This document shows, piece after piece, positions 1 to 52,471 of a DNA stretch of 52,471 nucleotides (within the stretch, counting starts at the first letter, position 1; every line of letters begins with the position of its first letter). Below the pieces are notes generated by a model. It was not told the origin of the DNA and searched no databases. It was given only the letters and a program-made list of their open reading frames with translations. This DNA is from Anaerolineales bacterium (GTDB taxonomy: Bacteria > Chloroflexota > Anaerolineae > Anaerolineales > Villigracilaceae), in assembly GCA_016934715.1 (NCBI GenBank), contig JAFGSI010000086.1:1-52471 (forward strand), read 5' to 3'. The position numbers and the translations under genes are program-made.

Positions 1-1
1 G

Positions 2-379
2 ATCGACATCGAAAGAATCTCAGGATCGCCAGATGTGGAATACGGAGTGATATTCCGCTATTTCTCCGACGATAGTTATTACACCTTCATGCTCAACGAC
101 TCCTCGCAAACCTTTAGCGTTTGGATCAATCGAAACGGTGAATGGTACTCACTGCACGATTGGAGTTACAACCGATCGATTCAGGCCAATGCCGTCAATC
201 GTCTGGGAATCTCGGCACGCGGTTCGCGATTTGTTTTCTTCATCAACGGAGAAAACGTCTCAACTCGCAGTGGTACCGGGCCGCTGTCAGGCCGGATCGG
301 GGTGACAATCAGTGCGCCCAATACGGGGGACTCCGCGGTCCTCCGTTTCGCCAATCTCGAGCTCCAGGGCTCGCGCTGA
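2..379 (+). CDS. C-terminal part of a secreted or surface protein with a LamG/3-keto-disaccharide hydrolase-like beta-sandwich (5' end outside window)
   Basis: The frame is open from base 2 to the TGA at 377-379, so the gene starts upstream of the window. An internal GTG at 35 is not a convincing start because coding character continues to the window edge. The visible 125 residues read like the end of a concanavalin-type jelly-roll: 'YGVIFRYFSDDSYYTF', then 'NRLGISARGSRFVFFING', 'GRIGVTISA' and a closing 'LRFANLELQG' strand. In the LamG/DUF1080-like family such domains bind sugars or sit at the end of lipoproteins and kinase-linked surface proteins. No catalytic residues can be judged from this fragment. 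The next gene follows 18 bp later on the same strand and also encodes a membrane-anchored extracellular protein, so the two may be co-transcribed. Fold recognition is by pattern only. Confidence 0.6.
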   Translation: MDIERISGSPDVEYGVIFRYFSDDSYYTFMLNDSSQTFSVWINRNGEWYSLHDWSYNRSIQANAVNRLGISARGSRFVFFINGENVSTRSGTGPLSGRIGVTISAPNTGDSAVLRFANLELQGSR

Positions 380-397
380 GAATAAAGGAGAATCTTC

Positions 398-1024
398 ATG
401 ACCTCCCCTTACGAACCCGGCACCCTGGCTCCTCTCGCCCCGCAGGAGAAACGTCCCCGTAACGCAAAGGCCCTGTGGATCGGCGGCCTGGGCGGCGGAC
501 TGGTCTTGATCTGCCTCCTGGGCGCAATCCTGCTCCTCGTTGGGCGGTCCCAAATCCCGGCCATTGCTGAACTCTTCGCCAGCAGCACGCCAACCATCAC
601 GCCATCCCCGACCTACAGCCCCACCCCGACGCGCACCCCGACTCCCACCCGGACCCGCACGCCAACTCCCCGCCCGGGCGGGACCGTCACCGGGCGGGCC
701 TTCTTCGCAGACACAAACACCCCCTTTCAGACCACGGTGAACCTGGTCAACGACAACTCGCAGACAGAGCTGACGGTCGAAACCGACCGGCAGGGGTATT
801 ACGAATTCACCGGCATCACGACCGGCACCTACCAGATCGAGGTCATCATCCCGGAGGCAGTCATTGCTGCCTGTACGAACACCCACCTGACCAGTGAAAC
901 CGGCTGGTCTGTCGTCTATCGGATCACGGGAACCGGACTCTTCATCCCCATGGTGCAATCGGACGAGTTCCACATCTCGGCCGGGGATGAGATCAATCTA
1001 ACCCCGGGGCTTGCCTGCCACTAG
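398..1024 (+). CDS. Membrane-anchored protein with Pro/Thr linker and carboxypeptidase-regulatory-like (SpaA/Cna-B type) domain
   Basis: 208 aa. AAAGGAGAA lies about 6 nt before the ATG. The layout is a short cytoplasmic tail (1-24), one hydrophobic segment (about 25-50, rich in Leu/Gly/Ile), then a low-complexity stalk of Thr-Pro repeats (about 62-92). The C-terminal domain (about 93-208) reads 'GGTVTGRAFF', 'ETDRQGYYEFTGITTGTYQIEVIIP'. This is the signature of carboxypeptidase-regulatory-like/Cna-B beta-sandwich domains, which are structural modules on bacterial cell surfaces. The topology is therefore type II or a signal anchor, with the sandwich outside. No enzymatic residues are seen. 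The stalk resembles those of the lipoprotein at 16312. Function is unknown; it probably displays a small domain away from the membrane. Confidence 0.65.
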   Translation: MTSPYEPGTLAPLAPQEKRPRNAKALWIGGLGGGLVLICLLGAILLLVGRSQIPAIAELFASSTPTITPSPTYSPTPTRTPTPTRTRTPTPRPGGTVTGRAFFADTNTPFQTTVNLVNDNSQTELTVETDRQGYYEFTGITTGTYQIEVIIPEAVIAACTNTHLTSETGWSVVYRITGTGLFIPMVQSDEFHISAGDEINLTPGLACH

Positions 1025-1548
1025 CGTACGTTTTGCGCAAACAGGCGGCAAAACGTTGAATAAGATTCGATGGTGTCCGGTCGCGGCAAGCGCCGGTAAC
1101 CTCTGCGGAAGCGGAGGTATCCGGGCATGGCGACGAAAATATCAGGATCCTCTGCACGAACTGATAGAGTGCTGACCCAATCGCTCGACTGGCAGGCTCC
1201 TCTTGAGCAAAACGATCTGGCCGATCCTGATCCCCCACCGGATGTCGAAGCGCGCATGGATGCCGGTTTCTCTTCCGGCCAAAACCTGACCTGGCTGTTG
1301 GAGATGGGATCTTGTCCCAACACCAAGGCTCCCAATGGGCAGACAGCAATAGCCCTGTGCTCCCTACGATCATGATGTCCAGTCCTTTCTCTCAAGAAAG
1401 CAAACAAGAACGAGAACAGAACTCACAAAAGACGATATTAGGAGTCGCAGACTGCGATAGGTACTGCGGAGATCGGTCAGGCCGGATGCGCCCGGTCTGA
1501 TGCAGCGTGTGAGCGACCAGCGCCGGATGCTGGCAGGCGCTGGAGGCC
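1025..1548. other. Gene-poor stretch left of the IS110 remnant
   Basis: No reading frame here shows coding character. The open frames on both strands are short, rich in Arg/Ser/Pro and match no family I recognise. It may be decayed DNA belonging to the insertion remnant that follows. I see no clear terminator for the upstream gene. Confidence 0.4.
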
Positions 1549-2160
1549 CTATCCTGGTATTCGAGCGTGAGGCGGATGAGCGCAGAGAAGGTCTGTGACG
1601 CGCTCAGGGAAGACGTTATCGCATGTCAGCACATTCCATTGGATCAATGGGTTGGAGAACTGGTCGCGCTGGGCAGCCCAGCGCAGGCCGATCGCCTTGC
1701 GAGCCGTGGCGACGCGAGCGACACCGGCTGGTTTGGAGAGGGCGAGGCGTTTGCAGGTGCAGTACAAGGCAGGTTGGTGAACGAGCAAACTCGAGACGGC
1801 GTTCATCAGGTTGCGGCGCAGGCAAACGTCCCCGCTCTTGAGAATGGGGGTGCCGCGACCTTTGCGCTGGTGGTTGCCGGAATCGTTGCGGTCGCTGACC
1901 AGGCCAGAGCGGCGGAAGACCTGGGCCGCTTCGGTGTAGTGGGCCGGGTCGCCAATGAAGGCGGCCAGGCTGGCAGCCTGACTGGAAAAAGTCTGGATCA
2001 AGCCCCGCTCCCCACCCTGATTCCTGCCAGATGCCGATCCTCTTTCCTGAGCGGTCCGCGGCAACCCGCGTGCCGCTGTTCTTGCAGCGCGTCCTTGGAC
2101 TGCAAGGACACGAACCTCTGGGAATATCAATGCGCTGAAAACCCAATTCCCCCCTTGCAC
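1549..2160 (-). pseudogene. Eroded IS110-family transposase, C-terminal (transposase_20) part
   Basis: The minus-strand frame contains a block matching the C-terminal domain of IS110/IS116/IS902 transposases: 'FIGDPAHYTEAAQVFRRSGL', then an SG followed by the basic 'KGRGTPILKSGDVCLRRNLM', a helix ending 'HQPALYCTCKRL', and 'VARVATARKAIG'. The recognisable match runs roughly 2010 down to 1650. The N-terminal DEDD catalytic half is missing: the frame begins only about 50 codons earlier, right beside the neighbouring regulator gene. The helix-hairpin-helix preceding the domain is also scrambled. This is therefore a dead fragment, not an active element. No terminal repeats were found, as expected because IS110 elements lack conventional ones. 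The exact borders of the remnant are uncertain. Confidence 0.65.
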
Positions 2161-2167
2161 CCGAGTG

Positions 2168-2854
2168 TCAGATCTTTTCTTTCTGCGCCATACCCCCCAG
2201 GCGCTCCGGGTCCGTTATCTCGAACTCGGTGCGGTTGATCTGGATCAAACCCTCGTCGGCGAACTTATGCAAAAAGCGGCAGACCACTTCGCGAGACGAA
2301 CCGATGCGGGCTGCCATGTCGTCCAGGGTCAGGCTGCGCGTGGTCGGTCCAGGCGCCGTCTGCCCGGGAAATTCCATCAGCAGGCGCGCCAGTCGTCCTG
2401 CGACCGGTTGGAATGCCAGTCCATCGATCACTTCGCTGGCACGGAGCATCCGCTCCATCATCAGCAAGGATAGTTCCCAGGCCAGGCTGCCATTCTCCAG
2501 CAGGAAAGGCAGCATGGCCTCTCGCCTCCACAGGTACAGCTCCGAAGGCTGATGGAATTTCAAGGCGATCGGATTGGGCATCTGCTCCCGAAAAAAGGCC
2601 AGCCCCCAGAACAGCTCTCCCGGCTCAAGTTCTGCGATCACCAGGCTGCGTCCTTCGCCGGATTCTTTCAGGATCCACAGGCGGCCCTCAACCACCAGGA
2701 ACAGGTAGGGCCAGCAGTCGCCGGCATGGACCAGGAAGCCGCCAGCCGGGTAACGCCTGGAGATGGTCATCTCGGCCAGGCGTCCCAGTTGGCCAGCGTC
2801 GAGACTTGAAAAAAACGGGGATTGTGCGAGCAGGTCGGGGAGGAAGGTTCCCAT
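2168..2854 (-). CDS. Crp/Fnr-family transcriptional regulator
   Basis: 228 aa from the ATG at 2854. A longer frame opens with TTG at 2881, but a TATAAT box (2861-2866) lies inside that extension and would place transcription start at the 2854 ATG, so the shorter, probably leaderless form is preferred. Residues about 12-120 form a cyclic-nucleotide-binding-like beta-roll and about 125-150 a dimer helix. A winged helix follows (about 165-215), with 'SREVVCRFLHKFADEGLI' as recognition helix and turn. The R-E-x-x-x-R spacing is that of CRP, which reads TGTGA half-sites. No FNR-type iron-sulphur cysteine cluster is present. The cAMP-pocket residues are not clearly conserved, so the effector is unknown. 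It is divergent from the membrane protein at 2959, with two palindromes between them, which suggests auto- and cross-regulation. Confidence 0.85.
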   Translation of the reverse strand: MGTFLPDLLAQSPFFSSLDAGQLGRLAEMTISRRYPAGGFLVHAGDCWPYLFLVVEGRLWILKESGEGRSLVIAELEPGELFWGLAFFREQMPNPIALKFHQPSELYLWRREAMLPFLLENGSLAWELSLLMMERMLRASEVIDGLAFQPVAGRLARLLMEFPGQTAPGPTTRSLTLDDMAARIGSSREVVCRFLHKFADEGLIQINRTEFEITDPERLGGMAQKEKI

Positions 2855-2860
2855 GCAAGG

Positions 2861-2866
2861 ATTATA
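2861..2866 (-). promoter_or_regulatory. -10 box of the Crp/Fnr-type regulator
   Basis: Read on the minus strand this is a perfect TATAAT, seven bases before the ATG at 2854, implying a leaderless mRNA. No matching -35 hexamer is visible. The palindrome at 2882-2897 occupies that position instead. Confidence 0.5.
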
Positions 2867-2881
2867 AAGCATGCAGGGCAA

Positions 2882-2897
2882 TTTGACTTATGTCAAA
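2882..2897. promoter_or_regulatory. Crp/Fnr-type operator, box 1
   Basis: Perfect palindrome TTTGAC-TTAT-GTCAAA, the TTGAN-N4-NTCAA geometry of FNR/DNR/CRP sites. If the membrane gene uses the -10-like TACAAA at 2919-2924, its transcript would start near 2931 and this box would be centred at about -41.5, the classical class II activator position. On the other side it overlaps the -35 zone of the regulator's own promoter. Confidence 0.6.
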
Positions 2898-2913
2898 GAC
2901 GGGACGTCCTCCT

Positions 2914-2929
2914 TGTGATACAAATCACG
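2914..2929. promoter_or_regulatory. CRP-type operator, box 2
   Basis: TGTGA-TACAAA-TCACG: the half-sites match the E. coli CRP consensus TGTGA-N6-TCACA at all but the last base. They also form a perfect GTGAT-N4-ATCAC palindrome (2915-2928). The box centre lies 32 bp from that of box 1, about three helical turns, so both could be occupied on one DNA face. It overlaps the putative -10 of the membrane gene, where binding could repress. Confidence 0.55.
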
Positions 2930-2958
2930 ATAGAAGTCCACCCCAAAAGGAGCAAAAA

Positions 2959-3801
2959 ATGGAAAATACCCCCAAGTCCGTACGTTTGATCATGGCCATC
3001 CTGGCTGTCGTGATCGGCCTCTTCATGATCGCCGTGGCGCCATTCCTGATCCAGACCTCGCTGGAACGGGTTCTTTCGGCGCTGATGACTGTTTCGGCAG
3101 AAAAGCCCGCCTACGCCAGCGGGATCCTCCTGTTCTCCTACGCCTTCCCGCTCTACCGCGGGCTGATCTTCATTGGCGGGATCGCCCTGCTCTGGCTGGC
3201 AGGCCCCATCCACCAGGGGAAGGAATGGGCCTTTCCTGTGGCACTGCTGGCGGCGGCCTTCCCGTCGGCTGGCGGGATGTTCATGTTCATGCCCTATGTT
3301 TCCTTTGTGGACGGGTTCCCCATCCCGATGGCCGTCTCGTTCGTCGGGCTGATCCTCTTCTGGGCGCTCATCCTGCTGCGCAAGGTTGACAGGTGGTTGA
3401 AATGGGGCCAATTCCTGGCCCTGACCTTTGCCGGGATGCTGACCACCCACGCCTTTATCGTCGGGATTGGCAACCTGCGCATGCTGCTCACCCGCCCCGA
3501 AAAACCGCTGTACAGTGGCTTGGGCGAGTGGGTGCTGGCCTGGTCGCAGCCCATCCAATGGATCTGTGTACTCCTGCTGTTCATCGCCATCTACCTGATC
3601 GCCGCACGGAAATTCTCCGGCTGGTGGCTGGCGCTGATCTCGGTGACCTCCCTGGCCGCCATCGATATCCCCATGCAGATCATCCGTCTCACCATGACCG
3701 ACTCCACGGCCTGGGACTATACCTACGGGTTGCCCATCATTATCGGTCTGCTGTTCGTCCTGCTCTTCCCGAAATTCAAGGCCGCGCTGATCCAGGAGTA
3801 G
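2959..3801 (+). CDS. Polytopic membrane protein of unknown function, probable target of the divergent Crp/Fnr regulator
   Basis: 280 aa. The ATG at 2959 is chosen because AAAGGAG precedes it by 6 nt; a longer frame from 2890 would run through the operators. About seven or eight hydrophobic helices cover the whole length (for example 'VRLIMAILAVVIGLFMIAVA' near the start and 'YGLPIIIGLLFVLLFPKF' at the end). Loops are short, there is no soluble domain, and no haem or metal ligand pattern stands out. I do not recognise the family. Being the only gene facing the regulator across two Crp/Fnr-type boxes, it is likely its main regulated gene. The C-terminal 'FPKFKAALIQE' tail is probably cytoplasmic. 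Confidence 0.75.
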   Translation: MENTPKSVRLIMAILAVVIGLFMIAVAPFLIQTSLERVLSALMTVSAEKPAYASGILLFSYAFPLYRGLIFIGGIALLWLAGPIHQGKEWAFPVALLAAAFPSAGGMFMFMPYVSFVDGFPIPMAVSFVGLILFWALILLRKVDRWLKWGQFLALTFAGMLTTHAFIVGIGNLRMLLTRPEKPLYSGLGEWVLAWSQPIQWICVLLLFIAIYLIAARKFSGWWLALISVTSLAAIDIPMQIIRLTMTDSTAWDYTYGLPIIIGLLFVLLFPKFKAALIQE

Positions 3802-4346
3802 TGCCCGACCTTCCCATGGAGGCAGGTGCGGCGCAAGAAGTTCCCGCTCGCGCCGTACCTGCCAGGCAAGAACTGCTTGACCGAGACCAAGTCCGAAGCT
3901 CGTATATTCCAGTGCGCTTCGGACTTCCTGTCCGGCAGCATGCTCGCAACGCTGGCGGATCCTCAAGATACATCTGGATGAGCGCGGCCTGGGAAGTCAC
4001 ACGCCAGCGCGACGCCCCTGATGGAAAGGTCGGGGGGGCGCGCGAGCAATTCGCGCGCCTGGCGAATACGCGGTGGGCGAAGATGGTCCCTGGGAGTGCT
4101 GTGCATCTCCTGGCGAATCGATCGGTCAGAGAATCAGTACGGACGCCAACAGAACGAGCGATCGCGTCACGATTGCGCACTGCGGCATAGCTCATCTGGA
4201 GAGTGGCCATCGCCTGACCCACGATCTGCTGGGACACCCTTCCTGGTGTGGGGGTCAGACAGGCCCATCCGAAGACAGGTACCGGGTCTCACCAGACTCG
4301 GGCGCCCTGGCCGGGCTGCGACCGTCTGCGGCCGGTAAAGGAGCGT
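3802..4346. other. Gap with an 11-bp inverted repeat, otherwise no gene
   Basis: No convincing gene was found in about 545 bp. Perfect arms at 3889-3899 and 3916-3926 (GTCCGAAGC/GCTTCGGAC core) enclose a 16-nt loop. No T-run follows on either strand, so it is terminator-like only by shape. The remaining open frames are Arg/Ser-rich and probably non-coding. The region may be decayed. Confidence 0.4.
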
Positions 4347-4352
4347 TATAAT
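4347..4352 (+). promoter_or_regulatory. -10 box of the MFS transporter gene
   Basis: A perfect TATAAT ends 17 nt before the ATG at 4370, giving a leader of about 10 nt or less. No Shine-Dalgarno sequence is present in that leader. No clear -35. Confidence 0.5.
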
Positions 4353-4369
4353 CGAGCCTGTTTCCCACC

Positions 4370-5620
4370 ATGCCCACTTTTTTCCCCCCACCCCCCCACG
4401 AGATCCAGAAGCGTAATTTTCGCTATGTGCTGATCGACGCCGTTGGGGTCAGCATCGCCAGCGTCGCCTCCCCCTTCCTGCCGGTCTTCCTGACCCGCCT
4501 GGGCGCCAGCAACTTCCAGGTCGGGCTGCTCTCGTCCATGCCAGGGGTGACCGGGCTGGTCCTGGCGCTCTTCGTCGGGCGCTTCCTGCAGACCCGCACC
4601 AACATCGTGCCCTGGTACAGCCTGTCCCGCCTGCTGGTCATTGCCTGCTACGCCCTGACCGGGCTGCTGACCCTCTTGATCCCCCAGAACCACATCATCA
4701 CCTCGACCCTGGCCATCTGGGCCTTCGCCACCCTGCCGATGACGGCCCTGGCGGTGGCCTTCTCGGTGGCAATGAATGCCATCGCCGGACCGGAAGGACG
4801 CTACCTGCTGCTCAGCCGGCGCTGGGCCGTCTTCGGCCTGACCAGCGTGGTCGGGACCTTCCTGGTGACGCGCGTCATCGACCGGATCGCTTTCCCGCAT
4901 AATTACGCCCTGATGTTCCTGGGGCTTTCGCTGGGTGGGCTGGTCAGTTTCTACTTCTCCAGCCGCATCCAACTGCCAGACCAGCCTGCGGTGACCTTCG
5001 CCGCGAGCCGTTCACCGAGGGAAAGCCTGCGTAACTACCTGGCCCTGCTGCGCAGCGCCCCGGCGTTCGTCTCTTTCTCGAGCAAACGCTTCGTCTACCT
5101 GTCGGCCCTGGCCCTGAGCGCCCCGATCATGCCGCTCTTCTTCGTCCGCCAGGTGGGAGCCAGCGACTCGCAGATCGGCAGCATCACCATGATCTTCACC
5201 CTGGTGATGCTGGCCGGCTACTTCCTGTGGCCGTGGGTCTCGCGCAGGCGCGGCGGGCGCTTTGTCCTGCTGGCGACCAGCCTGGGAATGGTCTTCTACC
5301 CTGCACTGACGGCCCTCGTTCCGCAGGTCGAGTGGATCCTGGTCTTCGCCGGGATCGCCGGGCTGTTCCAGGCCGGCCTGGACCTGGTCTTCTTCGACGA
5401 GTTGATGAAGACCGTCCCGCCCGAATACTCGGCCACGTTTGTTTCCCTGGCCCAGTCACTGCAGTACCTGACCGCGATGGTTGCCCCGATGATCGGCACC
5501 GTCCTGGCAGACCTTCTCGGCCTGGGCGGGGCCCTGCTGGTCAGCAGCGGGCTGCGGCTGCTGGGATTTCTGCTCTTCCTGCGGCCGGACCGGCGGAAGC
5601 TCATCCCGCCGGCAGGATGA
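4370..5620 (+). CDS. Major facilitator superfamily transporter
   Basis: 416 aa, the usual length for a 12-helix MFS carrier. The ATG directly follows a TATAAT box at 4347-4352 and has no ribosome-binding site, so the mRNA is nearly leaderless. Two bundles of about six helices can be traced, the first from residue 20 to 190 and the second from about 235 to 405. A basic loop after helix 2 ('FVGRFLQTRT') and its equivalent in the second half ('PWVSRRRGGR') stand where MFS proteins carry the RxxxR motif A. The substrate cannot be inferred; the sequence lacks obvious charged residues in membrane helices, which would fit a drug or sugar efflux type. It is convergent with the serpin gene across a shared terminator. 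Confidence 0.8.
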   Translation: MPTFFPPPPHEIQKRNFRYVLIDAVGVSIASVASPFLPVFLTRLGASNFQVGLLSSMPGVTGLVLALFVGRFLQTRTNIVPWYSLSRLLVIACYALTGLLTLLIPQNHIITSTLAIWAFATLPMTALAVAFSVAMNAIAGPEGRYLLLSRRWAVFGLTSVVGTFLVTRVIDRIAFPHNYALMFLGLSLGGLVSFYFSSRIQLPDQPAVTFAASRSPRESLRNYLALLRSAPAFVSFSSKRFVYLSALALSAPIMPLFFVRQVGASDSQIGSITMIFTLVMLAGYFLWPWVSRRRGGRFVLLATSLGMVFYPALTALVPQVEWILVFAGIAGLFQAGLDLVFFDELMKTVPPEYSATFVSLAQSLQYLTAMVAPMIGTVLADLLGLGGALLVSSGLRLLGFLLFLRPDRRKLIPPAG

Positions 5621-5635
5621 GCCCTGGGCGTCGTA

Positions 5636-5669
5636 ACCAAAAGGCGATCCAGCTGGATCGCCTTTTGGT
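5636..5669. terminator. Bidirectional terminator between MFS and serpin genes
   Basis: A 34-bp perfect palindrome, ACCAAAAGGCGATCC on the left and its complement on the right around AGCT. The flanking A/T tracts inside the arms (CAAAAGG...CCTTTTG) supply a short U-run in both directions. It lies 15 bp after the MFS stop codon and 5 bp after the serpin stop codon. Confidence 0.8.
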
Positions 5670-5674
5670 CCTGC

Positions 5675-6958
5675 CTACTCTGCTGGATCGAGCACCCGCC
5701 CGATGAACAGGATCTGGCCGCTGGGGATGTCGCGGATCAGAAAGAGGAACGGCCGGTCGATGATCAGGCGTACGCCCTCATCCGAAGGCGGAGCGGCACC
5801 GGCCATCATGATCACCGCGGTCGCCGCGGCAGCCTCGGTCCCCTCCTCATCCACTGCCACAAAGGCCTGGTGAATCACGTCGCTGATGAACAGGTCGCGC
5901 AGCCCATCCATGCCGGAGAAGTCGGCCCGGGCCGGGTCGAAGGCCTCCGGCATGCCCAGCCCGGCCAGCTGCCCGGCCAGGCTGAACTGGCTGCGGAAGG
6001 TGAACGTCGGCAGTCCCAGCTCGACCTCCACCGGCTGCAGTTCGGCCAGGATCATCGCCAGGGTCTCTGCATCCAGACCGGCTTCGAAGGCCGCCAACTG
6101 GCCCTCGTCCGGGACAAGGATGTCCATGGCCGCCGTCCCGCCCACGTAAGGCAGCTCGACAGCCCGAAAATTTTCCCCCCGGGCATAGGGCAGATAGGCC
6201 CGATTGTGCATCATCTCGACCTGTACCACGGTGCCGTCCAGGCGGAAGAAAGGCGCCTGGTTGGTGTTGTCGGACGGGAAGGGCATCTGCCAATCCGCCT
6301 TGAAGTAGATCGCATTGGCCAGCACCATCCGGGTCAGCGGGCTCAGCGCCCCGGGTGGGATCAGATCCTCGATGCGCCCGTGGGTCCCGTCGCTGATCCA
6401 GGTGTTGATCTCCTGGCGCACAGCATCCGCGTTGGCAACGAAGTCAGCGGGATGGATGCCAGCCCCGTAGTTGACCGCCAGCAGGTCGAGGTATTCGGGC
6501 AGGAAGGGATGTTCCTGTTGGGCCCAGACCCCGTTGGCAATGTTGAGCTGCAGCGGTTCATCGTCCTGATCGTCGGATTGCCCGCGGCGGGCCAGTTCCA
6601 GGTCAAGAGCGTTGTAGGCCGGATGCAGGCGCTCGGGCGGCAGGCGGAAATGCAAGACCGCGTCCATCTGTTCCCCGGTCCGGCCGCCCGCCCCGGCCCG
6701 GGTCATTGCCAGGGCCAGGGAGATGCTGAATGGCGAGCAGAACAGGTTGCCATCCTTCGAGCGCAATGTCTGGTACAGATCGACGGTGAAGGCGTTGTTG
6801 CCCGCCACCAGGGTCTGCAGATCGCCGGACGTGACGTTCGGGGCGGTCTCACGCTGCAGGCTGGAATGGACCGGATCGGGCACGGCAGGGCTGCAGGCCG
6901 CCAGCAGCAGGCCGGCCGCGGCCAGAAAAAGGAATATCCGCACGGCAGTATTCTTCAT
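5675..6958 (-). CDS. Lipoprotein serpin (serine protease inhibitor)
   Basis: 427 aa from the ATG at 6958. A longer upstream open frame exists but lacks serpin homology, and the lipoprotein signal starts here. The lipobox LLAAC ends at Cys22, so the protein should be secreted and lipid-anchored. The mature part carries the serpin fold: 'NLFCSPFSISLALAMTRAGA' (helix B region), 'MVLANAIYFKADWQMPF' (strand 3A), 'FISDVIHQAFVAVDEEGTEA' leading into the reactive loop, and 'DRPFLFLIRD' with 'ILFIGRVLDP' at the end. The hinge E-G-T-E-A-A-A-A-T keeps the small residues required for loop insertion, so it should be an inhibitor rather than a non-inhibitory serpin. Counting from the hinge puts P1 near M-A-G-A, which suggests elastase- or subtilisin-like targets; this assignment is uncertain by one or two residues. 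Confidence 0.92.
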   Translation of the reverse strand: MKNTAVRIFLFLAAAGLLLAACSPAVPDPVHSSLQRETAPNVTSGDLQTLVAGNNAFTVDLYQTLRSKDGNLFCSPFSISLALAMTRAGAGGRTGEQMDAVLHFRLPPERLHPAYNALDLELARRGQSDDQDDEPLQLNIANGVWAQQEHPFLPEYLDLLAVNYGAGIHPADFVANADAVRQEINTWISDGTHGRIEDLIPPGALSPLTRMVLANAIYFKADWQMPFPSDNTNQAPFFRLDGTVVQVEMMHNRAYLPYARGENFRAVELPYVGGTAAMDILVPDEGQLAAFEAGLDAETLAMILAELQPVEVELGLPTFTFRSQFSLAGQLAGLGMPEAFDPARADFSGMDGLRDLFISDVIHQAFVAVDEEGTEAAAATAVIMMAGAAPPSDEGVRLIIDRPFLFLIRDIPSGQILFIGRVLDPAE

Positions 6959-7291
6959 GTCCTGTTCGGCGCCAGAAACCACCCTCTTTCGCGGGGCAGG
7001 AAAGCGCCAGCTCCTTTCTGTGTATATACAGATGTTCTGATCACACCGCACTGCTGTTCGCAGGAGGAACGCGCAATTCTTTCCAGCGGGGCTGTGCTGG
7101 GACGGAAAATCCCGATCTCGCCCGTCAGGGAAGTCAGCCAGCCGAAACGGCGCAGGCTGCAACTGCGCACCACCCTGAAGACCGGCGCCTGCCGGGGGGG
7201 AATTCAGACGGCCTCTGCCTCCTGAATCAGGGCCTGTCCATCGACGTCCGGTCCCAGGTTCCAGTGTACCTTTTGGCAGGACGAAAAGCGG
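6959..7291. other. Divergent intergenic region between serpin and nitroreductase
   Basis: About 330 bp without a gene. TGTATATACA at 7021-7030 is a self-complementary AT-rich block about 65 bp before the serpin ATG. Its TATATA could be the serpin -10. Nothing else is recognised. Confidence 0.35.
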
Positions 7292-7297
7292 TAGAAT
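7292..7297 (+). promoter_or_regulatory. -10 box of the nitroreductase gene
   Basis: TAGAAT, 17 nt before the ATG and immediately followed by the GGAGGTG ribosome-binding site at 7304-7310. No -35 at proper spacing. Confidence 0.4.
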
Positions 7298-7314
7298 CAC
7301 CCCGGAGGTGTCGC

Positions 7315-7872
7315 ATGGACGTACTTGAAGCAATCCAATCCCGCCAGTCGATCGGGGCGCTCAAACCGGATCCGGTGCCGGAAGAGCTGATCAAACAGCT
7401 TCTGACCGCCGCAGTGCAGGCCCCCAATCATTACAAGGTCCGACCCTGGCGTCTCGTCGTGCTGACCGGGGCCGGGCGCGAGCGCATGGGCGCTGTTCTG
7501 GCCGCATCGTTCGCCGCCCGATTCCCCACGGCGCCCAAGAGCGCGCTGGAGAAGGAGCGCACCAAGCCCCTGCGCGCCCCGCTGGTCATCGCCGTCGGGG
7601 TCGACAGGCCGGCCGAGGCCCGGGTGCTGGGGGTGGAGAACATCTGCGCCGCGGCGGCGGCCTGCCAGAACCTGCTGCTGGCCGCCCACGCTCTCGGCCT
7701 GGGGGCCAAGTGGCGTACCGGGGAGGCGGCCGGCGACCCGCGCCTCAAGGAGTTCCTGGGGCTGGATGCCGAGCAGGACCTGATCGCCCTGATCTACATC
7801 GGAATCCCTGAAGGCCAACCACCGCCACCGGCACGCCCCGGCTTCGAAGACCGGACGGTCTGGATAAAATGA
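7315..7872 (+). CDS. Nitroreductase-family FMN-dependent oxidoreductase
   Basis: 185 aa; the ATG at 7315 has GGAGGTG 5 nt upstream. The N-terminal 'DVLEAIQSRQSIGALKPDPV' corresponds to the nitroreductase motif that starts with an R-x-S near the FMN phosphate. 'AAVQAPNHYKVRPWRLVVLT' is the APSxxNxQPW-type motif, 'ENICAAAAACQNLLLAAHALGLGAKWRTG' is the dimer helix with the GxG stretch, and 'LIALIYIGIPEG' the closing strand. The length is typical of the short RutE/YdjA-like subgroup. Such enzymes reduce nitro groups, quinones or enones with NAD(P)H; the physiological substrate here is unknown. The gene stands alone and ends before a hairpin shared with the convergent response regulator. Confidence 0.88.
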   Translation: MDVLEAIQSRQSIGALKPDPVPEELIKQLLTAAVQAPNHYKVRPWRLVVLTGAGRERMGAVLAASFAARFPTAPKSALEKERTKPLRAPLVIAVGVDRPAEARVLGVENICAAAAACQNLLLAAHALGLGAKWRTGEAAGDPRLKEFLGLDAEQDLIALIYIGIPEGQPPPPARPGFEDRTVWIK

Positions 7873-7892
7873 AGATTGGTCCGAGAGACCCT

Positions 7893-7909
7893 CGAGGCTT
7901 TCGGCCTCG
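7893..7909. terminator. Hairpin between nitroreductase and response regulator
   Basis: CGAGGC-TTTCG-GCCTCG, a 6-bp GC stem with a 5-nt loop, 20 bp after the nitroreductase stop. It is followed on the plus strand by the weak tract GGTTCTTC. It could terminate both convergent genes. Confidence 0.4.
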
Positions 7910-7942
7910 GAGTCGGTTCTTCACAGAACTGCCGGCACCTTC

Positions 7943-8644
7943 TCAGCTGATCTCGCCGCCCAGCCAGGCGAAGCGGTAGCCGACGCGGTGGACGGTTTGA
8001 ATATAGGTCGGACGGTGGGGATTGGGTTCGATCTTCTGGCGCAGGTTGCGAATGTGGGTGTCAAGCGTCCGGCTGGCGCCCTCGTCGCTGTATCCGAGCG
8101 ACGCCTGGAGCAGTTCGCGCCGGGTGAAGATGTGGCCGGGTTTTTCCATGAACATGCACAGCAGGGCAAACTCGGTGGGGGTCAATTCGACGGGAACCTG
8201 GCAGACCAGCAACTGCTGCTCACCCACATCGATGGTCAGATCGCCGCGTGAGATGTGGGCTGGCTGTTCGGCTGCCTTCGTTCGGCGCAGGAGGGCCCGC
8301 ACCCGCTGCACCAACTCACGCGCATTGATCGGCCGGGTGACGTAGTAATCGATTCCCAGTTCAAGGCTCTGGGACTTGACATGGGGATTGGTCTGCGAGG
8401 TCAGCATGAGAATGGGGAGCGAGCCGACATCATGGTCGAGACGGATCGAGCGCGCCACTTCCCAGCCATTGGCCTGGGGGAGGTTCGAGTCCAGCACCAC
8501 CAGATCCGGGGTCTCGCGGTGCAGCATTTTCAGGCCCGTTTCCCCGTCGGGAACCGTCAGGACGCGATACTCAGCCTGCTCGAGGTTGTCTCGAACCAGG
8601 CGCCGGGTATGCGACTCGGCGTTGATCACCAGAACGAGTTCCAT
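7943..8644 (-). CDS. OmpR/PhoB-type response regulator with atypical receiver
   Basis: 233 aa, standard for the family. The receiver (1-120) has phosphoacceptor Asp52 ('DLVVLDSNLP') and the switch Thr82 ('LMLTSQ'). The acidic metal-binding pair, normally D-D/E-D, is N8-A9-E10, and the invariant Lys is Arg104 ('YYVTRPIN'). It may still bind phosphate, but magnesium binding and phosphotransfer should be altered. The winged-helix DNA-binding domain (about 133-228) is intact: 'LTPTEFALLCMFMEKPGHIF', 'SRTLDTHIRNLRQKIE' and 'TVHRVGYRF'. Its likely partner kinase, just upstream on the same strand, is broken (see 8727-9010), which fits a regulator that no longer depends on canonical phosphorylation. 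Its DNA targets are unknown. Confidence 0.88.
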   Translation of the reverse strand: MELVLVINAESHTRRLVRDNLEQAEYRVLTVPDGETGLKMLHRETPDLVVLDSNLPQANGWEVARSIRLDHDVGSLPILMLTSQTNPHVKSQSLELGIDYYVTRPINARELVQRVRALLRRTKAAEQPAHISRGDLTIDVGEQQLLVCQVPVELTPTEFALLCMFMEKPGHIFTRRELLQASLGYSDEGASRTLDTHIRNLRQKIEPNPHRPTYIQTVHRVGYRFAWLGGEIS

Positions 8645-8726
8645 GGCGCTCCTGTAACAATACGTTACTGCTTAATTATCATACATTTTCCCCAAAATGA
8701 GAACACCCTGGCGGAGGAATTTTCGA

Positions 8727-9010
8727 TCAGGGAGCGGGATATATTCCCGATTCTGCCAAGAACTGGATGGAAAACGTGCTCCCCTGCCCCGGGCCAGGGC
8801 TTTCGACCTGGACCATCCCGCCCTGCGCCGTAACCAGCGCTTTGACGATCGCCAGCCCCAACCTGGCCCCGCCGCGATCGCGGCTCCACCCGGAACAAGA
8901 GGAAGGCGCGAAGATGTGTGCCCGGTCGCCTGGAGGGATCCCCTCCCCGCTGTCCTTCACCGCAAGGCCAAAAACGACCCCCTGTCCAGAATGGCAACCG
9001 GGATGGCGCC
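8727..9010 (-). pseudogene. Remnant of a histidine kinase (C-terminal ATPase domain)
   Basis: The frame ending at the stop 8727 spells the end of a GHKL ATPase: 'LAVKDSGEGIPP' (G1 box), 'DRAHIF' (start of the F box), 'GGARLGLAIVKALVTAQGG' (G2 box) and 'GQGSTFSIQFL' as last strand. Between the F and G2 boxes the correct residues ('FLLFRVEPRSR') are in another frame, so at least two compensating frameshifts are present. Nothing of the dimerisation/phosphoacceptor domain or sensor can be found upstream. It lies 82 bp upstream of the response regulator on the same strand and was presumably its partner. Sequencing error could explain one indel but not the loss of the first two-thirds. Confidence 0.6.
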
Positions 9011-9046
9011 CGGGCGACGCTGTGCGCCCCCCGCCGCACCGACCCA

Positions 9047-9077
9047 CCCGCCCGCCTGGACGCCACAGGCGGGCGGG
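9047..9077. terminator. 12-bp GC hairpin downstream of metG
   Basis: Perfect arms CCCGCCCGCCTG / CAGGCGGGCGGG with a 7-nt loop, 64 bp past the metG stop. There is no U-tract on either strand, so factor-independent termination is uncertain. Confidence 0.4.
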
Positions 9078-9141
9078 CCTCCCAGCAGGGACAGCGTTTA
9101 CGCATGCGCCATTCTGCGCTCGCGACACGGATCCGGCGATG

Positions 9142-10941
9142 CTATTTCCCCAACCGGGCCCGTTCTTCTGCAATGAGGCTCTCGTCGAGCTTCTTGAACA
9201 GTGGAGCAGGTTGGTTCAGCTTTGTGCCGGGCTGCAGGTCGCTGGGCTTCCACTGGCAAGGCAGGCGGCCCTCCTGCCCCCCACTGCGATACCGGAGCAC
9301 GGTGTGCTCGCCGAGCGAATCCTGCACCGGTTCAGTGACCTGCTTACCGAAGAGCGGGATCGCGTAGCTGAAGAAGGTGTGCAGGCGCTCGCAGGTGAAG
9401 GGCAGGAAGGGAGCCAACAGGAGCTTGAGGCTGTCGATCGCCTTGAGAGCAGTGTAGGTGCTGCGGGCGGCGGCATCCTTGTCGGTCTTGATCTGGAGCC
9501 AGGGGGCGCTGGTGTCGAGGTACTTGTTGACCTCGCTCGCCAGGCGCAGGGCCTCCTGCAGGGCCGCCCGCAGGCGGACCGCCTCGAGCTCCCGGCCGAC
9601 CGACTCGAAGCCGGCCTCGATGGCGGCCAGCAGGTCCAGGTCAGCCTGCGCGAGCCTCGCCGGGTCGATCGGGGGCACGTGTCCGTCCCAGTGCTTGTAG
9701 CAGAACGACAGGACCCGGTTGGCCAGGTTGCCCCAGGTGGCGACCAGTTCGTTGTTGTTGCGGGCGACGAACTCAGCCCAGTCCCAGTCGGTGTCGCGCA
9801 TTTCAGGCATGTTGATCGTCAGGTAGTAGCGCAGGGCATCCGGATCGTAGCGGGTCAGCGCATCACGGCCCCAGACAGCCCAGTTGCGCGAACCGGAGAT
9901 CTTCTGCCCTTCCAGGTTCATGAACTGGTTGGCCGGGACGTCAAAGGGAATCGTCAGCCGGCCCTCGTCCTCAGCGAAGATCTTCAGGAACTGCTCGCCG
10001 ACGCCCATCAGCTGGGCCGGCCAGAGCGAGGTGTGAAAGAAGATGTTGTCCTTGCCGATGAAGTAGAACTGGCGCGCCGCCGGGTTGACCCACCACTCGC
10101 GCCAGGCCTGGGGCTGGTCGGCGATCTGGGCCCACTCGATCGCTGCCGAGAGGTAGCCGATGACCGCCTCGAACCAGACATACAGGCACTTGCCATCCCA
10201 GCCCTCGACCGGCACCGGGATGCCCCAGTCGAGGTCGCGCGTGATCGGACGCGGCTTGAGGCCTTCGGCCTCGATCTTGCCGAGCGATTCACCCAGGACG
10301 GTCTCCCGCATCCGTTTGGCGCGTTCCTGCAGGAATTTCGTGACCGCCGGTTCCAGCTTGGAGAGGTCGAGATAGAAGTGCTCGGTCTCGCGCAGTTCGA
10401 GAGCCCCATCACCGGTCTTGGCATGTGGGTTGACCAGCTTCTCCGGCTCGAGCACGTTGCCGCAGTTGTCGCACTGATCTGAGCGGGCGCCCTCGGCGCC
10501 ACACAGGTAGCAGGTCCCTTCGACGTAGCGGTCGGGCAGGAAGCGCCTGGCATCCGGCGAGTACCACTGCATCGACTTCTGGGTGAACAGGAAGCCGTTC
10601 TCGCGCAGAGCCAGGAAGATCGCCTGGGAGACCTTGAAGTGGTTCTCGGTGTGGGTGGTGGTGAACAGGTCATAGGTGATCCCCATCTGCTGAAACAATT
10701 CGAGGAAGCCAGCGTGGTATTCCTTGTAGACCTGCTCGACCGGCTTGCCGAGGGCATCGGCCCGCAGCGTGACCGGGGTCCCGTGCGAGTCGGTCCCCGA
10801 GACCATCAGGACCTGGTTGCCCTTCAGGCGGTGGTAACGGGCAACGATATCCCCCGGCAGGTGCGAGCCGGTGAGGTTGCCGACGTGGATCTCGGCGTTG
10901 GCGTAGGGCCAGGCGATTGCGATGAGGATGTTTTCGGGCAT
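9142..10941 (-). CDS. metG: Methionyl-tRNA synthetase
   Basis: 599 aa. The ATG at 10941 has an AGAGAGG-type site upstream; the open frame reaches much further but loses homology at this Met. The class I catalytic core begins 'ILIAIAWPYANAEIHVGN', whose H-V-G-N is the HIGH signature (His19). A zinc knuckle (C-x2-C...C-x2-C, 'CYLCG' and 'CDNCGN') sits in the connective peptide. 'WDGKCLYVWFEAVIGY' is the methionine pocket region, 'FIGKDNIFFHTSLWPAQLMG' follows, and 'GQKISGSRNWAVWG' holds a divergent KMSKS loop (K-I-S-G-S). The helical anticodon-binding domain covers about 400-560. The C-terminal tRNA-binding OB domain of some MetRSs is absent. The gene charges tRNA-Met in the cytosol. Its leader contains a Met-rich mini-ORF and a terminator, described separately. 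Confidence 0.97.
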   Translation of the reverse strand: MPENILIAIAWPYANAEIHVGNLTGSHLPGDIVARYHRLKGNQVLMVSGTDSHGTPVTLRADALGKPVEQVYKEYHAGFLELFQQMGITYDLFTTTHTENHFKVSQAIFLALRENGFLFTQKSMQWYSPDARRFLPDRYVEGTCYLCGAEGARSDQCDNCGNVLEPEKLVNPHAKTGDGALELRETEHFYLDLSKLEPAVTKFLQERAKRMRETVLGESLGKIEAEGLKPRPITRDLDWGIPVPVEGWDGKCLYVWFEAVIGYLSAAIEWAQIADQPQAWREWWVNPAARQFYFIGKDNIFFHTSLWPAQLMGVGEQFLKIFAEDEGRLTIPFDVPANQFMNLEGQKISGSRNWAVWGRDALTRYDPDALRYYLTINMPEMRDTDWDWAEFVARNNNELVATWGNLANRVLSFCYKHWDGHVPPIDPARLAQADLDLLAAIEAGFESVGRELEAVRLRAALQEALRLASEVNKYLDTSAPWLQIKTDKDAAARSTYTALKAIDSLKLLLAPFLPFTCERLHTFFSYAIPLFGKQVTEPVQDSLGEHTVLRYRSGGQEGRLPCQWKPSDLQPGTKLNQPAPLFKKLDESLIAEERARLGK

Positions 10942-11110
10942 AAGAGGCCTCTCTTTCAGGGGGTCATTCCCTGCGCGGAACCCGCAGACGCCCTCCACCA
11001 CAGGAGCTCGTTGCGCCTGGAAAGGGCCGCCGGAGGGTTCCATGGAGGTGCAGCAGCGCCCCATCGTCTGCGCTGCGCTCCGGGCTCCTCGCAAGGGCAA
11101 TGGAATAGCA
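10942..11110 (-). other. metG leader, segment between terminator and start codon
   Basis: 169 nt of GC-rich RNA. A 7-bp hairpin can form with arms at 11053-11059 and 11070-11076 (GCAGCGC/GCGCTGC). A second small stem (CTGCG/CGCAG) lies at about 10971-10987. Nothing matches the T-box signature AGGGUGGNACCGCG. Confidence 0.35.
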
Positions 11111-11140
11111 AACAAAAAGGCCGCCCGCGACCGGACAGCC
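11111..11140 (-). terminator. Attenuator terminator in the metG leader
   Basis: On the minus strand GGCTGTCC (11140-11133), loop GGTCGC, GGGCGGCC (11126-11119) form 8 pairs, two of them G-U, followed by TTTTTGTT (11118-11111). It lies 22 nt after the leader-peptide stop codon and 170 nt before metG. The gene on the other side is divergent, so no upstream gene needs this terminator. Confidence 0.75.
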
Positions 11141-11190
11141 CGTGAAGAGTTGCGAAAACCTGCTAGCGCAATCCTACCGTCGCTGCCCGG
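11131..11190 (-). promoter_or_regulatory. Predicted antiterminator helix of the metG attenuator
   Basis: CCGGGCAGC (11190-11182, codons 27-30 of the mini-ORF) can pair over 9 consecutive positions, one of them G-U, with GCUGUCCGG (11139-11131). The latter contains the 5' arm and start of the loop of the terminator, so the two structures exclude each other. A ribosome that finishes the mini-ORF would sit on or near the first strand and favour termination. One stalled at the AUG run would leave it free and favour read-through. The pairing was derived by eye; no folding energy was calculated. Confidence 0.55.
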
Positions 11191-11270
11191 GCGCGGCCCG
11201 ACATGTCCATCGCCATCATCGCCATGGCCATGGTCACCATCAGGGCAGACAGAAGGATCGTGACATGCAT
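11163..11270 (-). CDS. Met-rich leader peptide, candidate attenuator of metG
   Basis: 35 codons, ATG at 11270-11268, TAG at 11165-11163, with an in-frame stop five codons upstream that closes the frame. The peptide begins MHVTILLSAL. From codon 11 to 23 it runs M-V-T-M-A-M-A-M-M-A-M-D-M: 7 Met in 13 codons, 8 Met in all. The last 12 codons contain no Met and hold the antiterminator strand. No Shine-Dalgarno precedes the ATG, but a -10 box ends 6 nt before it, so translation is probably leaderless. The position, a run of cognate codons, a stop near a U-tailed hairpin and a MetRS gene downstream follow the logic of trpL or pheM leaders. The peptide itself is unlikely to have a cellular role. 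It is too short for conventional gene callers. Confidence 0.7.
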   Translation of the reverse strand: MHVTILLSALMVTMAMAMMAMDMSGRARAATVGLR

Positions 11271-11276
11271 GGCCGT

Positions 11277-11305
11277 AGTGTACTATGTCCTGGGCCAGGT
11301 TGCAA
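11277..11305 (-). promoter_or_regulatory. Promoter of the metG leader transcript
   Basis: On the minus strand TTGCAA (11305-11300), exactly 17 bp, then TACACT (11282-11277); each hexamer matches consensus at 4 of 6 positions. Transcription would begin at about 11270, the A of the leader-peptide ATG. Confidence 0.55.
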
Positions 11306-11366
11306 GGGGGCATTTTGCTCAACCGGACTGCAATCCAAATATCACTTCCTGCGAACAAAATGGATG

Positions 11367-11372
11367 TACAAT
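11367..11372 (+). promoter_or_regulatory. -10 box of the ABC exporter gene
   Basis: TACAAT, 19 nt before the ATG at 11392. The short leader holds CCGAGG as a weak ribosome-binding site. No good -35. Confidence 0.4.
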
Positions 11373-11391
11373 CACCTCCGAGGCGCGCCCT

Positions 11392-13122
11392 ATGAAACCC
11401 TTCCAACTGATCTTCAACTACGCCCGGCGCTATACCGGGCCGCTGATCGTCACGGCGATCAGCATGCTGGCCCTGGTCGGCGTGCAGCTGATCGTCCCCT
11501 GGATGGTGAAGTTGCTGGTGGCCGAGGTCACCGCCCCCGGGGCCTCGCTGGCCGACATGAACACCATCAACCGGCTGACCACCATTGTGCTGGTCGTCTT
11601 CCTGGCGCGCGCCGGGCTGCAGTTCGTGCGTTCCTATGTGGCCCACGTCGCCGGCTGGGGCGTGGTGGCCGATGTGCGCAAGTACATTTACGACCACATG
11701 CAGCGCCTGTCGCTGCGCTTCTACGAGGACAAGCAGGTCGGGCAGTTGATGTCCAATGTGGTCAACGACACCGACCTGTTCGAGCAGCTCATCGCTCACG
11801 CCATCCCGGACGTGGTCGTCAACCTGGTGACCCTGATCGGCGTGACAGCGGTCCTGCTCAGCCTGAACTGGCAGCTGACCCTGCTGAGCACGATCCCCAT
11901 CCCGCTGGTCTTCCTCTCGCTGCGGATCTACGCCAAGTACGTCCGGCCTGCCTTCCGCAACCGCCAGAAGGAACTCGGCAACCTGAACGCTCTGCTCAAC
12001 GACAACCTGTCGGGGATCCGCGAGATCAAGGCCTTCACCCGCGAAGAGGACGAGGCCGAACGGGTCCACAAGGGCATCGACAACTACCGCAGTTCGCTGC
12101 TGCGGGCATTACGCCTGATGGCCACCTTCCAGCCGTTCGTCGAGTTCACCTCCTCGATCGGGACCCTGATCGTGATCTTCTTCGGCGGGCGCCTGGCCCT
12201 GCAAGGAACCCTGCCGGTGGCCGACCTGGTGGCCTTCTTCCTGTACCTGGAAAGCTTCTACGCCCCGGTGCGCAGTCTCTCCGGGGCCTGGGAGGCGGTC
12301 CAGTCGTCGCTGGCCGGCGCGGACCGGGTGTCCGGTCTGCTGGCCGAGCCGCGCGAGCCGCAGAACGTCCAGGGGGCGACACCAGCCCGGGGCCCGGTGC
12401 AGGGCGAGATCGTCTTCCAGGACGTGCACTTCGAGTACCTCCCCGGCGTGCCGGTGCTCAAGGACATCAGCCTGGTGGTACCAGCCCGCTCGGTGGCTGC
12501 CCTGGTCGGCCCAACCGGGGTCGGCAAGAGCACCCTGGTCAGCCTGATCCCGCGCTTCTACGATGTGACCGCCGGGAAGATCCTGCTCGACGGGCGCGAC
12601 CTGCGCGATTACACCCTCGACAGCCTGCGCGGGCAGATCAGCATCGTTCTGCAGGACGTGTTCCTGTTCTATGGGACGGTGCGCGACAACCTGCTCTTCG
12701 GACGCCCCGACGCCGACGAGGCCGAGATGGTCGCCGCCGCCCGGGCCGCCAACGCCCACGATTTCATCGCCGACCTGCCGCAGGGCTACGACACCCTGAT
12801 CGGCGAACGGGGCGTCAAGCTCTCGGGTGGGCAGAAACAGCGCCTGTCAATCGCCCGGGCGATCCTCAAGGACGCCCCGATCCTGATCCTGGACGAGGCC
12901 ACCTCGTCGGTCGACACCGAGACCGAGCAGCTGATCCAGCAGGCGCTCGAAAGATTGATGCAAGGCCGCACGACGATCGTCATCGCCCACCGCCTGAGCA
13001 CCATCCGGGGCGCCGACCAGATCGTGGTCCTGGAGGAGAATAAGATCCGCGAGATGGGGACCCATGAGAAGTTAATGAAGGACAACGGTCTGTACAAACG
13101 GCTGTACACGGTCCAGAAGTAG
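11392..13122 (+). CDS. ABC transporter, fused permease and ATPase (exporter half-transporter)
   Basis: 576 aa, the usual size of an MsbA/LmrA-type half-transporter. The ATG at 11392 is chosen because the upstream extension is antisense to the metG leader. The membrane domain covers about 15-310 with six helices and the conserved 'YIYDHMQRLSLRFYEDKQVG' coupling region. The nucleotide-binding domain has Walker A GPTGVGKST, Q-loop 'IVLQDVFLFYGTVRDNL', signature LSGGQ, Walker B 'ILILDEATS' and switch His in 'IAHR'. It probably works as a homodimer in the cytoplasmic membrane because no second half-transporter is adjacent. The substrate (lipid, drug or peptide) cannot be told from sequence. It is monocistronic, divergent from metG. 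Confidence 0.93.
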   Translation: MKPFQLIFNYARRYTGPLIVTAISMLALVGVQLIVPWMVKLLVAEVTAPGASLADMNTINRLTTIVLVVFLARAGLQFVRSYVAHVAGWGVVADVRKYIYDHMQRLSLRFYEDKQVGQLMSNVVNDTDLFEQLIAHAIPDVVVNLVTLIGVTAVLLSLNWQLTLLSTIPIPLVFLSLRIYAKYVRPAFRNRQKELGNLNALLNDNLSGIREIKAFTREEDEAERVHKGIDNYRSSLLRALRLMATFQPFVEFTSSIGTLIVIFFGGRLALQGTLPVADLVAFFLYLESFYAPVRSLSGAWEAVQSSLAGADRVSGLLAEPREPQNVQGATPARGPVQGEIVFQDVHFEYLPGVPVLKDISLVVPARSVAALVGPTGVGKSTLVSLIPRFYDVTAGKILLDGRDLRDYTLDSLRGQISIVLQDVFLFYGTVRDNLLFGRPDADEAEMVAAARAANAHDFIADLPQGYDTLIGERGVKLSGGQKQRLSIARAILKDAPILILDEATSSVDTETEQLIQQALERLMQGRTTIVIAHRLSTIRGADQIVVLEENKIREMGTHEKLMKDNGLYKRLYTVQK

Positions 13123-13332
13123 CTCCTGACCGGCTGCCAGCCCTCTGACCCCGGACTGGCCTGGTGATCGTCATGGTTTTCCAGCCTGTGTCGACCAGCC
13201 CCCCCCCCAATGCTGTCCTGGCAAATTTTCACCCGCCATAATCCCCCCTGACCCGGGTTCCCGCCGCCGCAGGTCCGCCAGCTGGCGGGTCCACATCTTT
13301 CCCGAACGGATCGTTCGCTGCAAGCCATCCCC

Positions 13333-13357
13333 AAAAAGGACGGCTCCCAGGCCGTCC
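13333..13357 (-). terminator. Terminator of the DUF177-sigma factor operon
   Basis: Arms GGACGGC (13338-13344) and GCCGTCC (13351-13357) with a 6-nt loop. On the minus strand TTTTT follows (13337-13333). It is 45 bp past the sigma factor stop codon. The remaining 13123-13332 between the two convergent genes shows nothing recognisable. Confidence 0.75.
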
Positions 13358-13401
13358 GGAAGCAGGCATGGAAGCCCGCTCAGCAGGTTTTGAGAAGCAT
13401 T

Positions 13402-14580
13402 TTAAAGGTATTCTTTGAGCTGCCGCGCCCGCCGCGGGTGGCGCAGGCGGCGCAGAGCCTTGCCCTCGATCTGGCGGATGCGCTCGCGCGTCAGGCCGAA
13501 CTTGGCGCCGACCTCCTCCAGGGTATAGGAGGTGCCATCGTCCAGACCGAAGCGCAGGCGCAGGACGCGCGCCTCGCGCGGCGAGAGCGTCCCCAGGACC
13601 TCTTCGATCTTTTCCTTGAGCATCGACTGGTAGGCACTCTGCATCGGGGTCGGGCTGAACTCGTCCTCGATGAACTGGCCCAGTTCAGACTCTTCGTCGT
13701 CGCCGACCGGGCTCTCCAGCGAGAGCGGCAGCCAGGAGACCTTGAGGATCCATTCGACCTTGGCCAGGTCGAGGTCGAGCTCCTGGGCAAGTTCGACCGG
13801 CTTGGGGACCCGCCCCAGGCGCTGTTCCAGGTCGTGGGTGGCCTTGTACATGTGGCGGATGCGATCGCTCATGTGGACCGGGATGCGGATTGTGCGGGCC
13901 TGGTCGGCGATCGCCCGGGTGATCGTCTGGCGGATCCACCAGGTAGCATACGTCGAGAAGCGGAAGCCCTTGTGGACATCATACTTCTCGACGGCTTTCA
14001 TCAATCCCAGGTTGCCCTCCTGGATCAGATCCAGGAATGGCACCCCCCGCCCCATGTAGCGCTTGGCGATGCTGACCACCAGGCGGGTGTTGGCCTTGAT
14101 CAGGTGGTCGCGCGCCAGCAGGCCATCCTGGTAGAGGGCCTCCAGCCGGCCGCGCTCCAGGGCCCGGGTCCGGCCAGGCATGCGGGTCAGCTGCGAGCGA
14201 GCCTGGCGGCCCTCCTCGATGCGGATCGCAAGTTCGTACTCCAGATCGACCGAGAGCAGCGGGACGCGCGACATCTCCTTGAGGTAGAGGCCGACCGTAT
14301 CATCACTGACCAGACTGGTGTTGCTGGGATCCAGCCAGGGTTCGGCCTCGGGTCCGGTCAATTCCTCGCCGGGAGCCATATCGAAGTTCTCGGGATCGAC
14401 GATGTCCACGCCGCGGTGGCGCAAAGCCAGCATGATGACCGACATGCGCTCGACATCGTCGCCAACGTCTGGATAAAGGTCGAGCAGGTCATCGGTGGTC
14501 AGGTAGCCCTGGACGGAGGCTTTCTCCAGAAGCTGGCTGAAGATTTCCTTGTGTTTCCGCCGCCGATCGGGATGCGTCAT
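13402..14580 (-). CDS. rpoD: Primary-type RNA polymerase sigma factor (RpoD/SigA)
   Basis: 392 aa. Region 1.1 is short; region 1.2 reads 'DDTVGLYLKEMSRVPLL'. Region 2 has 'LIKANTRLVVSIAKRYMGRG', 'FLDLIQEGNLGLMKAVEKYD' (core binding) and 'GFRFSTYATWWIRQTITRAI' (-10 melting and recognition). Region 3 begins 'RTIRIPVHMSDRI', and region 4.2 reads 'EEVGAKFGLTRERIRQIEGK' (-35 helix-turn-helix). All blocks are those of group 1/2 sigma-70 proteins, so it should recognise TTGACA/TATAAT promoters such as those at 15144 and 15229. Whether it is the only housekeeping sigma factor cannot be decided here, since Chloroflexota often have several RpoD paralogues. It is transcribed after the DUF177 gene, 26 bp apart. 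Confidence 0.93.
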   Translation of the reverse strand: MTHPDRRRKHKEIFSQLLEKASVQGYLTTDDLLDLYPDVGDDVERMSVIMLALRHRGVDIVDPENFDMAPGEELTGPEAEPWLDPSNTSLVSDDTVGLYLKEMSRVPLLSVDLEYELAIRIEEGRQARSQLTRMPGRTRALERGRLEALYQDGLLARDHLIKANTRLVVSIAKRYMGRGVPFLDLIQEGNLGLMKAVEKYDVHKGFRFSTYATWWIRQTITRAIADQARTIRIPVHMSDRIRHMYKATHDLEQRLGRVPKPVELAQELDLDLAKVEWILKVSWLPLSLESPVGDDEESELGQFIEDEFSPTPMQSAYQSMLKEKIEEVLGTLSPREARVLRLRFGLDDGTSYTLEEVGAKFGLTRERIRQIEGKALRRLRHPRRARQLKEYL

Positions 14581-14606
14581 GGTTCAATCTCCTGGTGCCT
14601 GGCTGT

Positions 14607-15113
14607 CTAGCCCAGTATTTCCTTCAACACCGCGAAGGGTGAATCGGACTCGGGGCGGTGGCCGCAATCGGTCTGGTTGCGGTTCTCACCGCAGACCGGG
14701 CACAGGCCTTTGCAATCCGTCTTGCAGATTGGGCTGATGGGGAATTCGAGCAGTGCATACTCACGCAGCAGCGGCTCGAGATCGATGTACCCGTCCTCGG
14801 GGACGAGCAGTTCCGACTCGGTCATCGAACGCCGGTCGAAGGCGTACAGTTCGGTCAGTTCCCACTGCAGCGCTTGGGCGAATTCCGTCAGGCAGCGGAC
14901 GCACTCGAGATCCGCACTGGCGGCGAAGCCAGCCTGCAGCAGCAGGCCCTGGGGGGTGCGGTTGAAGCGCACCGAACCGACGAAATTACGCAGGCGCAGG
15001 TCCTCGCCGAGCGGCATGGTCTCATAGTCGAAGGTAAAATCGCGGCTTGTGCCAATGGCCGCGTTCAGCATTAATCCGACATTGAGTCTCAAGGGACGGC
15101 GAGGGTTGGTCAC
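14607..15113 (-). CDS. DUF177/YceD-family protein
   Basis: 168 aa starting with GTG at 15113, 24 nt after the predicted transcription start. The family, called YceD in E. coli, is normally encoded before rpmF (L32) and is linked to 23S rRNA/large-subunit accumulation. Diagnostic features are 'DLECVRCLTEFAQALQWELTE' in the middle and the C-terminal cysteine group in 'CKTDCKGLCPVCGENRNQ' with a following C-G-H, which may bind zinc. Here rpmF is not next to it; the sigma factor gene follows instead. This places a ribosome-assembly protein and a housekeeping-type sigma factor under one promoter. Confidence 0.82.
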   Translation of the reverse strand: MTNPRRPLRLNVGLMLNAAIGTSRDFTFDYETMPLGEDLRLRNFVGSVRFNRTPQGLLLQAGFAASADLECVRCLTEFAQALQWELTELYAFDRRSMTESELLVPEDGYIDLEPLLREYALLEFPISPICKTDCKGLCPVCGENRNQTDCGHRPESDSPFAVLKEILG

Positions 15114-15143
15114 ATTTCTCTACACGAAATCTGGGATACAAAC

Positions 15144-15172
15144 ATTCTAGCACAACGGAATCTCGAAGTCAA
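15144..15172 (-). promoter_or_regulatory. Promoter of the DUF177-rpoD operon
   Basis: On the minus strand TTGACT (15172-15167), 17-bp spacer, TAGAAT (15149-15144). Each hexamer differs from consensus at one base. Predicted start near 15137. Confidence 0.75.
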
Positions 15173-15228
15173 GAACTTTTTTAAGCTTTGCGCGAGACGT
15201 CACAGATTTAGCAAAATCCATGCGCCCA

Positions 15229-15256
15229 TTGATAAATAGAACATATGTGCTATAAT
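15229..15256 (+). promoter_or_regulatory. Near-consensus sigma-70 promoter
   Basis: TTGATA, 16-bp spacer, TATAAT: one mismatch in twelve, the best promoter match seen in the window. Predicted transcription start at about 15262, 252 nt before the nearest plus-strand gene, leading into the structured region 15262-15449. Confidence 0.75.
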
Positions 15257-15261
15257 AAAAG

Positions 15262-15449
15262 GGGCCGGCAGGTGGTCTGGCAGCCAGGTCTTGCTCTCCG
15301 ACCGTCCCTGCCCTTCACCCGGCACTGCGACGAGGGCAAAGGCGCAAGCGACCTGGGGCGGTTGCGGCCCGGGGATGGACCGGGACCGCAATCCGGCAAT
15401 CCTCGCTGAAGCAGGAACCCAACCGCAAGGATCCCTTGCAGAGGGCCCT
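15262..15449 (+). ncRNA. Candidate structured RNA (6S-like rod or long leader)
   Basis: No credible ORF lies in this stretch, yet it follows an excellent promoter. A strong apical hairpin forms at 15362-15391 (11 pairs with one bulged A, 7-nt loop). AGCGA/TCGCT can extend it. The ends can close through GGGCC (15262-15266) with GGCCC (15444-15448) and GCAGG (15268-15272) with CTTGC (15435-15439). The resulting partly open rod of about 188 nt has the size and outline of 6S RNA. I could not find signatures of SRP RNA, RNase P RNA or tmRNA. It may instead be the leader of the gene at 15514. Confidence 0.3.
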
Positions 15450-15513
15450 ATCCGTGTAGGAGAACGGCTCACTCCCAGTAGACTCGAGCACATGCTCGCT
15501 GAAAGGATCGGTT

Positions 15514-16239
15514 ATGGAAACCAACCCCAGGCCCAGCCTGTATCGAACGGTCAACGACGCCGCCCGCTTCCTGTTCCAGGGCGGCGAATACGCCCCCAAC
15601 GAACGCCGGTATCTGGTCGACTGGATCCTGGCCCACCAGAACCCCCACAAGTGGTTCATCTTCTACCCCTCCCCCGAGGACCTGAAACGGGACTTCCGCC
15701 TGTTCAGCGGGGAGAAACCCAGGACCCGGCTGCTGACCAGCAATGCCCTCGAACTGGAGAGCCTGCGCCTGCTCTCCCTGCTCGACCCGCACGAGTCGCG
15801 GGTCCAGACGATCTTCAAGCAGGCCGACACCCGCCTCGAACGTCTGTGCTTCGCCAGCGTCTGCCCGGTCGGGGAATGCGCTCCAGCTTCGATCGCCTTC
15901 CTGCGCTACCTGACCGCCCGCGACCGGCCGGACGCCGGTGCTCGCTGCATACACGCCCTGGGCGTCCTGCGCCTCCACCGCGATGGCGAGGGCGGCTGGC
16001 AGAAATTTCCATTTTTCTTTACCCTGCTCTGGCTGACCGAACTGCCTGCCGACCTGTCCGGTGAAGAGCTCAAGTATGCCATGGCGCGCTGCGAGCAGGC
16101 CTTCCTGCACCCGCCGCACCACCCCGGACCCTACGACGGCATCCGTGAACGGATCATTCGCAGCGCCCTGGACCGGGTTTCGCCCAGGACGATCCTGCAG
16201 AAAAGTGAAGATGTGCGGGCTGCGTCGCTTCGATTATAA
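15514..16239 (+). CDS. Hypothetical protein, 241 aa, no recognised domain
   Basis: The ATG at 15514 has GAAAGGA 8 nt upstream. A 6-bp hairpin (CGAGCA-CA-TGCTCG, 15485-15498) lies just before the start. The protein is soluble-looking, with no signal peptide or membrane helix. 'FHPPHHPGPYDGIRERII'-like and 'KWFIFYPSPEDLKRDF' stretches suggest an alpha/beta or helical fold. A Cys pair occurs in 'CFASVCPVGEC'. I do not recognise a family. The TAA stop (16237-16239) overlaps the TATAAT that drives the following lipoprotein gene. If transcribed from 15229 its mRNA would carry a 250-nt leader. Confidence 0.7.
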   Translation: METNPRPSLYRTVNDAARFLFQGGEYAPNERRYLVDWILAHQNPHKWFIFYPSPEDLKRDFRLFSGEKPRTRLLTSNALELESLRLLSLLDPHESRVQTIFKQADTRLERLCFASVCPVGECAPASIAFLRYLTARDRPDAGARCIHALGVLRLHRDGEGGWQKFPFFFTLLWLTELPADLSGEELKYAMARCEQAFLHPPHHPGPYDGIRERIIRSALDRVSPRTILQKSEDVRAASLRL

Positions 16240-16240
16240 T
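16235..16240 (+). promoter_or_regulatory. -10 box overlapping a stop codon, for the lipoprotein gene
   Basis: A perfect TATAAT includes the TAA stop of the gene at 15514. Predicted start is near 16247, leaving a leader of about 65 nt that contains the hairpin at 16265-16286. No strong -35. Confidence 0.45.
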
Positions 16241-16264
16241 CAGCATTGCACCAATGAATATCCA

Positions 16265-16286
16265 GGGCCGCACGGATGTGCGGCCC
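16265..16286 (+). other. 9-bp perfect hairpin in the leader of the lipoprotein gene
   Basis: GGGCCGCAC-GGAT-GTGCGGCCC, 26 nt before the lipoprotein ATG and with no U-run after it. It may stabilise the mRNA end or act as a weak terminator of the upstream gene. Confidence 0.5.
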
Positions 16287-16311
16287 CGATTCTCAAAAAG
16301 GAACGTTTCGC

Positions 16312-16944
16312 ATGCGCAAGTTGATCAGTCTGCTCGTCCTGCTCCTGGTCGCGGGGAGCCTGTTGGCCGCCTGTGGCTCCAGGGAGACCGTCGTCACCCC
16401 TCCGGTGGACACGGCCGCCACCGCGGTAGCCGCTGCCCTGACCGCCATCCCACCCCAACCGACCCACACCCCTCAGCCGACCTACACCCCCTACCCCACG
16501 CCGAACCTCGCCGGGCTGTTCTGCGAGTACGAGTTCTGCATCGGGCACCCATCCGGGTTCCCCTTCTTCGACCTGGAGGTGCTCAACGACTTCACCGCCA
16601 ACCGCAGCAGCTATCAGCAGGGCATCCTGATCGGCTTTTCTGACAGCCTGTACATCTTTCTCAGCTGGAGCCAGCTGCTTGGCGACTACGACCCCAACGT
16701 GATGCTGACGGTCGCCCTGCAGAGCGACCTGCCTCAGGATACGCGCCTGACCACCGATCTCCACGGACGGCCGGTCACCTACACCCTGCTTCAGACCACC
16801 CCCTCCGACCTGATGTCTTACGGGCTGGTAGCCGCCTGGCAGTGCGGCGACCGCCAGTTCGGCTGGAAGGCCTATACCCTCCAGGATGGCCAGGCGATCG
16901 ACCACCTGCGCCAGGCGTTGAGCCGGTTCGCCTGCAGCAGGTAA
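16312..16944 (+). CDS. Secreted lipoprotein with Thr/Pro linker, unknown function
   Basis: 210 aa. The ATG at 16312 follows AAAAAGGAAC. The signal 'LISLLVLLLVAGSLLAACGS' ends in the lipobox LAAC, so the protein should be lipid-anchored outside. A Thr/Pro-rich stalk ('PTHTPQPTYTPYPTPN', about residues 55-70) links it to a compact domain of about 140 residues. That domain contains Cys residues near both ends ('FCEYEFC', 'WQCGDRQ', 'FACS') that could form disulphides. I do not recognise the domain. The stop codon lies inside a 15-bp inverted repeat shared with the convergent phosphatase gene. Confidence 0.75.
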   Translation: MRKLISLLVLLLVAGSLLAACGSRETVVTPPVDTAATAVAAALTAIPPQPTHTPQPTYTPYPTPNLAGLFCEYEFCIGHPSGFPFFDLEVLNDFTANRSSYQQGILIGFSDSLYIFLSWSQLLGDYDPNVMLTVALQSDLPQDTRLTTDLHGRPVTYTLLQTTPSDLMSYGLVAAWQCGDRQFGWKAYTLQDGQAIDHLRQALSRFACSR

Positions 16945-16961
16945 CGGCTGCAGGCGAACCG
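16924..16961. terminator. 15-bp inverted repeat over the lipoprotein stop codon
   Basis: Arms 16924-16938 and 16947-16961 are perfectly complementary around an 8-nt loop that includes the TAA stop. No T-run on either strand. It lies between two convergent genes, so a role in ending both transcripts is likely but unproven. Confidence 0.5.
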
Positions 16962-16976
16962 CAGGTACAGGAAATC

Positions 16977-18212
16977 CTAGCGGGCGTGGATCGCCACCAG
17001 GGTGATGTCGTCGTCCTGGGCTGAACCGGACTGGTAGGCGGCCAGGACCCTGGCCAGGCCATCACACACCGCCTGGGCCGAGAACGCTGTCATGCCGGCC
17101 AGTTCGCGCTGCAGGCAGGCGTGCCCGAAGGGTACGCCTTGAGGGCTGCAACAATCGGTCATCCCGTCGGTGAACAGCAGCAGGGTGCTGCCCGGGGAAA
17201 GCGTGACCGTCCCTTCATCGAGGAGCGGCTTGTCGAACAGGCCCAGCGGCTGGCCGATCTGGTGCGGCAGTTCCTCCACGCCCCGGACCGTCAGCAGCAT
17301 CGGAACCTCGTGCCCGGCACGAACATAGGTGAACTCCCCACTCGGACTGTCCAGGACGCCGTAAACGACGGTGGCAAAAAGCTGGTTCTGAGCCAGGTAG
17401 GTCAGGACCTGATTGGCCTGAGCCAGCACCTGGCGGGGAGTGCCGATGTGGAGCATCTCGGCCGCGATCAGGGCATGGACACGCGCCATGAAGATCGCCG
17501 CCGGCACGCCCTTGTCGGTCACGTCGCCGATCAGGACCGCCACCCGGGTCTCATCCAACGGAACGATATCGTAGAAATCGCCGCCCACGGCCCGCGCCGG
17601 GTTCATGCATGCCCCGAAGTCGAACCCGGGCAGCGTCGGGAGCGTTCGGGGCAGGATCGACATCTGGATCTCGGCTGCCACCTGCAGTTCCCGTTCCAGG
17701 CGCTCCTTCTCAATGATCTGCGCCTGGGCAGCCTTGAGTTCGTCATAGGCCTGCTGCAGCTGGCGGTTCTTTTCCTGCAGGTCACGGAAGGTGGCCGCGT
17801 TGGAGGCGTCCAGGCGCCTGGTGAGGATCTGAACCATGGCGAAGGCCATCTGGGGCTGGCGGGTAAGGAGGGCGTCGAAGTCCTGGCGGGTCATCGTCCA
17901 CAGGCGGGCAGGCTCGCAGGCGCGCACGCTGGCCGAACGCAGCCCACCGGGCAGGAACAGGCTCATTTCGCCGATGAACTCCCCGGGACCCATCGTCGCC
18001 AGACGGGTCTCATCCCTGCTTCCCATCCCCAGCAGGATCTCGAGACAGCCCTCAATAAGAATGTAAAGGCTCTCCCCGGAATCCCCCTCGCGGAAAAGCA
18101 CGCCGCCTGCACCAAGCTGGACCACCTGGAGCGTGGCTGCCAGATGGTCCAGTTCAGCATCGGGCAATTCTTCCAGTAGAGGAACCCGGCGGAGCAGGTC
18201 AGTCAAGGCCAT
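16977..18212 (-). CDS. Cyclic-nucleotide-binding domain plus PP2C/SpoIIE-type serine phosphatase
   Basis: 411 aa. Residues about 10-125 are a cNMP-binding beta-roll: 'LFREGDSGESLYILIEG' and 'GPGEFIGEMSLFLPGGLRSA', where a phosphate-binding-cassette arginine appears. A short coiled coil follows (about 145-185, 'LQEKNRQLQQAYDELKAAQA'), typical of signalling helices. Then comes a PPM phosphatase domain (about 195-411) with the metal-binding blocks 'GGDFYDIV', 'IGDVTDKGVPAA', 'AGHEVPM', 'FTDGMTD' and 'AQDDDITLV'. All five acidic blocks are present, so it should be an active Mn/Mg-dependent phosphatase, perhaps acting on an anti-sigma-factor antagonist. The input may be a cyclic nucleotide. No anti-sigma antagonist or kinase is adjacent. 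Confidence 0.9.
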   Translation of the reverse strand: MALTDLLRRVPLLEELPDAELDHLAATLQVVQLGAGGVLFREGDSGESLYILIEGCLEILLGMGSRDETRLATMGPGEFIGEMSLFLPGGLRSASVRACEPARLWTMTRQDFDALLTRQPQMAFAMVQILTRRLDASNAATFRDLQEKNRQLQQAYDELKAAQAQIIEKERLERELQVAAEIQMSILPRTLPTLPGFDFGACMNPARAVGGDFYDIVPLDETRVAVLIGDVTDKGVPAAIFMARVHALIAAEMLHIGTPRQVLAQANQVLTYLAQNQLFATVVYGVLDSPSGEFTYVRAGHEVPMLLTVRGVEELPHQIGQPLGLFDKPLLDEGTVTLSPGSTLLLFTDGMTDCCSPQGVPFGHACLQRELAGMTAFSAQAVCDGLARVLAAYQSGSAQDDDITLVAIHAR

Positions 18213-18234
18213 GGAGCACAGATTTGCCGCCGGT

Positions 18235-18669
18235 CTAGTAATAGTACGGGGCGGTCAGGTAGGGTATCAGGGCTGCCATGGTGATCACCCCGGTCAGGAG
18301 CAGGATAGCGATGATGACAGAGCCAACAACCGTCAGGATGATCCCCAGCCAGTTCAACCATAAGCCCGCTGTGGCCATTCCACCGCCGCCCTCACCGCGC
18401 TGCCTGATCTGGGCCTGGGCCGAGTGACCGGTGATGATCCCGATGAACCACAACAGTGGCGAGATACAGCCCAGCGGCAGCAGGCACAGCAGGCCTATGC
18501 CAGCCGTTGCGACGAGCAGGACCCAGCCGATCAGAAAATTTAAACACCACATGCCGATATAAATGACCCATCCCAGGATGCCCAGCACCATGCTGGTAAC
18601 AGCATTTCCATTCACCTTGGGCGAAGGGGCAGGAAGAACAACCACGTGCTGTGGAGCGTTGGAATTCAT
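18235..18669 (-). CDS. Small membrane protein, DUF4190-like
   Basis: 144 aa. A short polar N-terminus rich in Pro and Val is followed by three or four hydrophobic stretches. The sequence 'NAVTSMVLGILGW' and the loop 'GHSAQAQIRQRGEGGGGMATAGLWLNWLG' match the DUF4190 pattern (helix, G-H-x-A loop, helix), in which the loop lies between two membrane helices. The function of the family is unknown; members often accompany signalling or envelope genes. It lies 22 bp upstream of the phosphatase gene on the same strand and could be co-transcribed with it. Confidence 0.7.
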   Translation of the reverse strand: MNSNAPQHVVVLPAPSPKVNGNAVTSMVLGILGWVIYIGMWCLNFLIGWVLLVATAGIGLLCLLPLGCISPLLWFIGIITGHSAQAQIRQRGEGGGGMATAGLWLNWLGIILTVVGSVIIAILLLTGVITMAALIPYLTAPYYY

Positions 18670-18717
18670 TTCTCGATATCTCCTTGTACCAAATTGATCT
18701 TGCAGGATCCTTCAATC

Positions 18718-19329
18718 TCAGTTCATCTGCCACCAGACCGGTCGCAGGAAAACCCACAGGATGATGACCAGCGTGAACCCGAACAGGGCATTGACCAGCG
18801 GCACCCCGCCGACCAGGTTCAGGCCGGCCACCAGGCCCATCGAAATGACCAGGCCGTAGAGGCCCCACTTGCGCCCGTTCCATACCAACAGGCTGCAGAT
18901 GTACCCGGCCAGCCCGAGCACGGCCATGCTCAGGGCGAACCACTGGGGGAAATACCCCTCCAGGAGCGGGTGGGGGCCACGCAGGGGAGAGATCAGGATC
19001 GTGGACAGGTTGGTGACCAGGGCCAGGGCCAGTATGAGCTGGGTCGTCGGCGAATGCCGGACCGGGGCCATGGACAACCCGGAAAGGCCGTAGACCGTCA
19101 CCAGCGCCAGCGCCGGGGAGAACAGCGCCAGAAAAAGGCCCTGCTGGGCAGCCAGCGAACCCTCCAGGCCGTATTCCTGGATGGCCTGTTGCTTTTCGGA
19201 TTCGCTGTAGTCCGGCCACGCCTGGACCAGGGCCGTCATGTCGGCCGCCCGGTCGAAGTAGGCAGCCGCCGAGGCCAGGAACAGGAAAATGGCTATGAAA
19301 AGGATCGCTTTACGCCAGTCGAAACGCAT
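18718..19329 (-). CDS. Membrane protein of unknown function
   Basis: 203 aa with about five predicted membrane helices. The first (residues 8-24) could be a signal anchor. An extracytoplasmic segment of about 45 residues ('DMTALVQAWPDYSESEKQQA') separates helix 1 from the rest. I recognise no family. It begins 3 nt after the stop codon of the deoxynucleoside kinase gene upstream, so the two are very likely one operon. Confidence 0.65.
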   Translation of the reverse strand: MRFDWRKAILFIAIFLFLASAAAYFDRAADMTALVQAWPDYSESEKQQAIQEYGLEGSLAAQQGLFLALFSPALALVTVYGLSGLSMAPVRHSPTTQLILALALVTNLSTILISPLRGPHPLLEGYFPQWFALSMAVLGLAGYICSLLVWNGRKWGLYGLVISMGLVAGLNLVGGVPLVNALFGFTLVIILWVFLRPVWWQMN

Positions 19330-19332
19330 GGC

Positions 19333-19980
19333 TCAGTCATCTCCTCGCAGGTAGATCTCTTCCTTGCCGCCAAGTTTCTCCTGGATGCGGGTCACGACCG
19401 TATCCAGGGCGGCGGCCTGGTGGACGTAGTCCAGGTCATCGGTGTGGATGGTCAGCACGGGGCACATGTCGAAGGCGCCCAACCACTCGTCGTAGAAGGT
19501 ATCGAGCAGGGCCAGGTAATCGGCCGAGATGCCGGTCTCGATGTTGCGCGCCCGGCGGCGGATGCGCTCCATCAGCACCTCCACCGGACACTTCAGGTAG
19601 ATCAGCAGGTTCGGAACCGGCAGGTTGTCGACCACCAGTTCGAACAACTTGCGGTAGGCCAGGTAGTCGCGCTCGGCCAGGTTGCCCATGTGGTGCAGGG
19701 CGCGGGCAAAGATGTAGGCGTCCTCGTAGATGCTGCGATCGAGGATCGCCGACCGGGGATCGTGGGCCGCGTCCAGGTACTGGTCGGCGCGATGGCCGAG
19801 GAAATAGATCTGCAGGTGGAAGGACCAGGAGCGCATGTCAGCGTAGAAGTCGGACAGGTAGGGATTGTCGGCCACGGACTCGTAATCGGTCCGCCAGCCA
19901 AGCCGGGCCCCGATGCGTTCGGTCAGGGACGTTTTGCCGGCCCCGATGTTGCCAGCCACCACCACCAGGCGTTTGCTCAT
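19333..19980 (-). CDS. Deoxynucleoside kinase (dCK/dGK family)
   Basis: 215 aa from the ATG at 19980, preceded by GGAGG about 6 nt upstream. Walker A is 'VVAGNIGAGKTSL'. The family's D/E-R-S block appears as 'AILDRSIYEDAYIFARALHH', the LID as 'MERIRRRARNIETGISADYL', and the 'DLLIYLKC'-type strand as 'NLLIYLKCPVEVLM'. These are the marks of the Drosophila dNK-like/bacterial dAK-dGK family, which phosphorylates deoxynucleosides at the 5' position with ATP in salvage. The exact base preference cannot be read safely. It complements the B12-dependent reductase at 25974 in supplying dNTPs. A TACAAT box (20004-20009, minus) probably drives it. Confidence 0.9.
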   Translation of the reverse strand: MSKRLVVVAGNIGAGKTSLTERIGARLGWRTDYESVADNPYLSDFYADMRSWSFHLQIYFLGHRADQYLDAAHDPRSAILDRSIYEDAYIFARALHHMGNLAERDYLAYRKLFELVVDNLPVPNLLIYLKCPVEVLMERIRRRARNIETGISADYLALLDTFYDEWLGAFDMCPVLTIHTDDLDYVHQAAALDTVVTRIQEKLGGKEEIYLRGDD

Positions 19981-20051
19981 GCAGGCCTCCTCTTCATGGG
20001 GATATTGTACACGTTTTTTCAGGTGCGGGCACATAAGCCAGCCACTGATGT

Positions 20052-20057
20052 TAGAAT
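20052..20057 (+). promoter_or_regulatory. -10 box of the epimerase gene
   Basis: TAGAAT, giving a leader of about 30 nt that contains GGCTAAGGAA as ribosome-binding region. No good -35. Confidence 0.35.
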
Positions 20058-20094
20058 GGTAGCATCCGACTCAAACCAGAGGCTAAGGAAACCC

Positions 20095-21060
20095 ATGGCG
20101 AATTATCTTGTCACCGGCGCAGCCGGGTTCATCGGTGCCCGCGTTTCGGCAATCCTGCTGGAACAGGGCCACACCGTCGCCGGCATCGACAACCTGAACG
20201 ATGCCTACGACCCGCGTATGAAAGAATACCGCTTGCGCGGTCTGCAAGCCTCCCCGGGCTTCACCTTCCGGGAAATCGACATCGCCGACCGCCAGGCGGT
20301 CGAGGGACTTCCGCCGTGCGAGGCGGTGATCAACCTGGCAGCCCGGGCCGGGGTCCGGGCCAGCGTCGAGGACCCGTGGGCCTTCTTCGCCACCAATGTC
20401 ACCGGAACCCTGAACCTGCTCGAATACTGCCGCCGGGAGGGCGTCCGGAAGTTCCTCCTGGCCTCGACCTCCAGCATCTACGGGGCCGAGGCGCCCCTGC
20501 CGACCCCCGAAACGGCTTCCTCCGACCGCCCGCTCCAGCCCTATGCGGCCAGCAAGAAGGGCGCCGAGGTGCTGTGTCACAGCTATCACTCGCTTTACGG
20601 GATCGATGTCAGCGTGGTGCGTTATTTCACCGTCTACGGCCCGGCCGGGCGTCCGGACATGAGCATGTTCCGCTTCGCAAAATGGATCCACGACGGGGAG
20701 CCCCTGCATCTCTACGGGGATGGCGAACAGTCGCGCGGCTTCACGTATGTGGATGACATCGCGCGCGGCACGATCGCGGCGCTCAGGCCGCTGGGCTACG
20801 AGATCATCAATCTCGGTGGGCATGAGGTCATCAGCATGCAGGGCCTGATCGCCATGATGGAAGGGGAGATCGGGAGACCTGCGCACGTCGAACGCCACCC
20901 GGCCAACCCGGCCGATATGCGCACCAATTGGGCAGACGTGACCAAGGCCAGGCAACTGCTCGACTGGCAGCCTCAGATCGGCCTGCAGGAAGGTGTCCGG
21001 GAATTGATCGCCTGGTATCGAACAGAACACCACTGGGCGAAGGACATCCGTACCCTGTAG
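20095..21060 (+). CDS. NAD-dependent nucleotide-sugar epimerase/dehydratase
   Basis: 321 aa. The Rossmann glycine motif is 'VTGAAGFIGARV' at the N-terminus, and Asp in 'AGIDNLND' should bind the NAD ribose. The catalytic triad is Ser/Thr in 'LLASTSSIYG' plus Y-x-x-x-K in 'PYAASKKGAEVLCHSYHSLY'. 'VVRYFTVYGPAGRPDMSMF' and 'GFTYVDDIARGTI' are the usual substrate-side motifs of UDP-glucuronate/UDP-glucose 4-epimerases. The best guess is a 4-epimerase acting on a UDP-hexuronate or UDP-hexose. The assignment to one substrate is weak. Such a sugar would feed envelope glycans, in keeping with the PIG-V-like enzyme facing it. The gene ends at a strong terminator. Confidence 0.85.
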   Translation: MANYLVTGAAGFIGARVSAILLEQGHTVAGIDNLNDAYDPRMKEYRLRGLQASPGFTFREIDIADRQAVEGLPPCEAVINLAARAGVRASVEDPWAFFATNVTGTLNLLEYCRREGVRKFLLASTSSIYGAEAPLPTPETASSDRPLQPYAASKKGAEVLCHSYHSLYGIDVSVVRYFTVYGPAGRPDMSMFRFAKWIHDGEPLHLYGDGEQSRGFTYVDDIARGTIAALRPLGYEIINLGGHEVISMQGLIAMMEGEIGRPAHVERHPANPADMRTNWADVTKARQLLDWQPQIGLQEGVRELIAWYRTEHHWAKDIRTL

Positions 21061-21076
21061 GCGAGAACCACGCATG

Positions 21077-21110
21077 AAAGCAGTCCGTATCGATCGATAC
21101 GGACTGCTTT
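21077..21110. terminator. Bidirectional terminator between epimerase and PIG-V-like genes
   Basis: A 34-bp perfect palindrome, AAAGCAGTCCGTATCGA and its complement, followed by GTTTCTT on the plus strand. It is 17 bp past the epimerase stop and 24 bp past the end of the convergent gene. Confidence 0.8.
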
Positions 21111-21133
21111 GTTTCTTCGCCCGGCAGCACCCG

Positions 21134-22624
21134 CTATGCCACCCAGAAGTCGAAGGCGTACAGAACCGCCAGGGTGCCCATCAGGAGCGTGCTGGCCAGG
21201 GTCCAGGCCCGGTCGAAGGCCCGGTTGCGGCCCCACACAGCCAGCATGTAGAAGACCGCCGGGGCGCCCAAGATGTAGCGATGGATACCCTGGACTGGCC
21301 CGCTGCCCCACGAAATGGCAAAGACGGCCAGGCTGAACCAGCCGATCTCAGGATAGCGCTTGAGACAGGCGACACAGGTGGCCAGGCCGATGATCAGGCC
21401 CAGGAATTCGGTCAGGTAATAGGCCGTCCGGGCAGGGATGCCGATGGAGAGATCGCGAAATGCCGTCGACCAGTTATAGAAGGCCCCCCCGAGATCCATG
21501 ACGCCGCGCCCGAAATAGACGGCCTCGATGAAGTCGAAGTTGTTCCCCAGCCGGGAAAAGTTCCAGACCAGGTAGGCGATCAGCGGGGCGAATGCCAGGA
21601 GCATCTTGGTGAACGAGACCGCGACCACCAATTCCCGACCGAGCCAATCCCAGGTGGGGTCGGCCGCCGAGTCGAGCCCCCAGCGTCGTAGAAAGTTCGG
21701 CCTGGCATCTTTGGGCCGTGCAGACTTCTGGATAGGCCGCACAACCCCGCCGACCAGGCTGCGGACCGCCTTGCGGACCGCCAGGAACATCGCCCGCCTG
21801 GACTCATTCAACCAGTAGTAGACCTGCCGCCACTCCAGGTCGATGTCCATCCAGTCACCGGTGTGGAACCAAGTCAGGGCCATCGGGATGATCAGGGCCA
21901 CGCCAACCGCCCGCGTCAGGGTGGCCGCCGCGCCCAGCAAGGCCGCCGGGAACCAGTACCAGCCTCCCCGCCGCAGCATGGCCAGACAGCCAAAGGCCAG
22001 GCCAACGAACAGGCCTTCGGTGTAGACCTGAACCAGGAAGAAACCGGTCGGGAAGATCAGCAGGTAGAAGACCGCCCGCATGCCACCTTCATGATCAAGG
22101 TGCTCGCGGGTCAGGTCGTAGAGAGCCAGCATCCCGCCCAGGGTTCCAAGGGCCGAAACGACAACCCCGGCCAGGGTCGCAGTGGCGGTGGGATTCAGCC
22201 CGAACACCTTGAGCGGCCAGGAGACCAGCCACATCATCCATGGGTAGAAGGGGAAGAAAGCATAGGCCAGCGAGATGGATTGATACTCATCGGTGATCAC
22301 CCGGCTGCCGACCATCATCTGGCCATCGCGATAGGTTGTGCTGCCGATCTCGGTCAGGTGAGGGATGCGCGGATCGTCGTAGCCGCCGACGGCCACGCCG
22401 ATGTAGTATTCCGAGTCCCATGAGACCTGGTCGTTCAGGAACGGATCGAGCAGGAAAGGCCGGTCGACCTGGTAGCCCTCGCCGGTGTAGGTCTCGGTCC
22501 AGGGTTGGGATCGGTCTGGATAGACGATCGCGAAGCGGGTCGTGGCCCAGGCCTGGAAGCCGACCATGATGAACACCCAGGCCAGCCAGATCAGGAAGAT
22601 GTTGCGGAAGGCAATTTTGTTCAT
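21134..22624 (-). CDS. PIG-V-like membrane mannosyltransferase (GT-C fold)
   Basis: 496 aa with about ten membrane helices. After the first helix, the large first extracytoplasmic loop holds 'NDQVSWDSEYYIGVAVGGYD', the W-D-x-x-x-Y motif of the PIG-V/Mannosyl_trans2 family with the acidic residue expected to be catalytic. 'AYAFFPFYPWMMWL' follows. In eukaryotes PIG-V adds the second mannose of GPI. The bacterial relatives use polyprenyl-phosphate sugars to glycosylate outside-facing acceptors, but their products are mostly unknown. The gene starts 7 nt after the stop of the sugar ABC permease gene, so they form one operon. Confidence 0.8.
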   Translation of the reverse strand: MNKIAFRNIFLIWLAWVFIMVGFQAWATTRFAIVYPDRSQPWTETYTGEGYQVDRPFLLDPFLNDQVSWDSEYYIGVAVGGYDDPRIPHLTEIGSTTYRDGQMMVGSRVITDEYQSISLAYAFFPFYPWMMWLVSWPLKVFGLNPTATATLAGVVVSALGTLGGMLALYDLTREHLDHEGGMRAVFYLLIFPTGFFLVQVYTEGLFVGLAFGCLAMLRRGGWYWFPAALLGAAATLTRAVGVALIIPMALTWFHTGDWMDIDLEWRQVYYWLNESRRAMFLAVRKAVRSLVGGVVRPIQKSARPKDARPNFLRRWGLDSAADPTWDWLGRELVVAVSFTKMLLAFAPLIAYLVWNFSRLGNNFDFIEAVYFGRGVMDLGGAFYNWSTAFRDLSIGIPARTAYYLTEFLGLIIGLATCVACLKRYPEIGWFSLAVFAISWGSGPVQGIHRYILGAPAVFYMLAVWGRNRAFDRAWTLASTLLMGTLAVLYAFDFWVA

Positions 22625-22631
22625 CGCGGCC

Positions 22632-23774
22632 TCACTTTTCCATCCCGGTGATGACCATATCCTGCATGAAGAAGCGCTGGGCCAGGAAGAGCACCACGAT
22701 CGGCACGATCATCAGCATCACGGCGCTGGCCTGCAGGAACTCGGGGGTGAACCCGTAGCTCTGGAAGGCCTGGGCGCTGAAGGCGATCGTCCGCTCGCGG
22801 CTGACCCCCAGGTACAGGCTGGCCATACGCATCTCGTTCCAGGCGTTGAAGAAGTGCAGCAAGGCCACAGTCACCACCGTCGGGATGGCCTGCGGCAGGA
22901 CGATCGAGACCAGGGTGCGCATCGGACCGGCGCCGTCGATCATGGCGGCCTCATCCAGGTCACGCGGAATGGCCTTGAAGTTCTGGCGCAGCAGGAAGAT
23001 GTAGACCGCGCTACCGAAGAAGTGCTGGAAGAGCAGCGGGAAGAAATAGATCCCCGGCCAGCTCGTCATGCCCTTCAACACATTCATGACCTTCGCGTAG
23101 AGAAAGAATGTGGGCACCAGGGTGATGCTGTCGGGGATCATGATCGTAGCGATCAGCAGCAGGAACAGGAACTTCCCCCCCGGGATGCGGAAGCGCGAAA
23201 AGCCGTAGGCCACCGCGATCGAGGAAGCCAGCACACCGATCTCACCCACGACCACCAGGATCAGGGTGTTGCGAAGCAGGCGCGGATATTCGATCCGCTC
23301 CCACAGGTTGACGAAATTGCGCCACTCCCAGTGTGGATGGAAAACCCGGTCGAGGTCCCGTCGTGAACCTTCCCAGGAGAGCAGGCCGGCATCCGGGTTC
23401 TGGGGGTCGACAAAGTGAATCGTTCCTCCCTCAATATCCACCAGCGCCCACTGGCGGGTCTTGGTCTGAGGATCGGGCATGCCCGGTGCCAGGTCAGGAT
23501 CGAGCGCGATCTTGGCCGGGATGAAATAGACAGACAGGTTGCGGCCCTCATACTCATAGGTCACCGGCACTGCCGGCAGGATCGGCGAATTGCGTTCGCT
23601 CAGCTGGGCGCTGGTCTTGAACGAGGTCACCACCATGTAGCTCAATGGGAACAGGTAGAGCAGGACCGCCAGCCAGACGAACAGGTTGACCACCGCCATC
23701 CCGGTGAACATCCAGATCCGCAGGGTCAGGGTCGAGGCGTCGCGGCCGCGGCGGGGACGCTCAGATTTCGACAT
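22632..23774 (-). CDS. Carbohydrate ABC transporter permease, MalG-like, with large insert
   Basis: 380 aa, about 100 longer than usual MalG-type permeases. After a first helix (about 25-50), an extra segment of roughly 100 residues ('NSPILPAVPVTYEYEGRNLS', through 'HWEWRNFVNLWERIEYPRLL') should face outward before the conserved permease core. The core holds 'NTLILVVVGEIGVLASSIAV' and the EAA loop 'DEAAMIDGAGPMRTLVSIVLP', which docks the ATPase. Its start overlaps the MalF-like gene by 14 bp. No ATPase or solute-binding protein gene is adjacent, so the complex must be completed from elsewhere, as is common for sugar importers that share an ATPase. Confidence 0.9.
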   Translation of the reverse strand: MSKSERPRRGRDASTLTLRIWMFTGMAVVNLFVWLAVLLYLFPLSYMVVTSFKTSAQLSERNSPILPAVPVTYEYEGRNLSVYFIPAKIALDPDLAPGMPDPQTKTRQWALVDIEGGTIHFVDPQNPDAGLLSWEGSRRDLDRVFHPHWEWRNFVNLWERIEYPRLLRNTLILVVVGEIGVLASSIAVAYGFSRFRIPGGKFLFLLLIATIMIPDSITLVPTFFLYAKVMNVLKGMTSWPGIYFFPLLFQHFFGSAVYIFLLRQNFKAIPRDLDEAAMIDGAGPMRTLVSIVLPQAIPTVVTVALLHFFNAWNEMRMASLYLGVSRERTIAFSAQAFQSYGFTPEFLQASAVMLMIVPIVVLFLAQRFFMQDMVITGMEK

Positions 23775-24708
23775 TCTCGTCCTCCTCGGGGAAATGGACC
23801 CAGTAGCGTGCCGAGCGGAAGATCAGCACGGTGATGGTCATGACCACCAGGAACATGACCCAGGCCAGGGCGCTGGCATAGCCCAGGTTCAGGAAGGAGA
23901 ACATCTGGAACACGATGTAGGACTCCATCGGGGACAGGCTCTGGCTGTAGGGCAGGCCGCGGTCAAGCAGGGCCACCCCGCCGAAGGAACTGATCGTGTT
24001 GATCACCAGGCTGAAAAAGATCGCCGGGGAGATCATCGGGATGGTGATCGAGGCGAAACGGGTGAGCGGCCCGGCCCCATCGACCCGCGCCGCCTCGTAG
24101 AGTTCCTTCGGAACGGCCTGCATGGCTCCCAGCATGATCAGGAAACCCGGCCCGATCGTCCACAGGGCCAGGATGACCGGGAACATTCTGTACAATCCCA
24201 TCGGCGGCGGCAGCCCCAGCGGATCGAGGATCAGCCGGTTGAGCCAGCCGCTGCCCGGGCTGACCAGACCCTGAATGACAAAGAAAATCGCCACGGCCGG
24301 GATGATGCTGGGCATGAAGAACAGCGTTCGCAGGAGGCGCTTGCCCTGCAGCCAATCGCTGGTGAAGATCGCCGCCAGGGCGAGCGCCACGATCATCTCG
24401 ATCGGCACCGCCATGATAAAGAATCCCAGCGAGCCGAACAGGCTGCTGCCGGCTTCCCGATCACGCAGGATGAACAGGTAATTCTGCAGGCCAATAAAAT
24501 GGGTGTGCTCAGGATCGAGCATATTGAAGTCAGTGAATGAGAAACCCAGGGCGGTCAGGATCGGGATCGCCTTGAGCAGGACAAAGCCGATCACCCAGGG
24601 TAGGATGAACAGGAATCCGACCCGGGCAGAATAGCGCTCGAGAGAAAGACGCCCGGTCTTCTTGCGCGACCTCGGGTCTGGCGCCCGGCCGGCAGTGCGT
24701 GTCAGCAT
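23761..24708 (-). CDS. Carbohydrate ABC transporter permease, MalF-like
   Basis: 315 aa; GGAGG precedes the ATG at 24708. Six helices start with 'GFLFILPWVIGFVLLKAIPI'. The conserved 'LRTLFFMPSIIPAVAIFFVI' and the EAA loop 'YEAARVDGAGPLTRFASITIP' place it with UgpA/MalF-type sugar permeases. It is the first gene of the operon MalF-like, MalG-like, PIG-V-like. A solute-binding protein would usually come first; the 260 bp upstream contains none and lead to the divergent cyclophilin gene. The sugar is unknown. It may be a heptahelical importer pair for oligosaccharides. Confidence 0.92.
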   Translation of the reverse strand: MLTRTAGRAPDPRSRKKTGRLSLERYSARVGFLFILPWVIGFVLLKAIPILTALGFSFTDFNMLDPEHTHFIGLQNYLFILRDREAGSSLFGSLGFFIMAVPIEMIVALALAAIFTSDWLQGKRLLRTLFFMPSIIPAVAIFFVIQGLVSPGSGWLNRLILDPLGLPPPMGLYRMFPVILALWTIGPGFLIMLGAMQAVPKELYEAARVDGAGPLTRFASITIPMISPAIFFSLVINTISSFGGVALLDRGLPYSQSLSPMESYIVFQMFSFLNLGYASALAWVMFLVVMTITVLIFRSARYWVHFPEEDENVEI

Positions 24709-24907
24709 GGAGTACCTCCTGGAAAGTCCGCCCCCACCTCACCGCCTCCGAGAGAGAATGGCAACAGGAGCAGGACCCAAAGTGCGGGTATGATACCGTA
24801 AAAAAAAGGACCTGCAAAGTGTAACGTGCATCAGGTTTTCTTCTGAAACCGGGCGGCCTGCCGCCCCGGCGACCATCCTTCCACCAAAAATAGGATGCAC
24901 TTCAGTG

Positions 24908-24936
24908 TTGTGTCCCAACCAGCAGTCATCTATAAT
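24908..24936 (+). promoter_or_regulatory. Promoter of the cyclophilin gene
   Basis: TTGTGT, 17-bp spacer, TATAAT. The -10 is perfect, the -35 weak (3 of 6). The leader of about 28 nt includes AAGGAGAAAA. The stretch 24709-24907 shows no gene. Confidence 0.5.
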
Positions 24937-24969
24937 AAGGACATCACCGAGATCAAGGAGAAAAGTCCC

Positions 24970-25728
24970 ATGTCGAGCGCGAGCAAGCTCCGAGCCCGCC
25001 GGCGAGCCGCCCAGGCCGCCCGCCGGAAAAAGACCATTCTGTGGAGTGTCATCGGCGTCCTGGTCCTAACCGGGATCGTCGGGCTGATCGTCATCCAGAG
25101 CATCCGCAACACCCAGGAAACCGATCAGGCCTCCACCCAACAGGCCGTCTACCTGACCGCCCTGGCCGAACCGACCGCCCAGGCCGGCTCGGCCCGCGAC
25201 CCGGTGCCCACCCGGCAGGATGCCCCCTATGACACCCCCCCGCCGATGACGATCGACGTCGCGCGGGCCTACCACGCCACCGTCACCATGGTAGACGGTG
25301 GGGAGTTCGTCATCCAGCTCTTCCCCGGCGAGGCCCCGCTGACGGTGAACAACTTCGTCTTCCTGGCGCGCGAGGGCTACTTTGACGGCCTGACCTTCCA
25401 CCGGGTCATCGAAGGTTTCATGGCCCAGGGCGGCGACCCGACCGGCAGCGGCTCGGGGGGGCCGGGCTACCAGTTCGAGGACGAACCGAACGACCTGCTC
25501 TTCGACCATGCCGGCGTGGTCGCCATGGCCAACTCGGGGCCGGACACCAACGGCAGCCAGTTCTTCATCACCTTCGCCCCGACGGAGTGGCTCAACGGCC
25601 AGCACACCATCTTCGGCGAGGTCACCGAAGGCCTGGAAGTCGTCCTCTCTCTGACTCTCCGCGATCCCGCCACCAATCCCACCTACCAGGGAGACGTGAT
25701 CGAAACGATCACGATCAGCGAAGAATAA
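24970..25728 (+). CDS. Membrane-anchored cyclophilin-type peptidyl-prolyl cis-trans isomerase
   Basis: 252 aa. The ATG at 24970 is chosen for the AAGGAG 11 nt upstream. A basic N-terminus (1-27, many Arg/Lys) and one hydrophobic helix (28-47) make a signal anchor, so the enzyme domain lies outside. The cyclophilin core has 'VNNFVFLAREGYFDGLTFHR' with the catalytic Arg, 'FMAQGGDPTGSGSGGPGYQF', 'GVVAMANSGPDTNGSQFFIT' and 'WLNGQHTIFGEVTEGLEVV'. All signature residues of the short bacterial PpiB type are present. It should speed proline isomerisation in exported proteins. It is monocistronic with its own promoter and terminator. Confidence 0.93.
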   Translation: MSSASKLRARRRAAQAARRKKTILWSVIGVLVLTGIVGLIVIQSIRNTQETDQASTQQAVYLTALAEPTAQAGSARDPVPTRQDAPYDTPPPMTIDVARAYHATVTMVDGGEFVIQLFPGEAPLTVNNFVFLAREGYFDGLTFHRVIEGFMAQGGDPTGSGSGGPGYQFEDEPNDLLFDHAGVVAMANSGPDTNGSQFFITFAPTEWLNGQHTIFGEVTEGLEVVLSLTLRDPATNPTYQGDVIETITISEE

Positions 25729-25748
25729 CAGGAGACGCTCCTCTCCGA

Positions 25749-25780
25749 ACAAGAAGGCTTCCATCTGGAAGCCTTCTTGT
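25749..25780. terminator. Terminator of the cyclophilin gene
   Basis: 15-bp perfect arms, ACAAGAAGGCTTCCA and complement, 2-nt loop, 20 bp after the stop. A short T-stretch lies within the 3' arm (CTTCTTGT). Confidence 0.65.
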
Positions 25781-25973
25781 GGCTGCCTGCCGTTCATGGT
25801 TGGTTGCTGCTCAGGGGAAGTGGCCACAATAAAATCAACTGCTTCTACACCCTGGGCAGCTTCTTGAAGCAGGTTGGGGCGTAAGCCTCAAGGTTCTGCG
25901 CTCCCGGAAGACTCTTCCGGTCGCTTGTGTCTCCCGCAGTCAGCGGAAAACAAAGGGAAAAAAGGGACATCGG
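25781..25973. other. Intergenic region between cyclophilin and nrdJ
   Basis: It holds CCGGAA-GACTC-TTCCGG (about 25903-25921), a likely end of the nrdJ transcript without U-run, and otherwise nothing recognised. Confidence 0.3.
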
Positions 25974-28900
25974 TCAACATTCGCTGTACCCGCAGGTGTA
26001 GCACTTGCGGCAGCCCTCCTCGTTGACCATCGTTGCCTCACCGCACTCGGGGCACAGGTCGCCCATCTTGAGCGCTGCCTGGCGGGGGGAGGAGATCGCC
26101 AGGTCCGGCTCGACCGCCTCAGGAGTCGGGGGACCATCGTGATGCCCGTTCCCGTTGCCATCGCTGTCCCCGGCCTGATCGACCACCACGTGGGTGGTAT
26201 TGCCGGTCAGGTACTCATCCAGGACACGCCCGACGCCATCCGGCAGCGAACGAATGCGGTTGGGGCCGAAGCCCAGCGAGCGCCCACCGCCGATCCCGGA
26301 GAGCTGTTTGACCACTTCCATCATCCGTTCACGCGGCGGGATGGGCGAGGCCAGGCGCAGGATGTACGAGATCAACCGCCCGATGGCCTCTGAGACGGCG
26401 GCGGTCTCCGAGCCCGCCTTGGAGGTATTGATGAAGACTTCGAAGGGTTGCTGCCCGCCGTTCTCATTGACGGTCACGAAGGCCTTGCCGAGCGGCGTTT
26501 CGACCCGGAAGGTGCTGCCGCGCAGCAGGGCCGGGCGTGGTTTCTTGGATTGGTTCCAGGCCTCGATCTGGGAGGCGATCACCGCCGCCGAGACCGGCCG
26601 GGCGGACGATTCGGCCTGGCCGCTCCCAAACGGCATGACCACAGGGGTCACCGGAACGGCCACCGGCCTGTCAGCCTGTTTCTTATCGGCGGTGGCCCTG
26701 GTTTCCAGGACGACCGTCTCGCGCGAGCCGGTCACGTAGACCGTGGTACCCTTGCAGCCCAGCTCCCAGGCCAGCATGTAGGTCTCGGCCACATCCTCGA
26801 CCGTAGCCCCTTCAGGGAAGTTGATCGTCTTGGAGAGCGAGTTGTCAACGAAGGCCTGCAGGGCGGCCTGCATGCGAATATGCTCCTCGGCGGTGATGTC
26901 ACCGGCCACAACGAAAACCTGCCGCAGCGCCAGTGGGACCGCGTCGACATCCTGGCAGGTGCCGTGCTGCATGACCTGTTCGACGATCTCCTGGCGGGCA
27001 TCCCCGCTGATCCCGGCCGCTTCCAGAGCGGCCTTGAAGCGTGGGCTGGTGTAGGTCAACTGCAGGTCCTTGCCCTTGTCGTTGACATGCCGGATGTAGG
27101 CCAGGGCAAAGACCGGCTCGCAGCCATAGCCTTCGCAGCCGGCCACAGTGGCGATCGTCCCGGTCGGGGCAACGGTCGCCTGGGCGGCATTGCGGATGCC
27201 GAACTTCTTGATATCGGCCACGATCCCGTCCCAATCCAGAACCGGGCGGCCCCAGTCGCGGTCACCCGGGACGATCGACTGCGGCGGGGTCCAGCGCATG
27301 TCCTCGAAGTCGTAGATGCTGCCCTTGATGGCCGGGAAGGCCCCGCGCTCGCGCGCCAGGTCGACGCTGGTGCGCATGGCATGGTAGCGGACGAATTCCA
27401 TCACCCGGGCGCCGAAGGCCTGACCCTGCTCCGAGCCGTAGCGCACCCCGGCATGATACATCAGGTCGGCCAGGCCCATGATCCCCAGCCCGATCCGGCG
27501 CGCCCGGTGGGCGGATTCTTTGAGCGCCGGCACGGCCGGCACATAGGCGTTGGCATCAATCACGTCATCGAGGAAGCGGGTCGAGAGGACCACGCTCTGG
27601 CGCAGGGCCTCCCAGTCGACGGTCCCATCGGGACCGCAGTGCTCATTCAGGTTGACCGAGCCCAGGCAGCAGTTCTCGTGCGGGCCGAGCCACTGTTCGC
27701 CACAATTGTGAACAACCAGCCCATTGGCGACAAAGGAATGCGTTTCCGGCTCATGCAAATCGTAGACCATTTCGACGCCATCGGGATCGACCGCCAAAAC
27801 AGTCGCCAAATAGGATTCTTCATCAAGCCCGCCTACCATCCGATCCAGATACCCGGCCAGTTTGGACTGCTTTGCTTCAGTCATGAACCCGACCTCATCA
27901 GAAAAACGAATGAGATGGGTACGGGTGATCGCCAGCTCGTGTTGCGGCAGATGGAAAATTTCCTGCTTGCCGCCTCGTCCATCAGGCATGGTTCGGTATC
28001 CGCCCGGGCGACGGTTTTCAAAAATTCGACTGGCGATTCCAAAGTTTAGCAGAAGCTGCTGGACATCTTTGAGCAAAGCAAGGTGGCTCGAACCCAGGCG
28101 AACGGAGCAACCTTTTTCTCCACCATCATTCACCTGTCCATCGGCTGTAAACAACGCCTGCAAAAAGCCGCGTTGCATGGATTCGCTTCCAGTATAGACA
28201 GAAGATGGAACCTGGAATTTATCCTCTGCCAGGCCGTGTTCTTCCGCGAACATTCGCAATCGGTTGGATGCGACGCGGGCTTCATCACGATCCTCAAGGG
28301 CAATGCTCCCCACAGAGTGGGAACGCCGCCCGGCCGGTGTTTCAACCATGGCATTCACCCTTTGGGCAAATGCCGGCGCCAGTTCACTCTCTTCATCCCC
28401 CAAGAACGAAAGGACCTCCCGAACAACAGTGCCGGTCCCATCGGCCACCAGCCAGCCAAGAAGGCGGCCTTCTGCCAGGGAACCAACCGCGCCAAAACCA
28501 CCCTTACGATTGTAAAGATGGATGCGATCGCCGGGATGGAGTTCGCCCGCTGCCACCCAGCCGCGAACAGTCATTACCTGATGATTCTCCGTGAGCCTGA
28601 GTTCATATCCTTCTCGGGTCATCAAGCGATAGACGGCTTTTCGTCCGGTCGGGAAAACATGGGAAGCTTGCTGAAAAGTTTCCTGGCCGAATCGGGCATC
28701 TGTCGCCACCCGAATCGGTTGGTGTTTGGCTGCCAAGTGATCCGCGCGCTGAAGGCCCTCTTCCGTATAAAGAAGCGTTTCCCCCGTCACACAGGGATTG
28801 GTCGACTCGAGCGGATACAGGTGCGGAACCGGGTTCTCGCGGTTGGCGGCGTCCAGGAACAGGACGCCCGGTTCGCCGTTGTGGTGAGCCTGTTCGACGA

Positions 28901-31088
28901 TCTTCTGGAAAATTTCACGCGCCCGGATGGTCCTGTAAACCTTGAGCGGTACGCCGCGCTCCCGGGCCTGTTCGATCGTCCCGCTGAAACCGCGGTACTC
29001 GGGGGCGGCCACGTCGGGGAAGACCAGGTCCCAGTCAGCGTCCTCCTGGACGGCCTGCATGAAGGCGTCGGTGATGCCGACCGAGATGTTGAAATTGGTG
29101 ATGGCGTTCTCGTTGGTCTTGCAGGAGATGAATTCCTCGATGTCGGGATGATCGACGCGCAGGACGCCCATGTTGGCGCCACGCCGGGTATTGTGGGTGA
29201 CCATCCCATAAGCGAGGTAGGTGTGGTTTTGTTCCACCTCCAGGTCGAGAGTCTGGGCGTCCTGTTCTTGAACGACTTCCAACACCTGAACGAACCACAT
29301 GCCTTCCGGCGACCGGGCATGTTCAGCGAACGCAGGATACGCCTGGCCGAGTTCGTCGAAGGCAGAACGGGTAAACCTGCGCTCCCCGCGCCGGTAGCGC
29401 ACCAGCGAACGCCGTAATTGCGGGGCCTCGCTCCGGAACTTGCGCCCGAGGCCGCGGCCCTGTCGATCCATTTGCTCAAGTGCGATCGCCTCCAGGACGG
29501 GGCCGAACCAGTAGTGCGGGTTGGGAAGCGAATAGCTGCTCTCAGCTCCCGGGGCCCTTTCCCGGGCCATGCAAACTGCGAACCGGGAGCGCGGGTCGCA
29601 GCCGATCCGGTCCCGCCAGGCCTGCAGGCCGACGCTGCTTAGGATACGAACATGCACGACGCGTTTCGTCCCGGTATCGATCGATCCCGGCACGATCGTC
29701 CGGACCCGGACCGGGCAACCCAGGCCAATCAGCAACGTGGCGACCTCGTCTGCCAGCCGGGGTGAGTTCGTACGCAAATCCGGACAACCCTGAGAGACAC
29801 TCCCACCCGCCTCCAATAAACCACGAAGGAATGCGCCGACAATTTCCGGGGGCGATCGACGAATCAAAGCGGGAACCTGGGCACTGGTAGTGCGAGAATT
29901 CACCAGGCCGTTCATTTGCAGGAATTCCTTGACCGCCCGGTCATCCAGGAGAAAAGTCACCGGGCGATCATCGGCTTTTTGTTGGCGGCGGACCTGGACG
30001 CCGAACAGGCGTTCCAGCATCGCCGGCATTTCCTTCATGAGATAGGAGCGCTGATCCACGCTCACCCCCAGGCGATGATCTTCCTCCCGGGCGGCGACAA
30101 AGCCCTCTCCAATCAGATAACCGACAAAGAACGCCAGTTCTTCATCGAGGATGGCCGGGAAGTTGGGCCTGTTCGGATCGCCGTGCGCCCGAGGCGGGCG
30201 TTTGAGCGCCCGCAACCTGCCCCGGTGCTGCCCCAACTGCACCAGGATCCAATCCCCGGATTGGAGATCACAAAGGGCACGCCAGGCCGGACCGTCGTCA
30301 GTCATCACCTTCACTTTATGCTCGGGGGTCCCGGCCAGACTCAACCCTTCCCGTGTAATCACCCGCCGGATCGATGCAACCCCATTGTTATACGCCCGCG
30401 ACGATTCCTGCCAGCCCTGATCAGTGGCCACCTGCAAGGCATGCGATTGCCAGCCCGGCGTATCTCGATCGGCAATTTCATCCAGGCGCAGGAGACCCTG
30501 CTCAGTAAAGACCAGTGTTTCAGGGAGCAGGCAACCGCCCTGGGCGATCTCCCCGAAGGCGTGGTCGTAGACCCGCAGGAATCCGACCGGACCCGTGGCC
30601 TGCCCGGCCGACGACTTGACGAAGGCTCCCTTGGGACGCAGGCGTGAAAAGGAGAAGCCATTCCCGCCACCGGTCTGCTGGATCAGGGCCGCGTCGCGCA
30701 GCGACTGGAAGATGCCGGCCGGATCGCGGCCCATGTCATCGGCGATCGGCAGGACGAAACAGGCCGCCAGTTGGCCCAACGGAGTGCCGGCTCCGGTAAA
30801 GGTGGGGGAATTGGGAAAGAATTTCTTGGTGGTCAACAATAGGTAGAACTCGCGCGCCCGGGATTCCACGTCCCCCCCCCAGGGCTCCTCGGCCATCGCA
30901 ATATGATAGGCCACCCGCCAGAACATCTCCTCCGGTGTCTCGACCGGCTGGCCATCATCACCACGCCGCACGTAGCGCCGGATCAGCACCTGGCGGGCAT
31001 TCTCGGTCAGGTCTACACCGGGAAGGTCTTCCGGTATAGGGGGAGTCGGCAACAGTCCTTGCTTGGGGGAAACGGATGTTGCAGCCAT
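25974..31088 (-). CDS. nrdJ: Vitamin B12-dependent (class II) ribonucleotide reductase with two inteins
   Basis: 1704 codons from the ATG at 31088 (AGAGGAG 9 nt upstream; a TTG seven codons earlier is discounted). After removal of two inteins (residues 186-633 and 766-1128) the spliced enzyme is 893 aa. Extein blocks include '[20 protein letters not shown]', '[18 protein letters not shown]', '[17 protein letters not shown]', the active-site stretch '[13 protein letters not shown]', '[13 protein letters not shown]' and '[13 protein letters not shown]'. The C-terminus ends in a four-cysteine zinc ribbon (C-x2-C ... C-x2-C-G), as in NrdJ proteins. The enzyme reduces ribonucleotides with adenosylcobalamin radical chemistry, needs no oxygen, and is probably the main dNTP source here. 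It follows nrdR on the same strand, 135 bp apart. Confidence 0.96.
27705..28793 (-). mobile_element. Intein 2 of NrdJ (363 aa) with LAGLIDADG endonuclease
   Basis: It begins at Cys766 ('[10 protein letters not shown]', block A) after the conserved N-P of the active site and ends in 'GLVVHN' (block G), followed by Cys as the +1 residue of 'CGEQ'. Block B is '[13 protein letters not shown]' with its His, and block F '[16 protein letters not shown]'. Two dodecapeptides are visible: '[12 protein letters not shown]' and '[14 protein letters not shown]', both keeping the Asp, so the homing endonuclease may be active. The insertion sits directly at a catalytic-site sequence, where loss without precise excision would kill the enzyme. 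Confidence 0.92.
29190..30533 (-). mobile_element. Intein 1 of NrdJ (448 aa) with divergent LAGLIDADG domain
   Basis: It begins at Cys186 ('[17 protein letters not shown]', block A) after 'EIAQGG' and ends 'YGMVTHN' before Thr of 'TRRGANMG'. The +1 residue is thus Thr. Block B is '[13 protein letters not shown]' and block F '[15 protein letters not shown]'. Endonuclease motifs '[11 protein letters not shown]' and '[12 protein letters not shown]' have Glu in place of the usual Asp. Together with the extra length this suggests a diverged, possibly inactive homing domain. The splicing residues (Cys1, block-B His, penultimate His, terminal Asn) are intact. Confidence 0.9.
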
Positions 31089-31223
31089 GGTAAAAATCTC
31101 CTCTTTCAATCGGGTTTAGTTGTAAAATCGGCGGACGCTTTGGCGTAAGCAACACGGGGGAGACACTAAGAACATGCGCCGGCAGGCAGCCCCACTCTCT
31201 GGCAACCGAGCGCATGAAGTTGA

Positions 31224-31673
31224 TCAGCCTTCCAGTAAGCGATTGATTTCGTTCCGCAGGGCGTGCAGGTCATCCAGACGCAGGTAGACAATCGCATACC
31301 GGATGTATGCAATCTGGTCCAGTTCTTTCAGGCCGGTGATGACCAGGTCGCCGACCACGCGCGAGGATACTTCAGACTTGCCCATCTTTTGCAGCTCCGC
31401 CTCGACCATCCCGATCAGGCGCTCGAGGTCGGCCGCCGAGACCGGCCGCTTGGCGCAGGCGATCCGCACGCCGCGCATCACCTTCTCACGATCGAACTCC
31501 TCCCGGGTGCCGTCCTGCTTGACGATCAACGGCGTGGCCAGGATTGGACGTTCGGAACTGCTGAAGCGCTGTCCGCACTTGAGACATTCCCGCCGGCGAC
31601 GGATCCCCCCGTGACTATCATGAGTCGTATCGATCACTTTCGAGCCGTCGTGCTGGCAGTAGGGACAACGCAT
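31224..31673 (-). CDS. nrdR: Transcriptional repressor NrdR
   Basis: 149 aa, standard size. The N-terminal zinc ribbon has 'MRCPYCQHDGSKVIDTTHDS' and 'RRRRECLKCGQRFSSSER', the four Cys and Arg-rich segment that bind NrdR boxes. The ATP-cone follows (about 46-136), with 'LIVKQDGTREEFDREKVMRG' sensing ATP/dATP. NrdR represses ribonucleotide reductase genes when dATP is abundant. Its place directly before nrdJ fits. I could not find a clear NrdR box (ACACwATATwGTGT-like) in front of either gene. Confidence 0.96.
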   Translation of the reverse strand: MRCPYCQHDGSKVIDTTHDSHGGIRRRRECLKCGQRFSSSERPILATPLIVKQDGTREEFDREKVMRGVRIACAKRPVSAADLERLIGMVEAELQKMGKSEVSSRVVGDLVITGLKELDQIAYIRYAIVYLRLDDLHALRNEINRLLEG

Positions 31674-31764
31674 AGGCGATTTCTCCGCTATCTAGAACAA
31701 ATGTAGCCGCCATATGTGGAGCCTCTTTTCGGGCCTCCCCCAGATATGGGGCTAACGTGAGATA

Positions 31765-31793
31765 ATTCTAACATACTTGTTTAGTCAGGACAA
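31765..31793 (-). promoter_or_regulatory. Promoter of nrdR (and probably nrdJ)
   Basis: Minus strand TTGTCC (31793-31788), 17-bp spacer, TAGAAT (31770-31765). The leader of about 85 nt to the nrdR ATG holds two small hairpins, CCCC-ATATCT-GGGG being the clearest. No gene in 31674-31949. Confidence 0.55.
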
Positions 31794-31856
31794 GAGGACC
31801 AGCGGGTGATTTACCTTAAAAAATGGAACTGGAGGTGGCGAGAAGGGATTTTTGCG

Positions 31857-31885
31857 TTGCCTTGGACCTGGTTTTAAGATATAGT
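31857..31885 (+). promoter_or_regulatory. Promoter of the sensor kinase gene
   Basis: TTGCCT, 17-bp spacer, TATAGT. Start near 31892, about 58 nt before the ATG. Confidence 0.5.
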
Positions 31886-31949
31886 TACTGCATTCGAGCT
31901 GAAGGGCCCACCCTCAAATGACCGGCCGTCAACAAGGTGTTCAAAGACG

Positions 31950-33317
31950 ATGAACAAGCCGAGCATCCTCCATACCTTCAAGCACATCTTCTCACCTCCA
32001 CGGATCGAGGATGTAGAATCCCGCCAGCGTGTCGCCACCCTGTATTTCCTGCTGTGGGTGCTGGTGATCGTCTGCTTCGGTCTGATGGTGTTGATCCTGT
32101 TGCGGGGGGAGGAGCGGACCTTCCGGGGCCTGCTGGTGGCCGCCATTGTCCTGATCGCAAGCCTGGTCCTGACCCGCCTGGGCAGGTTCGCCATCCCCCG
32201 CAGCCTGGTGCCGACCGCGATCCTGCTCGTCAATCTCTACATCCTTTATTTTGGCCTGGGATTGCATGATCTGGGCATTCTCGGCCTGGCCATGAATATC
32301 GCCCTGGCTGGCCTGCTGCTGGGAAAACGCGGGGTGGTGGCATTCACCCTCTTGAGCAGCCTGGGTCTGACCGGGATCTACGTTGCCGAGATCTACGGCC
32401 TGCTCGTAATGGCCACCCCCTTCCGCGATCTGACCTCACTCGGCGACCTGGTCATCATGATCACTCTGCTGCTCACCACCGGTGTCTTCATTTACATTGC
32501 AATGCACACACTGGCCCGCAACCTGGAGATGGTCCGGGATCTTAACAATGAGCTCGAAGGCCGGGTCATCGCCCGGACGGCCGAACTGCAGGCCGCCAAC
32601 GAACACCTGACCGCTCTCAGCCAGGTCAAGGACGATTTTGTGTCCAACGTATCCCATGAACTGCGCACCCCATTGACCAGCATCAAGCTCTATTTAGGCA
32701 TGCTGCAAAGAAAGCCGGACCAAGCGCGCCAGGTCCTCGACCGGTTGAGCCGCGAGACCGGGCGTTTGGAACACCTGATCGAAAGCTTGCTGGCCCTCTC
32801 CCGCCTCGACCAGGAACGGGTCGCGATGCTGGTGAGTCCGCTCGACTTGAATCGACTGGCCGAGCAGTTAATCATCGACCGCGCTCCGCTGGCCGCCGAC
32901 CGCAGGCTCGACCTGCACCTGGAATTGCAGGCCGACCTGCCGCTCGTCCAGGCCGACGAACGCATGGTCGGGGAAGTCCTGAGCATCCTGCTGACCAACG
33001 CCCTCGAATACACCCCGGCCGGAGGACAGGTCACTGTGCGGACCTGCAACCAGGGCGGCCAGCAGGATCCGACGGCTGGATTCGCGGTCATCGACACCGG
33101 GCCCGGGATCACCCCCGAGGACCTGGCCCACATCTTCGAGCGCTTCTTCCGCGGCAAGGCGGGCCGCGAGTCCAAGATTCCGGGCACCGGCCTGGGGCTG
33201 GCCATCGCCCGAGAGATCGTCAACCGGCACAACGGCCGGATCGAGGTCCACAGCGAAGGCCAGGCTGGCCAGGGGGCCATCTTCCATGTCTGGCTGCCGG
33301 TCTCCGACTCGACTTAG
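31950..33317 (+). CDS. Membrane sensor histidine kinase (orphan)
   Basis: 455 aa. The first 200 residues contain about six hydrophobic helices with no large extracytoplasmic loop, so sensing is probably within the membrane. A linker (about 200-225, 'NELEGRVIARTAELQAANEH') leads to the HisKA domain with the phosphoacceptor His in 'VSNVSHELRTPLTSIKLYL'. The ATPase domain has the N box 'LTNALEYTP', G1 'VIDTGPGITPED', F 'IFERFFRGK' and G2 'GTGLGLAIAREIVNRH'. All parts look intact. No response regulator is adjacent; the partner could be the response regulator at 7943, whose own kinase is broken, but this is only speculation. Confidence 0.9.
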   Translation: MNKPSILHTFKHIFSPPRIEDVESRQRVATLYFLLWVLVIVCFGLMVLILLRGEERTFRGLLVAAIVLIASLVLTRLGRFAIPRSLVPTAILLVNLYILYFGLGLHDLGILGLAMNIALAGLLLGKRGVVAFTLLSSLGLTGIYVAEIYGLLVMATPFRDLTSLGDLVIMITLLLTTGVFIYIAMHTLARNLEMVRDLNNELEGRVIARTAELQAANEHLTALSQVKDDFVSNVSHELRTPLTSIKLYLGMLQRKPDQARQVLDRLSRETGRLEHLIESLLALSRLDQERVAMLVSPLDLNRLAEQLIIDRAPLAADRRLDLHLELQADLPLVQADERMVGEVLSILLTNALEYTPAGGQVTVRTCNQGGQQDPTAGFAVIDTGPGITPEDLAHIFERFFRGKAGRESKIPGTGLGLAIAREIVNRHNGRIEVHSEGQAGQGAIFHVWLPVSDST

Positions 33318-33552
33318 GACCTGACCAGGAAAACCCCCTCCTGCGCAACAAAGCGAGGCCTCCCAGGCAGAAAAGCAGGGGAGGGATTCGCATGCCCCTT
33401 TCATCCCCATCCGGGCAGTCCTGGTACCACCGGGAGAACGCCTCCAGGGGATCGCCATCCTGCGGACCTGCACGCGGGAATTTTGCTGCGTGAATCCTGC
33501 GAACGGTTGGCGCGCCGGCTGTACAAGGGCTGGATCGGGTACGTGACCCCAT
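33318..33552. other. Non-coding stretch between kinase and MazG genes
   Basis: No gene, clear repeat or promoter was seen in this 235 bp between two convergent genes. Confidence 0.3.
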
Positions 33553-33592
33553 AAAAAAACGCAGCCGTCCCCCTCAGCGAGGGAAGACTGCG
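33553..33592 (-). terminator. Terminator of the mazG gene
   Basis: On the minus strand a hairpin with CGCAG/CTGCG base and CCCTC/GAGGG upper stem is followed by TTTTTTT (33559-33553). It lies 24 bp past the mazG stop and closes the r-protein gene cluster. Confidence 0.75.
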
Positions 33593-33616
33593 GGCTGTTG
33601 GATGCCTCCCCGGCGC

Positions 33617-35065
33617 TCACTTGCTCTTGGCAGCCTGCCAGAGAGCTTCCAACTCGTCGATGGTCATCTCGGACAGCTGCCGGTTCTGGGCGCGCGCCCC
33701 GGCCTCGACGTGGGCAAAGCGCTGGCGGAAGCGCTGGCTGGCAGCCCGCAGGGCCGATTCGGCGTCGATCTTCTTCCAGCGCGCCAGGTTGACCAGGGCG
33801 AAGAACAGGTCGCCCAGTTCAGCAGCCAATTCCTGCTCATCGGCCGCGGCCTGGACCTCACCGATCTCCTCGGCGATCTTGTCAAGCACGCCCTCAACCT
33901 CGGGCCAGTCGAACCCGACCCGGGCAGCCCGCTCCTGGATCTGCTGGGCCTGGATCAAGGCTGGCAGCGCCAGCGGGACACCCTCCAGCAGGCTCCTGGC
34001 ACCTTCCCCATGGGACGAGCGCTCGTCGGCCTTGATCTTCTCCCAGTTCTGCAGCACGCCCCCCACCCCGTCCAGCTCGATGTCGCCGAAGACGTGCGGA
34101 TGGCGGCGGATGATCTTGTCGTGGATCCCCTTGAGCACCTCCGCCATGCCAAATTCCCCCTCCTCACTGGCGATCTGGGCGTGCAGGACGATCTGCAGCA
34201 GCAGGTCGCCAAACTCCTCGGCCATCTTGGCCGGGTCCTTCCCATCCAGGGCGGCCAGCGTCTCGTAAGCCTCCTCCAGCAAATGCGGGCGCAATGACAG
34301 GTGGGTCTGCTCGCGATCCCAGGGACAACCGTCGGGCGCGCGCAGGGCGGCGATCACGTCCTGGAAGGCCTCGAAGGAGGTCCCCGCGCCGAGCGGCGGG
34401 ACGTACAGCGCCGTCAGCAGACCGATGTGCGGGCTGCGGTCGACAGCATGCAGCGGCAGGTCCTCGACGACCTCCTGTGGCGTCCCGGCGGCGTGCACCA
34501 GCCGGACCGGGTGTTCGTCAGCATAGACGGCGCCAAGGGTCAGCTTGACCTCGGCTGCCACCAACGGCGAGTAGATCTGGGCTACCAGGGCGCCCATATC
34601 GGGCGGGAAGGCCGGAACGTGGGCCTGGCTGAGTTCGAGCCCATCCACCAGGGTCAGGCGCGGGTAGGGGTCCAGGCCAAGGGCGGCGAAGGCCGGCTCG
34701 AGAAAGGACAGCCCGCTGACGATGGTCAGGGGCAGGCCAGTGGCCCGGCAGCGGCGGGCGATCTCGGGGCCGGTGGCCTCGGCCACGAACGGGTCGCCCG
34801 GCACGGCATAGACCACCCCCCCGGGACGCTGGCCCAATGCGATCACCTTCTCAACGATGGCTGCATAGACGGCCTCGAACGACTGGCCCTCTTCGTAGAG
34901 CTGGTCAAAGGAGTGGACCTTGAGCGCCGCCGGAAAGCCTTTGACGCTGGGGTGCTGGGCGGTGCGCAGCCAGATCTCGTCGATGCTGGCAAGCACCTCC
35001 CAGGCCTGGCGGGTCAGTTGCGCCGGGTCGCCGGGACCCAGGCCGAGGAGGGTGATTCCAGGCAT
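33617..35065 (-). CDS. mazG: MazG nucleoside triphosphate pyrophosphohydrolase with N-terminal tetrapyrrole-methylase-like domain
   Basis: 482 aa, about the length of YabN-like fusions. GGAGG lies just before the ATG at 35065. Residues 1-225 resemble the SAM-dependent tetrapyrrole methylase fold ('ITLLGLGPGDPAQLTRQA', 'GGVVYAVPGDPFVAEATG'). The MazG part (about 235-480) has two helical repeats: 'DGCPWDREQTHLSLRPHLLE', then 'KMAEEFGDLLLQIVLH' with E-E-x-x-D metal ligands, and 'EEIGEVQAAADEQELAAELG' for the second. It should hydrolyse abnormal or surplus NTPs to NMP and pyrophosphate. Whether the methylase-like half is active is unknown. It is the last gene of the cluster. Confidence 0.92.
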   Translation of the reverse strand: MPGITLLGLGPGDPAQLTRQAWEVLASIDEIWLRTAQHPSVKGFPAALKVHSFDQLYEEGQSFEAVYAAIVEKVIALGQRPGGVVYAVPGDPFVAEATGPEIARRCRATGLPLTIVSGLSFLEPAFAALGLDPYPRLTLVDGLELSQAHVPAFPPDMGALVAQIYSPLVAAEVKLTLGAVYADEHPVRLVHAAGTPQEVVEDLPLHAVDRSPHIGLLTALYVPPLGAGTSFEAFQDVIAALRAPDGCPWDREQTHLSLRPHLLEEAYETLAALDGKDPAKMAEEFGDLLLQIVLHAQIASEEGEFGMAEVLKGIHDKIIRRHPHVFGDIELDGVGGVLQNWEKIKADERSSHGEGARSLLEGVPLALPALIQAQQIQERAARVGFDWPEVEGVLDKIAEEIGEVQAAADEQELAAELGDLFFALVNLARWKKIDAESALRAASQRFRQRFAHVEAGARAQNRQLSEMTIDELEALWQAAKSK

Positions 35066-35188
35066 CTCTGCCTCCAGATCATCACACGAGGGACACGAAA
35101 CGGATCCGTGGTTAACGGAAAACGCAATGCACTGAAGATATCCAAGGAAACCTCAGGCATTACGTTTCGTTTTCTGGTTTTGATGCGG

Positions 35189-35584
35189 TTAGCGCTTGGT
35201 GTAGGTCGGCGCCTTGCGAGCGCCTTTGAGTCCAGGCTTCTTGCGTTCCTTGACGCGCGGGTCACGCGTCAGGAAGCCGCCCTTGCGCATCAGCGGACCC
35301 CATTCGGCATTCATCTTCACCAGGGCGCGCGCCAGACCCATCTTGACCGCGTCGGTCTGGCCGGTCACACCGCCGCCCTTGACGAGCACGCTGACATCAT
35401 AAGCCTTGGCGTCCTCACCGGTTGCCTTGAGCGGGCCCATGATCTCGTCCATGTCGCCCAGGCGGGTAAAGAAAGCCTCGGCATCCTTTTCATTGACAAG
35501 AAACCTGCCCGAACCGCTCATCACGCGCACGCGAGCGATGCTTGCCTTGCGGCGTCCAACACCTTCAAAATACTGCACAGACAT
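35189..35584 (-). CDS. rpsI: 30S ribosomal protein S9
   Basis: 131 aa from the ATG at 35584 (AAAGGAG upstream). 'YFEGVGRRKASIARVRV' at the N-terminus, 'LVKGGGVTGQTDAVKMGLAR' in the middle, and a basic tail ending K-R, whose last residues contact tRNA in the P site. The typical rplM-rpsI pair, 13 bp apart. Confidence 0.97.
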   Translation of the reverse strand: MSVQYFEGVGRRKASIARVRVMSGSGRFLVNEKDAEAFFTRLGDMDEIMGPLKATGEDAKAYDVSVLVKGGGVTGQTDAVKMGLARALVKMNAEWGPLMRKGGFLTRDPRVKERKKPGLKGARKAPTYTKR

Positions 35585-35597
35585 ATTCCTTGCTCCT

Positions 35598-36044
35598 TTA
35601 GACGACCTTCTGCGGATTCTGGGCGGTATGCGGATGTTCCTCACCGGCATAGATTTTCAGCCGCTTGAGGACATGCCGGCCCATCTTGTTGTGCGGGAGC
35701 ATGCCCCACACTGCCGCGCGGATGACACGCTCGGGACGAGACTGCAGCAGGTCGCGCAGGCTGATCGATTTGACGCCACTCTGATAACCGGAATGGCGGT
35801 GGTACATCTTCTCGGTCAGCTTGGTCTTGGTCCTGGTGCCGGTGACAGTGATCTTCTCGGCATTGATGACCACCACGTTATCACCGATCATCACGCCGGG
35901 CGTGAAGGTCGGCTTGTGCTTGCCCAGCAGGAGAGCCGCGATCCTGGTCGCCAGGCGGCCGAGGTTCTGACCGGCAGCGTCCACCAGCAGCCACTCGGGC
36001 TGGATGTCAGCGGCCTTGGGATAGTAGGATTTGTACACTTTCAT
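35598..36044 (-). CDS. rplM: 50S ribosomal protein L13
   Basis: 148 aa. The ATG at 36044 ('MKVYKSYYPK') is preferred; two in-frame ATGs lie 3 and 9 nt upstream. Family blocks: 'WLLVDAAGQNLGRLATRIA', 'GDNVVVINAEKITVTG' and 'AVWGMLPHNKMGR'. Binds early to domain II of 23S rRNA. Two hairpins lie in the 76-bp gap to truA upstream. Confidence 0.96.
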   Translation of the reverse strand: MKVYKSYYPKAADIQPEWLLVDAAGQNLGRLATRIAALLLGKHKPTFTPGVMIGDNVVVINAEKITVTGTRTKTKLTEKMYHRHSGYQSGVKSISLRDLLQSRPERVIRAAVWGMLPHNKMGRHVLKRLKIYAGEEHPHTAQNPQKVV

Positions 36045-36065
36045 CATCTCCATTGCACTTGGAAT

Positions 36066-36083
36066 GCGGAAGCAGGCTTCCGC
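36066..36083 (-). other. Hairpin before rplM
   Basis: GCGGAAGC-AG-GCTTCCGC, perfect 8-bp arms, 22 bp before the rplM ATG. Possible leader element or miniature repeat. Confidence 0.45.
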
Positions 36084-36087
36084 CCAT

Positions 36088-36107
36088 TGCGACGGCCGGC
36101 CGTCGCA
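36088..36107 (-). other. 20-bp perfect palindrome between truA and rplM
   Basis: TGCGACGGCC and its complement without loop. With the hairpin at 36066 it makes two tandem structures in 42 bp. No U-run follows, so it is not a standard terminator. Confidence 0.45.
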
Positions 36108-36120
36108 CTCCAAAAATCGT

Positions 36121-36861
36121 TCAGCCCAGATTATCGTATTCAACCTCGACCAGGGTCAGGCCGCAGGCCGGGGCCAGGCCGGTCAACGGGACCGGGGTCC
36201 GGTCCGCCAGCGAGCGGGCGATCATTTCGGCCGGGAAGCGTCCCTGCCCAACCGCCACCTGGAGGAAGACCAGCCGCCGTACCATCCGATACAGGAAGGC
36301 ATCGGCCCGGATCGTGAAGATCCACTCGTCGTCCTGGCGCTGCCAGCTGGCCACCTGGACGGTCCGTACGCTGCTGCCTCCAGCCCGGGGTGGGCTGCCG
36401 AAAGCGGCGAAGTCATGGCGGCCGCTCCACAGGTCTGCCAGGGGTGTCAGGTCCGCCACCGGGGGCCAGACCCGCCAGGCGTAGCGTTCCCGCAGGGGTT
36501 CGCGGCCTTCGGCGCAGAACAGTCGATACCGGTAACAGCGCCAACGGGCATCGAAGCGCGGATGGAAATCATCCGCCGTGCGGGTCAGGCTGCGGACAGC
36601 CAGGTCCGGCGGCAGGTTGGCGTTGAGGGCCTTGTGAAGATCCTCAAGCCCGTGGTCCCAGTCGAGATCGAAGGCGGCCACCTGCCCGCTGGCGTGCGTC
36701 CCGGTGTCGGTGCGCCCGGCCAGCAGGACGGACTTGCCCGGCCAGCCGATCCTGCCCAGGGCCCGTTCGAGCTCGCCCTGGACCGTCCGGCCCATCCCCT
36801 GTCGCTGGCTGCCGACGAAGTCGGTGCCGTCGTAGGTCAGGATAATCTGGTAACGTGCCAT
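36121..36861 (-). CDS. truA: tRNA pseudouridine synthase A
   Basis: 246 aa, normal size. 'ILTYDGTDFVGSQRQ' starts the fold, and the catalytic Asp52 lies in 'LLAGRTDTGTHASGQVAAF'. 'FHPRFDARWRCYRYRLF' and 'AFLYRMVRRLVFLQVAVGQG' are the other conserved parts. It makes pseudouridine at positions 38-40 of tRNAs. A usual neighbour of rplQ and rplM in this order. Confidence 0.96.
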   Translation of the reverse strand: MARYQIILTYDGTDFVGSQRQGMGRTVQGELERALGRIGWPGKSVLLAGRTDTGTHASGQVAAFDLDWDHGLEDLHKALNANLPPDLAVRSLTRTADDFHPRFDARWRCYRYRLFCAEGREPLRERYAWRVWPPVADLTPLADLWSGRHDFAAFGSPPRAGGSSVRTVQVASWQRQDDEWIFTIRADAFLYRMVRRLVFLQVAVGQGRFPAEMIARSLADRTPVPLTGLAPACGLTLVEVEYDNLG

Positions 36862-36869
36862 TACGAAAT

Positions 36870-36909
36870 GCAGAATGCGGAATGGAGAATACTGCGTTCA
36901 GCATTCTGC
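36870..36909. repeat. Inverted repeat between rplQ and truA
   Basis: GCAGAATGC (36870-36878) and GCATTCTGC (36901-36909), 22-bp loop, in the 63-bp gap. The motif ATGCNGAATG also appears in shortened form before rplM (GGAATGCGGAA at 36061), so both gaps may hold pieces of one repeat family. Confidence 0.4.
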
Positions 36910-36924
36910 CGTCTGCATCCAGAC

Positions 36925-37308
36925 TCACTCTTCGACGAGTTCGAGCAGGACCATCTCGGCCCTGTCGCCAAAACGCGGACCGAGTTTGAGCACGCGGGTG
37001 TAACCGCCGTTGCGCTCGGCAAAGCGAGGGGCGATCTCGTCGAACAATTTCTTGACCACGTCGTTGCTGTTATTGCCCAGCTTGGACACGACCAGACGAC
37101 GGGCAGCGACCTTCTCGGAATCACCGGCCTCCGCCACGTTGCGGGCGATGGTGATCATCTTCTCGGCCTCGCCGCGGATCGCGGCGGCCTTGGCCTGCGT
37201 GGTGCGGATGCGCTCGTGGGTGAAGAACTGCTTGATCAGGTTCCTGCGCAGCGCGATACGGGCGCCCTTGGTACGATTGAGTTTATAACCAGCTACTTGG
37301 TGTCGCAT
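36925..37308 (-). CDS. rplQ: 50S ribosomal protein L17
   Basis: 127 aa. 'MRHQVAGYKLNRTKGARIAL' (the RH..KL.R motif), 'NLIKQFFTHERIRTTQAKAA', 'DEIAPRFAERNGGYTRVLKL'. Seven bp after rpoA, the standard alpha-operon order. Confidence 0.97.
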   Translation of the reverse strand: MRHQVAGYKLNRTKGARIALRRNLIKQFFTHERIRTTQAKAAAIRGEAEKMITIARNVAEAGDSEKVAARRLVVSKLGNNSNDVVKKLFDEIAPRFAERNGGYTRVLKLGPRFGDRAEMVLLELVEE

Positions 37309-37315
37309 TGCTAAA

Positions 37316-38281
37316 TTACTCCGACTCTTTCTTGGGTTCGTCCTTCAAATAACCCTTTTCCAGCATCTTGATGCGCAGTTCGTCGAGGCTCTTCTCTCCA
37401 AAGTTGCGAATCGACATCACAGCCTGCTCGCCCTTCTCAAGCAGTTCGAGCACGTCACCGACGGTGGTGATGCCGGTGCGCTTGAGCGAGTTGAAGACCC
37501 GCACCGACAGGTCGAGCGACTCGACCGGGGTCTCGGCCACCTCACTGGTGAGCCGCGAACCGGATATTTCCTTCTCCATCGTGATCGTCAGGCTCTCCTC
37601 GCTGACACCCGCAATGAAGCGCAGGTGCTCGATGAGGATCTGGGCCGAGGTGCTCAGGGCATTTTCGGGCGAGAGGGATCCATCCGTCCAGATCTCCAGC
37701 ACCAGTTTATCGTAGTTGGTGCTCTGACCAACGCGCGCCGATTGGACCTCAAAGTTGACACGCTTGACCGGGCTGAAGATCGCGTCGACCGGCAGTTCGC
37801 CGATCGGCATGCGGCCACGTTCATTGGCCGGTGAGTAACCGCGCCCGCGTTCGATCATGAACTCGATATCCAGGTGGGTCTTGGCGTTGTCGGCGGTGAA
37901 GAGATACAGGTCCGGATTGATCAACTGGATCTCCGGCGGGGTGACGATGTCAGCCGCTGTGACCACGCCTTCGCCGCGCACCTCGAGCTGCATGCGGGTC
38001 GCGTCGACATCATTCAGCACCAGACGCACCTGCTTGATCTGCAGCATCACCTGGAGCACGTCTTCGCGGACACCCGAGATGTCGCTGAACTCATGCAGCA
38101 CGTCAGCGACCCGGATGGATGTGACAGCCGCGCCCTCGAGCGAGGAGAGCAGCACCCGGCGCAGGGCATTGCCCAGGGTGACGCCGTAGCCTCGCTCGAG
38201 CGGGCTGATGATGAACTTGCCATAATTCCGAGCTTCGGCCTCGCGCTCGATCTTCGGCATGACCATGTTTGTAATCGGCAC
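37316..38281 (-). CDS. rpoA: DNA-directed RNA polymerase subunit alpha
   Basis: 321 aa starting with GTG at 38281, preceded by GGAGAAGGTG at suitable spacing; the ATG five codons later is the alternative. Residues 15-235 form the dimerising N-terminal domain ('PLERGYGVTLGNALRRVLLS', 'RGRGYSPANER'). The C-terminal domain (about 250-315) holds 'SVRVFNSLKRTGITTVGDVL' and 'GEKSLDELRIKMLEKG', which contact UP-elements and activators such as Crp-type proteins. Confidence 0.97.
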   Translation of the reverse strand: MPITNMVMPKIEREAEARNYGKFIISPLERGYGVTLGNALRRVLLSSLEGAAVTSIRVADVLHEFSDISGVREDVLQVMLQIKQVRLVLNDVDATRMQLEVRGEGVVTAADIVTPPEIQLINPDLYLFTADNAKTHLDIEFMIERGRGYSPANERGRMPIGELPVDAIFSPVKRVNFEVQSARVGQSTNYDKLVLEIWTDGSLSPENALSTSAQILIEHLRFIAGVSEESLTITMEKEISGSRLTSEVAETPVESLDLSVRVFNSLKRTGITTVGDVLELLEKGEQAVMSIRNFGEKSLDELRIKMLEKGYLKDEPKKESE

Positions 38282-38342
38282 GATTCACCTTCTCCGGCGT
38301 ACTGAACAGTACGCCATGTCTATAAGAGCGATTTGCCTCGGC

Positions 38343-38990
38343 CTACCGCGAGTAGTATTCAACAATGAGCTGCTCGTTCAAACTGCCGTCGATCTCGGCC
38401 CGTTCAGGCATGCGCAGGATGCTGCCGGTGAGCTGCTTGACGTCGCGCTCCAGCCAGGCCGGAATATTGCGGGCTTCGGCCAGGTCGGGCAGTTCCTTGA
38501 AGAAAGGCCTGTCGTTCGAGCCGGAACGCACTGCCACCACGTCGCCCACTCTCAGCGTCATGGACGGGACGTCGGTGCGGCGCCCGTTGACGGTGAAGTG
38601 GCCGTGGGTAACCATCAGGCGCGCCTGGGCGCGGCTGGCGGCATAGCCCAACCGGTAGACGATGTTATCCAGGCGGGACTCGAGGATCTGCAGCAGCATC
38701 AGGCCGGTCACGCCGCGTGCCTTGATGGCCTTGCTGTAGTAGCGCCGGAACTGGCGCTCGAAGACACCATAGACGCGGCGGGCGCGCTGCTTGGCGCGCA
38801 GCTGCTTGCCGTAGTCTGATTCACGACCCGTGCCACGCCCACCCCGCCTGCCAGAGCGTCCGTGCTGGCCGGGGGCATACTCGCGTCGTTCGAATGCGCA
38901 CTTCGGGGAGAAGCAACGCTCTCCCTTGAGGAACAGTTTTTCACCTTCACGCCGGCACAGTTTGCAGGCCGGACCAGTATATTTCGCCAT
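38343..38990 (-). CDS. rpsD: 30S ribosomal protein S4, zinc-binding form
   Basis: 215 aa. The N-terminal four-cysteine group (C9, C12, C26, C31: 'CKLCRREGEKLF', 'CFSPKC') is the zinc-containing C+ form. The S4 RNA-binding domain lies at about 100-165 ('RLDNIVYRLGYAASRAQARL', 'HFTVNGRRTDVPSM'). It nucleates 30S assembly on 16S rRNA. 61 bp before rpoA. Confidence 0.97.
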   Translation of the reverse strand: MAKYTGPACKLCRREGEKLFLKGERCFSPKCAFERREYAPGQHGRSGRRGGRGTGRESDYGKQLRAKQRARRVYGVFERQFRRYYSKAIKARGVTGLMLLQILESRLDNIVYRLGYAASRAQARLMVTHGHFTVNGRRTDVPSMTLRVGDVVAVRSGSNDRPFFKELPDLAEARNIPAWLERDVKQLTGSILRMPERAEIDGSLNEQLIVEYYSR

Positions 38991-39015
38991 ACGTACTTAC
39001 CTCTCCAGAACGAAA

Positions 39016-39417
39016 TTACACGCGGCGCCTTTTCGGAGGCCGACAGCCATTGTGCGGAACCGGCGTGATATCCGAAATCGACTTGACTTTCAAGCCCATG
39101 GCCTGGACGGCGCGGATCGCATTCTCGCGCCCGGGACCCGGACCCTTGACGATCACATCCACTTCCTGGATGCCCATCCCCTGGGCAGCCTTGATCGCCT
39201 GCTCAGCGGCCAGGCGCGCCGCGAAGGGCGTGCTCTTGCGCGAGCCTTTGAAACCGACCGAACCGGCGCTGCCCCAGCACAGGGTATTGCCATCGGTGTC
39301 GGTGACAGTCACAATCGTATTGTTGAAGGAGGCGTAGATATGCACCTTCCCTGCGGACAGGGTGCGCTTGACCTTCTTCGGGGCGCCACGACGCGTGGAA
39401 CGTACAGTTTGAGCCAT
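39016..39417 (-). CDS. rpsK: 30S ribosomal protein S11
   Basis: 133 aa. '[20 protein letters not shown]', '[20 protein letters not shown]', '[16 protein letters not shown]', and a C-terminal '[18 protein letters not shown]', all standard. Confidence 0.98.
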
Positions 39418-39446
39418 AATGCCTCTCTAACTCCAGGGTTGCGAAC

Positions 39447-39833
39447 TTACTTCTTGCCGCCCTTGCGGCGGCCGCGCCCGGCAACGGTCTTCTTGGGACC
39501 CTTGCGAGTACGGGCATTGGTGCGGGTGCGCTGTCCATGCACCGGCAGACTGCGGCGGTGGCGCAGGCCACGATAGCAGCCGATCTCAACCAGCCGCTTG
39601 ATGTTCATCTGTTCCTGGCGGCGCAGATCACCCTCGACCTTCCAATTCTTGGAAATATACTCGCGGATCGACGAGACTTCCGTCTCGGTCAGGTCCTTGA
39701 TGCGCGTATCCGGGCTCACCTTGGTGGCAGCCAGGATCTTCCTCGAACGGGTCGGGCCAATGCCAAAGATGTAGGTCAGGCCTACTTCGACGCGCTTGTT
39801 GCGCGGCAGGTCAACACCTTCAATGCGTGCCAT
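39447..39833 (-). CDS. rpsM: 30S ribosomal protein S13
   Basis: 128 aa from the ATG at 39833. '[20 protein letters not shown]', the helix-hairpin-helix '[14 protein letters not shown]', and '[20 protein letters not shown]' with a Lys-rich tail. Contacts the 50S subunit and P-site tRNA. Confidence 0.98.
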
Positions 39834-39839
39834 AATCAC

Positions 39840-39953
39840 CTATCCTTGTCGCTGTTTGTGTTTCGGATTCTCGCAGATGACGTACAGGACGCCCTTGCGC
39901 TTGACGATCTGGCACTTCGCACAGCGTTTACGAATGGATGGACTGACTTTCAT
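39840..39953 (-). CDS. rpmJ: 50S ribosomal protein L36 (zinc form)
   Basis: 37 aa, easily missed because of its size. ATG at 39953, stop TAG at 39842-39840, 6 bp before rpsM. '[20 protein letters not shown]' followed by '[17 protein letters not shown]' gives the C-x2-C...C...H zinc ribbon. infA, which commonly lies between map and rpmJ, is absent from the 94 bp upstream. Confidence 0.96.
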
Positions 39954-40047
39954 GCTTTCATTCTCCTTACCTGTTGGCGGTGAGCCAAAGTCGTAATTAT
40001 ACTGGTTGTGTTTGGTTCCGTCCAGTTTGATCGGGTCCCATCGGCTG

Positions 40048-40815
40048 TCATAGGACAGTCAGGACAAGAGGGTCGCCTTCGGTGACGGCCACTGAATGTT
40101 CGAAGTGGGCCGTCAATGACTTGTCGATGGAGATCACCGTCCACTGGTCGGACAGGACACGGGTCCGGTGCGTACCAACGAGCACCATCGGCTCGAGGGC
40201 GATCGTCATTCCAGGGCGCAGCGGGCTTCCGGTCCCCGGGTTGCCATAGTTCGGTACCTGCGGTCCTTCGTGCATGCTGCGGCCGACACCGTGTCCGGTG
40301 TATTCACGGGTGACGTGGAACCCATTGGCCTCCACGAACTGCTGGATAGCCGCCGAAATATCACCCGTCCTATTCCCGACGCGCATCATGGCGATGCCTA
40401 TGCTCAGCGCCTGCTCGGTCACGTCGAGCAACTTGCGGGCCAGGGGCGAAATCTCCCCGACCCCGGCCGTCCAGGCCGAGTCACCCACATATCCTTCGAG
40501 CACCGTCCCACAATCGACCGAGACGATGTCGCCCTCCTGGAGTTTGCGCTTGCCGGGAATGCCATGCACCAACTCTTCGTTGAGGCTGACGCAAATCGAG
40601 GCCGGGTACGGCGGGTGGCCGTAGTTCTTGAAAGGCGAATAGGCGCCGTGCTTCCGCAGGACTTCCTCAGCAGCCGCGTTGAGGTCTGCGGTGGTCACGC
40701 CGGGTTGTAAAAGTTCTCGAACGGCCTGGTGAGCCAGGTAATTGACCCGGCCGGCTTCGCGCATCAGGGCGATTTCCGCCGGGGTCTTGAGGAGTACTTC
40801 GCGGTCCCAGTTCAT
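40048..40815 (-). CDS. map: Methionine aminopeptidase, type I
   Basis: 255 aa. Metal ligands are found in '[20 protein letters not shown]' (two Asp), '[20 protein letters not shown]' (His), '[11 protein letters not shown]' (Glu) and '[11 protein letters not shown]' (Glu). No N-terminal extension, so type Ia. It removes the initiator Met from nascent proteins. Starts 1 bp after the adk stop. Confidence 0.97.
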
Positions 40816-40816
40816 C

Positions 40817-41467
40817 TTATTTTCGAAGCACTGCCAGCAGGTCCGCGGTGACTTGCTCGATCGCCCGGGCGCCGTCGATTTCCGTCAGCAGGCCGCGTTC
40901 CCGGTAGAAGGCGATCAGCGGCGCGGTCTGGGTGAAGTAGACCTGGATGCGACGCGAGACCGTCTCAGCCTTGTCATCGTCACGTTGATAAAGTTCCGAA
41001 CCATCAAAATCGCACCGGCCGGCCTTCTGCGGCGGGTTGTGCTGGGCGTGGAAGACGTGGCCCTCGGCCCTGCAGGTCCAGCGCCCGCTCAGGCGCTCGA
41101 CCAGGGCGGCTTGCGCGGCGGCGATGAAGGGAACAGCGTCCACCTTGCCACCGAATTCGGCCAGCAACTTCTCCAGGGCCTGCGCCTGCACGGTCGTGCG
41201 CGGGAAGCCGTCGAGCAAGGCTCCTCCGGAGCAATCCGGACGGGAAAGCCGGTCGCGGATCATGGCGATGGTGACGTCGTCGGGCACCAGTTCGCCTTTG
41301 TTCATGTACGACTGGGCCAGTTTCCCCAGCCCGGTCGCGTTCTTGATGTTCTCCCGGAACAGGTCTCCGGAGGAGACGTGCGGCAGGCCGGTCCGTTCGG
41401 CGACGATCTTCGCCTGGGTCCCTTTGCCCACGCCCGGAGGTCCAAGGAGAACGATGAAAACAGGCAT
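40817..41467 (-). CDS. adk: Adenylate kinase
   Basis: 216 aa, long form with LID. P-loop 'LLGPPGVGKGTQAKIV', AMP site 'PHVSSGDLFREN', 'ALLDGFPRTTVQAQAL'. The LID holds 'CRAEGHVFH' and 'CDFDGSELYQR', a C/H/C/D set in place of the common four cysteines and possibly still zinc-binding. Interconverts ATP+AMP and 2 ADP. 2 bp after secY. Confidence 0.97.
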   Translation of the reverse strand: MPVFIVLLGPPGVGKGTQAKIVAERTGLPHVSSGDLFRENIKNATGLGKLAQSYMNKGELVPDDVTIAMIRDRLSRPDCSGGALLDGFPRTTVQAQALEKLLAEFGGKVDAVPFIAAAQAALVERLSGRWTCRAEGHVFHAQHNPPQKAGRCDFDGSELYQRDDDKAETVSRRIQVYFTQTAPLIAFYRERGLLTEIDGARAIEQVTADLLAVLRK

Positions 41468-41469
41468 GC

Positions 41470-42846
41470 CTACTTCACCAGATGGGCATCATCGTACCCG
41501 TGCAGTTTCAGCTCGGCATCGATGTTCAGGAAGGTGTCCCGTACCACGCCGACGACGATCAGCAGACCGGCGGACGAGACCAGGAACAGGGTCGAGGTTC
41601 CGGCGCTGGTGCCGATGCCGAACAACAACAGGATGACGCTGACCAGGTAGGGCAGGATGGCGACGAGACCCAGGAAAAACGCTCCCGGGAAGGTGATCCG
41701 GCGCTGGACGCGGCTCAGGTATTTCTGGGTCGGAGCCCCGCGGTTGACGCCCGGGATCTGCGCCCCGACCTTCTTCAGGTTCTCACCGTAGTTCTGCTGG
41801 GTGAAGATCACATCGGTGTAGAAGAAGGTGAAGCCGACCACCATCAGGAAATACAGCACCCAGTAGAGCCAGGAGCTCGTCCCGGTGCCGCTGAACAGGT
41901 TCTGCAGGCTGACCGCAAAGTTGCGCACGCCTTCGCTGTCGCTGCGCGAAAACCAGGAAGCCACGATGACCGGGAACTGCAGCAGCGCGCCAGCGAAGAT
42001 CAGCGGGATCATGCCTGCCATGTTGACCATCAGCGGCAAAGAACCCTTGACCGGCATCGACATGCGGTTGCCGACCCGCCGTCCCGGATACATGACCGGA
42101 ACGTTGCGGCGGCCCTGCTGGAAGAAGACGATCACATAGATCGTCGAGACGATGATCAAGAGCATGATGAACAACATCAGCCAGCGGGTGGATTCATCGG
42201 ACCAGATGCTGATCAGGCTGGCCGGCATGCGCGAAACGATGCCGGCGAAGATGATCAACGAAAGGCCCTGCTGCCGAATGCCGTATTCCGAGATCAATTC
42301 ACCCAGCCAGATGGCGAACATCGTCCCACCGACCATGGAGGCCAGGATCGTCAGGGAGGGCAACAGGAGACTGCCCGTGAGACCGAAATCCACGATCCTG
42401 ACACCGAGGCTGGAGCCGTAGTTGTTGAAGATATTGATCTGGCCCCAGGCCGAGAGCAGAGCCATCGGGACAGCCAGGTAATAGGTCCATTTCTCCTGCA
42501 GCTTGCGGCCCTCGCGCGGATCAGCCTCCATGCGCCGCTGCAAGGCCGGGATCAGCGGCACGATCAGCTGGATGATGATCTGAGCCGTGATGTACGGGTA
42601 GACACCCATCGCCAGCACCGAGAAGTTCGAGATCGTCCCTCCGGAAAGCAGGTCGAGGAATGCCAGGAAGGTCCCGGTTTCATTCGAACTCTGCATCAGG
42701 GTCGCCATGGCTTCCCGGTTGATGCCGGGAACCGGAACATTGGCGGCCAGGCGGTAGATGACCAGAAGCAACAGGGTCACCAGCAGCTTGCGACGGATGT
42801 CCTGTGACTTCCAGAGATAACGCCATCCCGAAAACATGGATTTCAT
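41470..42846 (-). CDS. secY: Preprotein translocase subunit SecY
   Basis: 458 aa, ten membrane helices. GAGGAGACC precedes the ATG at 42846. 'RLAANVPVPGINREAM' after helix 1, 'LLSGGTISNFSVLAMGVYPY' (plug region), and 'YFLMVVGFTFFYTDVIF' later. The last cytoplasmic loops contain 'VGAQIPGVNRGAPTQKYLSR', the conserved loop that meets SecA and the ribosome. Core of the SecYEG channel. Confidence 0.97.
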   Translation of the reverse strand: MKSMFSGWRYLWKSQDIRRKLLVTLLLLVIYRLAANVPVPGINREAMATLMQSSNETGTFLAFLDLLSGGTISNFSVLAMGVYPYITAQIIIQLIVPLIPALQRRMEADPREGRKLQEKWTYYLAVPMALLSAWGQINIFNNYGSSLGVRIVDFGLTGSLLLPSLTILASMVGGTMFAIWLGELISEYGIRQQGLSLIIFAGIVSRMPASLISIWSDESTRWLMLFIMLLIIVSTIYVIVFFQQGRRNVPVMYPGRRVGNRMSMPVKGSLPLMVNMAGMIPLIFAGALLQFPVIVASWFSRSDSEGVRNFAVSLQNLFSGTGTSSWLYWVLYFLMVVGFTFFYTDVIFTQQNYGENLKKVGAQIPGVNRGAPTQKYLSRVQRRITFPGAFFLGLVAILPYLVSVILLLFGIGTSAGTSTLFLVSSAGLLIVVGVVRDTFLNIDAELKLHGYDDAHLVK

Positions 42847-42870
42847 GGTAGGTCTCCTCGTCCGGCCAGA

Positions 42871-43323
42871 TTACTGGATCAAATCGACAGTCCCACCAGC
42901 CGCCTCGATCTTGGCCTGGGCACTCTTGGTGATGCGGTGGACGCGCACCTTGAGGGCCGCCTTGATCTCGCCGCGGCCAAGGATGGCCACCGGGTTGCGC
43001 GGGTCGCGCAGCAGGCGGGCCTGGTCGAGGGTCTCGGGCGTGACTTCGGCATTGGCCTTGAAGGCAGATAACTGGTCCAGATTGACCTCGTTGAATTCGA
43101 CCGACGTGAACGGGGTGAAGCCATACCCGCGTACGAACGGGAGGCGGCGGTAGAACGGCAGGTTACCGCCCTGCCGGTACAGGCGACCGCCCTCGCCGGA
43201 GCGCGACTTCTGGCCCTTGGTTCCCCGGCCGGCGGTCTTGCCCTGCCCGGCCGAGATGCCACGGCCCACGCGCTTGCGGTCCTTCTTGGACCCCGGATTG
43301 GGTTTCAGATCATGCAGTTTCAT
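42871..43323 (-). CDS. rplO: 50S ribosomal protein L15
   Basis: 150 aa. 'MKLHDLKPNPGSKKDRKRVG', then the glycine-rich 'GRGISAGQGKTAGRGTKGQK', 'RLPFVRGYGFTP' and the C-terminal 'VRVHRITKSAQAKIEAAGGT'. Late 50S assembly protein. Confidence 0.97.
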   Translation of the reverse strand: MKLHDLKPNPGSKKDRKRVGRGISAGQGKTAGRGTKGQKSRSGEGGRLYRQGGNLPFYRRLPFVRGYGFTPFTSVEFNEVNLDQLSAFKANAEVTPETLDQARLLRDPRNPVAILGRGEIKAALKVRVHRITKSAQAKIEAAGGTVDLIQ

Positions 43324-43331
43324 CTTCGTCC

Positions 43332-43526
43332 TTATTCCTCGATACGAATCAGGTGGTCAACTTTGGCCAGCATCCCGCGCACTGCCGGGGTGTCGGCGTG
43401 TTCAACCGTCTGGTGCATGCGGCGCAAACCGAGGGCCCGCACGGTCGCCTTCTGCGGCTGCGGGCAGCCGATCGGGCTGCGGACCAGGGTGACCTTGAGA
43501 GTCCTGCCGGTCTTGGTCTTAGCCAT
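43332..43526 (-). CDS. rpmD: 50S ribosomal protein L30
   Basis: 64 aa. 'LKVTLVRSPIGCPQPQKATV', 'ALGLRRMHQTVEHADTPAVR', 'GMLAKVDHLIRIEE'. Its start overlaps the rpsE end by 8 bp, pointing to translational coupling. Confidence 0.96.
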   Translation of the reverse strand: MAKTKTGRTLKVTLVRSPIGCPQPQKATVRALGLRRMHQTVEHADTPAVRGMLAKVDHLIRIEE

Positions 43527-44061
43527 TCTTCTTTCTCCTTTCCCAGAACGGCATCAGTTCTTCGACCGACTTGCCGCGCCGGGCGGCCTCTTCCTGGGGC
43601 GACTTGAGCTGCGCCAGGGCAGCGAACGTGGCCTGGACCGAGTTCAAGACATTCGAAGAGCCCATCGACTTGGTCAGGATATCACGCACCCCGGCAGCTT
43701 CGAGCACGGCCCGGACCCCGCCCGCGGCGATGACGCCGGTACCCGGGGAAGCCGGTTTGAGCAGGATGATCGAACCGCCGACCTTGCCGGTCACCTGGTG
43801 TGGGATGGTCGTCCCCGACAGGTGGAACGGATGCATATCCTTGCGGGCGCGTTCGGTTGCCTTGCGCATGGCATCGGGAACGGCGTTGGCCTTGCCGACT
43901 CCCATGCCGACCTTGCCATGATTGTCACCCATGACGACCGTCACGCGAAACTGGAAGCGGCGGCCACCTTTGACCACTTTGGCGACCCGGGCGATCTCGA
44001 TGACGCGCTCGTCGAGTTGTTCAGCTTGTTGTTCGAGTTCCGTACCCTGGTAATTCATCAT
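43519..44061 (-). CDS. rpsE: 30S ribosomal protein S5
   Basis: 180 aa from the ATG at 44061, 9 nt after GGAG; a second ATG follows directly. The RNA-binding half has 'VVKGGRRFQFRVTVVMGDNH' and 'GKVGMGVGKANAVPDAMRKA'; the second half 'GGVRAVLEAAGVRDILTKSM'. Needed for decoding fidelity and mRNA unwinding. Confidence 0.97.
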   Translation of the reverse strand: MMNYQGTELEQQAEQLDERVIEIARVAKVVKGGRRFQFRVTVVMGDNHGKVGMGVGKANAVPDAMRKATERARKDMHPFHLSGTTIPHQVTGKVGGSIILLKPASPGTGVIAAGGVRAVLEAAGVRDILTKSMGSSNVLNSVQATFAALAQLKSPQEEAARRGKSVEELMPFWERRKKNG

Positions 44062-44083
44062 CACAATGTTCTCCAATCAGGCC

Positions 44084-44449
44084 TTAGAATTCCAGGCCGC
44101 CTTCGCGGGCACCATCAGCCAGGGCTTTGACCCGGCCGCTGTACTTGAAGCCGCCGCGATCGAAGACAACACTCTTCACGCCCTTGCTCATGGCGCGTTC
44201 GGCCACGGTCTTGCCGACCAGCTGCGCCTGCGCGATCTTCTTCAGACCCTTCATTTTGGGGCGCAGGTCGTGGTCAAGCGAGGAGGCCGACACGATGGTA
44301 TGCCCGGCGGCATCATCGATCACCTGGGCATAGATCTGCGACAGGCTGCGGAAAACGCTCAGGCGCGGCCGTTGCGGCGTGCCAGCCAGATGCTTGCGTA
44401 CACGCAGGTGGCGCCGAATGCGAGCAGCAGAACGATTCTTCTCAGCCAT
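44084..44449 (-). CDS. rplR: 50S ribosomal protein L18
   Basis: 121 aa from the ATG at 44449 ('[20 protein letters not shown]'). '[20 protein letters not shown]' and '[20 protein letters not shown]' are family hallmarks. Binds 5S rRNA. The upstream open frame overlaps rplF and is not used. Confidence 0.97.
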
Positions 44450-44453
44450 ACTC

Positions 44454-44999
44454 TTACTTTGCCTTTCCAGATTTACCAGCCTTGCGGCGGATTCTCTCAC
44501 CAAGATAGTGCAGGCCCTTACCGTGGTACGGCTCCGGCGGGCGGATCTTACGAATGTCCGAGGCGACCTGCCCGACAACCTCTTTGTCATGGCCACGGAC
44601 GAAGATCTGCCTGAGCTTGAGATCCACATCCATCGTGATCCCGTCCGGGGGTTCAACCCTGACCGGATGGGAGAAACCCAGGTGCAGGACCAGGGTCGGT
44701 CCGTCCATCTCGGCCCGGTAGCCAACGCCTTCCCATTCCAGGATGCGTTCGAACCCGCTGCTCACACCGTGGACCATGTTCGCCAGGACGGCGCGCGTGG
44801 TTCCGTGCAGGGCCCGCTCGGCGGGCGCATCAGTGTTGCGGGTAATGATCAATTCATTGTTCTCCAGCGCAATACCGATCAACGCGGAGAATGTACGCTG
44901 CATTTCGCCTTTGGGCCCCTTGACGTGCACGTGGGCACCGTCGAGCTCAACCTGCACTCCACTCGGGACCGGGATAGGCATGCGTCCAATACGAGACAC
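44454..44999 (-). CDS. rplF: 50S ribosomal protein L6
   Basis: 181 aa starting with GTG at 44999, with GGAGGAG 6 nt upstream; the open frame continues upstream without homology. '[20 protein letters not shown]', '[10 protein letters not shown]', and near the end '[20 protein letters not shown]' for the L6 signature. Binds near the sarcin-ricin loop. Confidence 0.96.
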
Positions 45000-45015
45000 A
45001 GTAACTCCTCCTCTC

Positions 45016-45429
45016 CTACCAGACCTTGCAGAGAATCTCACCGCCGACACCCAACTGGCGGGCGCGCTGGCCGGTCATGATCCCCTTGGGGGTCGACAGG
45101 ATGGCAATCCCAATCCCCGAAAGCACCCAGGGAATATCCTGCTTCTTGGTATACACACGGCGCCCCGGCCGGCTGATGCGCTCCAAACCAGTGATCACCG
45201 AGCGGCGCTGGCGGCGCTCGCCGATGTACTTGATCTTGAGGCGCAAAAACTTCTGGGCAGGGCGATCGCCATCGGCTACTTCAAACCCTTCGATGTAGCC
45301 TTCCTCTTTCAGAATTTTGGCGATCTCGGCCTTGACCTTCGAAAAAGGCACTGCCGTCAACGTCTGACCGGCCATCACCGCGTTGCGGATGCGGGTCAGC
45401 ATATCAGCGATCGGATCAGAAAGATTCAT
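45016..45429 (-). CDS. rpsH: 30S ribosomal protein S8
   Basis: 137 aa. 'MNLSDPIADMLTRIRNAVMA', 'ILKEEGYIEGFEVAD', 'LERISRPGRRVYTKKQDIPW' and 'GIAILSTPKGIMTGQRARQL'. Central-domain 16S rRNA binder and, in E. coli, the translational repressor of this operon. Confidence 0.97.
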   Translation of the reverse strand: MNLSDPIADMLTRIRNAVMAGQTLTAVPFSKVKAEIAKILKEEGYIEGFEVADGDRPAQKFLRLKIKYIGERRQRRSVITGLERISRPGRRVYTKKQDIPWVLSGIGIAILSTPKGIMTGQRARQLGVGGEILCKVW

Positions 45430-45446
45430 ATCCTACCTCCACCCGG

Positions 45447-45629
45447 CTACCAGGATGACTTCATGACGCCGGGGATTTTTCCTTCCAACGCCAGTTCTCG
45501 GAAGCAGATCCGGCACAATCCAAAGCGGCGGATATAACCGCGCGGGCGACCGCAGCGCGTGCAGCGGTTGCGCACCTGGGTAGGATACTTGCGACGGGCT
45601 TCGCGATATTTCATACACTTACTAGCCAT
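45447..45629 (-). CDS. rpsN: 30S ribosomal protein S14, type Z
   Basis: 60 aa, the short zinc form. '[20 protein letters not shown]' holds C-x2-C and the next C-x2-C pair. '[11 protein letters not shown]' is the usual end. Two bp after rplE. Confidence 0.97.
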
Positions 45630-45631
45630 AG

Positions 45632-46177
45632 TTATGCTTCCTTCCTGAACGGCATTCCCAGCAGTTGCAGCAGCAACCGCGCATGGTCGTCGGACTTGGC
45701 CGTGGTCACAATGGTGACCTCCATGCCTCTGATCTTGTCAATCTTGTCGTACTCGATCTCCGGGAAGATCAACTGGTCGCGCAGGCCGAGCGTGTAGTTG
45801 CCGCGACCGTCGAAGGCTTCCGGAGAAACACCGCGGAAGTCACGCACGCGCGGCAGGGCAACATTCAACAGGCGATCAATGAAGTGCCACATCTTCTCGC
45901 CGCGCAGGGTCACCTTGGTGCCAATGATCCGCCCTTCGCGCAGTTTGAAGTTGGCGATGCTCTTACGGGCCTTGGTCATGACCGGTTTCTGTCCGGCGAT
46001 CTGGGCCAGGTCACCCATCGCCGCCTCGAGCGCCTTGGGATTGTCCATCGCCTCACCAAGGCCGATGTTCAACACGACCTTCTCGATGCGCGGCACTTCC
46101 ATGATGTTCTTGTACTGGAAGGCCTTGCGCAGTGCGGGAACGGCCTCTTTCTGATATCGTGCTTGCATTCTAGTCAT
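45632..46177 (-). CDS. rplE: 50S ribosomal protein L5
   Basis: 181 aa; the Met three codons in is a possible alternative start. '[20 protein letters not shown]', '[20 protein letters not shown]', '[20 protein letters not shown]'. Carries 5S rRNA to the central protuberance and contacts P-site tRNA. Confidence 0.97.
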
Positions 46178-46200
46178 AAGTCAATGCTCCAACCCGCGAG

Positions 46201-46530
46201 CTAATCGATCACCGCATCGCAATGCTTGCAAACACGATGGGTACCATTCTCATCACGCTGGGCACCGACGCGACTCGGTTCGTTGCACTTCGGGCAGACC
46301 AGCATGACATTCGAAATATGGATCGGGCCCTCGAACTTGATCCGGCCAGGGTTGATCGTCCGTCCCTGAGTCTGGACCTGGCGTTGGTGCTTGGTGCGAA
46401 TGTTGACACCCTGCACAACCACCCGGCCCTCATCCGGCAGGACCCGGATCACCTCACCGCGTTTGCCCTTATCTTCGAGCTTCCCGCTGATGATTTCTAC
46501 CGTATCACCTTTACGAATCTTAACCTTCAT
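46201..46530 (-). CDS. rplX: 50S ribosomal protein L24
   Basis: 109 aa. The KOW motif is in 'MKVKIRKGDTVEIISGKLED'. 'RTINPGRIKFEGPIHISNVM' and the zinc-like 'CPKCNEPSRVGAQ' with 'CKHC' follow. Initiates 50S assembly. Confidence 0.96.
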   Translation of the reverse strand: MKVKIRKGDTVEIISGKLEDKGKRGEVIRVLPDEGRVVVQGVNIRTKHQRQVQTQGRTINPGRIKFEGPIHISNVMLVCPKCNEPSRVGAQRDENGTHRVCKHCDAVID

Positions 46531-46550
46531 CAGTCTTGCTCCTCACCGGC

Positions 46551-46922
46551 CTAGAGTACTTCCGGGGCCAGGGATACGATCTTCATGAAACCCTTCTCAC
46601 GCAACTCGCGCGCCACGGGTCCGAAGATGCGGCTGCCTCTCGGATTCTGGCCATCACTGTCCAGGATCACGCCGGCATTGTCGTCGAAGCGGATGTGCGA
46701 TCCATCATCACGCTTCCATTCTTTGGCGCACCGCACGATCACGGCCCGAACCAGGTCAGACTTCTTGACCGAGCCCTGCGGCGTGGCCGAGCGGACCGTG
46801 CCGACCACGATGTCGCCGATGTGACCATAACGCCGCCTCGAGCCGCCCAGGATGTGGATGACTTTCAGCTCGCGCGCCCCGGTATTGTCGGCGATCTTGA
46901 GAACCGTCTCTTTCTGGATCAT
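46551..46922 (-). CDS. rplN: 50S ribosomal protein L14
   Basis: 123 aa from the ATG at 46922; the longer upstream frame overlaps rpsQ. '[20 protein letters not shown]', '[20 protein letters not shown]', '[20 protein letters not shown]'. 2 bp after rpsQ. Confidence 0.97.
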
Positions 46923-46924
46923 GG

Positions 46925-47197
46925 CTATACCTCGACACCGGTATCGGCCGTGCGGACCTCGCGCCGGACGATCGCCTCGACCACCCAACGCTTGTCGCGG
47001 GAGATCGGCTGACTCTCGACGATCTGGACCTGGTCGCCGACCTGGCAGCCCAGTTCATCGTGCGCCTTGACGCGTTTGTTGAGATGGACGACCTTCCGAT
47101 ACAACGGATGGCGGACCGTCCGCCCGATTTCCACCACAACCGTCTTGGTCATTTTGTTGCTGGTCACGACGCCAGTAATGCGACGACGCTTGTTCAT
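46925..47197 (-). CDS. rpsQ: 30S ribosomal protein S17
   Basis: 90 aa. '[20 protein letters not shown]', '[20 protein letters not shown]'. Overlaps the rpmC stop by 4 bp (ATGA), so translation is coupled. Confidence 0.97.
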
Positions 47198-47586
47198 GCT
47201 TCACCTTCTTCTTCCGCTTCGGCCATTGGTTCAGCCTTCGATTTCGGCGCGGCCTTCGTCTTGGGCTCCGCCTTCGCTTTCGGCGCGGCCTTCGGCTTGG
47301 GCTCCGCCTTGGCCTTCGGTTCTGCTTCTTCCTTGACCTTGGACCGCACCCTGGCCTTGGGCTTCTTTTCTTCCGTTTCTTCCCTGACCTCCACCGGCGC
47401 AATCAAGAGTTCCCTGGCAATCGTCTCCATGCGGGCGATGTCACGGCGCAGGCGGCGCAGGCGGCTGGTGTCGGTCAGCTGACCGGTCACCTGCTGGAAG
47501 CGGAGCTTCATCAACTCTTCCCGTGAGTCGTCCAGCTTGACCTGGATCTCCTCCACGGACAGCTTGCGAATCTCTTGCGCTTTCAT
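47194..47586 (-). CDS. rpmC: 50S ribosomal protein L29 with long Lys/Pro/Ala-rich C-terminal tail
   Basis: 130 aa, about twice the normal 60-70. Residues 1-68 are ordinary L29: '[20 protein letters not shown]', '[20 protein letters not shown]', '[13 protein letters not shown]'. The extra 60 residues are low-complexity repeats of A-E-P-K-x-K-A-A-P-K, ending in an acidic stretch. At DNA level the tail holds two 36-bp direct repeats (47245-47316). L29 sits at the peptide exit tunnel and docks SRP and trigger factor, so a flexible tail here could reach exported chains. Overlaps both neighbours by 4 bp, so the reading frame is right. Confidence 0.93.
47245..47316. repeat. Two tandem 36-bp repeats inside rpmC
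   Basis: Copies begin at 47245 and 47281 with CGGCGCGGCC; they differ at a few positions. Each encodes 12 residues of the L29 tail. A shorter, weaker copy lies on the left. Confidence 0.75.
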
Positions 47587-48014
47587 GCCTGCTCTCCTAC
47601 TGCCAGGTCATGACGGGTGATGACCTTGGTCTTGATCGAGAATTTGTAACGGGCATGATTGAGAGCCTCTTTGGCGATCTCCTCGGGCAAACCAGCGACC
47701 TCGAACATCACCCGACCAGGCTTGACAACCGCCACCCAGTATTCCACCCCGCCCTTGCCCTTCCCCATGCGGGTCTCGGCCGGCTTCTGGGTATAGGGTT
47801 TATCAGGGAAGATGCGGATCCAGACCTTGCCGCGGCGCTTCATGGCGCGCACGATGGCGCGGCGGGCGGCTTCGATCTGCCGGGCAGTCACCCAGCCAGG
47901 CTCGAGGGCCTGCAACCCGTATTCACCGAAGGAAATCTCGGTCCCACGCGATTCCTTGCCCTTCATGCGACCGCGCATTTGCTTGCGGTACTTAACACGT
48001 TTTGGCATCAACAT
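47583..48014 (-). CDS. rplP: 50S ribosomal protein L16
   Basis: 143 aa from the ATG at 48014 (GAGG 9 nt upstream). '[20 protein letters not shown]', '[20 protein letters not shown]', '[20 protein letters not shown]' and '[17 protein letters not shown]'. Forms part of the A-site tRNA corridor. Confidence 0.97.
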
Positions 48015-48043
48015 AACAAATACCTCACTCCAGAGACTACCGT

Positions 48044-48721
48044 TTACTCGCTAACGTAGACGCCTTCGGTCATCTCGGCTTTTTCGTCGACTTCCGTCTT
48101 CATCTCGCCATGATAGACCCACACCTTGACGCCGATCCGGCCATAGGTGGTCAGGGCTTCGGAACGGGCAAAGTCGAGGTCGGCGCGCAGGGTCTGCAGC
48201 GGAACACGGCCCTCGCGCAACCACACATTGCGAGCCATCTCTGCACCCGCCAGGCGGCCACCGACCTCGATCTTGATGCCCTGCGCACCCTGGCGCATGG
48301 CCTGCTGGATGGCCCGCTTCATGGCCCGGCGATAACTGATGCGCCGCTCGAGCTGGTCAGCGATATTGCGCGCCACCAGATAGGCATCACAGTCGGGAGC
48401 CTGGATTTCCTTGATATCCAGGTCGATCTTCTTTCCGGCCAGACCTTCCAGGGCAACGCGGATCTTCTTGATCCCCTCGCCCTTGCGGCCGATCAAGATG
48501 CCCGGCTTGGCCGTGTAGACTGTGATCTTCACCTTGCCCGGGAAGCGCTCCACTTCGATCCGGGAGACGCCCGCCCGGCCCGCTTCCTGACGGATCAGGT
48601 CACGGATGGCGAAATCTTGTTCCAGTTGATCACGATACTGCGCACCTTCGGCGAACCAGCGTCCCTGCCAGCCCCGGGTGACATTCAGACGGAAACCAAT
48701 CGGATGAACTTTGCGACCCAT
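48044..48721 (-). CDS. rpsC: 30S ribosomal protein S3
   Basis: 225 aa. '[20 protein letters not shown]', a KH domain with '[20 protein letters not shown]', and the C-terminal '[20 protein letters not shown]' with '[11 protein letters not shown]'. Lies at the mRNA entry. Confidence 0.97.
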
Positions 48722-48747
48722 AAGATCTCCTTAATTCCTTTCCTTGC

Positions 48748-49095
48748 CTAGTCGGCCGCGCGCTCGCGCAGGATCACGGTCACGTGAGAAGTACGGCGCA
48801 AAATCGGCTTGAAACGGCCCCGGGCACCAAAGCGGCGCCACTTGCGGGTCGGAGCCTCATCGGCAAAGATCTTGGCAACGTACAGGTCATCGCGGCTGAT
48901 CCCGTAATTCTCTTCGGCATTGGCCACGGCAGAAGCAAGCAGCTTCTCCACCGGCAGGGCGGCACCCTGAGGCATGAACCGCAAGGTTTCGAGCGCCGGC
49001 ACGGCATCCTTGCCGCGCACGACATCGATCACCAGGCGGACTTTCTGGGCTGAGATGGGCAGAAAACGCAGTTGAGCGCGAATATCATGAGCCAT
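48748..49095 (-). CDS. rplV: 50S ribosomal protein L22
   Basis: 115 aa. 'LRFLPISAQKVRLVIDVVRG', 'KLLASAVANAEENYGISRDD', 'FGARGRFKPILRRTSHVTVI'. Its beta-hairpin lines the exit tunnel constriction. Confidence 0.97.
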   Translation of the reverse strand: MAHDIRAQLRFLPISAQKVRLVIDVVRGKDAVPALETLRFMPQGAALPVEKLLASAVANAEENYGISRDDLYVAKIFADEAPTRKWRRFGARGRFKPILRRTSHVTVILRERAAD

Positions 49096-49104
49096 CTTGC
49101 CCTC

Positions 49105-49386
49105 CTACCCGGCCCTCGACGACTTCTCAGACGTCACATGACCACGGAAGGTACGCGTCGGGGCAAACTCGCCCAGGCGATGTCCGACCATGTTCTCGGT
49201 GATGTAGATCGGCACGTGGCGACGGCCGTCGTGGACCGCAATCGTGTGCCCGACCATCTGCGGGAAGATGACACTGGCGCGACTCCAGGTGCGGATGACC
49301 TTTTTCTCGCCCTTCTGGTTCATCGCCTCGATCTTCGTCATCAGCTTCGGTTCAATATAAGGACCTTTTTTCAACGAACGAGACAT
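49105..49386 (-). CDS. rpsS: 30S ribosomal protein S19
   Basis: 93 aa from the ATG at 49386 (GAGG 8 nt upstream). '[20 protein letters not shown]', '[20 protein letters not shown]', '[20 protein letters not shown]'. Confidence 0.97.
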
Positions 49387-49409
49387 ATCTGCTACCTCAC
49401 TCACCGCGC

Positions 49410-50246
49410 CTAGCGCTTGGACTTGCTGCGGCGGCGCACAATATACTTGTCGGTGTGTTTGTTGTTGCGGGTCTTGTACCCACGCGCCGGCCGGCCCCAG
49501 GGAGTCTTCGGCCCCGGCATGCCGGTAGGCTGACGGCCCTCACCGCCTCCGTGCGGGTGATCGCGCGGGCTCATGGCGGTGCCGCGCACGGTCGGGCGGA
49601 TGCCCAGGTGGCGCTTGCGGCCGGCCTTGCCGAGTTTGATATTGCCGTGCTCCACGTTGCCGACCTGGCCGATCGTGGCATAGCATTCCTGGCGGACCAG
49701 GCGTACTTCGCCCGAAGGCAGGCGGATCTGGGCATACTCGCCTTCCTTGGCCAGCAACTGGGCCGACCCACCCGCCGAGCGCACCATCTGGCCACCCCGG
49801 CCCGCTTGCATTTCGATATTGTGCACCATCGTACCGACCGGGATGCTCGAGAGCGGCAGGCTGTTTCCAGGGCGAATTTCGGCCTGCGGCCCAGCCAGCA
49901 CTGTATCCCCGACCTTAAGCCCCACCGGAGCGACGATGTAACGCTTCTCGCCGTCGGCATAGTGAAGCAAGGCCAGGCGGGCAGTGCGGTTGGGATCGTA
50001 TTCGACCGCCGCGACCTTGGCCGGGATCGCACGCTTATCACGCTTGAAATCGACGAGCCGGATGTAGCCGCGATTGCCGCCTCCGCGATGCCGGATCGTG
50101 ACACGACCATGGAAATCACGGCCGGCTTTCCGACGACGGGCAACGATCAGGCTGCGCTCGGGTTTGGTCTTGGTGATTTCTTCAAAGGTCGAGCCAGTCA
50201 TCCCGCGCTGACCTGGGGTCACCGGTTTATATTTCTTGACAGCCAT
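49410..50246 (-). CDS. rplB: 50S ribosomal protein L2
   Basis: 278 aa. '[20 protein letters not shown]', '[20 protein letters not shown]', and the conserved '[20 protein letters not shown]' containing the His important for peptidyl transfer. Starts in the stop codon of rplW (TAATG). Confidence 0.98.
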
Positions 50247-50545
50247 TACTTCACCCCTTCAAAGATCTCGAGGGTATTGCCCTCGGCCAGGGTCACGATC
50301 GCCTTTTTGTAACCAGGGGTGCGCACCAGCAGGCGGCGGTTGCGCCTGCGGCTGCGCTTGGCGGGCGTATTCATGATGTTGACGCGTTCGACTTTGACGT
50401 CGAACAGTTGCTCGATGGCATCCTTGACCAGCGTCCGGGTGGCGTGGGAGGCCACTTCGAAGGTGTACTGGCGAAGTTTCCCGGACTGGTAATTGGACTT
50501 CTCCGTGATCAACGGGCGGCGGAGAACTTCATAAATAGTCGTCAT
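50246..50545 (-). CDS. rplW: 50S ribosomal protein L23
   Basis: 99 aa. '[20 protein letters not shown]', '[20 protein letters not shown]', '[20 protein letters not shown]'. Docking point for trigger factor and SRP at the exit tunnel. Confidence 0.97.
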
Positions 50546-50554
50546 GCTGCTCTC

Positions 50555-51184
50555 CTATACCAGATGAGACTTCAAAACGTCCAATGCCTTCAGCGGCATG
50601 ACGAGTTTGTCGTAACCAAGGATGTCCCGGATGTTCAGGTAGTTTGCCATCAGAAGCTTGGCGTCCGGGAGGTTGCGGGTCGAGCGAGCCACCACATCGT
50701 AGTTGGCATCCTTCTCCACGACCAGCACCAGGGCGGTCGCTTCCCCAACCAGCAGATTCAGGGCCTCCGCCATCAGGCGGGTCTTGGGCTCCTGGAGGGT
50801 GATCTCGTCCACGATCACGACGCCCGCATCGGCAGCCTTGACCGACAGCGCCGAGCGCAGAGCCGCCCGCCGCATCTGCTTGGGCATGTGCTGGGTGTAC
50901 TTGCGCGGACGCGGCGCATGGATCCTGCCACCGCCGACCCACTGGGCAGCGCGCGTGGACCCCTGGCGGGCGCGCCCGGTGCCCTTCTGGCGCCACGGCT
51001 TGCGACCGCCGCCGGCCACTTCCCCACGGACCTTGGTCTTGTGCGTGCCCAGACGGGCATTCGCCATCTGCTGGAGATACGCCTGGTGCATCAAATCCAC
51101 ATTGACCGGGGCTTCGAAGATCTCGGCCGGCAGTTCAACCGTCTTGACCTTCTCGCCTTTCATGTTGAAGACATCGACTTTCAT
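50555..51184 (-). CDS. rplD: 50S ribosomal protein L4
   Basis: 209 aa. 'RLGTHKTKVRGEVAGGGRKP', 'WRQKGTGRARQGSTRAAQWV', then 'KMPKQMRRAALRSALS'-like segment. In E. coli L4 regulates the S10 operon. 27 bp after rplC. Confidence 0.97.
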   Translation of the reverse strand: MKVDVFNMKGEKVKTVELPAEIFEAPVNVDLMHQAYLQQMANARLGTHKTKVRGEVAGGGRKPWRQKGTGRARQGSTRAAQWVGGGRIHAPRPRKYTQHMPKQMRRAALRSALSVKAADAGVVIVDEITLQEPKTRLMAEALNLLVGEATALVLVVEKDANYDVVARSTRNLPDAKLLMANYLNIRDILGYDKLVMPLKALDVLKSHLV

Positions 51185-51211
51185 AATACCTGTGCTCCCA
51201 TGATGCTGCGC

Positions 51212-51841
51212 CTATTGCTTGCGCGCATCCTTGATCAAGACCAGGCCACCCTTCGGACCAGGGACAGCCCCGTGGACACCGAGCAGGTTGCGCTCAGGGT
51301 CCACCAGGATGACCTTCAGGCCCTGGGCGGTAACGCGCTCATGACCCATGTGACCAGGACGACGAGACCCCTTGTAAACCCGTCCAGGGGTGGTAGTGGC
51401 CGAGTTCGCACCGGGCGCGCGCACGCGATCAGAAGCACCGTGGGTCTTGATGCCGCCGGCGAAATGATAGCGCTTGACCACGCCGGCAAATCCCTTACCC
51501 TTGCTGGTGCCAACCACATCCACCCGTTCGCCCAGGTCGAAGATATCGACGGTGACCTTGTCACCGACCTGGTATTCGGCATTCTTGAGGCGGAACTCGC
51601 GCAAAAAACGCAGTGGAGGCAGCTCGTTCTTCTTGAGGTGACCGAGTTCGCCGGAAGTCAGGCGCTTCGGATTGGCCTCGACGAATCCCAACTGCACCGC
51701 TGCGTAGCCTTCGATTTGCGGAAGACGCACCTGCGTAACATAGCAAGGCCCAGCTTCGATCAACGTGACGGGCAGAGCCGCACCACTTTCATCGAAGATC
51801 TGGGTCATACCGATCTTCTTGCCAATCAGCCCTTTTAACAT
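51212..51841 (-). CDS. rplC: 50S ribosomal protein L3
   Basis: 209 aa. 'MLKGLIGKKIGMTQIFDESG', 'GTSKGKGFAGVVKRYHFAGG', 'SRRPGHMGHERVTAQGLKVI'. AAGGAGAAAAT precedes the ATG. It is separated from rpsJ by 221 bp, unusual in this tight cluster. Confidence 0.98.
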   Translation of the reverse strand: MLKGLIGKKIGMTQIFDESGAALPVTLIEAGPCYVTQVRLPQIEGYAAVQLGFVEANPKRLTSGELGHLKKNELPPLRFLREFRLKNAEYQVGDKVTVDIFDLGERVDVVGTSKGKGFAGVVKRYHFAGGIKTHGASDRVRAPGANSATTTPGRVYKGSRRPGHMGHERVTAQGLKVILVDPERNLLGVHGAVPGPKGGLVLIKDARKQ

Positions 51842-52062
51842 GCTCTATTTTCTCCTTCATGTCAGTATTGGGGCAGGGGTCACCCGCCCGGAGACTGTCA
51901 ACCTGGGCTTAGGCTGCATCATCTCCGTACAGCACAGTCAACTGGCTTGCCGCGGCGCACAGGAGTTTTGAGGCCTACGGACAAGGCGGTTCTTGCGCTG
52001 CCTTTCCAATCTAACTGGCCTGACCATCGTGCTGCCAGACCAGTTAGGGTATGGACCAAATC
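51842..52062 (-). other. 221-bp rpsJ-rplC spacer with hairpin 52011-52047
   Basis: CTAACTGG (52011-52018) and CCAGTTAG (52040-52047) can pair, with an inner CTG/CAG extension across one mismatch. No U-run follows. The spacer has no ORF or recognised promoter. A regulatory leader for the rplC-downstream genes is possible. Confidence 0.45.
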
Positions 52063-52371
52063 CTAGATTTTGATCTCGATATCCACACCCGCCGGCAGGT
52101 TCAGCCGCATCAGCATGTCGATCGTCTTCGAATCAGGGTCGAGGACATCGATCAGCCGATTGTGGGTCCGGATTTCGAAGTGCTCGTGCGAATCCTTGTC
52201 GATGAACGCAGAGCGCCGTATTGTAAACCGTTCTAGCTTGGTTGGCAAGGGTACCGGACCAACTACGCGGGCGCCGGAGCGCTCAGCCGTTTCGACAATC
52301 CGCTTGGCAGACTGGTCGAGAACGCGATGATCGTAAGCCTTAAGGCGGATACGGATCTTTTGCTTCGTCAT
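52063..52371 (-). CDS. rpsJ: 30S ribosomal protein S10
   Basis: 102 aa. '[20 protein letters not shown]', '[20 protein letters not shown]', '[20 protein letters not shown]'. Also NusE in antitermination. 13 bp after tuf. Confidence 0.98.
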
Positions 52372-52384
52372 AGGTGTCCCTTAA

Positions 52385-52471
52385 TTATTCGATGATCTTG
52401 GTGATGACGCCAGCGCCGACGGTCAGGCCGCCTTCACGGATGGCGAACTTGGAACCCTGCTCGAGGGCCAC
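52385..52471 (-). CDS. tuf: Elongation factor Tu, C-terminal 28 codons (5' part outside window)
   Basis: The visible end reads 'VALEQGSKFAIREGGLTVGA' then 'GVITKIIE' and TAA (52387-52385), the universal EF-Tu C-terminus of domain III. The str-S10 junction tuf-rpsJ is common in bacteria. Confidence 0.95.
   Translation of the reverse strand: MALEQGSKFAIREGGLTVGAGVITKIIE

Follow-up and report, generated by a model that had tools for sequence, protein, structure and literature searches.

The window, which is the whole stretch of 52,471 nucleotides analysed here, carries metG, the gene proposed to be controlled, on the minus strand (9142–10941). Its product matches the methionyl-tRNA synthetase model TIGR00398 with 447.6 bits (cut-off 336.35). 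The gene on the other side, at about 11392–13122 on the plus strand, is a divergent MsbA-like ABC transporter whose best models score below their own cut-offs. Because this neighbour is divergent, the terminator described below ends no upstream gene. An RpoD-like gene lies at 13402–14580 (minus strand), with the ABC transporter gene between it and metG, and the neighbourhood is thus rearranged. In relatives L018 and L019, metG seems by eye to follow a sigma-70 (RpoD-like) gene directly, with both on one strand.

A leader-peptide ORF of 35 codons (11163–11270, minus strand) precedes metG and encodes MHVTILLSALMVTMAMAMMAMDMSGRARAATVGLR followed by the stop codon. It was taken from the ORF list and the sequence and was compared with relatives. 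The putative regulatory run at 11202–11240 (minus strand), recognised in the sequence and by AUG enrichment in relatives, holds seven AUG in codons 11–23. An intrinsic terminator occupies 11111–11141 (minus strand) and was identified by a terminator scan and by pattern searches. It is composed of a 10-pair stem (11141–11118) followed by TTTTTGT, with the tail TTTTTGTTT, and begins 21 nucleotides past the ORF stop. The gap between terminator and metG is approximately 170 nucleotides. Two further segments were defined by complementarity and by the permutation test given below. Region 2, the candidate antiterminator strand CCGGGCAGC, lies within the ORF at 11182–11190 (minus strand). It is complementary, including one G-U pair, to GCUGUCCGG in region 3 (11131–11139, minus strand), which forms the 5’ part of the terminator and would be the alternative partner of region 2. 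The preliminary description had named the Met-rich ORF with its seven AUG, a U-tailed terminator 22 nucleotides after the stop, the 9-bp alternative helix, metG as the next gene and a divergent gene on the other side. Each of these was recovered, with the terminator spacing now set at 21 nucleotides.

A promoter-like pair absent from that description can be read upstream of the ORF. It consists of a -35-like hexamer TTGCAA (11300–11305, minus strand) and, 17 nucleotides later, a -10-like hexamer TACACT (11277–11282, minus strand) that ends 6 nucleotides before the leader ATG at 11270. This spacing suggests a leaderless start. The pair (11305–11277) agrees at 8 of 12 positions, and a stricter scan that needs 9 of 12 lists no promoter. 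Many relatives have TTGACA at the same place as the TTGCAA of the window.

The leader stands out within its own genome. A scan of 427 kb of the approximately 4.1 Mb, window included, returned nine short ORFs (up to 90 codons) that have at least three AUG in 15 codons and a terminator after them. The metG leader is the only one of the nine with more than three AUG (seven); the other eight have exactly three. A search of the window with the terminator pattern GGCTGTCCN(2-14)GGRCRGYY gave one match against 0.01 expected. In two genomes of the same genus (G001 and G002), a 460-nucleotide query finds a match only over 11306–11111 (75% identity) and 11296–11111 (73% identity), respectively. This conserved block, from promoter to terminator end, is to judge by its limits the putative element itself. 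The gap between terminator and metG (11110–10942, minus strand) is unmatched in both genomes.

A wider regulon of such Met leaders was considered and rejected on the 427 kb scanned, although a looser leader may lie elsewhere in the genome. The pattern ATGNNNATGNNNATGNNNATG gave three matches against one in a reversed control. A script found no leader having a terminator and at least three AUG at any of the three loci, and long ORFs fill their surroundings.

Conservation was assessed in the sequence before metG of 200 genomes, one region from each, a set that is not random and favours genomes with a similar MetRS. It holds 57 regions from the family of the window (f1), 79 from other families of the order, 47 from other orders of the class, and 17 from other classes. 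The set was drawn from searches of 61, 251, 101, and 101 genomes. All 59 of the 59 matching genomes of the first search were taken, and chosen matches, mostly the best-scoring, were taken from the later three. A leader was scored if, in the 450 nucleotides before metG, 15 codons of an ORF hold at least three AUG, not counting the start, and a terminator follows within 110 nucleotides; three regions are shorter than 450 nucleotides (L119 with 93, L178 with 370, and L210 with 193).

Such an ORF with its terminator is present in 96 of the 200 regions when the codon is AUG, and in 18 for the next best of the 61 sense codons, CGC. At a level of at least four per 15 codons, AUG gives 73 regions against 7 for the next codon. 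The AUG triplets are locked to the reading frame, with 96 genomes scoring in frame but 6 and 3 when the ORFs are read one or two bases out, which indicates that they are codons. The leader is present in 51 of 57 regions in f1, 8 of 9 in family f8, 14 of 21 in f14, 4 of 9 in f9, and 3 of 18 in f13. Over the whole order it is present in 90 of 136 regions, and in other orders of the class in 6 of 47. Below the threshold are 6 of 57 regions in f1, 15 of 18 in f13, 41 of the 47 from the other orders, and all 17 from outside the class. The exceptions in f1 include L014 (leader further upstream), L028 (two AUG), and L119 (93 nucleotides of upstream sequence). Ten of the 104 regions below the threshold were viewed out to 900 nucleotides; leaders were seen in L014 and L030 and kept out of the counts. 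At a level of at least two, 12 regions of the other-order group score for AUG and 6 for the runner-up codon, and the group may hold members with fewer AUG codons, a weak indication.

The distance from stop codon to terminator is narrow, with a median of 22 nucleotides and an interquartile range of 20–26 (n = 96). The peptides themselves vary widely apart from their Met frequency, as in MNFKPAFPMVPMTMAMRMEMSCRTWRAR and MFNLLPVDNLMRMSAMMDMMRRACSPAAFGMEKQG. A further 39 named loci come partly from the same genomes as the set of 200. Of these, 35 were scanned (L099 and L107–L109 were left out), and 30 have an ORF with at least three AUG in 15 codons and a terminator within 500 nucleotides of metG. 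The 30 carriers are MAGs of Anaerolineales, Anaerolineae, and other Chloroflexota. No such leader was found in the 500 nucleotides before metG of Longilinea arvoryzae KOME-1 (Anaerolineaceae). The preliminary description had made its case depend on the AUG run, stop codon, and terminator being kept in close relatives and on coding constraint in the run. Most of the f1 genomes examined keep the first three, as do many genomes across the order, and the frame lock bears out the constraint.

Several loci depart from the common form. L016 (genome G005) retains the promoter and the terminator about 200–300 nucleotides before metG. The short ORF between them, MDSCSCAWTRNSRPPM, has no Met run by eye, and this leader is possibly decayed or re-tuned. 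A second leader type is present at L012, L013, L032, and L033 and at the named loci L073, L075, L080, L086, and L102. Its ORF ends in a QFSAR-, QFCAR-, or QFKAR-like sequence, its AUG codons still stand before metG, and its terminator is of the TGCTGGC...GCCAGCA or GCCGGCA type. In other orders of the class, L191, L192, L194, L199, L201, L205, and L206 have short ORFs with 2–4 AUG before metG and a CCGCCAGCC/CCGCCGGCC-type terminator. These may represent an earlier version of the device.

The end of the leader ORF is complementary to the 5’ arm of the terminator. The segment is CCGGGCAGC in the window and GGACAGCC in many f14 leaders, and most f8 leaders have GGCAGCC at the ORF end with the arm GGCUGCC. 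The pairing of each ORF end with its own arm was compared with that of swapped partners, the register being re-optimised for each swap. This permutation test covers the 75 leaders with a GGCTG-type arm; the other 21 of the 96 have a terminator without a GGCTG or GAGCTG core. The score for own partners is 680.2 and that for permuted partners 642.3 (sd 5.5), and none of 1000 permutations reaches the observed value. The excess is also found in f1 (46 leaders, 0 of 1000) and f8 (8 leaders, 9 of 1000). It is not significant in f14, where 160 of 1000 permutations reach the observed score. The covarying antiterminator that had been predicted for relatives is thus borne out overall and in f1 and f8, and not in f14. 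An energy swap between families gave a median percentile of 0.33 overall and was favourable for f8, f11, and f14.

MFE folds of the window RNA change with the position of the ribosome. A stall in the middle of the run or at the last Met gives the antiterminator, and a ribosome at the stop codon, or none, gives the terminator. At equilibrium over the 96 leaders, a mid-run stall gives the antiterminator in 24 and the terminator in 70, and a stall at the last Met gives the antiterminator in 11 and the terminator in 83. Since the terminator wins at equilibrium in most relatives, a switch there would have to be kinetic and occur during transcription. While the 3’ arm is not yet made, a stalled ribosome leaves at least 7 nucleotides of the 5’ arm paired to upstream sequence in 82 of 96 leaders, and a ribosome at the stop does so in 11 of 96. 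The gain in pairing energy is modest, with a median of -7.4 kcal/mol in the leaders against a mean of -5.1 kcal/mol in shuffled sequences. The shuffle p is at most 0.1 in 44% of leaders and 0.15 for the leader of the window, and the six other-order leaders do no better than their shuffles (mean z +0.75). In 7 of 14 f14 leaders and 7 of 8 f8 leaders, region 2 lies about 25–34 nucleotides upstream of the last base of the stop codon. At that distance it would escape masking by a ribosome on the stop, so translation timing rather than masking would have to matter in those leaders. The folding models make a switch by ribosome position plausible.

The commonest terminator type of the element is also specific to metG in the genomes searched. 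The pattern GGCTGTCCN(2-14)GGRCRGYYTTTTT, which covers this type, was searched in 37 whole genomes. It is present in 14 of them, and by coordinates all matches lie just upstream of metG. A reversed-pattern control gave no matches in the 37 genomes.

Sequence comparison and folding together make it highly likely that the leader places metG under ribosome-mediated transcription attenuation, with charged elongator Met-tRNA as the signal sensed. The same reading had been put forward in the preliminary description. It is very probably right, given the conservation, the frame lock, the overall pairing excess, and a terminator type found only at metG in 37 genomes. Transcription would start at or beside the leader AUG, as the promoter position suggests, and a ribosome would trail the polymerase through the run of Met codons. 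With plentiful Met-tRNA, the ribosome would reach the stop codon, the terminator (11141–11118) would form, and metG would not be reached. With scarce Met-tRNA, the ribosome would stall in the AUG run. Region 2 (11190–11182) would then be free to pair with the emerging 5’ arm of the terminator, termination would be pre-empted, and metG would be transcribed. The translation, stalling, termination, and read-through in this scheme, like the direction of its response, are inferred. A shortage of Met-tRNA would be expected to hit initiation too, which would run counter to the switch.

The start of the leader bears on what the AUG codons do. Start codons were fixed without promoter information, by taking the in-frame ATG that lies furthest upstream at no more than 41 codons from the stop, and a promoter was counted at 8 or more of 12 positions. 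A promoter whose -10 hexamer ends 6–8 nucleotides before this ATG is present in 48 of 96 leaders, against 0.5 expected from shuffles and 1 at a control distance. The same spacing is present in 37 of 51 f1 leaders (0.3 expected). It was found in none of the 22 leaders of f8 and f14, where the promoters found lie 9–34 nucleotides before the start. Transcription starts about 7 nucleotides after the -10 hexamer. The spacing in f1 would therefore place the 5’ end of the mRNA at the AUG or within a few nucleotides of it, and the f1 leader mRNA, judged by promoter position, is probably leaderless. A leaderless start would probably couple initiation and elongation on one amino acid. It is possible, though rather unlikely, that such an mRNA reads both pools charged by the one enzyme, the 5’ AUG reading fMet-tRNA and the internal run reading elongator Met-tRNA. 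If so, metG would answer to the balance of fMet-tRNA and elongator Met-tRNA, in a device evolved in a Chloroflexota lineage that keeps T-boxes at other synthetase genes.

The AUG cluster could also be a set of multiple in-frame starts that senses initiator fMet-tRNA or ribosome loading. Initiation at a 5’-terminal AUG depends strongly on the initiator tRNA, and the first AUG stands at the likely 5’ end in the 37 f1 leaders just given. The f8 and f14 leaders, however, retain their AUG runs without the leaderless layout, and the run of the window, at codons 11–23, stands shortly before region 2 and away from the 5’ end. A role as multiple starts is improbable on this evidence.

Next to be weighed is a functional small Met-rich protein, with the hairpin as its mere terminator and the metG promoter further down. 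The ORF has what such a gene needs (a promoter-like pair, a start, a stop, and a terminator), and in the window its terminator stands some 170 nucleotides from metG. Elsewhere the distance from the leader stop to metG falls as low as 62 nucleotides, with several of 70–77, which leaves little room for a separate promoter past the terminator. A functional protein also sits badly with peptides that vary widely save in Met frequency, with peptide-coding ends complementary to the terminator beyond permuted partners, and with a tested terminator type found only at metG in 37 genomes. This explanation is very improbable.

Leader peptides that stall by their own sequence are known, and nascent-chain arrest could let the peptide itself sense a ligand in the ribosome tunnel, be it methionine, SAM, or some other. 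Strings like Met-Val-Thr-Met-Thr-Met-Ala-Met recur in f1. Arrest peptides are usually sequence-specific, and between families the residues between the Met codons, the number of Met, and their spacing all differ widely, so that nascent-chain arrest has little probability as compared with the attenuator that senses Met-tRNA through its codons.

An RNA receptor at the same place was also considered. At gathering score, no Rfam 15 family matches the window. A relaxed search (E up to 10) of 10850–11450 gives six weak matches, none of a T-box or SAM family. T-box RF00230 and SAM RF00162 thus have no match in the window at gathering score or over 10850–11450 at relaxed threshold, and a T-box or SAM riboswitch at metG was rejected on that ground. 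The Rfam amino-acid leader families likewise have no covariance-model match in the window, which lowers membership in those families and not the mechanism. Twenty other metG loci, most of them chosen for the lack of a leader in the scan, gave no T-box or riboswitch match at gathering score or at E 0.01, the second search being made because true T-boxes in this lineage can score below gathering.

T-box (RF00230) matches are common in the same genomes, being present in 37 of 37 at E 0.001 and over the cut-off in 28. The own genome of the window has eight, two of them over the cut-off. Two matches below the cut-off of 93 lie directly before synthetase genes. One is before ileS (L265:16365–16617, 89.9 bits, E 1.9e-18), and the other is before valS (L269:6129–6385, 70.2 bits, E 2.2e-13). 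The genes match TIGR00392 with 963.6 bits and TIGR00422 with 1060.7 bits, respectively. With T-box matches before ileS and valS, metG uses another device and departs from the habit of the lineage. The same genome has three SAM riboswitches over the cut-off. An FMN riboswitch, also over the cut-off, is present at L269:11290–11464 (80.9 bits). Control of the terminator by a metabolite- or tRNA-binding RNA (a T-box, a SAM riboswitch, or another aptamer) with an incidental ORF is the least probable explanation, since for all the T-box matches and SAM riboswitches of the lineage no T-box or SAM match is found in the window or at the 20 other metG loci, and no aptamer requires frame-locked AUG codons.

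Leader-peptide attenuation is textbook biology, and in E. coli it controls the synthetase gene pheST. The attenuators of the trp, his, leu, thr, phe, and ilv operons in Proteobacteria and Actinobacteria resemble the metG leader in layout. Regulatory codons are clustered in a short ORF, the stop of that ORF is followed by a terminator that excludes and is excluded by an antiterminator, and the gene behind them serves the metabolism of the amino acid concerned. The metG leader differs from them in its codon (AUG), its target (metG), and its phylum (Chloroflexota). As given in passages of PMC3766115, the Rfam attenuators are those of His, Leu, Thr, and Trp, and those of Ile/Val and Phe are otherwise characterised. 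Passages of PMC4833913 describe leader-peptide attenuators for amino acids other than Met. Synthetase genes are among the known targets, with attenuators at leuS and trpS in Streptomyces (passages of PMC1262725) and at the hisS paralogs and hisZ in bacilli (passages of PMC2965389). These and pheST resemble the metG leader in that a synthetase gene stands under the codons of its own amino acid. For the methionine operons of Actinobacteria, passages of PMC1262725 report no conserved RNA structure, and the word “methionyl” has no occurrence in the main texts of PMC2965389 and PMC1262725.

The closest parallel to the leaderless start is the trpL attenuator of Sinorhizobium meliloti (rnTrpL/peTrpL), whose transcript opens on the leader ATG itself according to passages of PMC7298713. 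The metG leader would start in the same way. The S. meliloti system differs in that it answers to tryptophan, belongs to an alphaproteobacterium, and has a small RNA and a peptide that, in the same passages, also act in trans. T-box leaders address the same question as the metG leader, since they too terminate or read through according to whether the cognate tRNA is charged. They differ in their RNA, and RF00230 has no match at the metG leader even at relaxed threshold. No Met-codon leader or metG attenuator was found in the literature searched, as far as its available text extends; outside it is the 2010 work of Lopatovskaya and colleagues, reportedly a survey of attenuators of synthetase operons.

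The metG element raises the question of a ribosome-based sensor for the amino acid that also starts translation, and its leader family is large enough for experimental test. Standing among T-boxes at other synthetase genes, it bears on why lineages swap sensing systems. As far as the searches reach, the metG leader differs from the attenuators described within that literature in three respects, namely the codon, the target gene, and the phylum.
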